A stretch of 64,000 nucleotides of DNA, from contig NZ_CAKZKL010000028.1 in NCBI RefSeq assembly GCF_937123735.1, positions 62,001 to 126,000 on the forward strand, written 5' to 3'. This DNA comes from an uncultured Lentibacter sp. GTDB lineage: Bacteria > Pseudomonadota > Alphaproteobacteria > Rhodobacterales > Rhodobacteraceae. Both the position numbers and the translations under genes were made by a program. The notes beneath the pieces were generated by a model. That model saw only the letters and a program-made list of their open reading frames with translations. It searched no databases and was not told the origin of the DNA. Every line of letters starts with the position of its first letter. Position 1 is the stretch's first letter. Below are positions 1-64,000 of the stretch, piece by piece.

Positions 1-491
1 TGGCGGTTGAAATAGGGGTTGCTCATTGGCCGGTAAAGCGCGCCCATATTGTGGCCACGCGCGATCAGATTGGCGCGCACCGCATCGTAATTGCCAAAAT
101 GCCCTGTCACCAGAATGACCGGGCGCCCCTCTTGGCGGGCGGCCTCCAGCGCGGCGAGGCCGGGGCCCGATATGGGGGCTTGCACGGCGCGGGCCTTGAA
201 GGGCGCGCCCGAGTAGATTTCGATCAGGGTGCGCCCGGCATTGTCGGGCACCGCGCGGCAGATCTCTTGAACCTGCGCCTCTGGCAGATCGGGGAGCACA
301 TGCGCAAGGTTGGCGCGCACCCGCGCCTGCCAACCGGCCAAAGGGGCCAAAATCCGCGCGGTGATCCAGCCCATCAGCGGCACACGCCAGCGATAGGGCA
401 GCAACAGCGCCAGACGGATCAACCCGGCAAACAGCAGATTGCTGAGAAAATAACCCGCACGCTTGCGCAGGGAGAGGGGCGCGGCTGTCAT
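1..491 (-). CDS. Lipid A biosynthesis-type acyltransferase (LpxL/HtrB family), 3' end outside the window
   Basis: This gene is not in the ORF track as a minus-strand entry; I translated the reverse complement from the ATG at 489-491. The visible 163 residues begin MTAAPLSLRKRAGYF, have a hydrophobic N-terminal segment, and contain GHFGNYD, the H-x4-D catalytic motif of lysophospholipid/lipid A acyltransferases. The family transfers a secondary acyl chain to lipid A or a related glycolipid at the inner membrane. The C-terminal half lies beyond base 1. Its start overlaps the stop of the upstream DMT gene by ATGA, so the two are probably co-transcribed. The family call is firm from the motif; which acyl acceptor is used cannot be told. 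Confidence 0.85.
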   Translation of the reverse strand, partial: MTAAPLSLRKRAGYFLSNLLFAGLIRLALLLPYRWRVPLMGWITARILAPLAGWQARVRANLAHVLPDLPEAQVQEICRAVPDNAGRTLIEIYSGAPFKARAVQAPISGPGLAALEAARQEGRPVILVTGHFGNYDAVRANLIARGHNMGALYRPMSNPYFNR

Positions 492-1354
492 GGTTTGCTC
501 TTAGGCTTGGCGTAGGTTTCGCGGTGCCAGACATAAATGCCAGAGGCCGCAATCACAAGCGCGCCGATCAGCGTGTAAAGATCCGGCACGGCGGAAAAGA
601 CAAAGAACCCATAGACCAGCGCAAAGAGGATACCAGCGTAGGAAAACGGTGCCAGCATGGCGGCCTCGCCCGCCATCAGCGCGCGGATCAGCGCCAGCTG
701 CCCCAAGGTTGCGCAAAGGGTGATTCCCACCATCAGCGGCACATCGCTCAGCCCCAGCTTCTGCCCGTAAAGCGGCAGGCTCAGCGTGAGCACCGCCGCG
801 CCGAACAAGGCGGTGTAAAACAGCGAGGTCCAAGCATCTTCATCGCGCCCCACAAAGCGCGTGACCAAAGCATAGGCCGAATAGCACATCGCCGCCGCCA
901 GCGGCAGCAGCGCATAGGGCGAAAACACCGCCGAGCCGGGCCGGATCACCAGATAAGCCCCGCCAAAGGCTGCCAAGATGGCCGCCGCACGGCGCAGGCC
1001 AAAGCGCTCGCCCAGAAAGAAGGCCGCCCCAAGGGTGATAAACACCGGATTGGTGGACATCACGGATGCGGCCTGCGCGAGGCCGATATTGGAGATGCCA
1101 AAGAAGAAAAAGCCGGTCGCGCCCAGCAGGCACACCGAGCGCGCCAGTTGCAGCTTGGGATAGCTTGTGCGCATGATCCGGCGAAAATCCGGCAAAATCA
1201 GCGCGGTGACAAGCAACGCCTGCCCGGTGTAGCGCACCCAGAGGGTGGTGAGCGTGCCAACCCGCTCGGCCAGAAGTTTGGCCATCATATCCATGCTGGA
1301 AAAGCAGAAAATGGCGGCAATCATCAGCAAGATCGCTTTGGTAGGGGAGGACAT
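488..1354 (-). CDS. DMT-superfamily (EamA) transporter
   Basis: Predicted inner-membrane exporter or permease with about ten hydrophobic segments arranged as two EamA repeats. The motif WVRYTGQ follows TM1-2, and repeat two starts near YALLPLAAAMCYSAYALVTRFV. The ORF track extends to 1438, but the first 28 residues (MPAQTASAFPCAQ...) look non-membrane and atypical, so I chose the ATG at 1354 (MSSPTKAILLM), giving 288 residues, normal for the family. No clear Shine-Dalgarno is visible, so the start is approximate. Substrate unknown; EamA relatives export amino acids or metabolites. It overlaps the acyltransferase gene by 4 bp. It is one of four EamA genes in this window. Confidence 0.85.
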   Translation of the reverse strand: MSSPTKAILLMIAAIFCFSSMDMMAKLLAERVGTLTTLWVRYTGQALLVTALILPDFRRIMRTSYPKLQLARSVCLLGATGFFFFGISNIGLAQAASVMSTNPVFITLGAAFFLGERFGLRRAAAILAAFGGAYLVIRPGSAVFSPYALLPLAAAMCYSAYALVTRFVGRDEDAWTSLFYTALFGAAVLTLSLPLYGQKLGLSDVPLMVGITLCATLGQLALIRALMAGEAAMLAPFSYAGILFALVYGFFVFSAVPDLYTLIGALVIAASGIYVWHRETYAKPKSKP

Positions 1355-1475
1355 GGGGCCACAGCTTTGTGAGAAAAATCCTGCCAAGCCTATCGGGCTT
1401 TGCGCGCAAGGGAAAGCAGAAGCCGTCTGCGCGGGCACGCGCTTTTAGGGGCACGGGCCTTTTGGGCGCGCGGGT

Positions 1476-2543
1476 CTAGCCTTCAGAGTCGTCCTCTTCG
1501 GCGATAACCAGTGTCAGCTCGCCGGCGCTTTGCAGCGCGCCAATGGCGGCAACCACGGCATTCATGGCAGCCTCGCCCTCTTTGGGTTTGACGCGGCCGG
1601 ACTCGGCGATTTCCTCGCGCATACCTTCGGCCATGCGCTTGGAGATATTGCCCAGGATATATTCGGCGCTGGCGCGCAGGCCCTCATCTTCGGTGGCCAG
1701 CGCAAAGGCGAGTGCGGTGCGCAGCTGTTCAGGGTCGACCTCGCGGGTGATCTTGGGCACATCCACAGCCCCGACGCGGGCGGGGATATGCACGAAGGTG
1801 AAGATTGCCTTTTGCAGGCGTTGGCCAAAATCGGCGTCCTCCTCGGTGAGCCCGCTGAGCAGCGCATCGCGGGTTTCCGAATTGGCAATGTTGAGAATCG
1901 CCCCGAGCCGCTCGACGGGGTCGTCCTCAAAGGCGCGCGGGCTTTCATGCTCAAATTGCGCGGCGAGCGAGAGGCCGATCCTGTCAACGGCGCCGGGGGT
2001 GACCTGCCCGGTGAGCGAGACGGCATAGCTGATGCGGCGCGCCTCCGGCCCCGGGATCTGGCCGAGCAGCTCGGCGGCCAAGGGCACCGGCAGCTTGGAG
2101 AGCAGAACCGCGGCCACCTCGGTGCTTTCCTGGCTGAGCAGGGGCAGCAGCTTTTCGGCGGGCAAGGCGCGAATTCTGTCCCAGGGATCACCGACCTGGC
2201 GCACCCCAGCCTCTTTGCGCAGCCGCGCGGCTGTGACAGGGGAAATGCGCCCTTCAAGGCTTTGCAGCGCTTCGGCCAGTCCGGCGGGGAAGACAAGGCC
2301 CATGGCCTCGATTTCGCGGGCAAATTCGGCCAGCACATTGGCCAGGGTTTCCCGGTCGATATACCCCATGTCGCCGATGGCAGCGGTGAGGGTGCTCTGG
2401 CTCTCTTCGGAGAGGCGCTCCAGCGGCACATCGGCCCCCTCCTTGAGCAAGAAGCGCACAATGATGGCGGCTTTCTGCGCAGAGGTGAGCGCGGGAGACA
2501 TGCGGCTGGGCGCTAGGCTGGCGAGGGGCTGCATCGCGGACAT
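1476..2543 (-). CDS. fliG: Flagellar motor switch protein FliG
   Basis: 355 residues with the FliG organisation: an N-terminal helical domain beginning LTSAQKAAIIVRFLLKEG, a middle domain with LPLLSQESTEVAAVLLSKLP at the place of the family EHPQ segment, and a C-terminal rotor domain with FTFVHI and the charged helix region ILGNISKRMAEGMREE. FliG sits in the switch complex and transmits torque from the stator to the MS ring. AGGAAG lies a few bases before the ATG at 2543. No other flagellar gene is in the window, so it is an isolated copy. The middle-domain EHPQ residues are replaced by SQES, so it is a diverged FliG. Confidence 0.88.
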   Translation of the reverse strand: MSAMQPLASLAPSRMSPALTSAQKAAIIVRFLLKEGADVPLERLSEESQSTLTAAIGDMGYIDRETLANVLAEFAREIEAMGLVFPAGLAEALQSLEGRISPVTAARLRKEAGVRQVGDPWDRIRALPAEKLLPLLSQESTEVAAVLLSKLPVPLAAELLGQIPGPEARRISYAVSLTGQVTPGAVDRIGLSLAAQFEHESPRAFEDDPVERLGAILNIANSETRDALLSGLTEEDADFGQRLQKAIFTFVHIPARVGAVDVPKITREVDPEQLRTALAFALATEDEGLRASAEYILGNISKRMAEGMREEIAESGRVKPKEGEAAMNAVVAAIGALQSAGELTLVIAEEDDSEG

Positions 2544-2660
2544 TTGGCTTCCTATCTGACTGGGTCAGACCCTAGGACGAACCCCCTAAGAAAGCCTTTC
2601 GCCCCCCGCAGCCACCAGCGTTTTCTGGCGCCGTTTTGAGCCAAGTTTGCCTAAAATTGT

Positions 2661-2690
2661 CAGCGCCTCGGCTGACGAGCCGGGGCGCTG
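2661..2690 (-). terminator. Stem-loop downstream of mrpG
   Basis: Read on the minus strand, AGCGCC-C-CGGCT pairs with AGCCG-A-GGCGCT around a CGTC loop, an 11-bp stem with one mismatch. It is followed by GACAATTTTAGG. It lies just past the mrpG stop and before fliG. The U-tract is weak, so termination may be incomplete or the hairpin may act as a 3'-end stabiliser. Confidence 0.5.
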
Positions 2691-2698
2691 GTCTGGTG

Positions 2699-3088
2699 TC
2701 ATTGGGAGCTGTGTGGTGGGGACTGGCCGGGCTCTTTTGGGGTGTTGAGCGTTGACCAGGTTTCGTCCTGCGGCGGCGCGGGCGGGGTATCACAGCTGCG
2801 CTGGTGGATGTTCACCTTGGCAATGAAGTTGGCCGAAATCGGCGCGGTGACAAACAGAAAACCCATGATCAGCAGCTCGTGATAGGAGGGGGCCCCGCTG
2901 AGAAAGCCGTGCAGCATGGAGGCCAGCAGCAATGCGCCGATCCCCACGGTGCCGATTTTGGTGGGCGCGTGCAGCCGGGTCATCGGGTCGTTGAACTTGA
3001 GCAGGCCGATGGCGGCGACGCTGGCAAAGCCCGCCCCGATCAGCAAGAGGGCGGCGGTGAGATAGGTTCCGAGGATGGCGGCTGTCAT
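2699..3088 (-). CDS. mrpG: Mrp antiporter subunit G (MnhG/PhaG)
   Basis: 129 residues with three hydrophobic segments and the MnhG-typical stretch LLKFNDPMTRLHAPTKIGTVG. It is the last subunit of the multisubunit monovalent cation/proton antiporter, an inner-membrane complex that exchanges Na+ or K+ for H+ and supports pH and salt homeostasis. The C-terminal about 35 residues (PPAPPQDETWS...) are hydrophilic and longer than in minimal MrpG proteins. It overlaps mrpF by ATGA. Confidence 0.92.
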   Translation of the reverse strand: MTAAILGTYLTAALLLIGAGFASVAAIGLLKFNDPMTRLHAPTKIGTVGIGALLLASMLHGFLSGAPSYHELLIMGFLFVTAPISANFIAKVNIHQRSCDTPPAPPQDETWSTLNTPKEPGQSPPHSSQ

Positions 3089-3372
3089 TCGATGATGTCC
3101 CCCCGCAGGATAAAGCGCGCAAGCGCGACGGTTGACACAAAGCCCAGCATGGCAATCAGCAGGGTGACTTCAAAATAGATCCGCACCCCCTGGTGCAACC
3201 CCAGCAGGATGACCAGGCCCAGCGCGTTGATGACCATGGTGTCCAGCGCCAGGATCCTGTCGCCCGTGCTGGGGCCGATGACCAGGCGGATCAGGCACAT
3301 GAGTTGCGCAAAGGCGAGGGCGGCAAAGGCCAGCACAAGCGCCAGCGCAAACAGCTCGGGAGCGGTGATCAT
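3085..3372 (-). CDS. mrpF: Mrp antiporter subunit F (MnhF/PhaF)
   Basis: 95 residues, three predicted transmembrane helices, with the family motif RLVIGPSTGDRILALDTM after TM1-2. It is a small structural subunit of the Mrp complex, thought to form part of the cation path together with MrpE and MrpG. It overlaps both neighbours by 4 bp (ATGA), so translation is probably coupled through E, F and G. The length is normal for the family. Confidence 0.93.
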   Translation of the reverse strand: MITAPELFALALVLAFAALAFAQLMCLIRLVIGPSTGDRILALDTMVINALGLVILLGLHQGVRIYFEVTLLIAMLGFVSTVALARFILRGDIIE

Positions 3373-3872
3373 GCGAAAATCTCCTTCAGGCGGGCTTCGT
3401 AGCGGGTTTTGATCTCGTCGCGCACGGCGTCGGGGGTGGTGGTGTGCAGCACATGCACCAGCAGGCTGTGGCCTTCATCGGAAAGGTCAGCAGAGACCGT
3501 GCCCGGGGTGAGGGTGATGGTGCCGGCGAGCATGGTGATGGCCTCTGGCGCGCGCAGCTCCAGTGGCACGACAATCCAGGCGGGCCGGAGCTTTGTGTTG
3601 GGCACGGTGAGCACGATCCAGGCAACCTGAAGGTTGGCGACCATGATGTCCCAGATCACCAGCAGCGCATAGCGGGCCATTTTGCCGCTGCGAAAGCTTT
3701 GCGGGCGGTCGGGCCACCACGGGGCGGTGATCAGCGGTATCACGATGCCCAGGATCAGTCCGAAGACAGCCATGCCGGCGCTGAACTGGTTTTGCAGCAG
3801 GATCCAGACCACCGCCAGCAGCAGGGTGAGCACGGGGTGGGGCATGAGCCAGTGAAGCAGGCGGCGTGCCAT
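3369..3872 (-). CDS. mrpE: Mrp antiporter subunit E (MnhE/PhaE)
   Basis: The ORF track begins at 4145, inside mrpD. I place the start at the ATG at 3872 (MARRLLHWLMPHPVLTLLL), one base after the mrpD stop, giving 167 residues. Two N-terminal membrane helices are followed by a cytoplasmic domain with the MnhE signature TITLTPGTVSADLSDEG. The extra 91 residues in the track are an out-of-frame reading of mrpD. MrpE is required for assembly or activity of the antiporter. Confidence 0.93.
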   Translation of the reverse strand: MARRLLHWLMPHPVLTLLLAVVWILLQNQFSAGMAVFGLILGIVIPLITAPWWPDRPQSFRSGKMARYALLVIWDIMVANLQVAWIVLTVPNTKLRPAWIVVPLELRAPEAITMLAGTITLTPGTVSADLSDEGHSLLVHVLHTTTPDAVRDEIKTRYEARLKEIFA

Positions 3873-3873
3873 G

Positions 3874-5427
3874 TCAGTGATCCTTCTTCTGCGGGTCGGG
3901 GGTGCTGAGTTTGCCCGGCGTCTCCAGCACGGTGCTGATATAGGGCTGCGGCGCAAAGAGCTGTGCGGCGATCTTGCTGGTGTAGCCGTGCGCGGCCCCG
4001 GCAAAAACCGTGTGCAGAGCCAGCAGGGCGAGCAGCCCGCCAACCGCCAGATAGGCCAGCGGGGCTGGCACGCTGGCGGGGGCCATATCTTCGGGGGCGG
4101 TGATGCTCTTGGCTTTCCAGAAGAGCTGGCTGCCCGCGCGGGCAAACCCCAGAATGCTCACAAGGCTAGAGAGCAGCACCACGGCCCAGATCAGCGCGGC
4201 CTGCGGTGTTGCCAGCGCGGCCTGAAGCAGCAGGAGCTTGCCCAGAAAGCCCGAGAGCGGCGGCAGACCGGCCATCGCGATGGCACCGGCAAAGAAGAGC
4301 GCAGCAGTGAGCGCGGCCCCGGCCATTGGCGGCTGCGCTGTGAGCGCGAGGCTGCCGCCGCGGCCTGTGCGCACCAGATCGCTGATCAGAAACAGTGCCG
4401 CCCCTGCGAGGGTGGAGTGCACAATGTAATAGAGCGCAGCGGCGATGGCCTCGGGCGTGAAGAGCGAGATCATCACCATGACCATGCCCATGGAGCCGAT
4501 GACGGCAAAGGCGACGAGCCGCTCCAGGCGTTTTGCCGCAAGCACACCGATCATCCCCAGAGCCACCGACACAAGCGCCGCCGGCAGCAGCCAGAGGTCA
4601 TGCAAGCCCTGTGTCACCGAAAGCTCGGGCGGGAAGATCAGAGTATAGACGCGGATGATGGCGTAGGCGCCCACCTTTGTCATGATCGCAAAGAGCGCGG
4701 CCACGGGCGCGGGGGCTTCGGCATAGCTGGAGGGCAGCCAGAAGTGCAAAGGCACAAGCGCGGCCTTGATGGCGAAGACCAGAAGCAGCAACACCGCAGC
4801 GACCCGGATGCCGACCGTCTCCTCGGCGCTCACAAGCGTGACGCGCTGGGCCAGATCGGCCATGTTGAGCGTGCCCGTCTCGGCATAGATTGCGCCGAGC
4901 GCAAAGAGAAACAGCGTTGAGCCGATGAGGTTGAAGAGCACATATTGCACGCCTGCGCGCAGGCGGGCTGTGCCGCCCGCGTGGATCATCAACCCGTAAG
5001 AGGCGATGAGCAGCACCTCGAAGAACACGAAGAGATTGAACAAATCGCCCGTCAGGAAGGCCCCCAGAATGCCCATGAGCTGGAACTGAAAGAGCGCATG
5101 AAAGTGCCGCCCGCGCGCATCCCAGCCCGAGCCGATGGCATAGAGCAGCACAAAGAGCGCCAGAACCGTGGTGAGCAGCACCATGAGGGTGGACAGCCTG
5201 TCACCCACAAGCACGATGCCGAAGGGGGCGGCCCAATCGCCGAGCTGGTAGAGGGTGATTGTGCCATCCGCAGCCTGCCAGGCCAGCGCGGCGGCAATGC
5301 CGATAAGGGCGAGCACGCCCGCCAGCGACAGCACCCGCTGGATCCCAATATGATAGCGCGCCGCCAGAACGATAAACGGCGCAAGCAGCGCAGGCAGAAC
5401 AACCGGTGCAATGAGCCAATGGGTCAT
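3874..5427 (-). CDS. mrpD: Mrp antiporter subunit D (MnhD/PhaD), NuoN/NuoM-like
   Basis: 517 residues, about 14 transmembrane helices, a member of the proton-conducting family shared with complex I NuoL/M/N. The stretch FAIKAALVPLHFWLPSSYAE carries the lysine and HFWLP motif of the ion-translocating channel, and MTKVGAYAIIRVY follows it. Together with MrpA it forms the antiporter core. The start overlaps mrpC by ATGA. Length and position match the canonical gene order. Confidence 0.95.
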   Translation of the reverse strand: MTHWLIAPVVLPALLAPFIVLAARYHIGIQRVLSLAGVLALIGIAAALAWQAADGTITLYQLGDWAAPFGIVLVGDRLSTLMVLLTTVLALFVLLYAIGSGWDARGRHFHALFQFQLMGILGAFLTGDLFNLFVFFEVLLIASYGLMIHAGGTARLRAGVQYVLFNLIGSTLFLFALGAIYAETGTLNMADLAQRVTLVSAEETVGIRVAAVLLLLVFAIKAALVPLHFWLPSSYAEAPAPVAALFAIMTKVGAYAIIRVYTLIFPPELSVTQGLHDLWLLPAALVSVALGMIGVLAAKRLERLVAFAVIGSMGMVMVMISLFTPEAIAAALYYIVHSTLAGAALFLISDLVRTGRGGSLALTAQPPMAGAALTAALFFAGAIAMAGLPPLSGFLGKLLLLQAALATPQAALIWAVVLLSSLVSILGFARAGSQLFWKAKSITAPEDMAPASVPAPLAYLAVGGLLALLALHTVFAGAAHGYTSKIAAQLFAPQPYISTVLETPGKLSTPDPQKKDH

Positions 5428-5780
5428 GGGCGGGCCTCCGGGCTGTCTTGTGCAGAGGCGGGCGCATCATCCACACGGTCGTCATCGGAGCCAAGAAAGG
5501 CCCCAAGCCCGATCATCACCACAACGGCTGTCATGCCAAAGGAAATGACGATGGCTGTGAGCACAAGCGCTTGTGGCAGCGGATCGGCGTAGCCGATGGC
5601 GCCTTCGCGCAGAATGGGCGCGCCGCCGATGGTGAGGCGGCCTGAGGTGAACAAAAAGACATTGACCGCATAGGTGAGCAGCGAGATGCCCAGTATAACC
5701 GGGAAGCTGCGCAGGCGCAGCACGAGGTAGATCCCCCCTGCGGTGAGAGCGCCGATGGCGGAGGCCACGAGAAATTCCAT
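5424..5780 (-). CDS. mrpC: Mrp antiporter subunit C (MnhC/PhaC), NuoK-like
   Basis: 118 residues, three transmembrane helices, NuoK-like, with LGISLLTYAVNVFLFTSGRL and the conserved DPLPQALVLTAIVIS. The ORF track starts at 5819, but the upstream MIRKPTPPRRACR is the translated end of mrpAB. The ATG at 5780 (MEFLVASAIGALTAG) lies one base past the mrpAB stop and matches family N-termini. Its C-terminal tail after the last helix (GSDDDRVDDAPASAQ) is acidic and probably cytoplasmic. Confidence 0.93.
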   Translation of the reverse strand: MEFLVASAIGALTAGGIYLVLRLRSFPVILGISLLTYAVNVFLFTSGRLTIGGAPILREGAIGYADPLPQALVLTAIVISFGMTAVVVMIGLGAFLGSDDDRVDDAPASAQDSPEARP

Positions 5781-5781
5781 T

Positions 5782-8652
5782 CTACACGCCCTCCTTGGCG
5801 GTGTTGGTTTGCGGATCATCCCGCGAGGGGTCTATGTCCATCGGGTGTTCTGTTTCCGGGGTATGGGCGCGGCGGGCAAGGCGCGAGAAGCTCTCCAGCG
5901 AGAGCATCACCGCACCGACCACCGCGAGGAACACCCCGAGATCAAACAGGGCGGCGGTGGCCAGTTCGAACTTTTCGAACGGCGGGATGCGCACATAGGT
6001 GAAATCCGATGTCAGGAAGGGTTTGCCAAAGAACCAGGCTCCGAGCCCTGTCAGCCCGGCAATCAGCACCCCGGTGCCGATGATGCCGTGATAGGGGTAG
6101 CGCAGCCGCGCCGTGGCCCAGGAAAACCCGCTGGCCATATATTGCATGACCACCGCAATGGCCACGATCAGCCCGGCAATGAAGCCGCCACCCGGCTCGT
6201 TATGGCCGCGCAGGAAGATGTAAAAGCCCACCAGAAGCACCAGCGGCATAATCCCGCGGGTGAGCACCACCATCATCATGGGGTGCATATCGCCCGCGAG
6301 GGGCTGGTCGGGGGTGCGGTTGAGCAGGCGCGCCCGCACGGGGCCGCCCAGCAGCGTTTCGGTGAGCGCGTAGATCAGCAGTGCCGCGATTCCAAGCACG
6401 ATGATCTCGCCGTAGGTGTCAAAGCCACGGAAATCCACGAGGATCACGTTCACCACATTGGTGCCGCCGCCGCCCTTGTAGGAATTGGCAAGGTGAAAGC
6501 CGCTGATCGGATCGCTGACAGCGTTGCGCAGCAGGTAGTGGTAAGCGAGCCCGAAGGCGGCCAGTCCACCGGCGATGGCCAATCCGGCGTCACGCAAGCG
6601 GCGCAGCACCGAGCTTTCTACCGGCGTGCGGTTGGGCAGGAAGTTGAGCGCCAGCAGCAGCAAGATGATGGTCACGACCTCAACGGTAAATTGGGTCATT
6701 GCAAGGTCTGGCGCGCTGAAAAAGACAAAGCCAATAGAGACCATGAGGCCGATGATGCCCATCAAGATGAGCGACAACAGACGGTTGCGGTGCAAAAGCA
6801 CAAGCCCCGCCGTGGCGGCGAGCACCATGAGCCAAGCGGCCACAGGCACGGCGCCAACCGGCTGCAAGGCGCGGGTGGCGGGCGCCAGCGTGCCGCTGTC
6901 ATAGGCGTGATAGCCCGCCGCGAGGATGGTGGCTGTGGCGATGGCGGCGTAGCGGCTGAAGGCCCCGTTGTGCAGGGGCAGGACAAGCTTTTCTGCCAGC
7001 GTGGCCACGGCCTGAACGAGCGCTTCAAAGATTTGTTTGGCTTCGGGGCGCGGGGCCGCCTCCCAAAGGCGCAGGGCAGGGTTGAACACCGCCAGCAAGA
7101 GGAGGCCGCCGATTACTGCCGCGATGGACATGAAGAGCGCGGGCACAAGGCCGTGCCAGATTTTGAAATAGGCTTTGGGAACCTCGCCCGCTTCGCCCAG
7201 CACTGCGGCTGTGACGAGCTTCACAAACGGCTCCGCCAGGAAGGGTGCCACGCCGATCGCCACCACCGGCAGCATCAGCAGCGCGGGCGGCAGCCAGAGG
7301 CCGGCGGGCGGATCATGCGGCTTGGCAGGGTAATCTGCGCGCACGGGGCCAAAGAAAACATGGCCAATGAGGCGGAAGCAATAGGCCGCCGAGAAGAGCG
7401 AGCCGAAGGTGGCCAGCGCGGGCACGAGCCAGGGTGCGCCGAAGAGCGCGGTTTTCGTGGCTTCTTCGAGCATCATCTCTTTGGAGAGGAAGCCGTTGAG
7501 CAAGGGAATTCCCGCCATCGACAGCGCAGCCAGCGTGGCGATCACGAAGGTGACGGGCATGAGCTTGCGCAAGCCGCCGAGGCGGCGGATGTCGCGGGTG
7601 TGGGCCTCGTGATCTATGATGCCTGCGGACATGAAGAGCGCGGCCTTGAAGGTGGCGTGGTTGAGGATGTGAAACATCGCCGCCATGGCGCCAAAGGCCG
7701 TGCCTGTGCCCAAAAGCATGGTGATGAGGCCGAGGTGGCTCACTGTGGAGAAGGCCAGAAGCGCTTTCAGGTCATGCTTGAAAAGCGCGATGACCGCGCC
7801 GAGCACCATGGTGATGAGCCCCGCTGTGGTGACAATGACGAACCATTCAGGCGTGCCCGAAAGCACCGGCCACATGCGCGCCATGAGGAAGATACCCGCC
7901 TTCACCATGGTGGCGGAATGCAGATAGGCCGAAACCGGCGTGGGCGCGGCCATGGCGTGTGGCAGCCAGAAGTGGAAGGGGAACTGCGCCGACTTTGTGA
8001 AACAGCCCAAGAGGATGAGCAGGAGCGCGGGGAGATAGAGCGGATCGGCCTGAATAAGCGCACGGTTTTGCAGAATGACGCTGAGATCAAAGCTGCCGAC
8101 GATATTGCCCAGCAGCAGCATCCCACCGACCATGGCAAGCCCGCCCATGCCTGTGACGGTAAGGGCCATGCGCGCGCCTTGGCGGCCTTCGGGTAGGTGC
8201 TTCCAATAGCCGATGAGCAGGAAGGAGGAGAGCGATGTCAGCTCCCAGAAAATGAGCAAAAGCAGGATGTTATCAGACAGCACGATGCCCACCATCGCGC
8301 CCTGGAACATGAGCAGATAGGTGAAAAACTCGCCCATGTTGTCGTCGCGGCTGAGGTAGTTGCGCGCATAGGCGATGATGAGCAGGCCGATGCCGAGGAT
8401 GAGCAGGGCAAAGAAAAAGCCGAGGCTATCAAGCATGAGCGTGAAGTTGAGGCCCAAAAGCGGCATCCACTCGATCCGCGCCATGACAACCTCGCCGGCA
8501 AGGATGGCCGGCAGGTTGGTGAGCAGGCCGATGAAGGCGGCGAGCGAGACTGTGAAGGTGACGCCGGCTGTGGCGGCGCGGCCCGCAGAATTCATCAGCC
8601 CTGGAAGCAGGGCGCCGAGGAACGGCAGAAGGACAATGAAGAATAGGGACAC
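5782..8652 (-). CDS. mrpAB: Fused Mrp antiporter subunit A/B (MnhA-MnhB)
   Basis: 956 residues. The N-terminal about 780 residues are MrpA (NuoL-like) with the channel segment FTKSAQFPFHFWLPHAMAAP. The C-terminal about 160 residues, from MHPMMMVVLTRGIMPLVLLVG through GHNEPGGGFIAGLIVA, are MrpB. A-B fusion is typical of the group-2 (Pha-type) operon. The track starts at 8733, but a consensus AGGAGG lies 4 bases before a GTG at 8652 (VSLFFIVLLPFLG), which I take as the start. It is first in a six-gene operon, AB-C-D-E-F-G, that extrudes Na+ or K+ for protons at high pH or salinity. Confidence 0.95.
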   Translation of the reverse strand: MSLFFIVLLPFLGALLPGLMNSAGRAATAGVTFTVSLAAFIGLLTNLPAILAGEVVMARIEWMPLLGLNFTLMLDSLGFFFALLILGIGLLIIAYARNYLSRDDNMGEFFTYLLMFQGAMVGIVLSDNILLLLIFWELTSLSSFLLIGYWKHLPEGRQGARMALTVTGMGGLAMVGGMLLLGNIVGSFDLSVILQNRALIQADPLYLPALLLILLGCFTKSAQFPFHFWLPHAMAAPTPVSAYLHSATMVKAGIFLMARMWPVLSGTPEWFVIVTTAGLITMVLGAVIALFKHDLKALLAFSTVSHLGLITMLLGTGTAFGAMAAMFHILNHATFKAALFMSAGIIDHEAHTRDIRRLGGLRKLMPVTFVIATLAALSMAGIPLLNGFLSKEMMLEEATKTALFGAPWLVPALATFGSLFSAAYCFRLIGHVFFGPVRADYPAKPHDPPAGLWLPPALLMLPVVAIGVAPFLAEPFVKLVTAAVLGEAGEVPKAYFKIWHGLVPALFMSIAAVIGGLLLLAVFNPALRLWEAAPRPEAKQIFEALVQAVATLAEKLVLPLHNGAFSRYAAIATATILAAGYHAYDSGTLAPATRALQPVGAVPVAAWLMVLAATAGLVLLHRNRLLSLILMGIIGLMVSIGFVFFSAPDLAMTQFTVEVVTIILLLLALNFLPNRTPVESSVLRRLRDAGLAIAGGLAAFGLAYHYLLRNAVSDPISGFHLANSYKGGGGTNVVNVILVDFRGFDTYGEIIVLGIAALLIYALTETLLGGPVRARLLNRTPDQPLAGDMHPMMMVVLTRGIMPLVLLVGFYIFLRGHNEPGGGFIAGLIVAIAVVMQYMASGFSWATARLRYPYHGIIGTGVLIAGLTGLGAWFFGKPFLTSDFTYVRIPPFEKFELATAALFDLGVFLAVVGAVMLSLESFSRLARRAHTPETEHPMDIDPSRDDPQTNTAKEGV

Positions 8653-8656
8653 GAGA

Positions 8657-8662
8657 CCTCCT
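8657..8662 (-). promoter_or_regulatory. Ribosome binding site deciding the mrpAB start
   Basis: AGGAGG on the minus strand, 4 bases before the GTG at 8652. It supports the internal GTG over the upstream ATG at 8733 listed in the ORF track. Confidence 0.8.
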
Positions 8663-9277
8663 GCTGGCCGTTTTTTAGCTTTGCTTTGCTCAAAAATGCA
8701 CCTGATTTGCCAAAACGCAAGGTTGTGCGACAAAAATAGTCAATTACTCGCGCCGATTTTTGCGGCGCGTTGGGAATCTTGTAAGGGAGGGGGCAAGAGG
8801 CCGCAACGCTGATCGGCGTTTGCAGATGTGAAACGCCCAATGACCTTCACGTTATCGCCCGAGCCTGAAAAATAAGAAAGTCGGCAAAGCGGGGCTTTGT
8901 GAAGGGGGTGGTGATGGAAGGCAGGTAGTGGTGGTAGGTCTCGGGCCGGTTAACAGCCGCATAGCGGCCCGGCCATGCTGTGCCTGACAGGCGATTTGAC
9001 AGTTGAGCGCGCGCGGCGTGTTCTGGGGGTGTGTTTGGCAGGCATAAAACGCCCTGCGAGTCATTCAGGTTGGCCACTCCCGGGGCTGACGTTGGCCTCT
9101 TGAAGCAAAGGTAGAAAAGTCCCGCACTGGGGGCCTTGGCTTGGATGGGGCAGAAGCGCTTGAGGATTGGGCCGGTTTTGCGGGATGCAGTGTTATTGCG
9201 TGGCGCGGCCCGTTGCACGGCTTTTGGCGCCAGATCCAAAAGGGTCTGGCCCGTGGCATTCCGCGAATGTGCCGTGC
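8663..9277. other. 615-bp region without a convincing gene, upstream of mrpAB
   Basis: The minus-strand ORF 8847-9239 and the overlapping plus-strand ORFs show no family motif, membrane pattern or ribosome binding site that I can recognise. A perfect 7-bp hairpin (CGCGCCG / CGGCGCG, loop ATTTTTG on the plus strand) sits at 8749-8769. A TTGACT lies just downstream on the minus strand, but I cannot pair it with a good -10 box. This is probably the 5' regulatory region of the mrp operon plus unconstrained spacer. No repeat core or tRNA is present. Confidence 0.5.
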
Positions 9278-9430
9278 TCAGCTGGTGACGCGGGGCACGC
9301 AGGTGCCTGTTTCGGCATCATAGCTTTGGCCTTGTGCGCAGCTCATGGCTTGCTCATGGCCACGGGAACACTCGGCGCTGGCCATGCTGGCTGTGAGCAC
9401 AAATATGGCGGTGAGAATGAAACGGGGCAT
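9278..9430 (-). CDS. 50-residue secreted Cys-containing protein, CBM14-like pattern
   Basis: Too short for the ORF track. Minus-strand reading from the ATG at 9430 gives a signal peptide (MPRFILTAIFVLTASMASA) and a mature peptide with three cysteines, in the pattern MSC-x3-QSYDAETGTC-VP. That pattern resembles the core of chitin-binding type-2 (CBM14) modules, where an aromatic and Asp lie between cysteines. The gene is last in line after purB and the M20 gene, 33 bp past the latter. From memory, similar short proteins next to purB in Rhodobacteraceae are sometimes labelled adenylosuccinate lyase by neighbourhood error. Function unknown; export to the periplasm or outside is the main inference. 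Confidence 0.75.
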   Translation of the reverse strand: MPRFILTAIFVLTASMASAECSRGHEQAMSCAQGQSYDAETGTCVPRVTS

Positions 9431-9463
9431 GAAAACTCCTCTCTGACCTGTGCAAGCAGCCTA

Positions 9464-10642
9464 TCACAGCGCGTGATTCGCCGATAGGCCTGTGCCTTCG
9501 CTCAAGAGATCATGGGCAATGCGCGCAAAAAGAGCGCTGCCCAGAGGGATGAGATCATCTGGGAAGTCATAGTCAGGATTGTGCAAGGCGGCGTAGCCCT
9601 CCCCCGGGCCGAGGCAGAGCATGGCGGCTTTTGCGCCCCAGCCGAACACGCCGAAATCCTCGGAGGCGCGCATGGGCACGCCTTCGCGGCTGTGCGAAAT
9701 ACCGAGCGTGTCCATGGCTTTGACGGCCACTTCATAGGCTTCTGTATCATTGATCGAGGCGGCGAAATGGTCGTGCACCTCGAAGGCCACTTGGAGGCCG
9801 TGGGCCTTTGCGGCCTCGGCCGCGAGCGTGCGGGCGGCCTCTTCCAGCGCCGTGATACCCGCATCATCGGCGGTGCGCAGAGTGGCGTAGATCACCGCAT
9901 CGGCGGGGGCGATGCCGAAGGTCGGCGCGCCGATGTTCACATGGGTGAGGGTGACGAGCTTGAAATCATCACCAAGCGTGCCGCCGTGGCCGAGATCATC
10001 CAGCTGCGGCAGAAGGGCTGCCACGGCAAGGGCGGGCGATGTGCCGTCTTCGGGCGTGGCGGCGTGGGCTGTCTTGCCTGTGAGGGTGATCTTGAGGCCG
10101 AGAGATGCGCAGTTGATCAGCCCCGCGCAACTGGCGACATGGCCGAAGGGGCGGCCCGGCTCGACATGAATGGCGAAGGCCCAATCAGGAGCGATCTGCG
10201 CAAACGCCGGGTCGGCGACCACGGCGCGCGCGCCGCTGCCATCCTCCTCGGCGGGCTGGAACATGAGCACAACGCGGCCCTTGGCGACAGGCTGGCGCAC
10301 GAGCAGGCGCCCTAAGGCGAGCAGCATGGTCATATGGCCATCGTGGCCGCAGACGTGGCTTTTGCCCGCGATCTGCGAGGCCCAGGGGATATTGTTGATC
10401 TCCTGAATGGGCAGCGCGTCCAGCTCGGCGCGAAAGAGCACGGTGGGGCCGGGCGCGCCGCTGTCAAACACCGCCGCGACGCCATGGCCGCCCAGACCTG
10501 TGAGGATCTGGCTCGGCGCGAGCGCTTCAAGCGCCTCGGTGATGCGGCGGGCTGTCTCGGCCTCTTCGCCCGAGACTTCGGGGTGCTGATGCAACGCGCG
10601 GCGAAAGGCCGTGAGCTCTTTGATGTCGCGGTTGGTCAGCAT
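9464..10642 (-). CDS. M20-family amidohydrolase (hippurate/IAA-amino acid hydrolase type)
   Basis: 392 residues. The metal-ligand motifs of M20D peptidases are present: CGHDGHMTMLL (Cys-Gly-His-Asp), FQPAEEDGSGA, and the late HNPDYDFPDD. The lid domain begins near LKITLTGKTAHAATPEDGTSP. Family members deacylate N-acyl amino acids in the cytoplasm using a dinuclear metal site. It follows purB by 14 bp on the same strand, so an operon is likely, though no direct link to purine synthesis is known. Substrate not predictable from sequence. Confidence 0.9.
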   Translation of the reverse strand: MLTNRDIKELTAFRRALHQHPEVSGEEAETARRITEALEALAPSQILTGLGGHGVAAVFDSGAPGPTVLFRAELDALPIQEINNIPWASQIAGKSHVCGHDGHMTMLLALGRLLVRQPVAKGRVVLMFQPAEEDGSGARAVVADPAFAQIAPDWAFAIHVEPGRPFGHVASCAGLINCASLGLKITLTGKTAHAATPEDGTSPALAVAALLPQLDDLGHGGTLGDDFKLVTLTHVNIGAPTFGIAPADAVIYATLRTADDAGITALEEAARTLAAEAAKAHGLQVAFEVHDHFAASINDTEAYEVAVKAMDTLGISHSREGVPMRASEDFGVFGWGAKAAMLCLGPGEGYAALHNPDYDFPDDLIPLGSALFARIAHDLLSEGTGLSANHAL

Positions 10643-10656
10643 TTTGCCCCCTGATA

Positions 10657-11964
10657 TCAGCTTTCGCCGAAGACGCGTGTGAAGATCGTATCGACGTGTT
10701 TGGTGTGATAGCCCATGTCGAATTTGGCGCGGATGCCCTCTTCGCCGAGGGCTTTGACGACCTCTTCATCGGCCAGCAGCAGCTCCTGGAAATCACGCCG
10801 CTCTTCCCAGACTTTGAGCGCGTTGCGCTGCACCATGGAATAGGCATCTTCGCGGGAGACACCTGCTTGGGTGAGCGCGAGAAGCACGCGCTGGGACATC
10901 ACAAGGCCGGGGAATTTGTTCATGTTTTCCAGCATGTTGTCGGGGAAGATGAGCATCTTTTCGACAACCCCTGTGAGGCGGGCGAGGGCGAAATCAAGCG
11001 TGATGGTCGCATCGGGGCCGATGGCGCGCTCGACCGAGGAGTGAGAAATATCGCGCTCGTGCCAGAGGGCGACATTTTCCATTGCAGGGATCACGGCCAT
11101 GCGCACGAGACGCGCGAGGCCAGTGAGGTTTTCCGTCAGCACAGGGTTTTTCTTGTGCGGCATGGCAGAAGAGCCTTTCTGGCCCATGGAGAAGAACTCG
11201 GCGCCCTCAAGAACCTCGGTGCGCTGCATGTGGCGGATTTCGATGGCGACATTCTCGATGCTTGAGGCGATGACGCCCAGAGTGGCGAAGAACATGGCGT
11301 GACGGTCACGCGGGATGACCTGTGTGCTGATCGGCTCGGGGGAGAGGCCGAGCTTCGCGCAGACGTGCTCCTCGACGCGCGGGTCGATGTTGGCGAAGGT
11401 TCCGACCGCGCCGGAGATCGCGCCTGTGGCGATCTCTTCGCGGGCCATTTTGAGGCGGGCCAGGTTGCGGTCCATCTCGGCGTAAAAGCGCGCGAAGGTG
11501 AGGCCCATTGTGGTGGGTTCGGCGTGGATGCCGTGGCTGCGGCCGACGCGGACCGTCATTTTATGCTCGATCGCGCGGGTTTTGAGCGCGGCGAGGAGCT
11601 TCTCCATATCGGCCACGAGGATATCGGCGGCGCGCACGAGCTGCACGTTGAGGCAGGTGTCGAGCACATCGGAGCTTGTCATGCCTTGGTGCACGAAGCG
11701 GGCCTCATCAGAGCCCACATGCTCGGCGAGATGGGTGAGAAAGGCGATGACATCGTGCTTTGTCACGGCTTCGATCTCGTCGATGCGGGCGACATCGAAC
11801 TCCACGTCCTTGGCTTTCCAGACCGCTTCGGCATTCTCGCGCGGGATCACCCCCAGATCGGCCATGGCGTCGCAGGCGTGGGCCTCGATCTCGTACCAGA
11901 TTTTGAACTTGGTGGCCGCAGACCAGATAGAAACCATTTCGGGGCGGGAGTAACGCTCGATCAT
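10657..11964 (-). CDS. purB: Adenylosuccinate lyase
   Basis: 435 residues, the usual size. It carries the fumarase/aspartase-superfamily signature GSSAMPHKKNP and the conserved TSSDVLDT and GRSHGIHAEPTT segments around the active site. It cleaves SAICAR to AICAR and adenylosuccinate to AMP, releasing fumarate in both steps of purine synthesis. It is transcribed away from the DUF6314 gene across an 80-bp divergent gap and leads a probable three-gene unit with the M20 hydrolase and the 50-residue secreted protein. Confidence 0.97.
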   Translation of the reverse strand: MIERYSRPEMVSIWSAATKFKIWYEIEAHACDAMADLGVIPRENAEAVWKAKDVEFDVARIDEIEAVTKHDVIAFLTHLAEHVGSDEARFVHQGMTSSDVLDTCLNVQLVRAADILVADMEKLLAALKTRAIEHKMTVRVGRSHGIHAEPTTMGLTFARFYAEMDRNLARLKMAREEIATGAISGAVGTFANIDPRVEEHVCAKLGLSPEPISTQVIPRDRHAMFFATLGVIASSIENVAIEIRHMQRTEVLEGAEFFSMGQKGSSAMPHKKNPVLTENLTGLARLVRMAVIPAMENVALWHERDISHSSVERAIGPDATITLDFALARLTGVVEKMLIFPDNMLENMNKFPGLVMSQRVLLALTQAGVSREDAYSMVQRNALKVWEERRDFQELLLADEEVVKALGEEGIRAKFDMGYHTKHVDTIFTRVFGES

Positions 11965-12044
11965 AAGGAAGCCTTCGCTGTTGCAGGTTGGGTTGGCGCG
12001 GTCATAGACTGGGGTTTGCTTAACCTCAAGTCAGGAGCGCGGAT

Positions 12045-12521
12045 ATGAGACAGTTTGCCGACTTTCTGGGCCAGTGGCGGCTGGCGCGCACGATTTTGCC
12101 AGCGGCAGGGCCTGAGGCGCGCTTTGAGGGCGCGGCTGTCTGGAGCGAGGATGGCGCTTATGCGGAACGCGGGCTTTTGCAGGTTGAAGGGCAGGTGCCG
12201 ATGACCGCAGAGCGGCGTTACCACTGGGACGCGGATCTGAACGTCTATTTTGACGATGGGCGGTTCTTTCATCGGGTTCCGCCCACGGGCGGGGAAACGG
12301 CGCATTGGTGTGACCCCGACCAATATGACGGGGCCTATGATTTTGCCCAGTGGCCGCGCTTTGAGGTGCGCTGGCGGGTGCTTGGCCCGCGCAAAAATTA
12401 TGAAATGATTTCGCAATATTGTCGCGAGGGAGCGGTTCTGGCTTGCGAAAATGCCTTCGCTGGTGCAGAAATTGCGCAAACAAATGGAGGGACGTGGGAT
12501 GGCCACAGCCATGACAAATAG
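12045..12521 (+). CDS. DUF6314 family protein
   Basis: 158 residues, soluble, with the DUF6314 look: FLGQWRLARTI near the N-terminus, a beta-rich middle (GAAVWSEDGAYAERG, VYFDDGRFFHR) and WCDPDQYDGAYDF in the centre, ending with SQYCREG. The fold is expected to be a small beta-barrel or lipocalin-like shape, but no reaction is known. GGAGCG precedes the ATG. Its 3' end overlaps bioY by 23 bp, so the two are co-transcribed. Confidence 0.8.
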   Translation: MRQFADFLGQWRLARTILPAAGPEARFEGAAVWSEDGAYAERGLLQVEGQVPMTAERRYHWDADLNVYFDDGRFFHRVPPTGGETAHWCDPDQYDGAYDFAQWPRFEVRWRVLGPRKNYEMISQYCREGAVLACENAFAGAEIAQTNGGTWDGHSHDK

Positions 12522-13098
12522 AGTTTTGATTGAAACATTCGGCGCAGAGGCCGGAGCGGGCCTTTGGGCCAAGCGGGTTGCTCTGGTGATTGCCGGTGTG
12601 ATGGCGCTGGCGATTTCGGCCAAGATTGCCGTGCCGATGTGGCCCGTGCCGATCACCATGGGCACCTTTGCGGTGCTGGCGATGGGCGCGGCCTATGGGC
12701 CCCGGCTCGGGCTGGCGACGATTGCGGCCTATATGCTGGTTGGCGTGATGGGTTTTGATGTCTTCGCCGGTTCATCGGCGGAAGCTTATGGCATCACCTA
12801 TATGATGGGCGGCACGGGCGGCTATCTTGTGGGCTATGTGCTGGCTGTTTTGGCGCTGGGCACGCTGGCGCGCAAGGGCTGGGACCGCTCGGCGGGCAAG
12901 ATGGCCGGGGCGATGTTGATCGGCAATGCGTTGATCTATGTGCCCGGTGTGCTCTGGCTTGGTGTGCTTTACGGCTTTGACAAGCCGCTGCTGGCCTGGG
13001 GCTTGACGCCGTTTCTTGTGGGCGATGCGGTGAAACTTGTGCTGGCGGCGCTGCTGTTGCCGGCGGCTTGGAAGCTTGTGGGCCGCGCGCGCGGCTGA
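12499..13098 (+). CDS. bioY: Biotin transporter BioY (ECF S component)
   Basis: 199 residues, six hydrophobic segments. Family motifs include ISAKIAVPMWPVPITMGTFAVL and the glycine-rich YMMGGTGGYLVGYVLA. BioY binds biotin in the membrane; in many alphaproteobacteria it acts with BioM/BioN, which are not in this window, or alone. The track begins at 12451; I chose the ATG at 12499 because GGAGGGACGTGGG directly precedes it and family proteins begin a short distance before TM1. A strong terminator follows. Confidence 0.92.
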   Translation: MATAMTNRVLIETFGAEAGAGLWAKRVALVIAGVMALAISAKIAVPMWPVPITMGTFAVLAMGAAYGPRLGLATIAAYMLVGVMGFDVFAGSSAEAYGITYMMGGTGGYLVGYVLAVLALGTLARKGWDRSAGKMAGAMLIGNALIYVPGVLWLGVLYGFDKPLLAWGLTPFLVGDAVKLVLAALLLPAAWKLVGRARG

Positions 13099-13123
13099 CG
13101 CTTTGGGCACCAAGAGATGTGAA

Positions 13124-13158
13124 GGGGGCGTAAGCGTGGGAGCTTGCGCCCTTTTTTT
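13124..13158 (+). terminator. Rho-independent terminator of bioY
   Basis: GGGCGTAAGC pairs with GCTTGCGCCC (10 bp including one G-U) around an 8-base loop, followed by seven T residues. It lies 26 bp past the bioY stop and just before repeat copy 13163-13242. Confidence 0.85.
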
Positions 13159-13162
13159 GGTT

Positions 13163-13242
13163 TCGAATTGTGCTGCGCACAATCCGACCAGCTGGGGGCT
13201 TTGCCCCCAGACCCCCAGGATATTTGAGGCAAGAAAAAGGGG
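13163..13242 (+). repeat. Structured intergenic repeat, full three-module copy
   Basis: Module 1 is TCGAATTGTGCTGCGCACAA followed by TCCGACC, forming an ATTGTGC/GCACAAT hairpin. Module 2 is the palindrome CTGGGGGC...GCCCCCAG. Module 3 is ACCCCCAGGATATTTGAGGC plus the tail AAGAAAAAGGGG. It matches copies at 31992 and 50020 module by module, with compensating changes in both stems. It lies between convergent bioY and carD, in the bioY orientation. Confidence 0.85.
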
Positions 13243-13280
13243 CATTGGAGGTTTGTGCGTGTGAGGAGGGTGTGCCTCAC

Positions 13281-13317
13281 AAGAAAAAGCCCGCGCTCTT
13301 TGGGGAGGCGGGCTTTT
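13281..13317. terminator. Bidirectional terminator between bioY and carD
   Basis: AAAAGCCCGC pairs with GCGGGCTTTT (10 bp). An A-rich run lies on the left and a T-run on the right, so it can terminate both strands. It sits 22 bp beyond the carD stop and is the likely carD terminator. A smaller GTGAGG/CCTCAC hairpin immediately precedes it at 13261-13280. Confidence 0.85.
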
Positions 13318-13339
13318 GATTTGAGTGCGGTGAGGAGGG

Positions 13340-13849
13340 TCAGGCGGCGCGGCTGACCAGAACCTCGTCAATTTGCTTGGCGGCGGCGCGCTCGTCTCCG
13401 CCTTCGACAGCGCCGACTTCCCGGGTCAGCCGTTCCAGGGCCGCTTCATAGAGCTGGCGCTCGGAATAGCTTTGCTCGCGCTGATCATCGGAGCGGTGCA
13501 GATCGCGCACCACTTCGGCGATGGCGATGAGATCGCCTGAATTGATCTTTTGTTCATACTCCTGCGCGCGGCGCGACCACATGGCGCGTTTGACCTTGGC
13601 CTTGCCGCGCAGGGTTTTCATGGCCTGGCTGACCACATCGGGGCTGGAGAGCCCGCGCATTCCGATTTCGGTGGCCTTGTTGGTGGGCACGCGCAGGGTC
13701 ATCTTGTCTTTCTCAAAGGAGATGACAAAAAGCTCGAGTTCAAAGCCGGCGACCTCTTGTTTCTCGATCGAGATGATCTGGCCCACGCCATGGGCCGGGT
13801 AGACGACGAATTCATTGGCGCGGAACTCCGCTTTTTTTGATTTGCTCAT
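13340..13849 (-). CDS. carD: CarD-family RNA polymerase-binding regulator
   Basis: 169 residues. The N-terminal RID/Tudor domain has EFVVYPAHGVGQIISIEKQEVAG and FVISFEKDKMTLRVP; the C-terminal helical domain contains RAMWSRRAQEYEQKINSGDL, with a tryptophan in the position used to wedge the upstream edge of the transcription bubble in CarD proteins. It stabilises open complexes at promoters on the RNA polymerase beta subunit. It is last in the TPR-helicase-S4-fdxA-carD line, separated from fdxA by 245 bp that contain a palindrome, so it probably has its own promoter. Confidence 0.95.
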   Translation of the reverse strand: MSKSKKAEFRANEFVVYPAHGVGQIISIEKQEVAGFELELFVISFEKDKMTLRVPTNKATEIGMRGLSSPDVVSQAMKTLRGKAKVKRAMWSRRAQEYEQKINSGDLIAIAEVVRDLHRSDDQREQSYSERQLYEAALERLTREVGAVEGGDERAAAKQIDEVLVSRAA

Positions 13850-14006
13850 GCAATCTTTCCTCGCATTGCCGAGAAACCCTGTGAAGCTGTCAACAGAGCC
13901 GGAGGGCTGCCGGGGCTGCCCTGTTGGCCGGATTTATGACAGGCAAAACCATCCAGCAAGCGAGGCGCTCGGGGGATGGGTCAGGCAGGTTTCATAATTT
14001 ACATAA

Positions 14007-14020
14007 GTGATACATATCAC
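14007..14020. promoter_or_regulatory. CRP/FNR-type palindrome upstream of carD
   Basis: GTGATACATATCAC: the arms fit both GTGA-N6-TCAC (CRP core) and TGAT-N4-ATCA (FNR core). It lies 157 bp upstream of the carD start within an AT-rich island. It could be an operator for a CRP/FNR-family regulator; no good promoter is visible at the right distance, so this is tentative. Confidence 0.4.
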
Positions 14021-14094
14021 GAATCAGCCCCCAAAGAAAGGGCGCTGATCAGGGTTGCGCACGCGGGGCGGGGCCGGCGGGCGCGCCGGGCGGA

Positions 14095-14433
14095 TCAGCC
14101 GCCCTCGCCGGGGGCTTCGGAGAAGTATTTCTCCAGTTTGCCTTCTTCGCCGTCACGGTCCTCGGCTTCGGGGAGCGGGTCTTTTTTGGACACGATGACC
14201 GGCCAGAGCTCGGCGTATTTGCGGTTGAATTCGACCCATGTTTCGGTGCCCGGGTCTGTGTCGGGGCGGATGGCATCGGCGGGGCATTCCGGCTCACAGA
14301 CGCCACAATCAATGCATTCATCCGGATGGATGACGAGCATATTTTCGCCCTCATAGAAGCAATCTACTGGGCAGACTTCGACGCAATCTGTGTATTTGCA
14401 CGCGATGCAGGCGTCGTTGACGATATAGGTCAT
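14095..14433 (-). CDS. fdxA: 7Fe ferredoxin FdxA
   Basis: 112 residues from the ATG at 14433 ([20 protein letters not shown]). The track's extra 19 residues ([10 protein letters not shown]...) lack the family N-terminus. The first cluster region, [14 protein letters not shown], gives the [3Fe-4S] site plus one ligand of the second cluster; [12 protein letters not shown] gives the [4Fe-4S] site. The C-terminal tail ([14 protein letters not shown]) is typical of the FdxA group. It is a cytoplasmic electron carrier of unassigned partner. Its place beside carD is a conserved alphaproteobacterial arrangement. Confidence 0.95.
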
Positions 14434-14516
14434 ATTCAAAAACCCCGATTTTACCTTTGCAAGGTTGGCTAATCGGTTTTGGCAGATCATTCAAGCGCCC
14501 ACTGTGCCGCAGCGGG

Positions 14517-14903
14517 CTAGTGTTCGGTGTCGAGGCTGTCTTTGAACGCGGCGATGTGGCGGCGGTCTTTCTTGGTGGGGCGGGGGCCTGTGCGGGCCGG
14601 CTCGGGCGCGCGCGGCGCGCGGGGGGGTGTGAGGTCCTCATAGAGGGCCTGTGCCTCGGGGGCGGGGCCCCGGCGTGTGCCCAGAGCAACGATCCTGACC
14701 ACGCGAATCTGCGCGCCTTGTGAGAAGGTGAGCACATCGCCCGCCGTCACCGCATGGGCGGGCTTGAGCACCTTTTGGCTGTTCACCCGACAATGGCCCC
14801 CTGAGACCTGCTTGGCAGAGAGGCCACGGGTTTTGAAAAACCGCGCATGCCAGAGCCATTTGTCCAGCCGCAGCTTTTCGGGGCTTTGGAGCGCCTCGGC
14901 CAT
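14517..14903 (-). CDS. hslR: S4-domain RNA-binding protein, Hsp15-like
   Basis: 128 residues. The S4 fold occupies residues 9-75, starting LRLDKWLWHARFFKTRGLS and including GHCRVNSQKVLKPAHAV and GDVLTFSQG. The C-terminus is basic and proline-rich, as in Hsp15. Hsp15 binds stalled 50S subunits carrying peptidyl-tRNA and helps recycle them. The start overlaps the helicase stop by one base (TGATG), so the two are translationally coupled, which suggests a shared role in RNA or ribosome rescue. Confidence 0.88.
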   Translation of the reverse strand: MAEALQSPEKLRLDKWLWHARFFKTRGLSAKQVSGGHCRVNSQKVLKPAHAVTAGDVLTFSQGAQIRVVRIVALGTRRGPAPEAQALYEDLTPPRAPRAPEPARTGPRPTKKDRRHIAAFKDSLDTEH

Positions 14904-17692
14904 CAGTCTTTCTTGGTGAGGCCCATGAGTGCGGCGGCGAAGGGGTTGTCAGGGTCGATCGCTTTTTCCTTGGGCGGGCGGGCCTGATAGCTCTGAGCGC
15001 CCTGGGGCTTGCCGCGGTCTTTGCCTTGCGGTTTGCCCTTGCGCTGGGGCTTGCCTTTGCCGCGCGGGGCGTCGCCTTGGCCTGCGGGCTTGCCGCGTGG
15101 GCGGGCGTTGCCACGGTTGCCACCCCAGGTGAAGGTATAAAAGACCTCCATCTCGGGGGCGTCTTCGGCTTTTGCTTCGGGTTCGGCTGGCGTGGGCGTT
15201 TCGGCCTCTACAGGCGCTTCTACAGCGGCTTCGAGGGGAGCTGTTTCCTCGGTGGCGGCCTCTGTAGCAGCCTCTGTGGCTTGCGGAGCGGCTTGCGCCT
15301 CGGCGGGGGCCGCCTTGACTTTCACGCGCTCGCCCTTGTCGGCTTTGTAGCCGAGGCCTGCCATAAGGTCGGCGAATTGCTCCAGCGTCATGCCGGTGAT
15401 GGAGAGCATATCGGCTTTGGCTTCAAAACCGCCACGGCTGTCTTCGGAGCGGAGCATATCGGCGAGGCGCTCAAGCATGTCGATGCGGATCGCGCGGGTT
15501 CCGGCGTTGCGGTAGCCGGCCATTGTGTCTGTGCCGGCGGGCTGCGCCGACATATTGGGCACGGTCACGAGGCCGGCGGGCGGGCTTTCGGGGAACTCGG
15601 CAAGATCTTGCGCAAGCGACCAGAGCACAAGGCGCAGGCGCGTGGGCGCGGGCTTGAGCAGAAGGGGCTGGAAGATGGTGAACTGGCCAAAGCGGATGCC
15701 GTGTTTGCGCAGGGCAGAGCGGGCGTCCTGATCGAGCGCTTTCACTTCGTTGGCCACGGAGGCGCGGGGCAGGATGCCCAAGCCTTCAACCATCTGGAAG
15801 GCAAAGCCGCGCGCGAGGCCGGTGAGGGCTTCGTCGCGGCTGAGGTTGAGCAGCGGCTCAAAACCGGCGGCGATTTTGCGGTCAATGAAATGTTGGAGAC
15901 GGCGGGTGACTTTTTCGGCCACGTCTGCGCCGGCCTCGTCGTCGACAAAGGCCTTTACGGTGGGTTTGAGCGCCTCGGAGCCTTTGAGCAGCTTGCCAAC
16001 GGCCTGGTTTCCCCACATGAGGCCGCCTTGCTCGGTAAAGTCGATCTCGGTGTCAGGGGCGTTGTAGAACCGGTCTGCGAGCAGATGGAAATGGGGCGCG
16101 AGCGCCGCGAGGCTGGCTGCCTTGAGGGTCTTGGCCTCCTGGCCTGCTGCGGATTTGTCCTGCGAGAAGCGGAACCCTTCAAGACGGCCGACGAATTCGC
16201 CTTCGACCGTCACTTCACCGTTTTCATTTACCTCGGCCAACATGGCCTCCTTTTGTTTTAGGCGCCGCAGGAGCACAGATGTGCGCCTGTCGACAAATCT
16301 CTGGGTCAGCGCCTCGTGAAGCGCATCTGACAGGCGGTCTTCTACAGCGCGAGTCGTCTCGCGCCAATGAGAATCGTCGCGTGTCCAGCCTTTTCGCTGT
16401 GCCACATAGGTCCAAGTGCGAATAAAAGCCAGCCGTTTGGACAATGTGTCGATGTCGCCGGCGGGGCGGTCGATCTGTTTGATGTGCCGTGCGATCCAGT
16501 CTTCGGGCAGCTCGCCGCGCTCGTGCAGATGGGCAAAGATCTGCCCCAGGAGGGCCGCATGTTCGGACGAGGAGATGGAGCGGAAATCCGGCACGCAGCA
16601 GACATCCCAGAGCAGGCGCACGGAGGCGGCATCGGAGGCGCGCGCACGCGGTTCGGCCTCGGCGGCGAGGGTTTTGAGCGCGGCGAGGTCATCGGCCTCG
16701 CGGGCCTTGACGAGCAGCTCGTCTTGCGGGCTTTCCTCCAGCGAGTGGATCAGCGCGTCAATTTGGCCGAATTGCAGCCGAGGGTTGCGCCAGATGATCT
16801 TTTTGACCGGCGCAAAGCGGTGCTCCATGATCGCCTGGGCGACGCCATCCTCCAGCGGCGCGGCTTCGCCGGTGACCCCAAAGGAGCCGTGCGACATGCC
16901 ACGCCCCGCGCGCCCGGCGATCTGGCCCAGCTCGTGGGGCATGAGCTGGCGCATGCGGCGGCCGTCAAACTTAGCGGTGGCGGAGAAGGCGACATGGTTG
17001 ATGTCGAGGTTGAGGCCCATGCCGATGGCATCGGTGGCGACGAGGAAATCCACATCGCCGTTCTGGTAAAGCTCAACCTGTGCGTTGCGGGTGCGTGGGG
17101 AGAGCGCGCCCATGACCACGGCTGCGCCGCCTTTCTGGCGCTTGAGCAGCTCGGCGATGGCGTAGACATTTTCCACCGAGAAGCTGACAATGGCCGAGCG
17201 CGCCTGCATCCGGCTGATCTTTTTGGAGCCGCCATAGACGAGCTGGGACAGGCGCGCGCGGCCCAGAAAATCGGCCTCCGGCACCAGCGCGCGGATGATG
17301 CCGCGCATGGAATCAGAGCCGAGAAACAGCGTTTCATTGATCCCCCGGCTGCGCAGCAGCCTGTCGGTGAAGATATGGCCGCGCTCCGGATCGGCGCAGA
17401 GCTGGATTTCATCTATGGCGACAAAATCGGCGGCCATACCCTCGGGCATGGCCTCTACTGTGCAGACGTAATATTGCGCCCGGGTGGGCAAGATCCGCTC
17501 TTCTCCGGTGATCAGCGCCACCACCGAGGGGCCGCGCACTGCGACGATCTTGTCATAGACCTCGCGTGCCAGAAGGCGCAGGGGCAGGCCGATCACACCG
17601 GTACGATAGCCGAGCATCCGCTCGATGGCGTAGTGGGTTTTGCCCGTATTGGTCGGCCCGAGCACCGCTGTGATGCGCTTTTGCTGGGTCAT
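14903..17692 (-). CDS. Suv3-like superfamily 2 RNA helicase with disordered acidic/basic tail
   Basis: 929 residues from the ATG at 17692 (MTQQKRITAVLGPTNTG); the track adds 36 unlikely residues. Walker A is GPTNTGKTHYA, motif II is AIDEIQLC, and motif VI region is QIAGRAGRG. The arrangement is that of Suv3/mitochondrial degradosome helicases, which unwind RNA for decay. After about residue 780 there is an alanine/glutamate-rich stretch, then a Lys/Arg/Gly/Gln-rich stretch (PRGKGKPQRKGKPQGKDR), and a terminal DPDNPFAAALMGLTKKD. It follows the TPR gene by 46 bp and overlaps the Hsp15-like gene. Confidence 0.92.
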   Translation of the reverse strand: MTQQKRITAVLGPTNTGKTHYAIERMLGYRTGVIGLPLRLLAREVYDKIVAVRGPSVVALITGEERILPTRAQYYVCTVEAMPEGMAADFVAIDEIQLCADPERGHIFTDRLLRSRGINETLFLGSDSMRGIIRALVPEADFLGRARLSQLVYGGSKKISRMQARSAIVSFSVENVYAIAELLKRQKGGAAVVMGALSPRTRNAQVELYQNGDVDFLVATDAIGMGLNLDINHVAFSATAKFDGRRMRQLMPHELGQIAGRAGRGMSHGSFGVTGEAAPLEDGVAQAIMEHRFAPVKKIIWRNPRLQFGQIDALIHSLEESPQDELLVKAREADDLAALKTLAAEAEPRARASDAASVRLLWDVCCVPDFRSISSSEHAALLGQIFAHLHERGELPEDWIARHIKQIDRPAGDIDTLSKRLAFIRTWTYVAQRKGWTRDDSHWRETTRAVEDRLSDALHEALTQRFVDRRTSVLLRRLKQKEAMLAEVNENGEVTVEGEFVGRLEGFRFSQDKSAAGQEAKTLKAASLAALAPHFHLLADRFYNAPDTEIDFTEQGGLMWGNQAVGKLLKGSEALKPTVKAFVDDEAGADVAEKVTRRLQHFIDRKIAAGFEPLLNLSRDEALTGLARGFAFQMVEGLGILPRASVANEVKALDQDARSALRKHGIRFGQFTIFQPLLLKPAPTRLRLVLWSLAQDLAEFPESPPAGLVTVPNMSAQPAGTDTMAGYRNAGTRAIRIDMLERLADMLRSEDSRGGFEAKADMLSITGMTLEQFADLMAGLGYKADKGERVKVKAAPAEAQAAPQATEAATEAATEETAPLEAAVEAPVEAETPTPAEPEAKAEDAPEMEVFYTFTWGGNRGNARPRGKPAGQGDAPRGKGKPQRKGKPQGKDRGKPQGAQSYQARPPKEKAIDPDNPFAAALMGLTKKD

Positions 17693-17738
17693 GTCGGGAC
17701 ACTCTTTTTGGCTGGGGCAGGAGGCAGAGAACGGGCGT

Positions 17739-18368
17739 TTAGAGCGCCACACCGTTGACAGACGGCGACAGGCGGGCGACGCCCTCAAGGGCTTTCTCAT
17801 GTGCAGGGTAGAGGTTCAAGAGGATCTTGTAGGCCGCATGGGCCTCTTGGGGCTTTTCAAGTTGCTCCAGAAGGGCGGCAAGGCCGTAGATCGCTCCGAA
17901 ATGTTGGGGATTGAGCGCGAGCGCTGTGCGCAGATCGCTCAGCGCCAGCCCATAGGCCCCGCTGGCAAAAAAGGCCTGTGCGCGGCCATGCCAGCCTTCG
18001 GCAAAGGCGGGGGCATGGTCTGTCAGGGCGGTGAAATGCTCTATGGCGCGCTGCGGCTGGGAGGCTTCAAGCGCGTCTTGGCCGCGCTTGAGCAACAGAT
18101 CGGCCGTGGGCGAGCCCGAGGCGGACCACTTGAGTTCGATGGTGCGCGCGAGTGTCGCCGCTTCGCCCGCCGGTGCTGTGCGCAGGCGCTCAAGCAGGGT
18201 GGCGATTGTGTTGTCGGCGGCGCTGTCTGGCGCCGTGGCGCTCGGCTCTTGGGTGTGGTTTTCGGGCGGGTTTTGCGGCTGCGTTTGGGCAAGGCCCGGG
18301 TGACCCGGCGTGAGCCAGAGCAGAAATGCCGCGACGGCAGGTTTGAGATAGACAGCAGGATTTCTCAT
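17739..18368 (-). CDS. Secreted TPR-repeat protein
   Basis: 209 residues from the ATG at 18368 (MRNPAVYLKPAVAAFLLWL); the much longer track ORF reads antisense through the hydrolase gene upstream. A signal peptide ends near PGLAQ. A Pro/Gln-rich linker follows, then three TPR units around SQPQRAIEHFTALTDHAPAFAEGWHGRAQAFF, GAYGLALSDLRTALALNPQHFGAIYGLA and KPQEAHAAYKILLNLYPAHEKAL. It probably acts as a periplasmic protein-protein adaptor. It heads the block that continues with the helicase gene. Confidence 0.85.
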   Translation of the reverse strand: MRNPAVYLKPAVAAFLLWLTPGHPGLAQTQPQNPPENHTQEPSATAPDSAADNTIATLLERLRTAPAGEAATLARTIELKWSASGSPTADLLLKRGQDALEASQPQRAIEHFTALTDHAPAFAEGWHGRAQAFFASGAYGLALSDLRTALALNPQHFGAIYGLAALLEQLEKPQEAHAAYKILLNLYPAHEKALEGVARLSPSVNGVAL

Positions 18369-18437
18369 AGTAGGGTCAGGATAACCACTGGCAGGGCCGA
18401 CACAAGGCTTTGTCGCAACAATGTGAAGGAATGATCC

Positions 18438-18731
18438 ATGAGTGATGTGATTGACGGGGCTGTGAAGGCGCTCAACGAGAAGCTGGCTGGCGCGGGCTTT
18501 GATGCGGGCACGGCCAAATTTGTGATCAACGGCGAAGGCGCTGTGCTGATCGACGCCGATGGCGCGCGCGCGGGTGATGAGGACGCCGATGTGACGCTTT
18601 CGGCGGACCGTGATGTTTTTGAGGCGATCCTCACCGGCGATATGAACGCAACCTCTGCCTTCATGAGCGGCAAGCTGAGCGTGGATGGCAACATGGGGCT
18701 GGCCATGCAGCTGGGCGGGGTTCTGGCTTAA
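18438..18731 (+). CDS. SCP2 sterol-binding-domain protein
   Basis: 97 residues, a single SCP2 fold: VIDGAVKALNEKLAGAGF, then a beta-rich middle (AKFVINGEGAVLIDADG, ADVTLSADRDVFEAIL) and the conserved FMSGKLSVDGNMGLAMQL near the end. SCP2 proteins bind lipids or acyl-CoA in a hydrophobic tunnel. GAAGGA lies upstream of the ATG. The next gene begins at the base after its stop, so they form an operon; pairing with an esterase or lipase fits a lipid role. Confidence 0.92.
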   Translation: MSDVIDGAVKALNEKLAGAGFDAGTAKFVINGEGAVLIDADGARAGDEDADVTLSADRDVFEAILTGDMNATSAFMSGKLSVDGNMGLAMQLGGVLA

Positions 18732-19676
18732 GTGACACAGGCAGTGACACAGGCGGCTCCCTTCTTTGAGGCGCTGGCCGAGGGGCCAGAGGGCGGATAT
18801 GCGCTCTGGCTCACGGCCGAGGATGGCCTGCGCTTGCGGGCGGTGCACTGGCCCAAGGAGGGCGCGCGCGGCACGGTGCTGTTGATGCCGGGGCGCACGG
18901 AATACTGCGAGAAATACGGCCGCACCGCAGGCGAGCTGGCCGAACGGGGCCTTGCCACGCTGGCGATAGATTGGCGCGGGCAGGGGCTGGCTGATCGGCT
19001 GGCCGAGCCGCCACTGCTTGGCCATGTGGGCCGCTTTGGCGATTATCAGCGCGATGTGCGCGCCATGGTGGCGGTGGCCAAGGCCGAAGGGGCCGCAGAG
19101 CCCTACTTCTTGCTTGGGCATTCCATGGGCGGCTGCATTGGCCTCAGAGCGCTCTATGAGGGCCTTGAGGTGCAGGCGGCGGCGTTTTCGGCACCGATGT
19201 GGGGCATCTATCTTGCGCCGCAGATGCGCCCTGTGGCCTGGGCGCTGAGCAACCTTGCGCAAACCCTTGGGCAGGGCGCGCAGTTTGCCCCCGGCACAAA
19301 GAGCGAAACCTATGTGCTTGCCGACCCGTTTGAGGACAACATGCTCACCACGGATCCTGCGATGTGGGCCTATATGGTGCGCCAGGCTCAGGCGCATCCG
19401 GAGCTGACGCTGGCGGGGCCATCGCTGCAATGGCTGGCCGAGGCGCTGCGCGAAACCCGCGCGCTGCACAGGATGCCTTCGCCCCAGAGGCGCACCATAA
19501 CGTTCCTTGGCACATGTGAGCGCATTGTCGATGGGACGCGGATCACCGACCGGATGCGCCGCTGGCCCAGCGGGCGGCTCAGCATGGTTGAAGGGGCCGA
19601 GCACGAAGTTTTGATGGAGCGGGCGGCCATGCGCGCTTCGGTGCTGGATGAAATGGTGCAGTTCTTCTTGGAATGA
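18732..19676 (+). CDS. Alpha/beta hydrolase, lysophospholipase (PldB)-like
   Basis: 314 residues. The nucleophile elbow is LGHSMGGCIG, the oxyanion region is LLMPGRTEYCEKY, and IDWRGQGLAD follows the first beta strands, as in PldB/monoglyceride lipases. The catalytic Asp is likely in GTCERIVDGTRITDR and the His in EGAEHEVLME. The first codon is GTG at 18732, abutting the stop of the SCP2 gene; a second GTG at 18744 is an alternative. No signal peptide, so cytoplasmic. Confidence 0.9.
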   Translation: MTQAVTQAAPFFEALAEGPEGGYALWLTAEDGLRLRAVHWPKEGARGTVLLMPGRTEYCEKYGRTAGELAERGLATLAIDWRGQGLADRLAEPPLLGHVGRFGDYQRDVRAMVAVAKAEGAAEPYFLLGHSMGGCIGLRALYEGLEVQAAAFSAPMWGIYLAPQMRPVAWALSNLAQTLGQGAQFAPGTKSETYVLADPFEDNMLTTDPAMWAYMVRQAQAHPELTLAGPSLQWLAEALRETRALHRMPSPQRRTITFLGTCERIVDGTRITDRMRRWPSGRLSMVEGAEHEVLMERAAMRASVLDEMVQFFLE

Positions 19677-19749
19677 GCGGCGCTGCGCCTTGAGATCGGC
19701 TGGCGCGGGGTTTATGTCTGATCCAACAGACACAAAGAGGCGCTCAGAG

Positions 19750-21570
19750 ATGTTTCAACTTCCGTTTCCCGTTCGTGATGCAAACGCCGCTTCGGGCGCA
19801 GATGGCCTTGGGGATCTTCCCGAATGGGACCTGAGCGATCTTTATACCGGCGAGGATGCGCCGGAGCTTCAGCGCGACCTGGCCTGGCTTGAGGAAGAAT
19901 GCGCGCGCTTTGCCGCCGATTATGAGGGCAAGCTCGCCGATCTCGATGCAGAGGGCTTTCTCACCTGCGTTCTGCGCAACGAGAAGATCAGTGCGATTGC
20001 CGGGCGGATCATGTCTTTTGCGGGGCTGCGATACTACCAGCTCACGGTGGATGCGGGGCGGGCGAAGTTTCTTTCGGACACGCAGGAAAAGATCACCACT
20101 TTCACCACGCCTCTGGTGTTTTTCACGCTGGAGCTGAACCGCCTGGAAGACGGTGTTCTGGAGGGGCTTTTCGCACAGAACGCCGCGCTGGCGCGCTACA
20201 AGCCGGTGTTTGAGCGCATCCGTGCGATGAAGCCTTACCAGCTCTCTGACGAGCTGGAGAAATTCCTTCATGATATGGGCGTTGTGGGCGATGCCTGGGA
20301 GCGGATGTTTGACGAGACCATTGCAGGGCTTGAATTTGAGGTCGATGGCGAGCCGCTCAACATCGAAGGCACGCTCAACCTTCTGACCGACGAGACCCGC
20401 GCAACGCGTGAGGCGGCGGCGCGCGAGCTGGCCGATGTCTTTGGCAGCAATATCAAGACCTTCGCCCGTGTGCACAACACCCAGGCCAAGGAAAAAGAGA
20501 TCGTCGACCGCTGGCGGGGTATGCCCACAGCACAGACAGGGCGGCACCTGTCAAACGATGTGGAAGCCGAAGTGGTGCAAGCGCTGCGCGACGCGGTTGT
20601 GAAGGCCTACCCAAAGCTGAGCCACCGTTACTACGAGCTGAAGCGCAAGTGGCTCGGGCTGCACAAACTTCAGATCTGGGACCGCAACGCACCCCTGCCG
20701 ATGGAAGACAAACGCAGTGTCGGCTGGGAAGCTGCGCGCGAAACCGTGATGAGCGCTTATGCCGGGTTTGATGCGCGCATGGCCGAGATTGCGGAGCCGT
20801 TCTTTACCAAGGGCTGGATCGATGCGGGCGTGAAACCGGGCAAGGCGCCGGGGGCCTTCGCGCACCCCACGGTGACCGATGTGCACCCCTATGTGATGCT
20901 GAACTACCTCGGCAAGCCGCGCGATGTGATGACGCTGGCCCATGAGCTGGGGCATGGCGTCCACCAGGTGCTGGCGGCAGAACAGGGCGAGATGCTCTCG
21001 TCAACGCCGCTGACACTGGCCGAAACAGCAAGCGTCTTTGGCGAAATGCTGACCTTCCGCAAGATGCTGGGCGAGGCCAAGAGTGATGCAGAGCGCCGTG
21101 TGATGCTGGCGGGCAAGGTTGAGGACATGATCAACACGGTCGTGCGCCAGATCGCCTTTTATGACTTTGAATGCAAGCTCCACGCCGCACGCCGGCAGGG
21201 TGAGCTGACACCTGAAGACATCGGCGCGCTCTGGATGTCTGTGCAGGGCGAAAGCCTCGGGCCGGCGTTTGAGTTCATGGAGGGCTATGAACACTTCTGG
21301 GCCTATATCCCGCATTTCGTGCACTCACCGTTCTATGTCTATGCCTATGCCTTTGGCGATGGCCTGGTGAACGCGCTCTACGCGGTTTATGAAGAAAGCC
21401 CTGAAGGCTTTCAGGACAAGTATTTCGAGATGCTCAAGGCCGGCGGCTCCAAACATCACACCGAGCTGCTCGCGCCCTTCGGACTCGACGCGACCGATCC
21501 GAAGTTCTGGGCCAAGGGCCTGAGCATGATTTCCGGCTTCATCGACGAACTTGAGGCCATGGAGGGGTGA
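19750..21570 (+). CDS. pepF: Oligoendopeptidase F family metallopeptidase (M3B)
   Basis: 606 residues from the ATG at 19750 (MFQLPFPVRDANAASG); a start at 19714 (MSDPTDTKRRSE) is possible. The zinc motif is TLAHELGHGVHQ with the third ligand in TLAETASVFGEM, and the late YVYAYAFGDGLVNALY is typical of PepF. The enzyme degrades short peptides in the cytoplasm. It is followed by two copies of the intergenic repeat, in opposite orientations, and a terminator. Confidence 0.95.
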   Translation: MFQLPFPVRDANAASGADGLGDLPEWDLSDLYTGEDAPELQRDLAWLEEECARFAADYEGKLADLDAEGFLTCVLRNEKISAIAGRIMSFAGLRYYQLTVDAGRAKFLSDTQEKITTFTTPLVFFTLELNRLEDGVLEGLFAQNAALARYKPVFERIRAMKPYQLSDELEKFLHDMGVVGDAWERMFDETIAGLEFEVDGEPLNIEGTLNLLTDETRATREAAARELADVFGSNIKTFARVHNTQAKEKEIVDRWRGMPTAQTGRHLSNDVEAEVVQALRDAVVKAYPKLSHRYYELKRKWLGLHKLQIWDRNAPLPMEDKRSVGWEAARETVMSAYAGFDARMAEIAEPFFTKGWIDAGVKPGKAPGAFAHPTVTDVHPYVMLNYLGKPRDVMTLAHELGHGVHQVLAAEQGEMLSSTPLTLAETASVFGEMLTFRKMLGEAKSDAERRVMLAGKVEDMINTVVRQIAFYDFECKLHAARRQGELTPEDIGALWMSVQGESLGPAFEFMEGYEHFWAYIPHFVHSPFYVYAYAFGDGLVNALYAVYEESPEGFQDKYFEMLKAGGSKHHTELLAPFGLDATDPKFWAKGLSMISGFIDELEAMEG

Positions 21571-21682
21571 TCAAATTGTGCGCCTTGCGGCGCGCAGGAT
21601 GTCTCGCCGTCGCCTTTGGCGCCGCCTCGGGCGTATGGCAGGCGTGACGAGCCAATCGAGGGGATGCGCTTGTGGACCTCTT

Positions 21683-21722
21683 GGAGCCTCCGGCGGGGAT
21701 ATTTGTAGCAATAAGAAAGAAC
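21683..21722 (+). repeat. Structured intergenic repeat, core-tail copy
   Basis: GGAGCCTCCGGCGGGGATAT is followed by TTGTAGCAATAAGAAAGAAC. The first part forms a GCCTCCGGC-type mini-hairpin instead of the large palindrome; the GGATATTT core and purine tail are shared with the other copies. It lies about 110 bp past pepF, in the same orientation. A degenerate module-1-like sequence (TCAAATTGTGCGCC) sits right after the pepF stop. Confidence 0.75.
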
Positions 21723-21812
21723 GAAACGCTTTTTTAACCAAGCGAGTTCAGACTGGCGTTACGGTACAGGCGGGGACGCCGATGACCGTGCAATGAGAAA
21801 GGCTTTTGCCTT

Positions 21813-21840
21813 GGGGGCAGCTCGTCGGGGCTGCCCTTTC
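21813..21840 (+). terminator. Probable terminator downstream of pepF
   Basis: GGGCAGC pairs with GCTGCCC around CTCGTCGG-type loop bases, followed by TTTCTT. It is the first good hairpin-plus-T signal after pepF. Its right arm abuts the minus-strand repeat copy. Confidence 0.6.
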
Positions 21841-21930
21841 TTATTGCCCTAAATATCCCGGGGGTGCGGGGGCTGGCCCCCGCCTGTGCCTGTGTGCGGG
21901 GGCTGGCCCCCGCTTGTGCCTGTGTGCCGC
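21835..21930 (-). repeat. Structured intergenic repeat with a tandem palindrome array (30-bp period)
   Basis: Read on the minus strand it has two tandem units of ACAGGCACAGGCGGGGGCCA followed by GCCCCCGC (period exactly 30 bp, starts at 21864 and 21894 on the plus strand), then CCCCCGGGATATTT and the tail AGGGCAATAAGAAAGGG. It lies about 180 bp downstream of the minus-strand esterase, in the gene's orientation. The ACAGG lead is shared with the arrays at 35539 and 37454. Confidence 0.85.
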
Positions 21931-22109
21931 CCGGCGGGGCGTGGCCGAAGGCCGCGCAAAACCTTGTTTTTTCAGCAGGCTTCAATTTAGGCCGCGCCGA
22001 TTGACAGTGATATGTGCGTTTGGGCAGGCCAGAACAGGGTGGCAGACGCCTTTTTCTTTTGCCCAGCGGCTTAACATTATTTGTCGTATGGTGTCTTGGG
22101 GGGGTAAAT

Positions 22110-23144
22110 TTAGGGCTTCTGCAAGGCAAATTGAGAGAATTCGGTGCGCGCTTGACCTGCGCCATCGGTGAGGCGGCGGAGGAAGCGGATGGCGGCGGGT
22201 GAGGAGACCGGCACCATATGCCCTGCGCTTGTGCCCGCTTCAAAGGGAGAGAAGTCTAGCACGGTGACGTTCAAGTTGCGCATATCTGCGTTATCTTGCA
22301 GGCGGCCCAACCGTGTTTTATCACCCGTCAACAGCGCGGCCAGATTGAGGACGCGGTCTTTCTGGCTGGTCATGATCACGAAGGGTTGGGGCAGCGGGCC
22401 GATTTCGCGGGCCTGTTTGCGAAAGACATCCGGGTCAATATCGGGCGACATGAGCACCACTGCGTCCAGCGCGGCCAAGGGCCGTGATTTGCCCTCCAGG
22501 GCCAGTTGCCGCAGCGCTTCCATGACGAGGTGGCTGCCCAGGGAATGGCCGAGCAGGATTATACGGCTGTTTGTGGTGCGGTTGAGTGTCTCCAGAAGCT
22601 GCGCCAGATCGCTGCGGGCGAAGAGCACGGAGTCGCGGTCATAGGCATAGCCCAAGGGGTCGCCTGCGGAGGGCCATGCGAAGAGCAGCGACGGGTTGGG
22701 CAGGTCAAAGTCATGTTGGATCTGGGCGAGGCGAAAGGCGGCATCTTCCAGGGTGTTGTTATAGCCGTGCACATAGAGCAGGAGCGGCTCGTGTTGGGCC
22801 GTGCGTGCGTTGGCAAGTTGTTTGGCAAGCGCCTCGTTCCCGTTGAGCCGGGTTACGCTGAGCGGCGCGAAGTGGTGGGTTGCATTGATCCGGCCGCTGC
22901 CGCGTTCGATTTGGCCGGTTTCATGGCCGGGGGGAATGGAAATATTGGCCCGGGCGTAGGTCATGGTGTCCGAGCGGTCTTTGCCAAACATCGCCCCTCT
23001 TTGAGACGGGAGGCGCAGGGTGGCAACATAGATGGTTTGGACCGTGGCTTCTGGCACCGGTTGGGAAAATCCCGTGGCCTGCGGGCGGCCACAGGCCGCC
23101 AGCGCAAGGAGGGCAAGAAGGAGAAGGCTTCTGGAACAGACCAT
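22110..23144 (-). CDS. Alpha/beta-hydrolase lipoprotein (DUF900-type esterase)
   Basis: 344 residues. A lipoprotein signal peptide ends at LLALAACG, so Cys18 is the likely lipidated residue. The hydrolase fold shows LLLYVHGYNNTLEDAAFR, LFAWPSAGDPLGYAYDRDS and the elbow LLGHSLGSHLVMEAL, matching the DUF900/HGYN group; SAGHMVPVSS near the end probably holds the catalytic His. It is anchored in the inner or outer membrane facing the periplasm. The substrate is unknown. Confidence 0.88.
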   Translation of the reverse strand: MVCSRSLLLLALLALAACGRPQATGFSQPVPEATVQTIYVATLRLPSQRGAMFGKDRSDTMTYARANISIPPGHETGQIERGSGRINATHHFAPLSVTRLNGNEALAKQLANARTAQHEPLLLYVHGYNNTLEDAAFRLAQIQHDFDLPNPSLLFAWPSAGDPLGYAYDRDSVLFARSDLAQLLETLNRTTNSRIILLGHSLGSHLVMEALRQLALEGKSRPLAALDAVVLMSPDIDPDVFRKQAREIGPLPQPFVIMTSQKDRVLNLAALLTGDKTRLGRLQDNADMRNLNVTVLDFSPFEAGTSAGHMVPVSSPAAIRFLRRLTDGAGQARTEFSQFALQKP

Positions 23145-23262
23145 GCGAGTTTATGCCATGCCGGAGGGGCGCGGGGAAGCGCGCTCTTTTGGTCTGCCGG
23201 GTGATGGCTTCATAGGCTGTGCCGCTGCGCCCGGGGCTTGCCGGGCGCATTTGAGGGCGTTC

Positions 23263-23622
<360 letters not shown>

Positions 23623-23765
23623 TTACAAAAGCTTTCGGGGGGCTGCCAGCCCTAAATTTTCTGCGCAATCCTGCCACAGCTCAAAAAGCTTTGGCCCCGC
23701 CGCGCTGTTCGGTGCTTTGCGTGGGGTGGTTTTCTGCTTAAGCTCTGGCCCAGAGGCGCGGCTGT

Positions 23766-24311
23766 GTGGCGGTTAGGGGCGAATTCGGTTTGAAACGGGT
23801 AGCGTGCGGCGCATGGGTCGCGATCATCATAGTGGCGGGCTGTGCAGAGCCGGGCGGGCAGGCTGTCGGTGCGCTGGCATCTGCGCCCCAGAGTTACAGC
23901 GCGCTCCCCGCCGGGCGGGACCCGGACTCCTGTTGGGGCAAGGATGTGCGCCCGGCAATTGTCGAGACCGTGTTGGAGCGTGTGCTGGTGCAACCCGGCC
24001 AACGGGATGCAGAGGGGAACGTGCTGCGCCCGCCGGTCTACCGCGAGCAGCGGCGGCAGGCGATCGTTCAGGAACGGCAAGAGATTTGGTTTGAGATCCC
24101 TTGTCAGGACAGGCTTACCCCGGACATTATTGCCAGCCTGCAACGCGCGCTTAAGGCACGCGGGCTCTATGCAGGGGCATTGAGCGGGCAGATGGACACA
24201 CGCACCCGCGCCGCCATTCGCCGCTTTCAGAGCGCTGAGGGGCTGGACAGCGCGGTGCTCTCGCTTTGGGCCGCGCGCAAGCTCGGGCTTGTGGCGGTGC
24301 AGCGCTCCTAG
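23766..24311 (+). CDS. Lipoprotein with a peptidoglycan-binding domain
   Basis: 181 residues from a GTG at 23766. A TTG at 23790 (LKRVACGAWVAIIIVAGCAEP) would give a cleaner lipoprotein signal with lipobox IVAGC, so the start is uncertain. The middle repeats basic/Gln-rich VYREQRRQAIVQERQEIWF. The C-terminus is a PG_binding_1 domain: DIIASLQRALKARGLYAGALSGQMDTRTRAAIRRFQ. It probably tethers the envelope to peptidoglycan. It is divergent from the ferredoxin gene and converges with the nitroreductase gene. Confidence 0.85.
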   Translation: MAVRGEFGLKRVACGAWVAIIIVAGCAEPGGQAVGALASAPQSYSALPAGRDPDSCWGKDVRPAIVETVLERVLVQPGQRDAEGNVLRPPVYREQRRQAIVQERQEIWFEIPCQDRLTPDIIASLQRALKARGLYAGALSGQMDTRTRAAIRRFQSAEGLDSAVLSLWAARKLGLVAVQRS

Positions 24312-24353
24312 AGCCTTGCGCACCGTGTCTTTGGCTGGGCCGGTCCGGCGCGC

Positions 24354-25025
24354 TCAGCGCCAGTCGATCACCTCAGAGAGCGGTGCGCGTGGGGTGCGGA
24401 AGCGATTGAGCGGCGCGGCGCTGTCGGCATGGCCAAAAGAGATGGCGCAGAGGATGAGGCGGTCTTGGGGCAAGTCAAACCAGTCGCGCAGAAAGGGGGC
24501 GTGGCCTGCGGGTGCGGCCTGAGGAATGCTGGCAAGGCCAAGGCTGCCGAGGGCGGCGCAGAAGGCGGTGACAAAGCCACCGCAATCCAAAGCGCCGTAA
24601 GCCCCCAATTCTGCGGGGGACGTGATGAGCGCCATATGTGGTGCGCCAAAAAAGCGAAAATTCTCAAGCATTTGTGCGGCCCGCGCAGGTTTGTCCTCGC
24701 GCGGGATGCCCGCGGCGTCATAGAGCTGCATACCGCAGTCAAAGCGGCGGGATTTGTAAACGCCCGAGTAGCTTGCCGGCCAGGGCAGGTCGGGCTGCAT
24801 TGCGTGGGTTTGGGCGTGGGTGTGGAGCGCTGCGCCGAGGCGGGCGGTCTCATCGGGGGAGGTGATCAAGAGCTGCCAGGGCTGGGCGTTGCACCAGGAG
24901 GGCGCGCGGGCGGCTGTGGCGACAGCCTGCTCGATGAGCACTGTCTCAACAGGCTTGGGAAGGTAGGCGCGGCAGGAGTGGCGCGCGGCGAAGATGGCAT
25001 CGAGGGTTGCATGATCGGCTGTCAT
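24354..25025 (-). CDS. Nitroreductase-family flavoprotein
   Basis: 223 residues. FAARHSCRAYLPKPV and APSWCNAQPWQLLITS are the FMN-binding N-terminal motifs; LGLASIPQAAPAGHAPFLRDWFDLP is the conserved C-terminal part, with LILCAISFGHAD. The family reduces nitro compounds, quinones or flavins with NAD(P)H. It overlaps the zinc-ribbon gene by one base (TGATG), so it is the last gene of the seven-gene XpaC/TelA operon. Confidence 0.9.
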   Translation of the reverse strand: MTADHATLDAIFAARHSCRAYLPKPVETVLIEQAVATAARAPSWCNAQPWQLLITSPDETARLGAALHTHAQTHAMQPDLPWPASYSGVYKSRRFDCGMQLYDAAGIPREDKPARAAQMLENFRFFGAPHMALITSPAELGAYGALDCGGFVTAFCAALGSLGLASIPQAAPAGHAPFLRDWFDLPQDRLILCAISFGHADSAAPLNRFRTPRAPLSEVIDWR

Positions 25026-26137
25026 CAGAAGGCTCCTTGCTCAAGCCCGTAGAGATAGCCGATTGCGCCCGCCACGATAAGCCCTGCCAGCACCGCGAGA
25101 GTGATTTTCCAGATGCAATAGGGCCGCTCGCCCTGCACGCGGCCTGTGCGCCCGTTGACCACAAAGCGGAAGCTGCGCCCCCGGTATTTATAGGCGGCCA
25201 GCCAGACGGGCAGCAGGATATGTTTGAAGGTGACATCTTTCACGTCGGTCTTGATTTCGTGGATCTGCTGACGGTCGCCGCCGATGTCAAACTTGACATC
25301 GCGTTCGATGATCCGGGCCATTTTCTCGCGCGCCTCTGTGTACCCTTCGGGCAGCAGGACGGCGTAGCCCTCGGCCCGAAAACCGGCGAGATACTCTGGG
25401 CGATAGGGCTCAAGGGCGGCCAGATCCCATGGCTCCAGCGCATCGGTGAAGCGCTTGGGCAAAGAGCGCGAGGCGAGCACCAGCACATCATCAAAAAAGC
25501 GTGCAACGCGGCCCCGCACGGGCGACCAGCGGATTTTGGCGACTTGCTGGCGCTGGCGCTTGCCATCGCGCATGACCGTGATGGTCTCGTAGTAGACCGT
25601 GCCCCGCGCGCCCGTGTAGCGCGAGGCGGTGTCGGCATCAAATGTCCAATAGGGCACATAGATACCGGACATGGCACGGCCCTTGCGGGCATAGGCCTGC
25701 AAGCCTTTGGGGGCGAACCAGAGGCTGGCGAGCCAGTCTGTCATGGCGGCGCGGGCGGCGCGTTCATCCAGCGCGAAAGGCAGCACACCGCGCGGCTTGA
25801 TGTGGCGGTGCACCCCCGTATCTGTCACCACGGGTGTGGCGCAGAAGGGGCATTCGGCGGCGTGCAGGGTGGCGTCAAACGCGACCTCGGCCGCGCAGTT
25901 GGGACATTTGCAAACGCGGGTTTCCTCGATGTCCTGTGCGGGCAGGGCGGCGTGCAGCGCGGCCTCAAAATCAAGCTCGCGGATGGCCGCGCCGCGGGTG
26001 AGGCCGATGGCCTCTGTGTTGCCGCAGTGATCGCAGATGAGGCGGTCATGGCCTGCATCAAAGCGGTGGTCAGCCCCGCAAGCGGCGCAGGGGAAGCGGT
26101 GTTCGGCTGTGACGCTTTTTGGCTCTGGGTGCGACAA
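25025..26137 (-). CDS. Zinc-ribbon protein with C-terminal membrane helix
   Basis: 370 residues. Two zinc ribbons at the N-terminus: FPCAACGADHRF...ICDHCGN and CKCPNCAAEV...CPFCATPV. A globular domain follows with IYVPYWTFDADTASRYTGARG, then a basic region and one C-terminal transmembrane helix (ITLAVLAGLIVAGAIGYLYG). Such proteins are sometimes named primosomal protein N'-like helicase, but no helicase motif is present, so I do not use that name. The context suggests a membrane-associated adaptor working with the adjacent SPFH protein. Confidence 0.8.
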   Translation of the reverse strand: MSHPEPKSVTAEHRFPCAACGADHRFDAGHDRLICDHCGNTEAIGLTRGAAIRELDFEAALHAALPAQDIEETRVCKCPNCAAEVAFDATLHAAECPFCATPVVTDTGVHRHIKPRGVLPFALDERAARAAMTDWLASLWFAPKGLQAYARKGRAMSGIYVPYWTFDADTASRYTGARGTVYYETITVMRDGKRQRQQVAKIRWSPVRGRVARFFDDVLVLASRSLPKRFTDALEPWDLAALEPYRPEYLAGFRAEGYAVLLPEGYTEAREKMARIIERDVKFDIGGDRQQIHEIKTDVKDVTFKHILLPVWLAAYKYRGRSFRFVVNGRTGRVQGERPYCIWKITLAVLAGLIVAGAIGYLYGLEQGAF

Positions 26138-26147
26138 GAGATTCTAG

Positions 26148-26183
26148 GCCTTCGGCGAGGATATTTGGGGCAATAAGAAAGGG
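26148..26183 (+). repeat. Structured intergenic repeat, core-tail copy in opposite orientation
   Basis: GCCTTCGGCGAGGATATTTG is followed by GGGCAATAAGAAAGGG. It fills nearly the whole 47-bp gap between the SPFH gene and the zinc-ribbon gene, but points against their transcription. It is the only clear copy not on the strand of the gene it follows. Its head, GCCTTCGGCGAGGATATTT, matches that of the copy at 45937. Confidence 0.8.
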
Positions 26184-26184
26184 C

Positions 26185-27279
26185 TTACGCGGGGGGCGGG
26201 GGCGGTGGCAGGATTGTGAAGAGGGTGGCCAGCGCTGAGAGCTCGGATGCTTTTTTCCAGCCGTCCTGCCCCGCTGTCCAGACCAATGTGTCGCGCGCGA
26301 GCGCGCCCTCGGCAGCCATGCGTCCCAGAGAGGCGCGCGAGAAGGGGCCTTTTGTCTCGCCCTTCTCGGCGATGTGCCAGACCGGCTCGGCAGGCGCTGG
26401 GGGCGGCGCGAGGTTGGTTTGGGCGGCTTGCCCCCAAGGCCCTTGCGCGGCTTCGCGGGCGATTTGCATCCCCAGCCCGGCGCCAACTCCGGCCTGAAGC
26501 GCCCCTGCGCCAGCCTGTGCCGTGAGGCTCTCGGCGGCCTGAAAGCGCATGTAGGAGGAGAGATCTCCGATCATGCCCATGGCGCTGCGCTTGTCCAGGA
26601 CCGCTTCGACGGCCTCCGGCAGGGAGATGTTTTCGATGTAAAGTTCTGGAATGCTCAGGCCATAGGTGGCGAGATGCGGGCTGATTTCGCGGGCGACAAG
26701 CTGGCCCAGCTCGCGGCTGTTGGCGGCCATATCAAGTGCGGGAATATCTGCCAGCGCGAGCCTGCGGGAGACCTCTTGCACGATGATATTGCGGATCTGG
26801 TAGCTGATTTCATCCATGGTGAATTCGCCATCTGTGCCGACGATTTCTGTCAGAAAGCGCGCCGGATCGCTGACCTTGATGGTGTAGGTTCCAAAGGCGC
26901 GCAACCGCAGCGGGCCAAACTCGGGGTCGCGGACCATGATCGGATTCTTGGTGCCCCATTTGAGGTTGGAAAACCGGGTGGTGTTGACGAAGTAGATTTC
27001 GGATTTGAACGGGCTTTCAAAGCCGTGGTCCCAATGGTTGAGGGTGCTCAGCAGCGGCATGTTGTTGGTCTCAAGCAGGTAGAGACCGGGGGTGAAGACA
27101 TCGGCCAGCTGGCCTTCATGGACGAAGACCGCCGCCTGGCCTTCGCGCACGGTGAGTTTGGCGCCGTATTTGATTTCATGGCCCTCGCGCTCAAAGCGCC
27201 AGACCATGGTGTCGCGGCTGTCATCGACCCAATGGATGACGTCGATGAACTCGCCTGTCAAAAAATCAAAAATGCCCAT
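26185..27279 (-). CDS. SPFH-domain protein with C-terminal GYF_2 domain
   Basis: 364 residues. The SPFH/band-7 region runs from about 25 to 230: KYGAKLTVREGQAAVFVHEGQ, TTRFSNLKWGTKNPIMV and LRAFGTYTIKVSDPARFL. It resembles the YdjI/virion-core-like SPFH group. Ala/Gly-rich residues follow, then a GYF_2 domain at about 305-350 (VWHIAEKGETKGPFSRASLGRM... LVWTAGQDGWKKA), a peptide-binding fold. The C-terminus ends in PPPPPPA. No N-terminal membrane helix is evident. It is probably a scaffold at the membrane; the GYF domain may recruit a proline-rich partner. Confidence 0.88.
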   Translation of the reverse strand: MGIFDFLTGEFIDVIHWVDDSRDTMVWRFEREGHEIKYGAKLTVREGQAAVFVHEGQLADVFTPGLYLLETNNMPLLSTLNHWDHGFESPFKSEIYFVNTTRFSNLKWGTKNPIMVRDPEFGPLRLRAFGTYTIKVSDPARFLTEIVGTDGEFTMDEISYQIRNIIVQEVSRRLALADIPALDMAANSRELGQLVAREISPHLATYGLSIPELYIENISLPEAVEAVLDKRSAMGMIGDLSSYMRFQAAESLTAQAGAGALQAGVGAGLGMQIAREAAQGPWGQAAQTNLAPPPAPAEPVWHIAEKGETKGPFSRASLGRMAAEGALARDTLVWTAGQDGWKKASELSALATLFTILPPPPPPA

Positions 27280-27321
27280 GTCCGGCTTCCTTTACTGATA
27301 CGTTTGCACTGGATGATCTTG

Positions 27322-28341
27322 TTAAGAGCCGATCTCCCCGGCCAGCTCCTGCGCGATTTGGCGGATGATGGGCTGGGCGGCCTCAAGGCTCATGCCGCTT
27401 TTGAGGCGCGGGTCATAGAGCATTTTGAGCAGCAGCTCGTCATGGCTTGTGAGCGTGGCAAACTCCTCGTCATCATTGAAGATGGAGGGGCGCGCAAAGG
27501 GGCTGTCGTTGGAGAGGCCAAGCCCTTGGGCGAGCTCTTCGTGAATGCACGAGAGGCGCATGAGATCAGGGTGTTCGGCGCGGATGAGCGCGATGGCGCG
27601 TTCGCGGCCCCACGCCGCTGACGGGGTGTTTGTGTGCACGAGGCAGTAGATGTCGCGCGGCAGCTGGGTGAGCCGGTCGAGCCGTGAAGCGGGAAAATCG
27701 GGCCAGACCTTGCGGACGGTTTCGCGCAGGGCGTCATTGTCATCGGCACCCATAAAGAGCACATGGAAATTGGGGTTCGCAGCGTCGGTTGTGATCGGCT
27801 GTGCGGTGATGCGGGCAAGCCTGCTGGCATAGCTGCGCAGGGTTTCGCTATCTTGGCTGCGCTGCGCGGCGCTGACGGAGGGGCCAAAATAGCCCGCGAT
27901 GCGCACCGGGCCACGCCAGGGATGAAACCGGCTGACCTCGGCACGGCTCTGGCTGAGCTCGCCGCCGGAATGCTCGTCATAAAAGGCAATCGCTGTGAAG
28001 TTGCGGGCCAGATCGAGGCTGCGAAACCCTGTGTCAGGCCCCCCGCCGTCACGGCGCAGCAGGCCCTGTGCCAGCAAGTGCCTTTGCAGGCGTTGGTAAT
28101 AGCCGGCCAGTGCGCGCGCGCGCGGGGAGGGGGCAGGCGGCGCGCCGATCAGATCTGCGGCCTCTTGCCCGGATGGCGGCGGACCCATACCGCAGCCCCC
28201 CAGCAGCCCCAGCCCCAACAGGCCCGCCAGAAGCGGCCCAACGAGCGCAGGCCCGCCACGCCGCCGGGCTGGCAGACCAGCCGGCATGTCTGCTGGCAGA
28301 TCAGCCGGTTGAGCAGTGGCAAGGGCGCGGGCGCAGGGCAT
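27322..28341 (-). CDS. DUF2927 lipoprotein
   Basis: 339 residues. The N-terminus is long before a lipobox, LLGLGLLGGCG, so it is probably exported and lipidated. The DUF2927 domain contains WRGPVRIAGYFGPSV, FHVLFMGADDNDALRE and the hallmark CIHEELAQGLGLSNDSP, followed by RPSIFNDDEEFATLTSHDELLLKMLYDPRL. HEELAQ looks like a degenerate metallopeptidase helix, but no enzyme activity is established. It starts 3 bp past the telA stop. An internal start nearer the lipobox would shorten the pro-region; the sequence does not decide. Confidence 0.85.
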   Translation of the reverse strand: MPCARALATAQPADLPADMPAGLPARRRGGPALVGPLLAGLLGLGLLGGCGMGPPPSGQEAADLIGAPPAPSPRARALAGYYQRLQRHLLAQGLLRRDGGGPDTGFRSLDLARNFTAIAFYDEHSGGELSQSRAEVSRFHPWRGPVRIAGYFGPSVSAAQRSQDSETLRSYASRLARITAQPITTDAANPNFHVLFMGADDNDALRETVRKVWPDFPASRLDRLTQLPRDIYCLVHTNTPSAAWGRERAIALIRAEHPDLMRLSCIHEELAQGLGLSNDSPFARPSIFNDDEEFATLTSHDELLLKMLYDPRLKSGMSLEAAQPIIRQIAQELAGEIGS

Positions 28342-28344
28342 TGG

Positions 28345-29544
28345 CTAAGCCGCCGGAACCGAGGTGGCGGCGGTATCGCCCGTGCCGGTTTTGCGCGCCC
28401 GTGCCGCAGCGAGGGTGTTGCGCAGCTCCACTTCCATTTTCTGCAACTCGGCTTCGGCGCTGGCGCGTTTGGCCTTGCCAGCATCGGCGATTTGCAAGCT
28501 TTCCTCGATGGTGCCTATGAGGTCGGCGTTGGCTTGTTTCACGGCTTCGATGTCAAACACGCCGCGCTCCATTTCCTGGCGGATCATCCGGTTGCTGTCG
28601 CGCAGGTTCTGGGCGTTGGCTGTCAGGAGCTCGTTGGTGAGATCATTGGCATCGCGCACGGCGGCGGCGGCCTCGGCGGAGCGCTGGATTGTCACGGCCT
28701 GCGCAAGCTGGGTTTCCCAGAGCGGCACAGTGTTGACCAATGTGGAGTTGATCTTGGTGACGAGGGATTTGTCGTTTTCCTGCACAAGCCGGATGGAGGG
28801 AAGCGACTGCATGGTGACCTGGCGGGTAAGCTTCAGATCATGCACGCGGCGCTCCAGATCATCGCGCGCGGCGCGCAGATCGCGCAGCTCCTGGGCGCGC
28901 ATGACCTTGTCTTTCTCGGCGGCTTTCTCGACCTTGGCTTCCAGTGCGGGGATGTCTTTGCTGTCAAGCTGGCGGAGTTTCTCTTCGCCAGCAGCGATAT
29001 AGAGCGCCAGCTCATCGTAGAAGGCGAGAGTTTTTTCATAGAGCAGATCGAGCGATTTGATGTCTTTCAAAAGCGTGTGCTCATGCTCCAGAAGGCTTTC
29101 TGTGATGCGGTCGATCTGATGTTGCACCGCTTCGAACTTGGCGGTGAACTTGGCGAAGGGTGCGGCGCGGCCCAGCAGCTTTTCCCACCAGCTGCGCTCG
29201 CGGCGCACGTCCAGCTCGCTCACGGAAAAGCCGCGAATGGTGGTGACAATGCCGCGCAGGCTGTCGCCGGCGGGGCCGACATCCTTGTTGCGCACGCCTT
29301 GTAACATGGATTGGCTGATCACTTGCAGCTCGGCCTGTGCCGCAGAGCCGAAGCTGACAATCGACTGGGTGTCGCGCATGTCAAGCTCCGCAAGGCGCTG
29401 CTTGATCTCCTTGCTGAGGGCACCCTTGGCGTCGCTCATGGGCACCACGGCCTCGGCGGCGGCAGGTTCGGCAAGCACAACGGCACTCACCTCTTGCACG
29501 AGGGCGGCGGCAGCGGCGGCTTTTTGCTGGGTTTCTCTGGCCAT
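28345..29544 (-). CDS. telA: TelA-family toxic-anion/stress protein
   Basis: About 399 residues from the ATG at 29544 (MARETQQKAAAAAALVQEV); a GTG at 29556 would add four residues. TelA features: RSWWEKLLGRAAPFAKFTAKFEAVQHQID, then long coiled-coil helices and LTRQVTMQSLPSIRLVQENDKSLVTKINSTLVNTVPLWE. TelA occurs with XpaC and Ter-type modules linked to tellurite and membrane stress. It is cytoplasmic or peripheral. It follows xpaC by 23 bp. Confidence 0.93.
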   Translation of the reverse strand: MARETQQKAAAAAALVQEVSAVVLAEPAAAEAVVPMSDAKGALSKEIKQRLAELDMRDTQSIVSFGSAAQAELQVISQSMLQGVRNKDVGPAGDSLRGIVTTIRGFSVSELDVRRERSWWEKLLGRAAPFAKFTAKFEAVQHQIDRITESLLEHEHTLLKDIKSLDLLYEKTLAFYDELALYIAAGEEKLRQLDSKDIPALEAKVEKAAEKDKVMRAQELRDLRAARDDLERRVHDLKLTRQVTMQSLPSIRLVQENDKSLVTKINSTLVNTVPLWETQLAQAVTIQRSAEAAAAVRDANDLTNELLTANAQNLRDSNRMIRQEMERGVFDIEAVKQANADLIGTIEESLQIADAGKAKRASAEAELQKMEVELRNTLAAARARKTGTGDTAATSVPAA

Positions 29545-29567
29545 GTGGGGTCTCACTTTCTGTAAAA

Positions 29568-30461
29568 TCAGGACTTGTCTAAACGGATACCTTCGCGGGC
29601 GAGGCGCTCGCGCAGCACTTCGATCTCGATGTTCAGGTCGCTGCGATCATCCAGCAAAAGCTGCTGGTTCTTGGCAGAGAAACTGTCTTGAAGATCACTC
29701 AACAGGGCCAGAAAGCTGGCCTTTGCGGCGCTGCTGCGGCTGCGGCTGTAGAGCTGGGCGAAGGCCTCTGTGGCGTCGCGTGCGCCTTTGAGGTAGATGC
29801 CCATATATTTGCGCGCAGCGGTGAGATCGCGCGGATCGTCCTGCACGCTGCCCAGAAGTGCGCGCACTTGGGTTTCAAAGCGGGCCACCCGCGAGCTGAC
29901 CTCGCGGTCGGCGGTTCGGTTGGCGGCTGTGGTGATGGCGGCAAGATGCGCCTCGGCCTGTGTCACCACCCGCGCTACGCGGTCATTCTGGAAGGTGTCA
30001 AGGCCCTCCATACCCTTGTTTACAAGCGGATCAGGGCCAAAGGCGGCGAAATGCAGCCCCAAGCCCAACCCTCCGAAGAGCGCGGCCTCGAGCAGGCCAA
30101 AGCCTGCGAGGCCGGCCAGGGCCAGGCCGGCCCCGGTGAGAAGGGAGCCGAGAATTTTGCGCGGCAGGGCCGGGCGGCGCGCCACTTTGCGTGCCTCATA
30201 GGCCTCCTGAGCGGTTTCGCCTGCGCGGGTCAACCAGGCTGCGAGCAACAGCAGGGCGAGCGCGCCAAGCCAGAGGGCCATATCTGTGGGCGGCGCTGTG
30301 AAGGCCCGCCAGACCATGGGCAGAGGCGCAAGAAAGAGGACGTTGACACGCCCGCCTGCGCGCGCGCGCCGCGCGCCGGCATAGCTCTGGCCGCTGACAG
30401 CGCTGCTGTTTGCGGAGCTGCTGTTTGTGGGGCTGTGTTTTCCGCCGTAGCGCTGTGACAT
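29568..30461 (-). CDS. xpaC: XpaC-like membrane protein (5-bromo-4-chloroindolyl phosphate hydrolysis family)
   Basis: 297 residues. Three hydrophobic stretches near the N-terminus (ALWLGALALLLLAAWL; ILGSLLTGAGLALAGLAGFGLLEAALFGG) are followed by a helical cytoplasmic domain: VARVVTQAEAHLAAI, RVARFETQVRALLGS and ARKYMGIYLKGARDA, the XpaC core. XpaC genes regularly precede telA. The start ATG overlaps the stop of the 27-residue peptide gene (TGATG). Despite the family name, phosphatase activity is unproven. Confidence 0.9.
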   Translation of the reverse strand: MSQRYGGKHSPTNSSSANSSAVSGQSYAGARRARAGGRVNVLFLAPLPMVWRAFTAPPTDMALWLGALALLLLAAWLTRAGETAQEAYEARKVARRPALPRKILGSLLTGAGLALAGLAGFGLLEAALFGGLGLGLHFAAFGPDPLVNKGMEGLDTFQNDRVARVVTQAEAHLAAITTAANRTADREVSSRVARFETQVRALLGSVQDDPRDLTAARKYMGIYLKGARDATEAFAQLYSRSRSSAAKASFLALLSDLQDSFSAKNQQLLLDDRSDLNIEIEVLRERLAREGIRLDKS

Positions 30462-30544
30462 CAGCCAGCTCCGAAGACAGCGGCATAAAGCATCAGCAAC
30501 ACCAGCAGCGCAAAGGCCAGTTTTTGCAAGCCGGTTTCGGTCAT
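30461..30544 (-). CDS. 27-residue single-pass membrane peptide
   Basis: Not in the ORF track. Reading MTETGLQKLAFALLVLLMLY then AAVFGAG: three polar residues, two charged residues, then one hydrophobic helix of about 18 residues. GGGGGGATAA directly precedes the ATG at 30544, and its TGA overlaps the xpaC ATG (TGATG), so translation coupling is likely. The start, ribosome site and overlap all argue that it is expressed. Probably a small regulator or subunit of the XpaC/TelA system; no known family recognised. Confidence 0.7.
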   Translation of the reverse strand: MTETGLQKLAFALLVLLMLYAAVFGAG

Positions 30545-30669
30545 TTATCCCCCCGTTGGACAGACAAGCTCTCTTGATGTCTTTAATCTAGGGGAGCCAG
30601 GCCCGCCGCGCTAGGGGGAAACATGCCCGCCGCGGCTCAGGGCCGTATTTTGCAGCCAAAGCGCGCGGG

Positions 30670-31476
30670 TTAGCGGGTGCGCCGGCGCTGTGGCTTTCGC
30701 GCGGGTTTGGGGTTGCTGTCTTCGCCTGCGGGTGTCTCCAGCCCGAGCTGGTCGCGGATCACCTTGGCGCGCAGCTCCTGCACCTCGCCCTGTTTGAGAT
30801 CTCCCAGCTGGAAGGGGCCATAAGACACCCGGATGAGCCGGTTGACGGAAAACCCGATGGCTTCCATGGCGCGGCGGATCTCGCGGTTTTTGCCTTCGCG
30901 CAAGCCAAGCGTGGCCCAGGCATTGGCTCCTTGCTGGCGATCAAGCGTGACCTGCATGGGCTGGAAGGCCTCGCCCTCGACCACAAGGCCCTGGCGCAGG
31001 GGCTCGAAGCTTTCTTCGCTGGGGCGGCCGTTGATGCGCACGCGGTAGCGGCGCAACCAGCCAGTGGAGGGCAGTTCGAGCTGGCGTTTCACGCCGCCGT
31101 CATTGGTGAGCAGAAGAAGGCCCTCTGAGTTGATGTCCAGACGCCCCACTGTCATCACACGGGGCAGGCCCTCGGGGAGTTTGTCAAAGACTGTTGCGCG
31201 GCCTTGCTCGTCGCTGTGGCTGGTCACAAGACCGGCGGGCTTGTGATAGAGCCACATGCGGGCGGGCTCGGGGGCCTTGAGGGGCTTGCCGTTGACCACG
31301 ACCTTATCGGCGCTGGTGATGTTGAGCGCCGGGCTTGTGATTGTCTTGCCGTTCACGGCGACGCGGCCTGCGGCGATGAGACGCTCGGCCTCGCGGCGCG
31401 AGGCGAGGCCGGCGCGGGAGATGACTTTGGCGATGCGCTCGCCTGCGGGGCTATCGGGTTTGGGTGTGTTGCTCAT
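30670..31476 (-). CDS. rluB: 23S rRNA pseudouridine synthase, RluB/RsuA family
   Basis: 268 residues. An S4 domain at the N-terminus (ERIAKVISRAGLASRREAERLI) is followed by the RsuA/RluB/E/F catalytic domain with the catalytic aspartate in VGRLDINSEGLLLLTNDG. The C-terminal tail is Lys/Arg/Pro-rich (PARKPQRRRTR). RluB makes pseudouridine 2605 of 23S rRNA. It is divergent from tadA and lies 125 bp upstream of the 27-residue peptide gene on the same strand. Confidence 0.92.
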   Translation of the reverse strand: MSNTPKPDSPAGERIAKVISRAGLASRREAERLIAAGRVAVNGKTITSPALNITSADKVVVNGKPLKAPEPARMWLYHKPAGLVTSHSDEQGRATVFDKLPEGLPRVMTVGRLDINSEGLLLLTNDGGVKRQLELPSTGWLRRYRVRINGRPSEESFEPLRQGLVVEGEAFQPMQVTLDRQQGANAWATLGLREGKNREIRRAMEAIGFSVNRLIRVSYGPFQLGDLKQGEVQELRAKVIRDQLGLETPAGEDSNPKPARKPQRRRTR

Positions 31477-31538
31477 AGGCGCGGCTTAGAGCATTCATGG
31501 CTCTTGCGAAAGAGGGCATCTTGGGGGCATGTGGGCAC

Positions 31539-31985
31539 ATGGGATTTGACACGCATATGGCGCGGGCCTTGCAACAGGCCGCGCAGGCCGGCGCGCGCGG
31601 CGAGGTGCCGGTGGGCGCGGCTTTGGTCGTGGCGGGGGAGGTGATAGCCCAGGCGGGCAACCGCTGCCGGGAGTTGAAGGACCCGACCGCCCATGCCGAG
31701 ATGCTTGTCATCCGTGAGGCCTGTGCCGCCTTGGGGGTTGAACGCCTTGAAAACGCTTCGCTTTATGTCACTCTGGAGCCTTGCCCCATGTGTGCTGCGG
31801 CCATTTCCCACGCCCGGGTGGCGCGGCTTTACTACGGGGCCTGTGACCCCAAGAGCGGTGGGGTTGCCCAGGGCGCGCGGGTGTTTGAGCATCCGCAGTG
31901 TCATCATGTGCCCGAGATTTATGATGGGATTGGCGCGGGGGCGGCGGCTCGTTTGCTGGCGGAATTTTTCAAGGACCGCCGCTGA
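31539..31985 (+). CDS. tadA: tRNA-specific adenosine deaminase
   Basis: 148 residues from the ATG at 31539 (MGFDTHMARALQQAAQAGA), preferred over 31497 because family proteins begin just before this helix. The zinc and catalytic motifs are TAHAEML (His-Ala-Glu) and PCPMCAAAISHARV. It converts the wobble adenosine of tRNA-Arg(ACG) to inosine and is usually essential. Divergent from rluB; a repeat copy begins 7 bp after its stop. Confidence 0.95.
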   Translation: MGFDTHMARALQQAAQAGARGEVPVGAALVVAGEVIAQAGNRCRELKDPTAHAEMLVIREACAALGVERLENASLYVTLEPCPMCAAAISHARVARLYYGACDPKSGGVAQGARVFEHPQCHHVPEIYDGIGAGAAARLLAEFFKDRR

Positions 31986-31991
31986 GAGGGA

Positions 31992-32070
31992 TCGAATTTT
32001 GCGCGGCAAAATCCGACCGGCTGGGGGCGCTGCCCCCAGACCCCCGAGGTATTTGACACCAGAAGAAGGG
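31992..32070 (+). repeat. Structured intergenic repeat, full three-module copy
   Basis: Module 1: TCGAATTTTGCGCGGCAAAA then TCCGACCGG, an ATTTTGC/GCAAAAT hairpin. Module 2: CTGGGGGCGCTGCCCCCAG. Module 3: ACCCCCGAGGTATTTGACAC then CAGAAGAAGGG. The core here is GAGGTATTT rather than GGGATATTT. It begins 7 bp after the tadA stop and lies before gatC, all on the plus strand. Confidence 0.85.
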
Positions 32071-32237
32071 CCGGGGCGCGGCTGTGTGGCCAGCTGTGTG
32101 GCGGGCTGTATGGATGGCTGTATGGACAGCCGGGGGCAGGGCTTGCAGCGCAGATTGCAGCAATTGGGTGCGAAGCAGGTTGAAGCGCGCCGCAAGGGGG
32201 GGTAAAGGCAAGGCGTTCAGAAATTGGAGTGACTGCC

Positions 32238-32525
32238 ATGTCGATTGACAAGGACACAGCGGCCAAAGTGGCCAAGCTGGCGCGGATCAGGGTTGAAGCG
32301 GGAGAGCTGCCGGCTTTGGCGGCGGAGTTCAATGCTGTGCTCGGGTTTATCGAGCAGCTTTCCGAAGTAGATGTTGAGGGTGTGGAGCCGATGGTGTCTG
32401 TCACGCCGATGCGCCTGAAGCGGCGGGTTGACGCGGTGACGGATGGGGGCCAGCAGGCGGCTGTGCTGGCGAATGCGCCGGATGCGCGCGAGGGCTTTTT
32501 TGCAGTTCCGAAGGTGGTGGAATAA
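32238..32525 (+). CDS. gatC: Asp/Glu-tRNA(Asn/Gln) amidotransferase subunit C
   Basis: 95 residues from the ATG at 32238 ([17 protein letters not shown]), preceded by GGAGTGA. It has the GatC helical opening and the [14 protein letters not shown] segment, which wraps the GatA-GatB interface. GatCAB amidates misacylated Glu-tRNA(Gln) and Asp-tRNA(Asn). Its stop overlaps the gatA start by one base (TAATG). gatB is not in this window. Confidence 0.95.
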
Positions 32526-34012
32526 TGGCTGATCTGAACAAGCTGACGATTGCGGCGGCGCGGGATGCGCTGCGCAAGGGTGATGTCACCAGCGCGGAGC
32601 TGACCGAGGCCTGCCTCACCGAGATCGAGGGGGCAGGGGCGCTGGGCGCTTTTGTGCACCACACGCCGGAGGCTGCGCGCGCGCAGGCAGAGGCGGCGGA
32701 CAAACGGATCAAGGCGGGCGATGCGCCGGATATGTGCGGCATTCCACTGGGCATCAAGGATTTGTTCTGCACCAAGGGTGTGCCCTCTCAGGCGGCGAGC
32801 AACATTCTCAAGGGCTTCAAGCCCGAATATGAGAGCACCGTGACCAGCCAGCTGTTTGACGCGGGCGCGGTCATGCTCGGCAAGCTCAACATGGACGAAT
32901 TTGCCATGGGCTCGTCCAACGAGACCAGCGCTTATGGCAATGCTGTGAACCCGTGGCGGCGCGCGGGTGACGCGGCGGCGCTCACGCCGGGCGGCTCGTC
33001 TGGCGGCTCGGCGAGTGCTGTGGCGGCGGACCTTTGCCTTGCGGCGACGGGCACAGACACCGGCGGCTCGATCCGCCAGCCTGCGGCCTTCACCGGCATC
33101 ACCGGCATCAAGCCGACCTATGGCCGCGTGAGCCGTTGGGGGATTATCGCCTTTGCCTCCTCGCTTGACCAAGCGGGGCCGATGACCAAGGATGTGCGCG
33201 ACGCGGCCATCATGCTGGAGGCCATGTGCGGCCATGACCCCAAGGACAGCACCAGCGCCGAGCTGGCTGTGCCCAACTTCGAGGCTATGCTGACGGGCGA
33301 CATTCGCGGCAAGAAGATCGGCATTCCGCGCGAATACCGCATGGACGGGATGCCCGAGGAGATCGAGACGCTCTGGGCCGAGGGCACGGAGATGCTCAAG
33401 GCGGCGGGCGCGGAGATTGTCGATATCTCGCTGCCGCACACAAAATATGCGCTGCCGACCTACTACGTCATCGCGCCTGCGGAAGCCTCAAGCAACCTCG
33501 CGCGCTATGACGGGGTGCGCTATGGCCACCGCGCCAGCCTGGCGGCGGGTGATGGCATTACCGAGATGTATGAAAAGACCCGCGCCGAAGGCTTTGGCCA
33601 CGAGGTGCAGCGCCGTGTGATGGTGGGAACCTATGTGCTCTCGGCGGGCTTTTATGACGCCTATTACAACCGGGCCCGCAAGGTGCGCACGCTGATCAAG
33701 CGCGACTTTGAGGAGGTGTTTGCACAGGGTATCGACGCGATCCTGACACCTGCCACGCCAAGCGCGGCCTTTGGCCTTGGCGAGATGAGCGAGGCGGACC
33801 CGATTGCCATGTATCTCAACGATGTGTTCACCGTGACGGTGAACCTTGCCGGCTTGCCCGGGATTGCTCTGCCAACGGGAACAAACGCGCAGGGGCTACC
33901 GCTTGGGTTGCAGTTGATCGGGCGGCCCTGGGAAGAGGGTGATCTGCTGAATACCGCCTATGCGCTGGAGCAGGCGGCAGGATTTGTGGCCAAGCCGCAA
34001 AAATGGTGGTAA
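32525..34012 (+). CDS. gatA: Asp/Glu-tRNA(Asn/Gln) amidotransferase subunit A
   Basis: 495 residues. The amidase signature is [32 protein letters not shown], containing the Ser-cisSer-Lys catalytic triad members; the Lys lies in [14 protein letters not shown]. It releases ammonia from glutamine for the transamidation by GatB. The length is normal. Coupled to gatC by a one-base overlap and followed after 22 bp by a lipoprotein gene of separate function. Confidence 0.97.
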
Positions 34013-34034
34013 ACCCCCGCAAAACCGCGTGTTT

Positions 34035-34802
34035 ATGCGCAGAAATGCAGAGGGTAAGGTGACAAGATTTATTCAGATTGCTGCGCTGTCCTGGGCGCTT
34101 ACGGGCTGTGCTGTTTCTGTGCCAGAAAGTGGTGCGCCCGGCGCAGGCTTTGGGGCTTTGGGGCGCGAAAATGCCTCGCCCTTGCCGGATGCGCAGGCGC
34201 TCAGCGATGAGAGCTTGAGCGCAAACCCGGCCAACGAGGGCGCGGGTGCTGAAGACCTGGACCTTGGCGGCACGCAAGACCCGACGGCGGCGCTTGCCCT
34301 GGAGACGCAGGCTGTTTTGGCGGCCACACAGGCACAAGCCGATGGCGCAGCCGAGGAGCGCTTGCAGCCGGTGATCAATGCCGCAGGCATCTCGCAGGAG
34401 AATGATTTTGATGCGGTCGGCTCACAGCGCAGTATTGAAGACGACGCGGCGCGCCGGGCGGCGCTGCAACAGCAGTATCAGGTGGTTGCGGCAACCAAAG
34501 TGCCCGCGCGCGTGGGCTCGGGCGGGCCTAATATAGTGGCCTATGCCCTGAGCACCTCAAATGCCCGTGGCGAAGGCATTTACAAGCGCAGTGGCCTGAA
34601 TTTGCAGGCAAAATCGACGCGAAATTGTGCGAGATATGCCTCGCCCGACTTGGCGCAGCTTGAGTTTCTGGAGCGGGGTGGGCCCGAGCGGGACCGGCTG
34701 GCGCTGGATCCGGACGGAGATGGCTATGCCTGTTCCTGGGATCCGGCTCCGTTTCGCGCAGCGCGCGCGGCGGGTGCAGCGCAGGCTGCTCAAGGGGAGT
34801 GA
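34035..34802 (+). CDS. Lipoprotein with Excalibur-like C-terminal motif
   Basis: 255 residues from the ATG at 34035 (MRRNAEGKVTRFIQIAALS). A GTG at 34059 (VTRFIQIAALSWALTGC), preceded by GAGGGTAAG, is a good alternative start. The lipobox is ALTGC. The middle is acidic, Ala/Gln-rich and probably disordered. The C-terminus has a Cys-containing element, STRNCARYASPDLAQLEF... LDPDGDGYACSWDP, an Excalibur-like calcium-binding pattern (DxDGDGxxC). Probably envelope-attached. Its stop overlaps the amidase start (GTGA), so both likely act on the cell wall. Confidence 0.82.
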   Translation: MRRNAEGKVTRFIQIAALSWALTGCAVSVPESGAPGAGFGALGRENASPLPDAQALSDESLSANPANEGAGAEDLDLGGTQDPTAALALETQAVLAATQAQADGAAEERLQPVINAAGISQENDFDAVGSQRSIEDDAARRAALQQQYQVVAATKVPARVGSGGPNIVAYALSTSNARGEGIYKRSGLNLQAKSTRNCARYASPDLAQLEFLERGGPERDRLALDPDGDGYACSWDPAPFRAARAAGAAQAAQGE

Positions 34803-35479
34803 GCCTGCGGCCGCAGATCTTTGAGCGCGTCTCGCCCAATTGGGGCGCGCGCCGCGGCGGGCAAAGGCCCGATCTTGTGGTGATCCACTACACTGCGATG
34901 CAGAGCGCGCAAGCTGCGATTGAGCGGCTGTGCGACCCTGTGGCCGAGGTGTCGGCGCATTATGTGATTTGCGAGCGGGGGGGCGTGACGCGGCTTGTGC
35001 CTGAGGGAGAGCGCGCCTGGCACGCCGGCGCGGGGCGCTGGGGAGATGTGAGGGATGTCAATTCGCGCGCGATCGGGATCGAGCTGGCGAATACGGGGGA
35101 TCAGCCCTTTGCGGAGCCGCAGATGGCGGGCCTTGAAGCATTGCTTGCACAGATCATGGTGCGTTGGGCGATTGCGCCTGAGCGGGTGATTGGCCATTCG
35201 GACATGGCTCCGGGGCGCAAGAGCGACCCGGGCGCGCGGTTTGATTGGGCCAGGCTGGCGCGGTTGGGCTTGTCGGTTTGGCCGCAGGCGCGCGCGGGGA
35301 GCGACTTTTACGGAGCTGCGGCGGCGTTTGGATACCCTGTTGGCGATGTGGAGGATGCGCATATTCTGGAGGCGTTTCGGCTGCGGTTTCGCCCTTGGGC
35401 AACGGGGGGGATGGACGCGGTGGATGTGGCGTTGATGAGCGATCTGGCGGCGCGTTGGCCTGTGAGGGGCTGTGCGTGA
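34799..35479 (+). CDS. N-acetylmuramoyl-L-alanine amidase (AmpD/Amidase_2 type)
   Basis: 226 residues from a GTG overlapping the previous stop. The Amidase_2 zinc ligands are in VVIHYTAMQS (His), RAWHAGAGRWG (His), and VIGHSDMAPGRKSDPGARFDW (His and Asp). EVSAHYVICERGGVTRLVPEGE is typical. No signal peptide, which fits a cytoplasmic AmpD-like role in recycling anhydro-muropeptides. Coupled to the Excalibur lipoprotein gene. Confidence 0.92.
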   Translation: MSLRPQIFERVSPNWGARRGGQRPDLVVIHYTAMQSAQAAIERLCDPVAEVSAHYVICERGGVTRLVPEGERAWHAGAGRWGDVRDVNSRAIGIELANTGDQPFAEPQMAGLEALLAQIMVRWAIAPERVIGHSDMAPGRKSDPGARFDWARLARLGLSVWPQARAGSDFYGAAAAFGYPVGDVEDAHILEAFRLRFRPWATGGMDAVDVALMSDLAARWPVRGCA

Positions 35480-35538
35480 GGTTTTGCGCCGCGCCCTGCG
35501 GGCGCGTCGCGGTGTTTGGGGGAGCAGTTCCTCCGAGC

Positions 35539-35703
35539 ACAGGTTTAACTGGGGGACCAGTCCCCCAGACCACAGGTTTTAGCTGGGGGACCAGTCCCCC
35601 AGACCACAGGTTTTAGCTGGGGGACCAGTCCCCCAGACCACAGGTTTTAACTGGGGGACCAGTCCCCCAGACCCCCTGGGATATTTCTGGCAAAAAGAAA
35701 GGG
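35539..35703 (+). repeat. Structured intergenic repeat with four tandem palindromes (34-bp period)
   Basis: Four near-identical units start at 35539 (33 bp, one T fewer), 35572, 35606 and 35640. Each is ACAGGTTTTAGC or ACAGGTTTAAC plus the palindrome CTGGGGGACCAGTCCCCCAG and ACC. The last runs into CCCTGGGATATTTCTGGC and the tail AAAAAGAAAGGG. It lies 60 bp past the amidase gene, in its orientation, and ends just before the rnpB promoter. Confidence 0.92.
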
Positions 35704-35714
35704 CTACGCGGTGA

Positions 35715-35743
35715 TTGACCTCTGGGCGGGGGCGGACTATCTG
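35715..35743 (+). promoter_or_regulatory. Sigma70-type promoter of rnpB
   Basis: TTGACC at 35715-35720, a 17-bp spacer, and TATCTG at 35738-35743. The expected start lies seven or eight bases further, at about 35751, the first base of the P1 helix of RNase P RNA. Position and spacing agree with the RNA boundary deduced independently. Confidence 0.75.
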
Positions 35744-35750
35744 GCAGGGG

Positions 35751-36121
35751 CGCGGAAGGCTGGATGGCCGCGGGGGGCTTTTGGGCGCTTCGAGGAAAGT
35801 CCGGACTCCACAAGACAACGGTGCCGGGTAACGCCCGGGCAGGGCAACCTGACGGAAAGTGCCACAGAGAAGAGACCGCTTCCTCACGGGGGAGCAAGGG
35901 TGAAACGGTGGGGTAAGAGCCCACCGGGGGGCTGGCAACAGACCTCGCATGGCAAACCCCGCCGGGAGCAATGCCGAATAGGGACCTCGCTTTAGGCTGT
36001 TTTGGCCTTGAGGTTCGGGTAGGCAGCTAGAGGGGCGTTGGCAACAGCGCTTTTAGATGAATGGTCATCCACTTCGGGACAGCCCGGGGAGACAGAATCC
36101 GGCTTACAGGCCTTCCGCGTG
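35751..36121 (+). ncRNA. rnpB: RNase P RNA, bacterial type A
   Basis: The universally conserved 5' core GAGGAAAGTCCGGACTCCA is at 35792, AGGGTGAAACGGTGGGGTAA in the middle, and the 3' core ACAGAATCCGGCTTAC at 36093. P1 is defined by CGCGGAAGGC (35751-35760) pairing perfectly with GCCTTCCGCG (36110-36119), which sets both ends. RNase P cleaves 5' leaders from pre-tRNAs. The ORFs called across it in both frames are artefacts, except that the last codons of the minus-strand DMT gene overlap its 3' end. No separate strong terminator is seen. Confidence 0.96.
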
Positions 36122-37015
36122 TTTATCTTTATCACTTGTGACGATGTAGAGCCCTGCGAGCAGGAGCGCGGCCCCTGTGAGTTTGAGCGGCGTGGCCGCT
36201 TCACCGACGACGAGCAGCGCGAGCACCCAGGCTGTGAGCGGCTCGGCCAGCGCAAGGGTGACGGCTGTGGAGGCGGGGAGGGCCTTCAGGCCCCAGGTGT
36301 AGAGCGCATAGGCCAGCCCTGTGGCCCCGAGGCCAAGCGCGACGAGCGTGAGCGGGGCTGTGCCTGTGAGGGCCCAGCCCCATGGCAGCAGGAAGAAGAC
36401 GGGTGTTGTGAAGAGCGCCGCGAGGCTGAAGGTGCTCGCGGCGATGGTGGCGGGGGGCGCATGGGCTGTCATGCGCGAGGAGGCCAGAGAATAGGTCGCA
36501 TAGCACAGGCCTGCCGCCGCGGCGAGGGCGAGACCGAGGGGGGCACTGCCGCCGGTTGCGCCTGCGAGCACGAGGGCGCCAGCCCCGACAATGGCGAGCG
36601 CCTGTCCAAAGGCCTTGCGCAGGGAGGGGCGTTGGCGCAGCCAGAGGATGTCATAGGCGGCCACCCAGAGCGGCGCGGAGCCGATGGTGACCGCTGTGCC
36701 AAGGCCGACGCCAGCCAGCGCCACGGCGGCAAAGAAGAGCATGTTATAGGCCGCGATGGCCGCAGCGGCTGTGAAAAGCGCGCGCTTGGGCAGCTGGCGC
36801 AGGGCCGCGCGCGCGGCGGGCTGCAAGGCAGCCAGCGCGATGAGCGCGGCCGCGCCAATCCAGAGGCGGGCCGCGCCCACAACGAGCGGCGCGCGCTCCG
36901 GCGGCAAAAAGCTTTGCAACGTGCCAGTGCTGCCCCAGAGGATGGCGGCGGCGAGCACCGCAAGCGTGGCGGTCAGGGTGGCGGGAGCGCGTGTCATCGG
37001 TGCTTTCTGCTTCAT
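36104..37015 (-). CDS. DMT-superfamily (EamA) transporter
   Basis: About 303 residues from the ATG at 37015 ([19 protein letters not shown]); the ATG at 36997 is equally plausible. Ten predicted helices as two EamA repeats; [19 protein letters not shown] opens repeat one, and [19 protein letters not shown] is a typical repeat-two motif. Substrate unknown. Its final codons and TAA stop (36104-36106) are antisense to the 3' end of rnpB by about 18 bp. Divergent from rpmG. Confidence 0.88.
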
Positions 37016-37063
37016 GCCCGCACGAAGCGCAAAGCAAAACTTTCGCAAGCGCGCGCTTTGCGG

Positions 37064-37090
37064 TTGACTCAGGCGCGCATCTCCTTAAAA
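37064..37090 (+). promoter_or_regulatory. Candidate rpmG promoter
   Basis: TTGACT at 37064-37069 and TTAAAA at 37085-37090, spacing 15, or AAAAGG at 37087 with spacing 17. It lies about 70 bp before the rpmG ATG in the divergent gap. The -10 element is poor, so this is tentative. Confidence 0.35.
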
Positions 37091-37156
37091 GGCAGGCTTC
37101 AAGAGAATTCACGGGCTGTGCGCCATCTGCACCCGCCCAGCCGCAGGAGAAGCCCA

Positions 37157-37324
37157 ATGGCGAAGCCAACCACGATCAAAATCCGCCTGAACTCGACCGC
37201 AGGCACCGGCCACTTCTATGTGACCAAAAAGAACGCACGCACGATGACGGAAAAAATGTCTATCCGCAAATATGACCCCGTTGTGCGCAAGCATGTTGAA
37301 TATAAGGAAGGCAAAATCAAGTAA
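37157..37324 (+). CDS. rpmG: 50S ribosomal protein L33
   Basis: 55 residues: [20 protein letters not shown], then [14 protein letters not shown] and [20 protein letters not shown], the standard L33 of alphaproteobacteria. This type lacks the zinc cysteines (C- form). AGGAGA precedes the ATG. It belongs to the large subunit near the E site. A hairpin terminator follows 27 bp after its stop. Confidence 0.97.
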
Positions 37325-37350
37325 GCTTGGTTTTGACTTTTTCGAGATGG

Positions 37351-37377
37351 GGCCGTTCCGAGAGGGGCGGCCTTTTT
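37351..37377 (+). terminator. Rho-independent terminator of rpmG
   Basis: GGCCGTTCC pairs with GGGGCGGCC (9 bp including two G-U) around a GAGA tetraloop, followed by TTTTT. It is the clear end of the monocistronic rpmG transcript, so the repeat array further on would be read only by read-through. Confidence 0.85.
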
Positions 37378-37453
37378 CGTTGACTGAGCGGGCTGTGCTT
37401 GTTTGGGGTGGGGGTGTGATTGGCTTTGTCGGCCATGTTGGGCACCACCGGCC

Positions 37454-37599
37454 GGTGCAAGGGCGGGCCAGCCCCCACGCGCGGGTGCAAGGGAGGGTTG
37501 CCCCCCACACACAGGTTTAAGTGGGGGCCAGCCCCCACACACAGGTTTAAGTGGGGGCCAGCCCCCACACCCCCGGGATATTTCGGGAAAGAAAAAAAG
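37454..37599 (+). repeat. Structured intergenic repeat with four tandem palindromes (30-bp period)
   Basis: Units begin at 37454, 37484, 37514 and 37544, exactly 30 bp apart. Units 1-2 have GGTGCAAGGG with GGGCGGGCCAGCCCCC or GGGAGGGTTGCCCCCC; units 3-4 have AGGTTTAAGTGGGGGCCAGC and CCCCAC. The last unit leads into CCCCCGGGATATTTCGGG and the tail AAAGAAAAAAAGC. The stretch 37378-37453 before it holds nothing recognisable. It lies between rpmG and the small secreted gene, on their strand. Confidence 0.92.
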
Positions 37600-37630
37600 C
37601 GGTGCGGAAGAGAGGTTTGGAGCGTGGCGG

Positions 37631-37972
37631 ATGCGGCAGATGATCTGGTGGGCGTTGGTGCTTGGAGTGTTGAGCAATGTGGCCGCGGGGGAAGCGCGGG
37701 TGATTGAAGACTTTAAGAATAATCCTGCGGCGCGGGGGGTGCTTGTCTTCGATCAGGTGATGGGTTCGGTCAATTTGGCGGGAGCCACTATCTGTGTGGG
37801 CAGTCTTCGGCGCCTTGACGGGAGTTTCGGGTTTGATGCGGTCTGGCGTGCGCCTAAAGATGGGTGCGGGTGGGGCGGTATTGGCCGGTATGGCGCGCAG
37901 GTATTGGAATGCGAGGTCGATGCCTTTCAGGCAGCGATTGGTAGGGGAGAGAGGTTGGCGGGCTATGTCTGA
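37631..37972 (+). CDS. Short secreted protein, possible decayed CIA30-like gene
   Basis: 113 residues from the ATG at 37631 (MRQMIWWALVLGVLSNVAAG), which looks like a signal peptide. The mature start, ARVIEDFKNNPAARGVLVFDQVMGSV, resembles the opening of CIA30-domain proteins (DF...NPxARW...DQVMGGVS). The rest (DGSFGFDAVWRAPKDGCGWG) does not follow the family and is far shorter than a normal CIA30 domain. I could not restore it in another frame. It overlaps the following kinase gene by 8 bp. Either a remnant or an unrelated short secreted protein. Confidence 0.5.
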   Translation: MRQMIWWALVLGVLSNVAAGEARVIEDFKNNPAARGVLVFDQVMGSVNLAGATICVGSLRRLDGSFGFDAVWRAPKDGCGWGGIGRYGAQVLECEVDAFQAAIGRGERLAGYV

Positions 37973-38450
37973 GGCTGTTTTGCATATGCTCTGCGGCAAG
38001 ATTGCTGCGGGCAAATCGACCTTGAGCGCAGAGCTGGGGAAGGGCGCAGGCACACTCGTGTTGTGCGAGGATGAATGGCTTTATGCGTTGTTTGCCGATC
38101 GGCTTGAAACGCTCGCCGATTATGCGGATTGCACGGCGCGGCTGCGCGAAATTGTTGGCCCGTTGTGTATTGATCTGCTGCGCGCGGGGAACTCTGTTGT
38201 TCTGGATTTTGCGGCCAATCGCCCGGCAGAGCGCGCCTGGATGCGCGGCCTTGCCCTGGCCGCCGGGGCGCAGGTGCGGCTGCATTATCTGGCGGTGGAT
38301 GATGCAACCTGTTTGGCGCGGCTCAAGGCGCGCAATGCGCGTGGGGGCCATCCTTTCCAGGTGAGCGAAGCGCAGTTTCACCGGATTACCTCACATTTTG
38401 TACCGCCGACTGAGGATGAGGGCTTTGATGTGATTGAGCACCCTGCCTGA
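37965..38450 (+). CDS. P-loop kinase-like ATP-binding protein (AAA_33 type)
   Basis: 161 residues. The P-loop is MLCGKIAAGKSTLSAEL. CEDEWLYALFADRLETLADY, and VVLDFAANRPAERAWMRGL match the zeta-toxin/AAA_33 small-kinase group, with a lid around RLKARNARGGHPFQVSEAQF. It probably phosphorylates a small molecule or nucleotide in the cytoplasm. The ATG at 37965 is within the end of the preceding ORF. Convergent with the BI-1 gene across a terminator. No antitoxin partner is seen, so a toxin role is not supported. Confidence 0.8.
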   Translation: MSEAVLHMLCGKIAAGKSTLSAELGKGAGTLVLCEDEWLYALFADRLETLADYADCTARLREIVGPLCIDLLRAGNSVVLDFAANRPAERAWMRGLALAAGAQVRLHYLAVDDATCLARLKARNARGGHPFQVSEAQFHRITSHFVPPTEDEGFDVIEHPA

Positions 38451-38461
38451 GGGGCGGCCAC

Positions 38462-38494
38462 AAAACAAAAGGGCCAGCGCGGTGGCTGGCCCTT
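38462..38494 (-). terminator. Terminator of the BI-1 gene
   Basis: On the minus strand, AAGGGCCAGC-CACCGC-GCTGGCCCTT is a perfect 10-bp stem followed by TTGTTTTG. It lies 25 bp past the BI-1 stop; the plus-strand side has a weaker TTGGGTGTTT tail, so it may also slow the convergent kinase transcript. Confidence 0.85.
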
Positions 38495-38518
38495 GGGTGT
38501 TTGATGTAAGCGTCTGGC

Positions 38519-39253
38519 TCAGTCGCGCGGCATGAAGAGGAACATGATCGAGCGGAACATCGCGATGAAGCTGATGTAAAGCTGGAGCGCGCCGATGATC
38601 GCGGCTTTTTCAAGGAACATTTCAGCCTCTTGGCCGCCCTGGTAGCGTGCGCCGAGGTAGGTGTTCTTGATGTCTTGGGTGGAGGTTGCCGTGAGCACGG
38701 CGAACACGCCGAGGATGGCAAGGTTCATCCACCACGCGCCGTTTGCGCCCATGCCACCTGTGAACATGCTGAACAGGCCAATCGCGACAATCCCCCAAGC
38801 CATCATGGTTGCGACCTGGCCGATGGGGCCGAGGTTGCGCTTGGTGAGGTAGCCGGTAAGGCTGAGGCCAAGGAAGGCAACAGCGGTGTAGAGCAGCCCC
38901 ATGATCACGCTGGACATGGAGAACATGATGAAGATCACCGAGAGCGACACGCCTGTGAGCGCGGCATAGGCCCAGAAGATCATGTTGATGCTCGCGACAC
39001 TCAGGCGCTCGAAGGCGAAGTTGGCCACGAGAACGAAGGCCAGCGGGCCGAAGATGACCGCGTAGACGATTGGCGGGACCAGAAGGACTTGCTGTGCCGC
39101 AGGGCTTTGGGCCACGAGGTAAGCCAAAGCAAAGGTCGCAAGGAGTGCGGCCGACATAAGGCCGTAAACCTTGTTCATATGGGCACGAAGCCCTTGGTCG
39201 ATTGCGGCGTCCTGCGTGCGCGCGCCGGAATGGACGGTGTCAAATTCTGCCAT
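38519..39253 (-). CDS. Bax inhibitor-1/YccA family membrane protein
   Basis: 244 residues with seven predicted helices: MNKVYGLMSAALLATFALAY, VIYAVIFGPLAFVLVANFA, MIFWAYAALTGVSLSVIFIM and so on. The BI-1 signature region includes FLGLSLTGYLTKRNLGPIG and the C-terminal ALQLYISFIAMFRSIMFL. Bacterial relatives (YccA, YetJ) interact with FtsH or conduct calcium in a pH-sensitive manner. Monocistronic, with its own terminator. Confidence 0.92.
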   Translation of the reverse strand: MAEFDTVHSGARTQDAAIDQGLRAHMNKVYGLMSAALLATFALAYLVAQSPAAQQVLLVPPIVYAVIFGPLAFVLVANFAFERLSVASINMIFWAYAALTGVSLSVIFIMFSMSSVIMGLLYTAVAFLGLSLTGYLTKRNLGPIGQVATMMAWGIVAIGLFSMFTGGMGANGAWWMNLAILGVFAVLTATSTQDIKNTYLGARYQGGQEAEMFLEKAAIIGALQLYISFIAMFRSIMFLFMPRD

Positions 39254-39410
39254 TTAAGCCTCCGAAGTTGCATAGGCGTTATGTGGCCCTGCCTATTCAC
39301 AGAGCCCTCAGGGTGAATATCGGTGAGGCGGGGGGCTTTTTCAAGCATTTCCCGCTGTGATTTTGTCGGGTTTTTACGTTTTCAAAGCGAGGTGTGGCGC
39401 GGTGCTCTCT

Positions 39411-40385
39411 TCAGAGGGTGATCACCACCTTGCCGGTGGATTTGCGGCTGCGCAGAAGCTCCATGCCCTCAAGGGCTTGCTCAAGCGGCAGGGCGTGGCT
39501 CACATGGGGCTTGATCTTGCCTTCGGCATGCCAGCGCACCAGCTCGGTAAGGCTGTCTGTGACGACGGAGGGCTTGAACGCGAGGTAGCCGCCCCAGTAA
39601 AAGCCCATGACGGTGAGGTTTTTGACCAGAAGGATATTGGCGGGCACTTGCGGCACTTCGCCCGAGGCGAACCCGATGCTGAGCAGGCGTGCTTCGGGGT
39701 TGCAGGCGCGCATGGCGGCCTTGAACTGATCGCCCCCCACCGGGTCATAGACCACATCCGCGCCGCCAAGGGCGCGCACGGCCTCGCGGATATCGTCTTT
39801 TTCGGCGTCGATCAGGTGATCCGCGCCTGCGGCTTTGGCCACGGCGAGCTTATCGGCGCCGCGCGCGCAGGCAATAACCGTTGCCCCCATGAGCTTGCCG
39901 ATTTCAACGGCTGTGAGCCCAACGCCGCCTGCTGCGCCAAGCACCAGCAGGGTTTCGCCTGCCTTGAGCCCGGCCTTGTAGCCAAGCGCGACATGGCTTG
40001 TGCCATAGGCCACTTGCAGGGCCGCCGCGCTGACCATATCGGTGCCCTGCGGCAGCGGGGTGACGCGGGACGCGTCAAAACAGGCGTAATTAGCCAGCCC
40101 CCCCTGTCCGCCAAAGACCAAGACAGGCGTGCCCACGGCGGGGCCGCTCACGCCTTCACCCAGCGCATCCACCACGCCAGAGACCTCCATTCCCATGGTA
40201 AAGGGGTAGGCGGGGGTCTCCTGATAGCTGCCTTGCACCATGAGAAGATCTGCAAAATTGAGCCCGCAGGCGGCAATTTTGACGCGCAGCTCCCCGGCAG
40301 CGGGCTGCGGGCGGGCGATGGTTTCAAGGACGGGCGGTTGCCCTTTGCTCAGGCAGCGCAGGGCGCGCATGGTCGGGGTGCTCAT
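39411..40385 (-). CDS. NADPH:quinone oxidoreductase (MDR superfamily)
   Basis: 324 residues, a zinc-free medium-chain dehydrogenase/reductase. The NADPH-binding motif is LVLGAAGGVGLTAVEIGKLMGA; the N-terminal domain has ACGLNFADLLMVQGSYQ, and MGMEVSGVVDALGEGV. QOR-type enzymes reduce quinones or enoyl substrates. It starts with ATG at 40385 and is divergent from the XRE gene across a 361-bp AT-rich gap. Confidence 0.92.
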   Translation of the reverse strand: MSTPTMRALRCLSKGQPPVLETIARPQPAAGELRVKIAACGLNFADLLMVQGSYQETPAYPFTMGMEVSGVVDALGEGVSGPAVGTPVLVFGGQGGLANYACFDASRVTPLPQGTDMVSAAALQVAYGTSHVALGYKAGLKAGETLLVLGAAGGVGLTAVEIGKLMGATVIACARGADKLAVAKAAGADHLIDAEKDDIREAVRALGGADVVYDPVGGDQFKAAMRACNPEARLLSIGFASGEVPQVPANILLVKNLTVMGFYWGGYLAFKPSVVTDSLTELVRWHAEGKIKPHVSHALPLEQALEGMELLRSRKSTGKVVITL

Positions 40386-40746
40386 TGGGATGGTCCTTTC
40401 AGCGACGGCGGCTGTGCCTGTTTTGCCTTCTGGCGGTGCGCAGGTAAACCAAAAATTCGACCCTCCAGAGCCGGCAATTAAGCTTAAGGTTGTGTATTTT
40501 AATAATGAAACACGCTAAGCTTGAGGGTTTTTCTTGACAAAATTCCCCTTTAAACGCGTAATGCGTGTAAGCAAGAATTTGTTTAGCTTTATGCGGTATC
40601 CTTTTCGGGAAGACATGGCACCGAGGCTATAAAACGTTTGATTTCCGTCTCTGATTGGTCTTGTAACGGTGTGACCCATGATTTCGCGCCGCTGCGACAG
40701 GCAAGTGATTGGTAATAGTTTGTGAATAGAAATTGAGGAGTAAAAT
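40386..40746. other. 361-bp AT-rich divergent region between qor and the XRE gene
   Basis: No gene is visible; the minus-strand ORFs 40589-40863 read through it without family features. The region is markedly richer in A+T than its surroundings. It contains two related 12-mers, TTAAGCTTAAGG at 40478 and CTAAGCTTGAGG at 40515 (37 bp apart), a TTGACA at 40534, and a ribosome site (TGAGGAG) before the XRE start. It is best read as a regulatory region with a long 5' leader. Confidence 0.55.
40534..40564 (+). promoter_or_regulatory. Candidate promoter of the XRE gene
   Basis: Consensus TTGACA at 40534-40539 with TAATGC at 40559-40564, spacing 19, longer than ideal. It would leave a 5' leader of about 175 bases. 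The two AAGCTT-centred 12-mers lie just upstream and could be operator sites. Confidence 0.35.
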
Positions 40747-41118
40747 ATGGCTCACCCCGTAGATGTCCACGTCGGCAAGCGCTTGCGCCAGCGCCGCTGG
40801 CTTGTTGGCATGACACAGCAGCAATTGGCCGAGAAAGTTGGGATCAAATTTCAGCAGATCCAAAAATACGAAACCGGGGCAAACCGTGTCAGCGCCTCGC
40901 GGCTTTGGGACATTTCAGAGGTTCTGGATGTTCCGGTCTCCCATTTCTTTGAGGCAATGGAGGCCGCAGAGCTGCCCGGCCCCAAAGACGAGAGTATCCC
41001 GGCTGATTTGCTGGCCGATAAAGAGGCGATGGATTTGATCCGCTCTTATTATTCGATACCGGAAAACCAGCGTAAGCGGCTTTTTGAACTGGCGCGGGTG
41101 TTGAGCGACGTGGCCTAG
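40747..41118 (+). CDS. XRE-family helix-turn-helix regulator
   Basis: 123 residues. HTH_3 domain at 8-65: VGKRLRQRRWLVGMTQQQLA, then KVGIKFQQIQKYETGANRVS and ASRLWDISEVLDVPVSHFFE. The C-terminal part (LLADKEAMDLIRSYYSIPEN) ends with a helix that probably dimerises. This QIQKYETGANR class is common in alphaproteobacteria and acts as a DNA-binding repressor or activator. GAGGAG precedes the ATG. It may be autoregulated through the repeats upstream. Confidence 0.92.
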   Translation: MAHPVDVHVGKRLRQRRWLVGMTQQQLAEKVGIKFQQIQKYETGANRVSASRLWDISEVLDVPVSHFFEAMEAAELPGPKDESIPADLLADKEAMDLIRSYYSIPENQRKRLFELARVLSDVA

Positions 41119-41188
41119 CGCAGCGGCGGCTTGCCTTTGGGGCGCGGGTTGCGGCATAGACGCCCAAAAGGGCGGCAAGAGGCAAGAT

Positions 41189-41980
41189 ATGAAAACTGAC
41201 GACTTGCTCAGCACGGCTCATGCGCTGGCCGATGTGGCCCGCAGCGAGGTGCTGGGCTATTTTCGCGCCGATGGTCTGACGGCTGAGAACAAGCTGGCCA
41301 CTGGCTTTGATCCAGTGACAGCGGCAGACAAGGCCGCAGAGCGTGCCATGCGCGCGGTCCTGGCGCAGCGCCGCCCCGATGATGCGGTGATCGGTGAGGA
41401 ATATGGCAACACCGAAGGCCGCTCGGGGCTGACCTGGGTTTTGGACCCGATAGACGGCACTCGCGGCTTTTTGGCCGGCACACCCACCTGGGGGGTGCTG
41501 ATTGCGGTCTGCGATCTGTCAGGGCCGGTTTTCGGGATGGTGGACCAACCCTATATCGGCGAGCGTTTCTGGGGTGGGTTTGGCGCTTGTGAGATGGTCG
41601 GACCGCTGGGGCGCAAAGCGCTCAAGACCCGTGCGGGCCGCCCCTTGAGCGAAGCGATCTTGTTTTCGACCTTTCCGGAAATCGGCAGCGCTCAGGAGCG
41701 CGCTGGGTTTCAGGCCCTCGCAGCACAGGTGCGGCTGACGCGGTATGGCATGGATTGTTACGCCTATGCCTTGCTGGCGGCTGGGCAGATTGATCTGGTG
41801 GTGGAGGCAGGTTTGTCCAACTACGATATCTGCGCGCCAATCGGCTTGATTGAGGCCGCTGGCGGAATTGTGACCGACTGGCAAGGCGGCCCGGCCCACA
41901 ACGGCGGGCGGGTTTTGGCGGCGGCGGACCCGATACAGCATGGCGCGGCTTTGGAGCTTTTGCGCCGGGTGCCTGCGTAA
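41189..41980 (+). CDS. hisN: Inositol monophosphatase-family enzyme, histidinol-phosphatase (HisN) type
   Basis: 263 residues. Metal-binding motifs: GEEYGNTEGRSG, WVLDPIDGTRGFLAGTP (DPIDGT) and NYDICAPIGLIEAAGGIVTD (the late Asp). TGFDPVTAADKAAE is typical of the N-terminus. RGFLAGTPTWG fits the HisN-type phosphatases of alphaproteobacteria, which make histidinol from histidinol phosphate, rather than CysQ or SuhB. Same strand as the XRE gene, 70 bp downstream. Confidence 0.85.
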   Translation: MKTDDLLSTAHALADVARSEVLGYFRADGLTAENKLATGFDPVTAADKAAERAMRAVLAQRRPDDAVIGEEYGNTEGRSGLTWVLDPIDGTRGFLAGTPTWGVLIAVCDLSGPVFGMVDQPYIGERFWGGFGACEMVGPLGRKALKTRAGRPLSEAILFSTFPEIGSAQERAGFQALAAQVRLTRYGMDCYAYALLAAGQIDLVVEAGLSNYDICAPIGLIEAAGGIVTDWQGGPAHNGGRVLAAADPIQHGAALELLRRVPA

Positions 41981-42090
41981 GCGGGCTTTGCGCGCGCAGC
42001 GATCTGCGCTAGACTGACAGGGCCTGCGCTTCTTGGCCCTTTTCCAGCGCGGCGGTTTTGGCATGAGAGGGCACCAAGAGAGGTGCAACC

Positions 42091-43425
42091 ATGCAAGAAA
42101 CCCTGATCCGCGGTGCGGACCACATCCTCACGATGAATGATGCGCGCAGCGAGCTGCAAGGCGCCGACATCCTGTTGCGTGACGGCAAGATCGCAGCGGT
42201 GGGCCACGGTTTGAGCACTGCGGGGGCGGTGTTGGAGGCGCGCGGCTGTGTTGTGACGCCGGGGCTTGTGAACACCCATCATCATCTCTACCAGACCCTG
42301 ACCCGGGCCGTTCCGGGGGGGCAGGACGCCTTGCTGTTTGGCTGGCTCAAAACGCTCTATCCGATCTGGGCGCGGTTTGGCCCGGAAGAGATGTTTGTAT
42401 CGGCACAGGTAGGGCTGGCTGAGCTGGCGCTGACGGGCTGCACGATGAGCTCGGACCACCTTTACCTTTTTCCCAATGGCGCACGGCTGGATGATACGAT
42501 TGCCGCGGCGCGCGAGGTTGGGTTGCGCTTTCATCCCACGCGCGGCGCGATGAGCATTGGCGAAAGTGATGGCGGCTTGCCACCGGACAGTCTTGTGGAG
42601 CGGGAAGCCGCGATTTTGGAAGACAGCATTCGGGTGATTGATGCCCACCACGACAGCTCGGAGGGGGCGATGGTGCGGGTGGGCGTTGCGCCTTGTTCGC
42701 CTTTCTCGGTCAGCCGGGAGCTGATGCGCGATGCGGCGCTGCTGGCGCGCGACAAGGGTGTTATGCTGCACACCCATCTGGCCGAAAATGACGAGGATGT
42801 GGCTTATAGTCTTGCCAAATTCGGTTGCCGGCCGGGGCAATATGCCGAGGATCTGGGCTGGACGGGGCCAGATGTGTGGCATGCGCATTGCGTGAAGCTG
42901 GATGGGCAAGAGATTGATTTATTTGCCCGTTCCGGCACGGGGGTGGCGCATTGCCCCTGTTCCAATTGCCGGCTGGGCTCGGGGATTGCCCCTGTGCGTG
43001 CGATGCGCGATGGCGGGGTCAAGTTGGGGCTTGGCGTTGATGGCTCGGCCAGCAACGACAGCGGCCAGATGATGCTGGAAGCCCGCCAGGCGATGCTGTT
43101 GCAGCGGGTGGCGCGCGGGGCGGACGCGATGAGCGCACGCGAGGCCCTTGAGATTGCCACGCGCGGCGGGGCCGAAGTTCTGGGGCGCACGGATTGCGGC
43201 CAGATTGCTCCAGGCAAGCGCGCCGATCTGGCCATATGGGATATTCGCGGCGTAGAATCGGCCGGGAGCTGGGACCCTGCAGCGCTGTTGCTTGCCGGGC
43301 CCTCCAGGGTTAAAGATTTGTTTGTAAATGGACGCCATATTGTGCAGGACGCAGAGATGCCGCATCTGGATTTGCCTGCACTATTGGCGCGCCAGCGCAA
43401 GTTGGCACAGAACTTAATGGTTTAA
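42091..43425 (+). CDS. 8-oxoguanine deaminase (amidohydrolase superfamily)
   Basis: 444 residues. Metal-binding NTHHHLYQTLTRAVP, then HTHLAENDEDVAYSLAKFG, WHAHCVKLD and LGVDGSASNDSGQMMLEARQ. CPCSNCRLGSGIAPVRAMRD matches the TRZ/ATZ-related deaminases of the 8-oxoguanine deaminase type, which convert 8-oxoguanine to urate. It could help clear oxidised purines. The gap of 110 bp before it has AGAGAGGTGC as ribosome site. The CAP gene follows 4 bp after. Confidence 0.9.
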   Translation: MQETLIRGADHILTMNDARSELQGADILLRDGKIAAVGHGLSTAGAVLEARGCVVTPGLVNTHHHLYQTLTRAVPGGQDALLFGWLKTLYPIWARFGPEEMFVSAQVGLAELALTGCTMSSDHLYLFPNGARLDDTIAAAREVGLRFHPTRGAMSIGESDGGLPPDSLVEREAAILEDSIRVIDAHHDSSEGAMVRVGVAPCSPFSVSRELMRDAALLARDKGVMLHTHLAENDEDVAYSLAKFGCRPGQYAEDLGWTGPDVWHAHCVKLDGQEIDLFARSGTGVAHCPCSNCRLGSGIAPVRAMRDGGVKLGLGVDGSASNDSGQMMLEARQAMLLQRVARGADAMSAREALEIATRGGAEVLGRTDCGQIAPGKRADLAIWDIRGVESAGSWDPAALLLAGPSRVKDLFVNGRHIVQDAEMPHLDLPALLARQRKLAQNLMV

Positions 43426-43429
43426 TGGA

Positions 43430-43879
43430 GTGACGTGGTTGCGAGTATTGATGAGTTTGACGGTGGCGATTCTTATGGCAGGCGGGCCTGTTCTGGCCGA
43501 GCCTGCGCGTGATGTGATCAAGATGGTGAACGCCTTACGGGCCAAACACGGGCTGCACGCCCTAAAGCTGAGCCCCGAGCTTGAGGCCGCCGCGCAGCGC
43601 CACGCGCAGGATATGGCGCGGCGCAACTTTTTGGATCACAAGGGGTCGGATGGCTCGAGCCCGGCCAATCGCGCCAAGCGGGCGGGATACAACTTTTGCA
43701 CGGTGGCCGAAAATGTGGCTGCCGGGCAGCGCAGCTCGGGCGAGGTCATGCAGGCCTGGACAGACTCGACGGGTCATCGGCGCAATATGCTCAAGCCCAA
43801 GGCGCGTGATATTGCGGTGGTGCGCGGGCCGAACAACAAATGGGTGATGATGTTGGCGGCCAAGCGCGGGCGCTGCTAA
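43430..43879 (+). CDS. Secreted CAP/SCP-domain protein
   Basis: 149 residues. A signal peptide ends near GGPVLAEP. The CAP domain shows MVNALRAKHGLHALKLSPEL, RNFLDHKGSDGSSPANRAK, TVAENVAAGQ and WTDSTGHRRNMLKP, conserved in bacterial CAP proteins. The track uses the GTG at 43430, where GGAG would overlap the start codon; a TTG at 43439 (LRVLMSLTVAILMAGG), 8 bases after GGAG, is perhaps the true start. Extracellular or periplasmic, function unclear. Confidence 0.88.
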   Translation: MTWLRVLMSLTVAILMAGGPVLAEPARDVIKMVNALRAKHGLHALKLSPELEAAAQRHAQDMARRNFLDHKGSDGSSPANRAKRAGYNFCTVAENVAAGQRSSGEVMQAWTDSTGHRRNMLKPKARDIAVVRGPNNKWVMMLAAKRGRC

Positions 43880-43947
43880 GGGTGAAATCCCCGATTGCCC
43901 CTGTGGCGGCTTGCGCTTAGGTTGGCCGCCAACAGACGGGGGCAAAA

Positions 43948-45330
43948 TTGAGCGACGAGAGTTTTGAAACAGTTGAGCCTGACGATGAGGCCTATGAGCT
44001 GAGCCGCAGAGATGTGGACGCGGTGCTCGAGGCGGTGGAGCAGGGCGCGCGCGATGCGCTGATCGCGCGAATGGAGCCCATGCACGCGGCAGATATTGCG
44101 GACATGCTTGAGCAGATCAGCTCGGCGGATCGCTATGCGCTGATTGAGCTTTACGGCGTCGAATTTGACGGGGATATCCTCTCCGAACTCGACGAAAGCA
44201 TCCGTGAGGATGTGATTTCGGCGCTGCGGCCCGAAGTTCTGGCGGAAGCCGTGCGCGAGCTTGAGTCTGATGATGTTGTGGACCTGCTCGAAGACCTTGA
44301 GGCGCCGCAGCAGGAAGCCATTTTCGAGGCGCTGGATGATGCGGATGCGGTGATTGCGCGCCAGGCGTTGAGCTATCCCGAGGAATCGGCCGGGCGTTTG
44401 ATGCAGCGCGAAGTTGTGGCTGCGCCAGAGCATTGGACTGTTGGCGATGCGATTGATTTCATGCGCTCTTCGGAGGATCTGCCGGAACAATTTTATCATG
44501 TGGTGCTCGTGGATCCGCGGATGCACCCTGTTGGCAATGTGACCCTGGGGCGCATTATGGGTGCGCCGCGCAAGCAGCCGCTGCACGCGCTGGTGGAAGA
44601 TGTCTTCCAGATCATTCCGGTGGATCAGGATGAGGGCGATGTCGCCTATGCTTTCAACCAGTATCACCTGATTTCAGCGCCGGTTGTGGATGACGAAGGG
44701 CGCCTTGTGGGGGTGATCACCATTGATGATGCGATGGCGGTTCTGGATGAGGAGCATGAAGAGGACATCATGCGCCTTGCCGGTGTGGGCGAGGGCAGCC
44801 TGACCGACCGGGTGATCAGCACCACGCGCCGTCGCTTTCCGTGGTTGGCGGTCAATCTGGTGACGGCGGTTCTGGCGAGCCTGGTGATTGCCCAGTTTGA
44901 AGGGGTGATATCTGACTATGTTGCCCTGGCGGTCTTGATGCCGATTGTGGCCTCCATGGGCGGCAATGCGGGCACCCAAAGCCTGACTGTGGCGGTGCGC
45001 GCCATTGCGACCAAGGATTTGACCAGCTCCAACGTCTGGCGTGTGATCCGGCGTGAGGTGCTTGTGGGCGCGCTCAATGGCGGCATTTTTGCCCTGGTGA
45101 TGGGCGCTGTTTGCCTGTTGTGGTTTTCCTCGCCGCTGCTGGGGGCGGTGATTGCCGCGGCGATGGTGATCAACCTTGTGGTGGCCGGGCTTGCGGGGAC
45201 GGTGATTCCTGTGGCGCTGGAAAAAGCGGGCGTTGACCCGGCGTTGGCCTCGGGCGCTTTTGTGACGACGGTGACCGATGTGGTTGGGTTTTTTGCCTTT
45301 CTTGGGCTGGCTGCTTGGGTGCTGGTGTGA
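43948..45330 (+). CDS. mgtE: Magnesium transporter MgtE
   Basis: 460 residues from a TTG preceded by GGGGGC. N domain with repeats ADIADMLEQIS, ILSELDESIRED; a CBS pair from ESAGRLMQREVV to TIDDAMAVLDEEHEED; then five transmembrane helices, with the pore motif PIVASMGGNAGTQSLTVAVRA. The channel is gated by cytoplasmic Mg2+ through the N and CBS domains. Its TGA overlaps the next start (GTGA). Confidence 0.95.
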   Translation: MSDESFETVEPDDEAYELSRRDVDAVLEAVEQGARDALIARMEPMHAADIADMLEQISSADRYALIELYGVEFDGDILSELDESIREDVISALRPEVLAEAVRELESDDVVDLLEDLEAPQQEAIFEALDDADAVIARQALSYPEESAGRLMQREVVAAPEHWTVGDAIDFMRSSEDLPEQFYHVVLVDPRMHPVGNVTLGRIMGAPRKQPLHALVEDVFQIIPVDQDEGDVAYAFNQYHLISAPVVDDEGRLVGVITIDDAMAVLDEEHEEDIMRLAGVGEGSLTDRVISTTRRRFPWLAVNLVTAVLASLVIAQFEGVISDYVALAVLMPIVASMGGNAGTQSLTVAVRAIATKDLTSSNVWRVIRREVLVGALNGGIFALVMGAVCLLWFSSPLLGAVIAAAMVINLVVAGLAGTVIPVALEKAGVDPALASGAFVTTVTDVVGFFAFLGLAAWVLV

Positions 45331-45884
45331 GCTCTTTGGCGCAGCAGAAGGCAGCGGCGCGCCAGGCCGCTTTTGCACGGCGCAAGCTGGCGTTTCAGGC
45401 CGCAGGCGCGGCGCAGGCGGGCTATCTCTCGGAAGTTCTGGCGGGCCATAGGGGCGTGCCCTTGGCCGGGTTTATGCCGATCAGAACCGAGATTGACCCG
45501 CTCCCCGCAATGGCGGAGGCGGCGGCGCACGGGCCTGTGGGCGTGCCGGTTATTCAGGCGGCCGGGCAGGCCCTGAAATTTGCCCTCTGGGAGCCGGATT
45601 GCGCGCTTGTGGAGGGGCCGTTCAAGGCGATGATCCCCGCAGAGCTTGACTATTTTGAGCCGGAAATCCTGATTGTGCCGCTGGTGGCCTTTGACCGCAA
45701 AGGCGGGCGGCTGGGCTACGGGGGCGGATTTTATGACCGCACGCTCGAAGGCTTGCGCACGACACGCGCGACACTCGCGATCGGGTTTGCGTTTGCGGCG
45801 CAGCAGGCAGAGGATTTGCCGCTTGAGGCGACGGACCAGCCATTGGATATGATCGTGACGGAGCGCGGGATTATCACGCTGTGA
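45327..45884 (+). CDS. 5-formyltetrahydrofolate cyclo-ligase
   Basis: 185 residues from the GTG at 45327, overlapping the mgtE stop. FAGYLSEVL-type helices are followed by PLAGFMPIRTEIDPLPAM, and the signature PLVAFDRKGGRLGYGGGFYDRTL, which includes the ATP-binding glycine-rich loop. It converts 5-formyl-THF to 5,10-methenyl-THF in one-carbon metabolism. A 19-bp perfect hairpin begins immediately after its stop. Confidence 0.92.
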   Translation: MSSLAQQKAAARQAAFARRKLAFQAAGAAQAGYLSEVLAGHRGVPLAGFMPIRTEIDPLPAMAEAAAHGPVGVPVIQAAGQALKFALWEPDCALVEGPFKAMIPAELDYFEPEILIVPLVAFDRKGGRLGYGGGFYDRTLEGLRTTRATLAIGFAFAAQQAEDLPLEATDQPLDMIVTERGIITL

Positions 45885-45977
45885 AGCCCTTTTGCAGCGC
45901 GCGCCCACCCGCCCACCCCGCGCGCTGCAAAAGGGCTGCCTTCGGCGAGGATATTTTTTGGAAAGAAAAAGAAGGGG
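45885..45977 (+). repeat. Hairpin with CCCACCC loop joined to the repeat core and tail
   Basis: AGCCCTTTTGCAGCGCGCG (45885-45903) pairs perfectly over 19 bp with its complement at 45919-45937; the loop is CCCACCCGCCCACCC. It is followed directly by GCCTTCGGCGAGGATATTTT and TTGGAAAGAAAAAGAAGGGG. So the large stem takes the place of the usual palindrome module. It starts one base after the cyclo-ligase stop and ends just before osmC, same strand. Confidence 0.9.
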
Positions 45978-45983
45978 AGAGCC

Positions 45984-46454
45984 ATGCACCAGGCACATGA
46001 TTTTGATGCCAAGATCGTTTGGACGGGCAATTTGGGCACGGGGAATGCGACTTATAAAGGCTATGCGCGCAGCTGGGAGGTGCGCACGCCGGGCAAGCCG
46101 GTGATTGCCTGCTCAAACGATCCGCTTCTGGGCGGGGACCCTTCCTTGCACAACCCCGAGGATATGCTGATTGCCGCGCTCTCGGCCTGCCATATGCTGT
46201 GGTATCTGCATCTGGCGCATAACGCGGGGATTGTGGTGCTGGGCTATGAGGACGACCCTGTGGGGCATGGCGAAAGCGCGGCCAGTGGAGCGGGGCGCTT
46301 TGTGGGCGCGACGCTGCGGCCTGTGATCACGCTGGCGGAGGGCAGCGATATTGAGCGCGCGGATGCGGTACACCACGAGATTGCGAAGGTGTGTTTTATT
46401 GCGCGTTCGGTCAATTTTCCGCTGCGGTATTCAGCAAGATACGAGATTGCATAA
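45984..46454 (+). CDS. OsmC/Ohr-family protein
   Basis: 156 residues. MHQAHDFDAKIVWTGNLGTG, then NPEDMLIAALSACHMLWYLH with the Cys of the peroxidase site, and IAKVCFIARSVNFPL, which contains the second cysteine. OsmC/Ohr proteins reduce organic hydroperoxides using the two cysteines. The purine tail of the upstream repeat (GAAGGGGAG) doubles as its ribosome binding site. Confidence 0.9.
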   Translation: MHQAHDFDAKIVWTGNLGTGNATYKGYARSWEVRTPGKPVIACSNDPLLGGDPSLHNPEDMLIAALSACHMLWYLHLAHNAGIVVLGYEDDPVGHGESAASGAGRFVGATLRPVITLAEGSDIERADAVHHEIAKVCFIARSVNFPLRYSARYEIA

Positions 46455-46481
46455 GTGCTGCCTGCGGCCTAAGGGTTCTCT

Positions 46482-47294
46482 ATGAGACTTCTGTTTTTAG
46501 GCGATGTCATGGGCCGCGCGGGGCGACGGGCTGTGAGCGAGCGGCTCAAGGGGCTGCGCGAGGCGTGGGGCCTTGATTTTGTTGTGGTCAATGGCGAGAA
46601 CGCCAGCAACGGGATGGGGCTTTCGGGCGAACATGCCAAGCTGTTGCTGGCCGCGGGTGTGGATTGTCTGACCCTGGGAGACCATGCCTTTGATCAGAAA
46701 GATATGTTGCAGTTTATTGGCCGCGAGCCGCGCATTTTGCGGCCTGTGAATTTTGCCAAAGGGGCACCGGGCGCCGGCGCGCGGGTGTTTCAAGACGGGC
46801 GCGGGCGCAAGATATTGGTGGCGCAGGTTTTGGGGCAGGTCTTTATGAAGCGCGCTTTTGACGACCCGTTTGGGCAGATTGAGGCCGTGCTGAAGACACA
46901 TGTTCTGGGCGGCGCGGTGCAGGCGGCGATTGTCGATGTGCATTGTGAGGCCACCAGCGAGAAAATGGCGATGGGGCATTTTTGCGACGGGCGCGCGAGC
47001 CTTGTTGTCGGCACGCACACCCATGTGCCGACGGGCGATGCGCAGATTTTGCCGCGTGGCACGGCCTATATGACAGATGCGGGGATGTGTGGCGATTATC
47101 TCAGTGTGATTGGCATGGAGACGGAAGAGCCGCTGCGCCGCTTTGTGACCGGGATGTCCAAGAGCCGTTTTACGCCAGCCACGCAAGAGGCAACGCTTTC
47201 GGGGGTTTATGTGGAGACAGACGACCGCACGGGGAAGGCTGTGACGGTGCGCCCTGTGCGGGTGGGTGGGCGTTTGCAGGATGCGGCCCCTTGA
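46482..47294 (+). CDS. ymdB: YmdB-family metallophosphoesterase
   Basis: 270 residues. The metal site motifs are LFLGDVMGRAGR, VVNGENASNGMGLS, CLTLGDHAFDQ, and VDVHCEATSEKMAMGHFCDGRASLVVGTHTHVPTGD. The family (TIGR00282) hydrolyses cyclic nucleotides or related phosphodiesters. Normal length. Its stop overlaps the TTG start of the next DMT gene (TTGA). Confidence 0.93.
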   Translation: MRLLFLGDVMGRAGRRAVSERLKGLREAWGLDFVVVNGENASNGMGLSGEHAKLLLAAGVDCLTLGDHAFDQKDMLQFIGREPRILRPVNFAKGAPGAGARVFQDGRGRKILVAQVLGQVFMKRAFDDPFGQIEAVLKTHVLGGAVQAAIVDVHCEATSEKMAMGHFCDGRASLVVGTHTHVPTGDAQILPRGTAYMTDAGMCGDYLSVIGMETEEPLRRFVTGMSKSRFTPATQEATLSGVYVETDDRTGKAVTVRPVRVGGRLQDAAP

Positions 47295-48211
47295 ACCGCA
47301 CGCTTGGCTCTGTTTTGGCGCTGTTGCTCATGGGCGCAGGCTGGGGCGTGACGGCGCCTTTGTCAAAACTTGCGGTTTCGACGGGGCACCAGCCTTTGGG
47401 GCTGGTGTTTTGGCAAATGTTCGTGGCGGCCTTGCTGTTGGGTGCAATTGTTTGGGCCCGGGGCGGGCGGCTGCGCCTGGGGCGGCGGCAGGTTGTTTTA
47501 TATGTGGCGATCGCGCTTTTGGGGACAATTTTTCCAAATTCGGCCAGCTACCGTGCGGCGGCGCATTTGCCTGCGGGGGTGATGTCGATTGTGATCGCCA
47601 TGGTGCCGATGTTTGCCTTTCCCATCGCGCTGGCTTTGGGGCTGGACCGGTTCAGCCTGGCGCGTCTCTTGGGGCTTTGCCTCGGGCTGGGCGGGGTGGC
47701 GCTTTTGGTGGGGCCTGAGGCGAGCTTACCGGAGCGGGCCATGGTGGCCTTTATTCCGCTCGCGTTGATTGCACCGTTTTTCTACGGGATCGAAGGAAAT
47801 TTCGTGGCGAAATTTGGCACTGCGGGGCTGGACCCGATTGCGGTTTTGTTCGGGGCATCTGTTTTTGGCGCGGCCTTCAGCCTGCCTTTGGCGCTGGGGT
47901 TTGGCCATTGGGTGAATCCCTTGGCGCAGCCAGGGCTGGCGGAGGCGGCGTTGCTGGCCAGTGCGCTCATCCATGCGCTTGTCTATTCGGCCTATGTTTG
48001 GATGGTCGGGCGCGCGGGGGCTGTCTTTGCGGCGCAGGTGGCCTATCTGGTGACAATTTTTGGTGTCGGGTGGTCGATGCTGTTGTTGGGAGAGGCCTAT
48101 TCGGCCTATATTTGGGGTGCGCTTGGGCTGATGTTGGCCGGCATGTTTTTGGTGCAGCCGCGGGACCCGGAAGAATTTGGACGCGGCGGGCCGGCCTGTG
48201 AGCGTGAGTGA
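47291..48211 (+). CDS. DMT-superfamily (EamA) transporter
   Basis: 306 residues from a TTG at 47291 that overlaps the ymdB stop (TTGA); the track start at 46982 lies inside ymdB in another frame. Ten predicted helices in two EamA repeats: LLLMGAGWGVTAPLSKLAVS, PNSASYRAAAHLPAGVMSIVIAMVPMFAFP and YVWMVGRAGAVFAAQVAYL. Substrate unknown. It precedes the SLC13 gene by 24 bp on the same strand. Confidence 0.88.
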   Translation: MNRTLGSVLALLLMGAGWGVTAPLSKLAVSTGHQPLGLVFWQMFVAALLLGAIVWARGGRLRLGRRQVVLYVAIALLGTIFPNSASYRAAAHLPAGVMSIVIAMVPMFAFPIALALGLDRFSLARLLGLCLGLGGVALLVGPEASLPERAMVAFIPLALIAPFFYGIEGNFVAKFGTAGLDPIAVLFGASVFGAAFSLPLALGFGHWVNPLAQPGLAEAALLASALIHALVYSAYVWMVGRAGAVFAAQVAYLVTIFGVGWSMLLLGEAYSAYIWGALGLMLAGMFLVQPRDPEEFGRGGPACERE

Positions 48212-48235
48212 AGAGTATGAAAAGGGCAGGGCGAT

Positions 48236-50014
48236 ATGGGTGTGTTGGAACTGAGCCAGACAACTGAGGCCGTGTTGGCGCTGGGTGTTGTCCTTGTGAT
48301 GTTTGTGCTCTTTGTGCGCGAGACTTATCCCACCGAGGTGACCGCGATTTCGGGGGCGGCTGTGATGCTGCTGTTGGGGCTGTTGCCCTACGAGGACGCT
48401 TTGGAGGTTTTGTCAAACCCGGCGCCCTGGACGATTGCGGCCATGTTTGTGGTGATGGGGGCTTTGGTGCGCACGGGGGCTCTGGAGGCCTTCACCAGCG
48501 TGGCCGACAGGCTGGCGGCGACAAACCCTGCTCTGGCGATTGGCCTTTTGATGGGATTTGTGGTTGTGGCCTCAGCTTTTGTTTCAAACACGCCCGTGGT
48601 TGTGGTGATGATTCCGGTGTTTGTGCAGCTGGCCAAGACCATGGGGTTCTCCGCTTCAAAGCTGCTGATCCCGCTGTCTTATGCGGCCATCTTGGGGGGC
48701 ACATTGACCCTGATCGGGACCTCGACCAACCTTTTGGTGGACGGTGTGGCGCGGGCCAATGGGCAGGCGGCTTTCACGATCTTTGAGGTGACGCCGTTGG
48801 GGATTGTTCTTGTGATCTGGGGCATGATTTATCTGCGTTTCATTGCGCCGCTGCTTTTGCCGGAGCGCGACAGTATGGCGAGCCTGCTCAGCACCCGTTC
48901 CAAGATGAAATTTTTCACCGAGGCGGTGATCCCGCCGGAGAGCAACCTGATCGGGCGGGAGGTGACCGGGGTTCAGCTCTTCAAGCGTGATGGTGTGCGC
49001 CTGATTGATGTTGTGCGCGGGGATGCCTCGTTGCGGCGCAATTTGGCCGGGGTGCGCTTGCAGGTGGGTGACCGTGTGGTCTTGCGCACCGAGATGACCG
49101 AGCTGCTCAGTTTGCAAAGCAACAAGGAGCTGAAACGGGTGGATCAGGTATCGGCGGTTGAGACAACCACCGTTGAGGTTTTGATCACGCCGGGGGCGCG
49201 GATGGTTGGGCGCAAGCTGGGGGCGCTGCGTTTGCGGCGGCGCTATGGCGTGTATGCCCTGGCGGTGCACCGGCGTAACCAGAACATCGGATTGCAATTG
49301 GATGAGCTTGTTGTGCGGGTGGGCGATACGCTTTTGCTGGAAGGGGCTCCGGATGACATTCACCGCCTCGCGGCGGATATGGAGCTGGTAGAGGTGAACC
49401 AACCGCAGGCCCGCGCCTATCGGCGTGGCCATGCGCCGCTGGCGCTTCTGGTGATGTTTGGCCTTGTTTTGCTGGCCGGTCTGGGGGCGGCGCCCATTTT
49501 TCTGCTTGCGGTTTTGGCGGTGGCGATTGTTCTGTTGTCGCGCTGTATTGATGCGGAGGAGGCCTTTTCCTTTATTGACGGACGGCTGCTGGCGCTGATC
49601 TTTTCCATGCTGGCCATTGGGGCGGCCCTGCAGGCCACGGGAGCTGTTGAAATGATCGTGCGTGCCGTGGCGCCTGTGCTGTCGGTCTTGCCGCCGTTTC
49701 TGATCATCTGGGCGATTTATCTGCTGACCTCGGTGCTGACCGAGCTTGTGAGCAACAATGCGGTGGCCGTTGTGATCACGCCGGTGGCAATCGGTTTGGC
49801 GACGGCGCTGGGGATTGATGCGCGGCCCCTGATTGTGGCGGTGATGGTGGCGGCGAGTGCCTCCTTTGCCACGCCGATCGGTTATCAGACCAATATGCTG
49901 GTTTACGGACCGGGGGGGTACAAGTTCACGGATTTCATGCGCGTGGGCATTCCTTTGAACCTCTCGGTGGGGCTGTTGGCTTCCGCGCTCATTCCGCTGA
50001 TCTGGCCGCTTTAG
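48236..50014 (+). CDS. SLC13-family permease with two TrkA-C domains
   Basis: 592 residues. N-terminal transport half with FVVVASAFVSNTPVVVVMIPV (SNT motif) and LGGTLTLIGTSTNLLVDG. A central cytoplasmic part carries two TrkA-C/RCK_C domains: EVTGVQLFKRDGVRLIDVVRG and KLGALRLRRRYGVYALAVHR. The C-terminal transport half ends with LTELVSNNAVAVVITPVAIG and FATPIGYQTNMLVYGPGGYKF. Members move dicarboxylates, sulfate or other anions with Na+ or H+. Convergent with the related gene at 50117. Confidence 0.92.
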   Translation: MGVLELSQTTEAVLALGVVLVMFVLFVRETYPTEVTAISGAAVMLLLGLLPYEDALEVLSNPAPWTIAAMFVVMGALVRTGALEAFTSVADRLAATNPALAIGLLMGFVVVASAFVSNTPVVVVMIPVFVQLAKTMGFSASKLLIPLSYAAILGGTLTLIGTSTNLLVDGVARANGQAAFTIFEVTPLGIVLVIWGMIYLRFIAPLLLPERDSMASLLSTRSKMKFFTEAVIPPESNLIGREVTGVQLFKRDGVRLIDVVRGDASLRRNLAGVRLQVGDRVVLRTEMTELLSLQSNKELKRVDQVSAVETTTVEVLITPGARMVGRKLGALRLRRRYGVYALAVHRRNQNIGLQLDELVVRVGDTLLLEGAPDDIHRLAADMELVEVNQPQARAYRRGHAPLALLVMFGLVLLAGLGAAPIFLLAVLAVAIVLLSRCIDAEEAFSFIDGRLLALIFSMLAIGAALQATGAVEMIVRAVAPVLSVLPPFLIIWAIYLLTSVLTELVSNNAVAVVITPVAIGLATALGIDARPLIVAVMVAASASFATPIGYQTNMLVYGPGGYKFTDFMRVGIPLNLSVGLLASALIPLIWPL

Positions 50015-50019
50015 AGCTT

Positions 50020-50102
50020 TCGAATTTGGCTGCGCCAAATCCGACCGGTGCGAGGGGCCAGCCCCTCGCGCTCCCCGGGATATTTGGGGCAATAAGAAAG
50101 GG
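50020..50102 (+). repeat. Structured intergenic repeat, full three-module copy
   Basis: Module 1: TCGAATTTGGCTGCGCCAAA then TCCGACCGG, an ATTTGGC/GCCAAAT hairpin. Module 2: GCGAGGGGCCAGCCCCTCGC, a different palindrome from the other copies but still perfectly paired. Module 3: CTCCCCGGGATATTTGGGGC and the tail AATAAGAAAGGG. It begins 6 bp past the stop of the plus-strand SLC13 gene and separates the two convergent permease genes. Confidence 0.88.
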
Positions 50103-50116
50103 ATTTTTAGGCGGGT

Positions 50117-51889
50117 CTAGAGAGGCCAGAAGATCAGGATCAGCGGGATGGAGACCACGACCACGATGATTTCGAGCGGCAGGCCCATGCGCCAGTAATC
50201 TGCGAAGCGATAACCGCCCGGACCGAGGATGAGCGTGTTGTTTTTGTGACCTATGGGGGTGAGGAACGCCGAGGAGGCGGCCACGGCCACGGCCATGAGG
50301 AAGGGATCAGGAGAGACTTCAAGGGCGCGGGCCATTTCGATGCCCACGGGTGCGGCGACGATTGTTGTCGCGGTGTTGTTGAGCACATCCGAGAGTGTCA
50401 TGGTGACGATCATCAGCACCGTCAGGATGGCCCAGGGGGGCATGGTTTGGGTGATGTTGAGCAGCGCGCCTGCGAGGAGCTCGGTTCCGCCTGAGTTTTC
50501 AAGCGCGGCGCCCAGAGGGATCATCGAGCCGAGGAGCACCACCACGGGCCAGTTGATGTGATCATAAAGCTCGGAGAGCGGCAGAATTTTGAACAGGATA
50601 TAGGCTACGACCACCCCCCCGAGTGCGATGGGCAGGTAGAGCAGCCCCAGCGAGGCGGCGGCCACGGCGGCGACAAAGAGACCAATGGCGAGCCATGTCT
50701 TGCTGTCTTGGGTCACGGCAAGGCCGCGATCGGCCAGCGGCAGGCAGCCAAGCCAGTCTGTGACCTCGGGGCCTGTGCCTTGGGGCACGAGCAAAAGCAG
50801 GATGTCGCCGGCCTGCACCTCGGTTTTGCGGATCTGGCTGGTGATGCGGCGGCCTTTGCGGGAAATGCCCATGAGCACGGTTTGTTTGCGCCAGGACAGG
50901 CCCAAGCTGAGTGCGCTTTTGCCCGCGATACGCGCTTCGGCGGGCACCACCACTTCGATGAGGTCAAGCCCTTCGTTGGCGGCTTTGAGGCGTTCTTCGC
51001 GGGTTTTGTCGGCAAAGGCAAGCCCGAGGGTGGCGCGAAATTCATCCAGCGCATCGGGGCTGGCCTCCAGCACCAGCACGTCATGTTCCTGCAAGTGCGC
51101 GTTGCGCGCCGCGCCATAGTGGCGTTTGCCGTTGCGCATGAGGCCGAGGATGGCGACATCGGCCTGTTCGGCGGCCTCTTCAAGCTCGGCGAGGCGTTTG
51201 CCGATCTGTTTGCAGCCCTTTGGCACGGTGAGCTCTGCGATATAGGCGGACATATCACCCACGGCTTTGAGGGCATCTGCGCGATTGGGGATGAGGCGCC
51301 AGCCGATCAGCGCGACAAAGAGCAGCCCTGCCAGCGCCGTGAGCCCGCCGACGGGGGCGAAATCAAACATGGAAAAAGGCTCGCCCGTGGCATCCCCGCG
51401 GATGGAGGCGATGATGATATTGGGCGGCGTGCCGATGAGGGTGGCCATGCCGCCAAGGATTGTCGCAAAGGACAGTGGCATGAGCGAGAGGCCCGGCGCG
51501 CGGCCCGCTTTGCGCGCGGTCTGGATATCAACAGGCATGAGCAGGGCCAGCGCGGCCACGTTGTTCATGAAGCCCGAGAGCAGCCCGCCCACGCTGCCCA
51601 TGATGGCGATATGCGCGCCAAGGCTGCGGCTGTTGTCAATCAGGGTTCGGGTGATGAGATAGATGGCGCCAGAGCGCACGAGGCCCGCCGACACCACCAA
51701 CACCAGCGCCACAACGATTGTCGCCGGATGGCCAAATCCCGCAAAGGCTGCATCGGTTTGGACAACGCCCAGGGACACGCCCAGCATCAGGGCTGCAAAG
51801 GCCACGAGATCATAGCGCCAGCGGCCCCAGAGCAAGAGCGCGAAAACGCCACCAAAGAGCGCGAAGAGGATGATCTGGTCTTGTGTCAT
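50117..51889 (-). CDS. SLC13-family permease with TrkA-C domains
   Basis: 590 residues, same design as the neighbour at 48236. [20 protein letters not shown] and [20 protein letters not shown] form the first half, with two RCK_C domains in the middle ([40 protein letters not shown]). [20 protein letters not shown] and [21 protein letters not shown] close it. The NNVA/NNTA motifs differ from SNT/SNNA of the other copy, so substrate or coupling ion may differ. It is the divergent neighbour of yebC. Confidence 0.92.
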
Positions 51890-51976
51890 GAGCCAAGCCT
51901 AGCGCGAGGCTGGGGCGATTTGCACGGGGAAATATGCCTCTGCGCTTCCTTTGGGCACCGGCGGGTGCAGGAATGG

Positions 51977-52006
51977 TTGAACAGCCCCCCTGCGATCCCT
52001 TATAGA
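51977..52006 (+). promoter_or_regulatory. Candidate yebC promoter
   Basis: TTGAAC at 51977-51982, spacer 18, TATAGA at 52001-52006, placed 36 bp before the yebC ATG. Both boxes are close to the sigma70 consensus. Confidence 0.55.
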
Positions 52007-52042
52007 GTGCGCAAGAATTTATCGGGTTATCAGGAGCAAACC

Positions 52043-52792
52043 ATGGCAGGCCATTCCAAATGGGCAAATATTCAGCACCGTAAAGGGCGTCAGGACAAGC
52101 TGCGCTCCAAGCTTTTCTCCAAGCTCTCCAAGGAGATCACGGTGGCCGCAAAGATGGGTGACCCTGATCCGGAGAAAAACCCCCGCCTGCGTCTGGCGGT
52201 GAAAGAGGCCAAGGGCCAGTCTATGCCCAAGGACAATATCGAACGGGCAATCAAGAAGGCTGTTGGTGGCGAGGGCGAGGCCTATGAAGAGATCCGCTAT
52301 GAAGGCTATGGGCCCAATGGTGTTGCGGTGATTGTCGAGACGATGACCGACAACCGCAACCGCACCGCCAGCAATGTGCGCTCGCTTTTTACCAAACATG
52401 GCGGCAACCTTGGCGAAACAGGCTCTGTGGGCTTCATGTTTGATCGCAAGGGGGCGGTGCGTTATCCGGCCACTGTGGGGGATGCGGACACCGTTATGAT
52501 GGCCGCGATCGAGGCTGGTGCCGAGGATGTGGAAAGCGGTGAAGAGGAACACATAATCTGGTGTGCTGACACGGATTTGAACGAGGTGTCAAACGCGCTT
52601 GAGGCCGCGCTGGGCGAGAGCGAGAGCACAAAGCTTGTCTGGCGGCCCACGACCACGACAGAAATGGGCTTTGAGGAGATGCAAAAGCTCATGCGCCTGA
52701 TGGATGCGTTGGAAGATGATGACGATGTGCAGACTGTGACCACAAATTTTGAAGCTTCAGACGCGGTTATGGCGCAGCTCGACGAGGCTTGA
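52043..52792 (+). CDS. yebC: YebC/PmpR-family protein
   Basis: 249 residues from the ATG at 52043 ([20 protein letters not shown]) preceded by CAGGAGCAAACC; the track's 744-residue ORF reads antisense through the SLC13 gene. The YebC hallmarks follow: [42 protein letters not shown] and [22 protein letters not shown]. The family was described as a transcription regulator and more recently as a factor that helps ribosomes at difficult sequences. Convergent with argP. Confidence 0.96.
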
Positions 52793-52816
52793 GCCGCCTG
52801 TGGCCAGCGCGCTGTT

Positions 52817-53722
52817 TCAGAGGCGTTGGCCCCCAAGAGGCTCTAGCGCCTTTTTTGCGTGCCGGCGCAGTCGGGCGGTGATCTGAGACAGCGCCGGCGA
52901 AACTATGCGGCTGACTTGCCAATAAAGCGGCCTGTCATAGTGGCTGTTTGGCAGCAGCGCGACCAGCTTGCCCTCTGCAAGATATGGGGCCGCGAGGCCA
53001 AGCGGATTGAGCGACCAACCAAGCCCGGCAACTGTGGCTCCAAGAAAGCCTGTGGTGGACGGCACAAGATGAACAGGAGGGCGCAGCCCCGGCCTGACAT
53101 GCTGTGCGAGCCAGTTGTGTTGTAAATCATCATGGGCTGAAAATTGCAACATGGGGGCCTGCGCCAAAGCTTCGGGGGTTGGGCCGAGCGCAAGCCATCG
53201 GCGCAAGAAGCCCGGTGACGCCGTGGCGACATAACGCAGCGCACCGAGCGCGACGACATCGCAGCCGCGCACCGGCTTTGCCTGTGTTGTCAGCGCGGCC
53301 ATGACCTCGCCCCTTCGCAGCCTGTCAGCCGAGACGCTCTCGTCATCGACCAACAGCTCAAAGCTGTATTGCGCGCTGCTATCAAGCGCGGCGGGGAGCC
53401 AGGTTGCCAGGCTGTCGGCATTGACGGCGAGGCGGATGCGGCGCGGGCTCTCTGTGGCCTGATCATCCAAACCAAGCGTGCGGGCCAGATTGGCCTCCAT
53501 CAGCGCGACGGCGTCAGCGTGGGCTGCGAGCCTGAGACCGGCGGCTGTGCCTCGGCAGGGGCTGGCGCGCTCTACCAGAACAGATCCGAAGCTGTCCTCC
53601 AGGGCCTTGAGCCGCTGGGAGACGGCGGATTGGGTGAGCCCTAGGGAGTCTGCGGCGGCCTCAAAGCTGCCGAGGCGCAGAATTTCGGCGAGGGCCGCGA
53701 GGTGTTTGGGATCGAGTGACAT
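52817..53722 (-). CDS. argP: LysR-family regulator ArgP/LysG
   Basis: 301 residues. The winged HTH, ALAEILRLGSFEAAADSLGLTQSAVSQRLKALEDSFGS, is the LysR type with SAVSQRLKALE as recognition helix. The effector domain shows VNADSLATWLPAAL, typical of ArgP/LysG, which sense basic amino acids and activate the adjacent lysE/argO exporter. It lies divergent from lysE across an 87-bp gap, the classic arrangement. Confidence 0.93.
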   Translation of the reverse strand: MSLDPKHLAALAEILRLGSFEAAADSLGLTQSAVSQRLKALEDSFGSVLVERASPCRGTAAGLRLAAHADAVALMEANLARTLGLDDQATESPRRIRLAVNADSLATWLPAALDSSAQYSFELLVDDESVSADRLRRGEVMAALTTQAKPVRGCDVVALGALRYVATASPGFLRRWLALGPTPEALAQAPMLQFSAHDDLQHNWLAQHVRPGLRPPVHLVPSTTGFLGATVAGLGWSLNPLGLAAPYLAEGKLVALLPNSHYDRPLYWQVSRIVSPALSQITARLRRHAKKALEPLGGQRL

Positions 53723-53755
53723 TAGAAATTCTTATTTATGAGGAAGAAAGTTAAT

Positions 53756-53790
53756 TTGTTTTATCCCGCTGCTCCGCATATCCCTAGGGA
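53756..53790 (+). promoter_or_regulatory. Candidate lysE promoter with overlapping palindrome
   Basis: TTGTTT at 53756-53761, a 17-bp spacer and TATCCC at 53779-53784, overlapped by the perfect 10-bp palindrome TCCCTAGGGA (53781-53790). ArgP/LysG usually binds upstream of -35, so the palindrome may be a second site. GGAGG at 53796-53800 serves as the ribosome site for the ATG at 53810. Confidence 0.45.
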
Positions 53791-53809
53791 AATTTGGAGG
53801 CCTAAAATT

Positions 53810-54403
53810 ATGCAGGCAGCTTTTGCCGGGTTTGCGCTCGGGTTTTCGCTTATTTTGGCCATAGGGGCGCAAAACGCCTTTGTGCTCCGGCAGGGGATTC
53901 GGGGGGAATTTGTCTTTGCGACCTGCGCCACCTGCGCGGTTTCGGACGCGCTGTTGATTGCTGCGGGGGTGACGGGCTTTGGTGCGCTCGCCGAGGCGCT
54001 GCCCTGGCTTGAAACTGCGATGCGCTTTGGGGGTGCGGCCTTTCTTTTCTGGTATGGGCTGCGCAACTTTGGTGCGGCCTGGCGAGGCGGACAAAGGCTC
54101 GACACCGAGGGGCGCGCGCAGAGCGCGCTGGCGGGGGTGTTGAGCACAGTGTTGATGCTGACCTGGCTCAATCCGCATGTCTATCTTGATACGGTTGTTC
54201 TTTTGGGGTCGATTTCTGCGCAATGGGACAACAAGCTCGGCTTTGCCCTTGGGGCTATGAGCGCAAGTTTTGTCTTCTTTTTCGCACTGGGCTACGGCGC
54301 AGGTTTTTTGCGGCCGCTTTTTGCACAGCCCCGATCCTGGCAGATCCTGGATGGGCTCGTGGGGCTGACGATGTGGGCGATTGCGTTGAAGCTGCTGCTG
54401 TGA
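53810..54403 (+). CDS. LysE/ArgO-family basic amino acid exporter
   Basis: 197 residues from the ATG at 53810 (MQAAFAGFALGFSLILAIGA); the track start at 53738 is rejected because GGAGG lies 9 bases before this ATG. Six helices; SLILAIGAQNAFVLRQGIRGEF is the LysE signature, and MLTWLNPHVYLDTVVLLGSI the conserved TM4-5 motif. It exports lysine and/or arginine under control of the divergent ArgP regulator. The following DMT gene starts 47 bp later on the same strand. Confidence 0.93.
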   Translation: MQAAFAGFALGFSLILAIGAQNAFVLRQGIRGEFVFATCATCAVSDALLIAAGVTGFGALAEALPWLETAMRFGGAAFLFWYGLRNFGAAWRGGQRLDTEGRAQSALAGVLSTVLMLTWLNPHVYLDTVVLLGSISAQWDNKLGFALGAMSASFVFFFALGYGAGFLRPLFAQPRSWQILDGLVGLTMWAIALKLLL

Positions 54404-54450
54404 GGGCTTTTGGCCTTGCAGGGGCCAAGGCTTCGTGGCTTTCTTAACAG

Positions 54451-55356
54451 ATGAATGAACCTCGCGCCTATCAGCCTGTCAAAGGTGTGTTCTGGATGCT
54501 CGTGACCGGGCTGTTGTTTGTCGGGGTGACGGCTCTTGTCAAGGTGAATGGCACCCGTATTCCGGCGGCGGAATCTGCCTTTCTGCGCTACGCAATGGGG
54601 CTGGTGTTCTTGCTCCCCATGATCGGAGCGCTGCGGCAATCGAGGCTCTCGTTGCGCCAGCATAAGCTTTTCTGGGCGCGTGGATTGGCGCATACGGGGG
54701 GCGTGGCGCTTTGGTTTTATGCCATGGCGCGCATTCCGATCGCGGATGTGACGGCTATGAATTATCTCGCGCCGGTTTATGTGACATTGGGGGCGGCGCT
54801 GTTTTTGGGCGAGAAGCTCGCGCTGCGGCGGATCCTTGCGGTGGTGGCGGCCCTTGTGGGGGCGCTGATAATTTTGCGGCCGGGGTTTCGCGAAGTCGGG
54901 ATGGGGCATTTGGCGATGCTCTTTGCGGCGGTTTTCTTTGCGGGCTCTTACCTGTTGGCCAAGCGGATGTCGGACGAAACCGGCCCTGCTGTTGTGGTGA
55001 GCATGTTGTCGCTGACTGTGACTGTCGGGCTTGCCCCGCTTGCGCTGGCAAACTGGGTATCGCCCACCGGAAGTGAGTTGGCGGTGCTGTTTGCTGTCGC
55101 GGCTTTGGCGACGGCGGGGCATTACACCATGTCCATGGCCTTTGCGGCGGCCCCTGTGACGGTGACGCAGCCTGTGAGCTTTTTGCAGCTGGTCTGGGCG
55201 ATTTTGCTGGGCGCAGTGTTTTTCGGCGAGGGTGTTGACCCCTGGGTTGTGGTTGGCGGTTTGGTTATTATCGGGTCGATCGCGTTCATCACCATGCGAG
55301 AGGCCGCGCTCAAACGCAAAATGCGCACGCCAGCTGTGCCGGCCACCAAGTTTTGA
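54451..55356 (+). CDS. DMT-superfamily (EamA) transporter
   Basis: 301 residues, ten predicted helices. VTALVKVNGTRIPAAESAFLRYAMGLVF and VALWFYAMARIPIADVTAMNYLAPVYVT are typical of EamA proteins related to RarD/RhaT-like permeases; the second repeat starts at LAMLFAAVFFAGSYLLAKRM. Substrate unknown. It converges with choV; the 109-bp gap has no clear terminator. Confidence 0.88.
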   Translation: MNEPRAYQPVKGVFWMLVTGLLFVGVTALVKVNGTRIPAAESAFLRYAMGLVFLLPMIGALRQSRLSLRQHKLFWARGLAHTGGVALWFYAMARIPIADVTAMNYLAPVYVTLGAALFLGEKLALRRILAVVAALVGALIILRPGFREVGMGHLAMLFAAVFFAGSYLLAKRMSDETGPAVVVSMLSLTVTVGLAPLALANWVSPTGSELAVLFAVAALATAGHYTMSMAFAAAPVTVTQPVSFLQLVWAILLGAVFFGEGVDPWVVVGGLVIIGSIAFITMREAALKRKMRTPAVPATKF

Positions 55357-55465
55357 AAACAGGGGCCTTGGCTGGGGCAGGCCGGGGGCGCCAGCCCTTG
55401 ATGGGACACCTGCGGTTGTATGCTCTTCAGGACAGGCGTTAAACGACACAGCCGCAGCGGCGCAC

Positions 55466-56497
55466 TCAAGCCTTTGGGGTGAGCAGGCGCGTGAGCACTG
55501 TGTTGCGCGTGATCTGGCCGATTGCCGCGCCGGCCTGCATGACCTTGAGGGGGCTGTCGCCGGCGTCAAAATGGGGCATCAGGGCAGACAGTTTGGTGTG
55601 TGCTGAAATGCTGCCGCGCGCGGCCGGGGTGAGCGGCTCCATCACATCCCGGGCGGTCAGCACGCCCAAGGGGTTCATCTGGGCCACGAAGTCCGCGACA
55701 TAGCTGTTGGCGGGATTGGTGTAGATGTCTTGAGGCGTGCCGCATTGGACGATGCGCCCACCCTCCATGATGGCGATGCGCCCGCCGATTTTGAAGGCCT
55801 CGTCCAGATCGTGGGACACAAAGATGATGGTGCGCCCAAGGCGCGCCTGAAGGTCAAGCAGCTCGTCTTGCAGGCGTGTGCGAATGAGCGGGTCGAGGGC
55901 GGAGAAGGGCTCATCCATCAACAGGATCGGGGCGCTGGTGGCGAAGGCCCGCGCCAGCCCGACACGTTGTTGCATCCCGCCGGAGAGTTCACCCACCTTG
56001 CGATCGGCCCATTCAGAGAGGCCGACAAGGGCCAGCTGCTCGCGCACTGTATCTGCGCGCGCAGACGGGCTTTGGCCGGCAAGTTCCAGCCCGAGGCCAA
56101 CGTTTTGGGCGACACTGCGCCATGGCAGCAAGCCAAAGTGTTGAAACACCATCGAGATTTGATGCAGGCGCAGGGCGCGCAACCGGGCCGGACTGGCTTG
56201 GGTGAGCGCGGTGGTTTCTGTTGCGCTGCGCACGAAAACCTCGCCGCGCACCACAGGGTTGAGGCCGTTGACCGCGCGCAGGAGCGTGGACTTTCCCGAG
56301 CCGGAAAGCCCCATCAGAACAAGTATTTCCCCCTGTCGCACGTCAAGGCTGCAATTGTGCACACCGAGCACTTGGCCCGTTGCGGCCTGTATCTCGGACC
56401 GGCTTTGGCCTGCATCCATGAGGGGCAGGGCGGTTTCGGGCTGGGTGCCGAAGACAATGGACACATTGTCAAAGGAGACGGCGATGTCAGAGTTCAT
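55466..56497 (-). CDS. choV: Choline ABC transporter ATP-binding protein
   Basis: 343 residues. Walker A GLSGSGKSTLLRAVNGLNPVV, signature LSGGMQQRVGLARA, and Walker B ILLMDEPFSALDP, of the ProV/OpuAA type. After the nucleotide-binding domain, residues from about 265 (NPLGVLTARDVMEPL) form a truncated CBS-like tail. It energises uptake by ChoW with ChoX as binding protein. It overlaps choW by ATGA. Confidence 0.93.
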   Translation of the reverse strand: MNSDIAVSFDNVSIVFGTQPETALPLMDAGQSRSEIQAATGQVLGVHNCSLDVRQGEILVLMGLSGSGKSTLLRAVNGLNPVVRGEVFVRSATETTALTQASPARLRALRLHQISMVFQHFGLLPWRSVAQNVGLGLELAGQSPSARADTVREQLALVGLSEWADRKVGELSGGMQQRVGLARAFATSAPILLMDEPFSALDPLIRTRLQDELLDLQARLGRTIIFVSHDLDEAFKIGGRIAIMEGGRIVQCGTPQDIYTNPANSYVADFVAQMNPLGVLTARDVMEPLTPAARGSISAHTKLSALMPHFDAGDSPLKVMQAGAAIGQITRNTVLTRLLTPKA

Positions 56498-57345
56498 GCC
56501 CGGGCCTCCACGCGCAGCATTCTGTCAAGGGCGATGGCAACCGCGACAATGACCAGCCCGCTTTCAAAGCCCAAAGCCGCGTTGACCGTGTTGAGCGCCC
56601 GCACGACCGGCACGCCCAACCCGTCTGCGCCCACGAGGGCCGCGATGACCACCATAGACAGAGAAAGCATGATGGTTTGGTTGAGGCCGGCCATGATTTG
56701 GGGCAGGGCCGAGGGCAGTTCGACCTTCCACAGCAGTTGGCGCGGGGTGGCTCCAAAGGCGCGGGCCGCTTCCAGAAGGGGCAGCGGGGTGCGCGAGATC
56801 CCCAGATGTGTGAGGCGAATGGGCGCTGGCAAGACAAATATAAAGGTTGCGACAAGCCCCGGGACCATGCCGATCCCAAACAGGACGATCATCGGGATGA
56901 GATAAACGAACGTCGGGATTGTCTGCATCATATCCAGAACCGGGAGCAAGGCTTGATAAACTTTCGGGCGGTGGGCGGCATAAATCCCGATGGGGACGCC
57001 GACCCCCATGCAGAACACCCCTGCAAAAAGGATGAGTGCGAGGCTCTCTGTGGCTTCTTCCCAGTAGCCTTGATTGAGGACGAAGCCAAAGCAAAGCGCC
57101 ACAATGACTGTGCGTTTCCAGCTGCGTTGCAACAGCCAGGTGAGGGCTGCAAACAGCGCGATCAGGGCCAAGGGATGTGGAAACTGGAGCACATCAAGCG
57201 CTGTATCTATGGCAGCGCTGAGGAGCGTTTCCAGCAGATCAAATGCGCCGCTGAAGCGGTCTGTGAGCGCGTCAAACCCCGCTGCAATGGCTTTGCCGAC
57301 GGTGAGTTTGCCGTTTGCGTCCAGCAGGGGGGAAAGCCATGTCAT
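56494..57345 (-). CDS. choW: Choline ABC transporter permease
   Basis: 283 residues, ProW family with six to seven helices. VGVPIGIYAAHRPKVYQALLPVLDMMQTIPTFVYLIP is the family signature, and LEAARAFGATPRQLLWKVELPSALPQIMAG is the EAA loop that contacts the ATPase. The N-terminal 60 residues are hydrophilic then amphipathic, as in ProW. It follows choX by 100 bp that contain a stem-loop. Confidence 0.94.
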   Translation of the reverse strand: MTWLSPLLDANGKLTVGKAIAAGFDALTDRFSGAFDLLETLLSAAIDTALDVLQFPHPLALIALFAALTWLLQRSWKRTVIVALCFGFVLNQGYWEEATESLALILFAGVFCMGVGVPIGIYAAHRPKVYQALLPVLDMMQTIPTFVYLIPMIVLFGIGMVPGLVATFIFVLPAPIRLTHLGISRTPLPLLEAARAFGATPRQLLWKVELPSALPQIMAGLNQTIMLSLSMVVIAALVGADGLGVPVVRALNTVNAALGFESGLVIVAVAIALDRMLRVEARA

Positions 57346-57399
57346 GCAAATTTGCCTTTGTTGTGTGGGAAAGCAGCGTTGGCAGGCGCCTCAGGGTGC

Positions 57400-57429
57400 A
57401 GAGCTGGCGCGCGGTGGCGCACCAGCTCT
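57400..57429 (-). promoter_or_regulatory. Intercistronic stem-loop between choX and choW
   Basis: AGAGCTGGCGCGC pairs with GCGCACCAGCTCT over 13 bp with one mismatch and a GGTG loop. It lies 17 bp past the choX stop, without a U-tract. In binding-protein ABC operons such hairpins often raise the level of the binding-protein mRNA by blocking decay or slowing read-through. Confidence 0.6.
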
Positions 57430-57445
57430 TTGGCATCAAAGGGGG

Positions 57446-58375
57446 TCAGAGGCCCAGCGCCGCTTTGAGCGCTGCGACGGCATCGCCACCGTCTTTTGTG
57501 CGCACACCCGCGAGCCAGCTGATTGGCATCTCCGGGTTGGCCTTGAGCCATTCTGTGGCGGCTGCGCGCGGCGCGCTTCCGTCATTGAGGATGGCGCCCA
57601 TGATCTCATTTTCCATGGCGAGGCTGAAACGCAGGTTGCCCAACAGCTTGCCCAGGTTGGGACAGTCTGTTGCATATCCTGCGCGGGTGTTGGTGTAGAC
57701 GGTCGCCCCGCCAAAATCAGGCCCGAAATAATCATCTCCGCCGGTGAGATAGCCCATTTCGAAATTGGCATTCATCGGGTGTGGCTCCCAACCGAGGAAA
57801 ACAATGGGGTCATTTTTCTTGGTGGCGCGGCCGACTTGCGAGAGCATTCCTTGCTCCGAGCTTTCGGCAACTTCGAATCCATTGAGGTCAAAGGCGTTGC
57901 TGTCGATCATGGTCTGGATCAGGCGGTTGCCGTCATTGCCGGGTTCAATCCCGTAAATCTTGCCATCCAGTGCCGCGCGGTGTTTGGCAATATCGCTGAA
58001 ATCCTTGATCCCGAGGTCCATGGCCGCTTTGTTGACGGCGAGCGTATATTTTGCGCCCTCAAGATTGGCGCGCAGGGTGTCGACTGTGCCCGCCTCACGG
58101 TAGGGCGCGATATCGGCTTCCATTGTGGGCATCCAGTTTCCGAGGAATACATCAATATCCCCTTCGGCCATGGCCGTATAGGTGACGGGCACCGAGAGAA
58201 CTTTGGTGTCGGTTTCATATCCCAGGGCCTCAAGCACGGTTGCGGTTGCGGCGGTGGTGGCTGTGATGTCGGTCCAGCCGACATCCGAGAAAACAACGGT
58301 GTCACAGGCCGTGTCTGCCAGCGCTGAGGACGCCGCAAAAAGCGCCAGGGCGGAAAGCGTATATTTGAAAGTCAT
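57446..58375 (-). CDS. choX: Choline ABC transporter substrate-binding protein
   Basis: 309 residues. The signal peptide MTFKYTLSALALFAASSALA ends before DTACDTVVFSDVGWTDITAT; DVGWTD and FLGNWMPTMEADIAPYREAG are typical of ChoX, and the aromatic residues near WMP and FLGWEPHPMN fit a choline box. It binds choline or acetylcholine in the periplasm. First gene of choXWV. GGGAGACCTCAT precedes the ATG, and the BetI-type operator lies just upstream. Confidence 0.93.
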   Translation of the reverse strand: MTFKYTLSALALFAASSALADTACDTVVFSDVGWTDITATTAATATVLEALGYETDTKVLSVPVTYTAMAEGDIDVFLGNWMPTMEADIAPYREAGTVDTLRANLEGAKYTLAVNKAAMDLGIKDFSDIAKHRAALDGKIYGIEPGNDGNRLIQTMIDSNAFDLNGFEVAESSEQGMLSQVGRATKKNDPIVFLGWEPHPMNANFEMGYLTGGDDYFGPDFGGATVYTNTRAGYATDCPNLGKLLGNLRFSLAMENEIMGAILNDGSAPRAAATEWLKANPEMPISWLAGVRTKDGGDAVAALKAALGL

Positions 58376-58408
58376 ATGAGGTCTCCCATGGGTGGTTTTG
58401 ATGATTTT

Positions 58409-58430
58409 TTATTGATTGACGCGTCAATAA
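58409..58430. promoter_or_regulatory. Probable BetI operator between choX and betI
   Basis: Two palindromes share the right side. ATTGACGCGTCAAT at 58415-58428 is perfect over 14 bp. TTATTGA (58409-58415) also pairs with TCAATAA (58424-58430) over an 8-bp spacer. BetI recognises ATTGA/TCAAT-type dyads in other bacteria. It lies 33 bp before the choX start and 41 bp before the betI start, in the divergent gap, so one site could control both operons in response to choline. Confidence 0.75.
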
Positions 58431-58471
58431 AAACAAAACAAGCTCGGTGACGCAACTATTGAGGCGCTGAA

Positions 58472-59053
58472 ATGCCGAAACTTGGAATGGAGCCTATTCG
58501 AAGACAGGCTCTCGTGAAAGCCACTATTGCCGAAATCGGCCAGCATGGCACGCTTGATGTGACGGTGAGTCAGATCGCGCGCCGCGCGGGGATGTCGAGT
58601 GCGCTTGCGCATCATTACTTCGGGGGCAAGGAGCAGATATTTGTGGCGGCCATGCGGTATACGATGGGGGTTTATGCCGCCGAAGTGCGCGGTGCGCTGA
58701 CGATGGCGCAGGGCTCGAAAGAGCGGATCGAGGCGATTGTGCGCGCGTCTTTTTCGAGCCGCAATTTTCGCAGTGAAACGGTTGCGGCCTGGATGAATTT
58801 TTATGTTCTGGCACAGGTTTCCCCGGAGGCGCGGCGGCTGCTCAATGTCTATCACCGTCGTTTGCGCAGCAACTTGGCCCAGGGGTTGAAGCCCTTGTTG
58901 GGGGCACGCGGAGAGGCAGCGGCGAGCCGTGTGGCGGCGCTGATTGATGGCGTATACTTGCGTCAGTCTTTGGGAGAGGGTGAACCCAACGGGCCACGCG
59001 CCATCAGACAAGTTCTGGAATATGTCCACCTTGAACTGGGAGAAAGACGGTGA
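58472..59053 (+). CDS. betI: Transcriptional repressor BetI (TetR family)
   Basis: 193 residues. MEPIRRQALVKATIAEIGQH, then the HTH TVSQIARRAGMSSALAHHYFGGKEQIF, as in BetI; the effector domain has ASFSSRNFRSETVAAWMNFYVLA. BetI binds choline and represses glycine betaine synthesis genes. GAGGCG precedes the ATG. Its stop overlaps the betC start (GTGA). Confidence 0.95.
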   Translation: MPKLGMEPIRRQALVKATIAEIGQHGTLDVTVSQIARRAGMSSALAHHYFGGKEQIFVAAMRYTMGVYAAEVRGALTMAQGSKERIEAIVRASFSSRNFRSETVAAWMNFYVLAQVSPEARRLLNVYHRRLRSNLAQGLKPLLGARGEAAASRVAALIDGVYLRQSLGEGEPNGPRAIRQVLEYVHLELGERR

Positions 59054-60558
59054 GCAAACCCAATATTCTGATCATCATGGTTGATCAGCTCAACGGCACG
59101 CTTTTTGACGATGGTCCCGCTGAGTGGCTGCACGCGCCCAACCTAAAGGCGCTGGCCGCGCGTGCGACCCGCTTCAAAAACGCCTATACCGCCAGCCCTT
59201 TGTGCGCGCCGGGGCGGGCGGCTTTCATGTCGGGGCAGTTGCCAAGCGCCACGGGGGTTTATGACAATGCCGCGGAGTTTGCGTCCTCGATCCCGACTTA
59301 TGCGCACCACTTGCGCCGGGCGGGATATCAGACCTGCCTGAGCGGAAAGATGCATTTTGTCGGCCCTGACCAGCTGCACGGTTTTGAGGAACGTTTGACC
59401 ACCGATATTTACCCGCCGGATTTTGGCTGGACACCTGATTATCGCAAACCGGGTGAGCGGATTGACTGGTGGTATCACAATATGGGCTCTGTCACCGGTG
59501 CGGGGGTGGCGGAAATCACCAATCAGCTCGAATATGACGATGAGGTGGCATATCATGCCACGCGCAAGATCTATGATTACGGCCGTGGGCTGGATGCGCG
59601 GCCCTGGTGCCTGACCGCGAGCTTTACGCACCCGCATGACCCCTATGTGGCGCGCCGGAAATACTGGGATTTATATGAGGATTGCGCGCATCTTCTGCCT
59701 GACGTGCCTGCGATGGCCTATGAGGCGCATGATGCGCACAGTCAGCGCATTTTTGATGCCAATGACTGGCGTGCCTATGACATCACCGAGGAGCATATCC
59801 GCCGCGCGCGCCGCGCGTATTTTGCCAATATTTCCTATCTGGACGACAAGATTGGCGAGATTTTGGCGGCACTTGAGGCGACACGGCAAGAGGCCATGAT
59901 TGTCTTTGTTTCTGATCACGGCGACATGCTGGGCGAGCGCGGATTGTGGTTCAAGATGAGCTTTTATGAAGGCTCAGCACGGGTGCCCTTGATGATTGCC
60001 GCTCCGCAGATGGCGCCGGGGCTGGTTGAGACACCTGTGAGCACCATTGATCTCTGTCCCACGCTTTGCGAGCTTGCGGGGGTGAGTATGGAAGAGGTCA
60101 TGCCCTGGACGACGGGCGAAAGCCTTGTGAAACTTGGCCAAGGGGGCGTGCGCAAAAGCCCTGTGGCGATGGAGTATGCGGCGGAGGCCAGCTATTCGCC
60201 GCTGGTGTGTCTGCGCCAAGGCAAGTGGAAATATACCAATTGCGCGCTGGACCCGGAGCAGCTTTTTGATCTTGAAACAGACCCAAAAGAGCTTCGCAAT
60301 GTGGCTGAGGACGCTTCAAATACGGGCGTGTTGGAGCAGTTTCGGCTCATGGCGGCGGAGCGCTGGGACTTGGAGCAGTTTGACGCTCAAGTGCGTCAGA
60401 GCCAGGCGCGGCGCTGGGTTGTGTATGAGGCCTTGCGGCAGGGGGGATATTTCCCCTGGGATTACCAGCCGCTGCAAAAGGCCAGTGAGCGCTATATGCG
60501 CAACCACATGGATTTGAACGTTTTGGAGGAAAACCAGCGTTTTCCCAGAGGCACATGA
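59050..60558 (+). CDS. betC: Choline-sulfatase
   Basis: 502 residues from a GTG overlapping the betI stop. Sulfatase signature [18 protein letters not shown]; Cys52 of C-x-P-x-R is the residue converted to formylglycine. [12 protein letters not shown] gives the metal ligands and [20 protein letters not shown] the second set. [18 protein letters not shown] and the C-terminal extension fit choline-sulfatase. It releases choline from choline-O-sulfate. Confidence 0.95.
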
Positions 60559-60563
60559 TGGGC

Positions 60564-60614
60564 CGCCCCCTTTGCGGTGCGCCCACCCACCCGCCCCGCC
60601 CCGCAAAGGGGGCG
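60564..60614 (+). repeat. Hairpin with CCCACCC loop between betC and betA
   Basis: CGCCCCCTTTGCGG pairs with CCGCAAAGGGGGCG over 14 bp (60564-60577 with 60601-60614). The loop, TGCGCCCACCCACCCGCCCC plus GCC, resembles the loop of the hairpin at 45885. Unlike that one, it has no GGATATTT core after it. It begins 6 bp past the betC stop and fills the betC-betA gap. Confidence 0.75.
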
Positions 60615-60628
60615 CAGCAGGAGAGACG

Positions 60629-62293
60629 ATGGTGATGCAGGCAGATTATGTTATTGTAGGCGCAGGCTCTGCGGGCTGCGCGATGGCCTACCGGCTGAGT
60701 GACGCCGGCAAGACCGTTATCGTGATCGAGCATGGCGGCACGGATGCCGGTCCGCTCATCCAGATGCCGGCGGCCTTGAGCTATCCGATGAATATGCGCC
60801 GCTATGATTGGGGCTATATGACAGAGCCAGAGCCACACCTTGGCGGGCGCAGGCTTGTTGCGCCGCGCGGCAAGGTGATTGGCGGTTCAAGCTCAATCAA
60901 CGGCATGGTTTACGTGCGCGGCCATGCCCGCGACTTTGACCATTGGCGCGACAGCGGGGCGAAGGGCTGGGGCTATGCGGATGTGCTGCCCTATTACAAG
61001 CGCATGGAGAGCTGGGACGATGGCGGCCATGGTGGTGACCCTGCCTGGCGGGGCAGGAACGGGCCGTTGCATGTCAGCCGGGGGCCGCGAAAAAACCCGT
61101 TGTTTCATGCCTTTGTCGAGGCCGGTCGCCAAGCGGGTTACCCTGTAACGGCTGATTACAATGGCGAGCAGCAAGAGGGCTTTGGCGCCTTTGAGCAGAC
61201 GGTTCACAAGGGGCGGCGCTGGTCGGCGGCGAATGCTTACCTCAAGCCTGCGCTCAAGCGCGAGACCTGCACTTTGGTGCGAGGCTTGGCGGAGAAGGTT
61301 GTGATTGAAGACGGGCGCGCGACGGGTGTGCAGATCAGCCGTGGCGGAAAAAGCGAAGTGATTTCAGCGCGCTGCGAGGTTATTCTTGCGGCGAGCGCGT
61401 TCAATTCGCCCAAGCTGCTCATGCTGTCGGGCATTGGCCCCGCTGCACATCTGGCTGAGCACGGCATTGATGTGATCGCAGATCGCAAGGGCGTGGGGCA
61501 AAACCTTCAGGACCATCTGGAGATGTATATTCAATATGCCTCAAAGCTGCCGATCACGCTGTTCAAGCATTGGAACCTGCTGTCAAAGGCGGCCATCGGG
61601 GCGCAGTGGCTGTTCACCAAGACAGGGTTGGGTGCGTCCAATAATTTTGAGAGCTGCGCCTTTATTCGCTCGCAAGCGGGCGTGGATTATCCGGACATTC
61701 AATACCATTTCCTGCCCATTGCTGTGCGGTATGACGGGCAGGCCGCCGCCGAGGGGCATGGGTTTCAGGCGCATACAGGGCCGATGCGCTCGGGCTCGCG
61801 CGGGCAGGTAAGTTTGCGCTCCTCAGATGCGCGCGAGGCTCCGAAAATTCTTTTCAATTACATGAGTTTGGAGAGCGATTGGGAGGATTTCCGGCGCTGT
61901 ATCCGCCTGACTCGCGAGATTTTTGCACAGGCGGCTTTTGCCCCCTATGTGAAGCATGAGATCCAGCCTGGCTTGGCGGCGCAGACGGACGATGAGCTGG
62001 ACGATGTGATCCGTGAACACGCCGAAAGCGCCTATCACCCCTGCGGCACCTGCAAGATGGGCCGTCAGGATGACCCGATGGCTGTGGTAGACCCGGAGTG
62101 CCGGGTGATTGGTGTTGAGGGCTTGCGCGTGGCGGACAGCTCGATTTTCCCAAGAATTACAAACGGAAACCTCAACGGGCCCTCCATCATGACGGGTGAA
62201 AAGGCCAGTGACCACATTCTTGGCCGCGCACCGCTGGCCCCGAGCAATGATGCGCCTTGGATCCACCCTGACTGGCAGGCGCGCCAGCGTTAA
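60629..62293 (+). CDS. betA: Choline dehydrogenase (GMC oxidoreductase)
   Basis: 554 residues from the ATG at 60629 ([20 protein letters not shown]), with CAGGAGAG as ribosome site; the track's 19 residues before it come from the hairpin. FAD-binding [18 protein letters not shown], then [24 protein letters not shown] and the late [14 protein letters not shown] and [18 protein letters not shown] of the GMC family. It oxidises choline to betaine aldehyde. betB, which would finish the route, is not present. Confidence 0.95.
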
Positions 62294-62347
62294 CCTTCCG
62301 GTTGGTTTCGTATTGAAAACTGGCCTGCCGGGGGGCATTTTCCCGGC

Positions 62348-63061
62348 ATGTTAATAAAGGTTAACAAAGCTGCCCGCCGGGTCTGGATGGGCCTGATGAT
62401 GGCCGTATGGGGCCTGGGCGCTGTGCCTGCCTGTGTGGCTGCGGATGTGGCCGGGCATGTGGCTGGGCGTATGGACATTGTGGATGGCGATACGCTGCGG
62501 ATCGGTGCGCAGCGTTTGCGCCTGTTTGGGGTGGATGCGCCAGAGCGTGCCCAGAGCTGCACAACCGCTGAGGGGCATATCTGGCCCTGCGGAGCCTGGG
62601 TCACTGCTCAGGTGCGCCAGCGCTATCAAGGCGCCTATGCCCGTTGCACTGAATTGGCCCAAGACCGTTACGGACGCAGTGTGGTGCGCTGTGAGGTGGC
62701 AGGGGGAGATCTGGGGCATTGGCTGGTGCGCGAAGGCCTGGCCTTTGCCTATCGCAAATATTCGCAGCGTTATGTGGCTGCGGAAACACAGGCCGTGGCG
62801 GCCCGGCGCGGGGTGCATGGCAGCGATGTTCAGCACCCTGCGGCCTTCCGTGCGGCCCGCCGCCAGGCAGCGGCGCGGCAAGCTGCGCCAAAGGGTGATT
62901 GCGCGATCAAGGGCAATATTTCGGCCAAGGGAGCGCGGATTTTTCATATGCCCGGGCAGGAGCATTACGCGCGCACAGTGATTCGTCAGGCCAAGGGGGA
63001 GCGCTGGTTTTGCTCGGTTGATGAGGCGCAAGCGGCGGGATGGCGCAAAGCGCGCCGCTGA
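62348..63061 (+). CDS. Thermonuclease-family protein with C-terminal sunset domain
   Basis: 237 residues. A signal-like hydrophobic segment (MGLMMAVWGLGAVPACVAAD) is followed by an SNase fold: DIVDGDTLRIGAQRLRLFGVDAPERAQ, then DRYGRSVVRCEVAGGDLGHWLVREGLAF. The C-terminal GDCAIKGNISAKGARIFHMP and GERWFCSVDEAQAAGWR match the sunset domain often appended to such nucleases. The start is unsure: no ribosome site before 62348, and 62387 is an alternative. Probably exported. Confidence 0.88.
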   Translation: MLIKVNKAARRVWMGLMMAVWGLGAVPACVAADVAGHVAGRMDIVDGDTLRIGAQRLRLFGVDAPERAQSCTTAEGHIWPCGAWVTAQVRQRYQGAYARCTELAQDRYGRSVVRCEVAGGDLGHWLVREGLAFAYRKYSQRYVAAETQAVAARRGVHGSDVQHPAAFRAARRQAAARQAAPKGDCAIKGNISAKGARIFHMPGQEHYARTVIRQAKGERWFCSVDEAQAAGWRKARR

Positions 63062-63088
63062 CGGGACTTATTTTTTGCGGCTGGGAGA

Positions 63089-63102
63089 TTGATCGGGATC
63101 AA
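63089..63102 (+). promoter_or_regulatory. FNR-type box (FnrL) upstream of ydcH
   Basis: TTGATCGGGATCAA is a perfect TTGAT-N4-ATCAA site. With TAGGCT at 63125-63130 as -10 and a start near 63137, its centre falls at -41.5, the class II activation position. It lies 58 bp before the ydcH ATG. Confidence 0.8.
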
Positions 63103-63160
63103 AGTGCCCCGCTTTGCCGCGCGCTAGGCTCTTGGGTGACATCAGAACAGGAGTTACGCC

Positions 63161-63397
63161 ATGTCAAACACACCTCACGAATTGATCGAGGAATTCCCGG
63201 AATTTGCCGACAAAATGAGCGCGCTGAAGGTTGCGGATGCGCATTTTGCACGTTTGGCAGAGACCTACCACGAAGTGAACCGCGCGGTGCACCGCGCAGA
63301 GACCAATGTGGAGCCGGTGGGGCAATTTGCGGAGGAGGAAATGCGCAAGCGGCGCGGTGCCCTGAAGGACGAGATTTACAAGTTGTTGTCGGCCTGA
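63161..63397 (+). CDS. ydcH: YdcH/DUF465 family small protein
   Basis: 78 residues, wholly helical: SNTPHELIEEFPEFADKMSALK, ADAHFARLAETYHEVNRAVH and EEMRKRRGALKDEIYKLLS. The DUF465 signature is the pattern LxxxDxHFxxLxxxYxxxNxxI. Function unknown. CAGGAG precedes the ATG. The FNR box upstream points to expression at low oxygen. Confidence 0.92.
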   Translation: MSNTPHELIEEFPEFADKMSALKVADAHFARLAETYHEVNRAVHRAETNVEPVGQFAEEEMRKRRGALKDEIYKLLSA

Positions 63398-63431
63398 CAG
63401 CGCCCAGAGGCGCGTTGGGCGGATAAGGCGA

Positions 63432-63460
63432 GGGGCAGCTGGGAGACCTGCTGCCCTTTT
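63432..63460. terminator. Terminator between ydcH and the PccR-like gene
   Basis: GGGCAGC pairs with GCTGCCC (7 bp) over a 10-base loop, followed by TTTTG. It lies 36 bp past ydcH and 4 bp from the stop of the convergent minus-strand gene, so it probably serves ydcH. Confidence 0.7.
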
Positions 63461-63463
63461 GAA

Positions 63464-64000
63464 TTAGCCGACATCATACGGCAGAATGCCACGGCTGTCG
63501 GGGTTGATGGTGAGGCGGCGTTCAAGCGGCGGCACGGACCGTTGGTGGCAGCTTGTGCGCTCGCAGATCCGGCAGGAAATGCCGATCGGCTCAAAGCTCT
63601 GGCGCTCGCTCACATCCAGCCCGTCGGCGTAGACAATATCGCTGGCATGGGCGATGTCGCAGCCAAGCGCAATGGCGAAGCGGCGCGTGGGCGCGCCGAA
63701 CTGGCCGCCTGTCTTGCTGACATCGCGGGCAATGGAGATGTAGCGCACGCCATCCGGGGTCTCGGCGAGCTGGCGCAAAAAACGCCCCGGAGTTTCAAAG
63801 GCGCGGTGCACATTCCAAAGCGGGCAGGCCCCGCCAAAGCGGGCAAATTGCAGCCGTGTGGCGGAATGGCGCTTTGTGATGGTGCCGGCCTGATCCACGC
63901 GCACGAAAAAGAAAGGCACGCCTTTGGCACCGGGCCGTTGCAGGGTTGAGAGGCGGTGGGCGACCTGCTCAATGGAGGCCCCGAAGCGGCGGGCGAGCAT
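63464..64000 (-). CDS. ScfR/PccR-type short-chain acyl-CoA regulator, C-terminal part
   Basis: The N-terminus lies beyond base 64000, so the ATG in the track is internal. The 178 visible residues start in an ImmA/IrrE-like region (MLARRFGASIEQVAHRLSTL, GVPFFFVRVDQAGTITKRHS), continue into DUF2083 (FARFGGACPLWNVHRAFETP) and end with GISCRICERTSCHQRSVPPL. This architecture, normally preceded by an XRE domain, belongs to ScfR/RamB/PccR regulators of propionyl- or other short-chain acyl-CoA metabolism. The cysteines CRICERTSC may bind metal. Confidence 0.88.
   Translation of the reverse strand: MLARRFGASIEQVAHRLSTLQRPGAKGVPFFFVRVDQAGTITKRHSATRLQFARFGGACPLWNVHRAFETPGRFLRQLAETPDGVRYISIARDVSKTGGQFGAPTRRFAIALGCDIAHASDIVYADGLDVSERQSFEPIGISCRICERTSCHQRSVPPLERRLTINPDSRGILPYDVG

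Follow-up and report, generated by a model that had tools for sequence, protein, structure and literature searches.

A dispersed hairpin family with a constant four-run C loop and locus-specific stems lies after stop codons in Rhodobacteraceae

Results

The hairpin located directly downstream of the 5-formyltetrahydrofolate (5-FTHF) cyclo-ligase gene is a member of what appears to be an undescribed family of elements. As judged from the aligned sequences, each member is a locus-specific hairpin of 16-30 bp closed by a loop in which four CCC runs are invariant. The hairpin is a module separate from the tail that follows it at this site, with a distribution, polarity and constraints of its own. 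The sequence-only reading of the site missed that the loop stays constant from copy to copy while the stem varies, and it missed a second copy in the window, by which we mean the whole stretch of 64,000 nucleotides that was analysed.

The cyclo-ligase gene (ORF 45315/45333-45884, + strand; PF01812, E 4e-26) ends with a TGA stop at 45882-45884, and the first base of the hairpin 5' arm, AGCCCTTTTGCAGCGCGCG (45885-45903, +), follows the stop directly. This arm and the 3' arm, CGCGCGCTGCAAAAGGGCT (45919-45937, +), are 19 nt each and 100% complementary, confirming the perfect 19-bp stem that had been read right after the stop. The C-rich loop described between the arms is CCCACCCGCCCACCC (45904-45918, +), 15 nt in length, with four CCC runs separated by 1-nt purine spacers. 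The covariance model of the family matches 45888-45934 with 66.9 bits. Folded as RNA the hairpin reaches -45.6 kcal/mol (z -3.2), a value equalled in 0 of 200 shuffles, and folded as DNA it has a z of -7.8. Examined as a repeat of its own, the arm CCCTTTTGCAG occurs at or near background level and is not the conserved part.

Downstream of the hairpin are a core, GCCTTCGGCGAGG (45938-45950, +), which holds a small GCC..GGC palindrome common to the tail copies at 21686 and 26148, and a tail module, GGATATTTTTTGGAAAGAAAAAGAAGGGGAG (45949-45979, +), composed of a T6 run (45954-45959) that begins 17 nt past the stem and of a purine stretch. The proposal that the hairpin is fused to a core and tail known from other copies agrees with these positions: GCCTTCGGCGAGGATATTT, at 45938-45956, is identical at 26148, carries 2 changes at 21686 and has 8 exact relatives in the genome, and the hairpin indeed stands where further tail copies have different palindromes. 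The purine tail runs into the ribosome site of osmC, as had also been noticed; GGGGAG (45974-45979, +), the likely Shine-Dalgarno sequence, overlaps the tail and lies 4 nt before the ATG of osmC (45984-46454, +; OsmC-like protein, PF02566, E 1e-10). The gene order at the site includes mgtE upstream of the cyclo-ligase gene and ymdB after osmC, and osmC is the gene after fcl in a probable mgtE-fcl-osmC-ymdB operon.

The whole genome contains five CCCNCCCNCCCNCCC motifs, all of them capping hairpins of 18-26 bp with different stems. Only three are found on the 396-kb contig of the window, all in the loops of long hairpins whose stems again differ. The second copy in the window (60564-60614, +; covariance-model span 60566-60612, 59.4 bits, E 8e-12) has an 18-bp stem, CGCCCCCTTTGCGGTGCG, with one mismatch, the loop CCCACCCACCCGCCC at 60582-60596 and no tail. 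Its neighbours are a choline-sulfatase-like gene on one side and a choline-dehydrogenase (betA)-like gene on the other, and the site is probably inside an operon. A sixth genomic copy, whose loop is slightly degraded, precedes a gene called agmatinase-like on the basis of its translation alone. The stems of the six copies in G000 are unrelated to one another, indicating that the stem is not conserved within a genome; repeated stems within G068 and within G025 are a partial exception.

The exact 15-mer of the loop occurs 47 times in 101 relatives, with 34 of the occurrences in G068 alone. At 83 distinct exact-loop sites, taken without selection for pairing, the stem score was 10 or higher in 76, compared with a shuffled-flank median of 4.5 and a 95th percentile of 8.2. 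A gap-free alignment of 38 dissimilar copies displayed twelve invariant C columns, while all 16 stem pairs varied on both sides and 94.9% of the cells were paired, versus 40-52% in slid controls. Because these 38 rows were collected by loop pattern and filtered for pairing, the unbiased figure for the stem is the one from the exact-loop sites. Loop-blind surveys of strong hairpins recovered the C-loop type as 4 of 23 hairpins in contig C28, 7 of 14 in 400 kb of G068 (one of the seven being imperfect) and 3 of 10 in 400 kb of G375. The loop spacers are purines throughout the 68 non-redundant copies, two excepted, leaving pyrimidine single-nucleotide spacers on the G strand.

A 23-mer core, CGCGCCCACCCGCCCACCCCGCG, detected 37 stretches across 85,000 species genomes, essentially all of Rhodobacteraceae or close Rhodobacterales. 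The covariance model found copies in at least 35 members of the family among 196 relatives, and one marginal match outside it; the copy counts per genome that it provides are lower bounds, as no more than 31 candidates were scored in each genome. Within the genus the number of copies ranges patchily from 0 to 13, hence no copy is essential. The hairpin at the osmC site is common to G006 only among the relatives examined. In the G006 ortholog two stem pairs have changed in a compensatory way, one from C-G to A-T and the other from C-G to T-A; a loop-closing base and a loop spacer also differ, and every C run is intact. The copy preceding the agmatinase-like gene also occurs in G007. We considered betA as a conserved hairpin site and rejected it, as the loci that could be anchored show no conservation of the site across the family. 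Hairpins before betA-like starts were seen in other genera as well (L175, L228).

Open-access literature yielded no description of a repeat of this kind and no Rhodobacter terminator or 3'-end study, and a literal search for the loop sequence in 5.39 million papers gave no relevant match. Rfam 15 at gathering score matched nothing but RNase P in the window, and a relaxed Rfam 15 search returned chance matches to miRNA-type hairpins, far below threshold. The RNase P RNA gene (class A) is at 35752-36122 (+).

We then consider the genes around the element. Of 67 intergenic copies, 60 have the C-run strand in sense orientation to the upstream gene; counted over all 76 sites the number is likewise 60. 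The median distance between stop codon and element is about 9 nt. The downstream gene is co-directional at 30 of the 76 sites and convergent at 26. Gene calls redone with a self-trained hexamer caller gave the same picture as the first callers; the gene context of G025, where gene calls were poor with only 7 training loci, was left out. A U-tract directly after the 3' arm (at least 5 T of 8 within 12 nt) is present in only 3 of 82 copies, demonstrating that the element is not a canonical terminator, though it is often accompanied by a tail: a TATTT tail lies at most 150 nt downstream in 28 of 82 copies, versus 1 of 82 on the other side.

The tail consensus, GGATATTTNNRGCAANAAGAAAG, has about 102 genomic copies, versus 0 for the reversed pattern, and the tail module is probably the family's general 3'-end signal. 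In the window, the tail module GGATATTTNNRGCAATAAGAAAG was observed at 13218, 21696, 26159, 35679, 37576, 45949 and 50078 (+) and at 21858 (-), and it is conserved well beyond its T-run. Tandem perfect palindromes of the GGGGGCCAGCCCCC type, spaced by a constant ACACAGGTTTAA-like sequence, are found just before the tail at 35548-35680, 37520-37580 and 21858-21920 (-) of the window. Short degenerate direct repeats resembling GGACGTCRTACT were noticed just after a tail module at about 146120-146190 of C28 (L098), and another dispersed palindrome family of the same genome, GGTGCGCA(N)TGCGCACCCTAC, at C28 20909, 344114 and 366865.

The sequence-only reading had taken the element as linking the 3' end of one gene to translation of osmC. 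The association of the tail with the osmC leader is real: TATTT with an A/G-rich stretch behind it, a block resembling the tail, is located just before osmC in 5 of 6 relatives with the order cyclo-ligase-osmC-ymdB, and is kept even without the hairpin in G002, G004, G005 and G016. As the essence of the finding the link is not supported, given that only G006 has the hairpin at this site and that most hairpins are tail-less. Most C-loop hairpins also do not adjoin a ribosome site. It is plausible that the tail supplies the ribosome site of osmC, but this is a local matter, separate from the hairpin family.

Orientation relative to replication was scored using GC skew as a proxy for fork direction. 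The C-run strand is the strand of positive local GC skew (leading) in 55 of 56 copies from G000, G375, G116, G450 and G025. On the same sequence, the leading:other counts were 745:633 (54%) for genes, 28:18 for U-tract terminators and 61:15 for tail modules; the polarity of the hairpins differs from that of the genes with p 2e-13. C28 has positive skew in every 20-kb block while its genes split 191:186, indicating that the skew there reflects replication and not transcription. Neighbouring copies on a contig are co-oriented 56:3 (16 genomes). The polarity in the named 8-kb loci is 35:0, a count in which local skew may partly reflect gene direction. G068, the copy-richest genome, has no polarity (10:8; neighbours 11:6) and weak GC skew. 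This genome also carries a repeated stem subfamily, AGCGCCCCCGAGCCGCG (L235-L254), mostly between convergent genes.

The mismatches within the stems point to the strand under constraint. Internal mismatches of the C-strand stem in 68 non-redundant hairpins were A.C (28), C.C (12) and T.C (14), giving 54 that contain C; five contain G, and G.T was found once. U-tract terminators of the same genomes displayed the reverse, G.T 24 and A.C 3 (Fisher 2e-11). The mismatches are confined to positions 4-11 from the loop and the distal stem is near-perfect. On the opposite strand A.C, C.C and T.C correspond to G.T, G.G and G.A, mismatches that are generally better tolerated. A sense-strand RNA hairpin should resemble the terminator spectrum (24:3), which the C-loop hairpins reverse, arguing against a sense-RNA helix. 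The usual mutation bias of the leading strand, C to T, would likewise give the opposite of the observed spectrum. The counts thus demonstrate a strand bias of the mismatches, from which we infer selection on a G-strand helix, and the conserved helix appears to be that of the G-rich template strand. The other strand of the loop reads GGGTGGGCGGGTGGG, a G-quadruplex motif under the definition of four runs of at least three G with spacers of 1-7 nt (G4Hunter score 2.33).

Discussion

The explanation we favour, and put forward tentatively from sequence evidence, is that the element acts as a brake on readthrough, formed by a quadruplex-capped hairpin of the template strand at the 3' ends of genes co-directional with replication. 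The G-rich strand would be the working structure, serving both as template of the gene just transcribed and as leading-strand template. Opened by transcription or by negative supercoiling, this strand may fold into the hairpin, its loop forming a parallel G-quadruplex, and the capped hairpin would stall a following RNA polymerase just past the stop codon, leading to less readthrough. Since copies are found inside probable operons (before osmC, betA and the agmatinase-like gene), termination by the element would have to be leaky; it may serve as a leaky brake inside operons and as a fuller terminator when the tail is present.

Polarity could arise via stability. The opposite orientation would place the hairpin on the lagging-strand template or produce G-rich RNA, both of them deletion-prone, and only copies after leading-strand genes would persist. 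Work in E. coli found (G3T)8 to be 354-fold more mutable when its G strand is the non-template strand, which yields G-rich RNA, than in the reverse orientation, and hairpins to be easily deleted when they lie on the lagging template (PMC7023247). The same study reports little leading/lagging effect for the quadruplex repeats themselves, so that the quadruplex alone does not explain the replication part of the polarity. Counting against the brake are the patchy distribution within the genus and G068, which is without polarity and whose copies lie mostly between convergent genes.

The main rival of the brake, in our view an unlikely one, is a palindrome born of replication that brings little or no benefit to the cell. 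A quadruplex on the leading template would stall the polymerase, and the nascent strand would fold back and copy its own 5' arm, such template switching keeping the arms perfect and locus-specific. In E. coli under fork-blocking stress, template switching at quasipalindromes prefers the leading strand (PMC6357072), and such switching has been put forward as a source of hairpins and of their maintenance (PMC8794818). The variable arms, the constant loop, the leading-strand polarity and the location of the mismatches 4-11 from the loop would all be accounted for; taken alone, however, template switching does not explain the strict sense orientation after stops or the bias of A.C over G.T, nor why orthologous sites of G006 and G007 have kept the hairpin. 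The brake and leading-strand template switching are not mutually exclusive. Sense orientation right after stops and a strong RNA fold would also suit a 3' hairpin of the sense RNA, such as an mRNA 3'-end stabiliser, an RNase III site or a protein-binding C-rich loop, and some copies are intercistronic like known mRNA-processing hairpins. We regard this as improbable: an RNA helix tolerates G.U, yet sense G.T mismatches number 1 versus 28 A.C (terminators, 24:3), and a role in the RNA would not account for replication polarity.

Mobility offers another reading, in which a REP-like palindrome is spread by a REP-associated tyrosine (Y1/HUH) transposase on single-stranded lagging-strand DNA. It would fit the patchy copy number (0-13 in the genus and, in G068, as many as 34 exact loops), the repeated stems of G068 and G025, and a strand polarity as in single-strand transposons. 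We consider it quite improbable, as 13 of 14 genomes, most of the copy-rich ones included, gave no Y1 transposase match; with no Y1_Tnp match in these and one borderline match in G419, a RAYT link was rejected. Moreover, the stems are so different that a transposase could recognise the loop alone, and the sense orientation after stops would be left unexplained. Least credible of all, and very improbable, is an ordinary intrinsic terminator whose loop is C-rich by chance. The strong GC hairpin after the stop, and the T6 run at 17 nt past the stem in the osmC-site copy, would agree with it, but a U-tract follows the stem directly in just 3 of 82 copies and the second window copy has no tail. Bacterial inverted repeats near terminators, moreover, generally have variable spacers and conserved arms (PMC13155455), the reverse of a family whose loop is invariant.

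The family shares features with several known systems. REP, BIME and REPIN elements are, like it, short dispersed intergenic 3' hairpins of patchy copy number with proposed roles in termination or mRNA stability. To our knowledge, leading-strand exclusivity is not a REP trait. REPs have a conserved stem sequence, a GTAG-like end and a RAYT transposase (PMC3733652), whereas the C-loop family has a constant loop and varying stems, and no RAYT was found for it in the genomes searched. Intrinsic (Rho-independent) terminators likewise place a GC-rich hairpin shortly after the stop, sometimes with a T-rich tail further on. Unlike them, the C-loop hairpins have no adjacent U-tract and no G.U tolerance on the RNA-like strand, and they carry a 15-nt constant loop and replication polarity. 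The CcsR/cuckoo-type sRNAs are also alphaproteobacterial hairpins with C-rich loops (CCUCCUCCC); they are transcribed and have short stems, whereas the C-loop family has no significant Rfam 15 match and its constraint points to the other strand. The dispersed G-quadruplex repeats of Xanthomonas and Nostoc are similar in repeating a quadruplex-forming sequence in intergenic DNA, but these are simple sequence repeats, whereas the C-loop motif always caps a long covarying hairpin (PMC4692102).

A broader proposal, which we hold to be doubtful, is that the family may represent a new class of chromosomal element. On this view, the strand that RNA polymerase and the leading-strand replisome both read carries a hairpin with a quadruplex cap, which would be tolerated only after genes transcribed in the direction of replication. 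The element would accordingly act in cis as a device of transcription-replication coordination, or be a scar of it, and fold-back replication of the leading strand would keep its arms perfect. The family inverts the usual rule of conserved arms and drifting loops (PMC13155455). If the proposal is right, the template strand, and not the transcript, would carry the working structure of a 3'-end element, and the genomic orientation of the element would obey replication as well as transcription. The Rhodobacteraceae, a culturable family rich in copies, would then be a natural system for G-quadruplex folding at gene ends in living bacteria, and the same system would address quadruplex stability and the origin of perfect palindromes that have different arms and the same loop.
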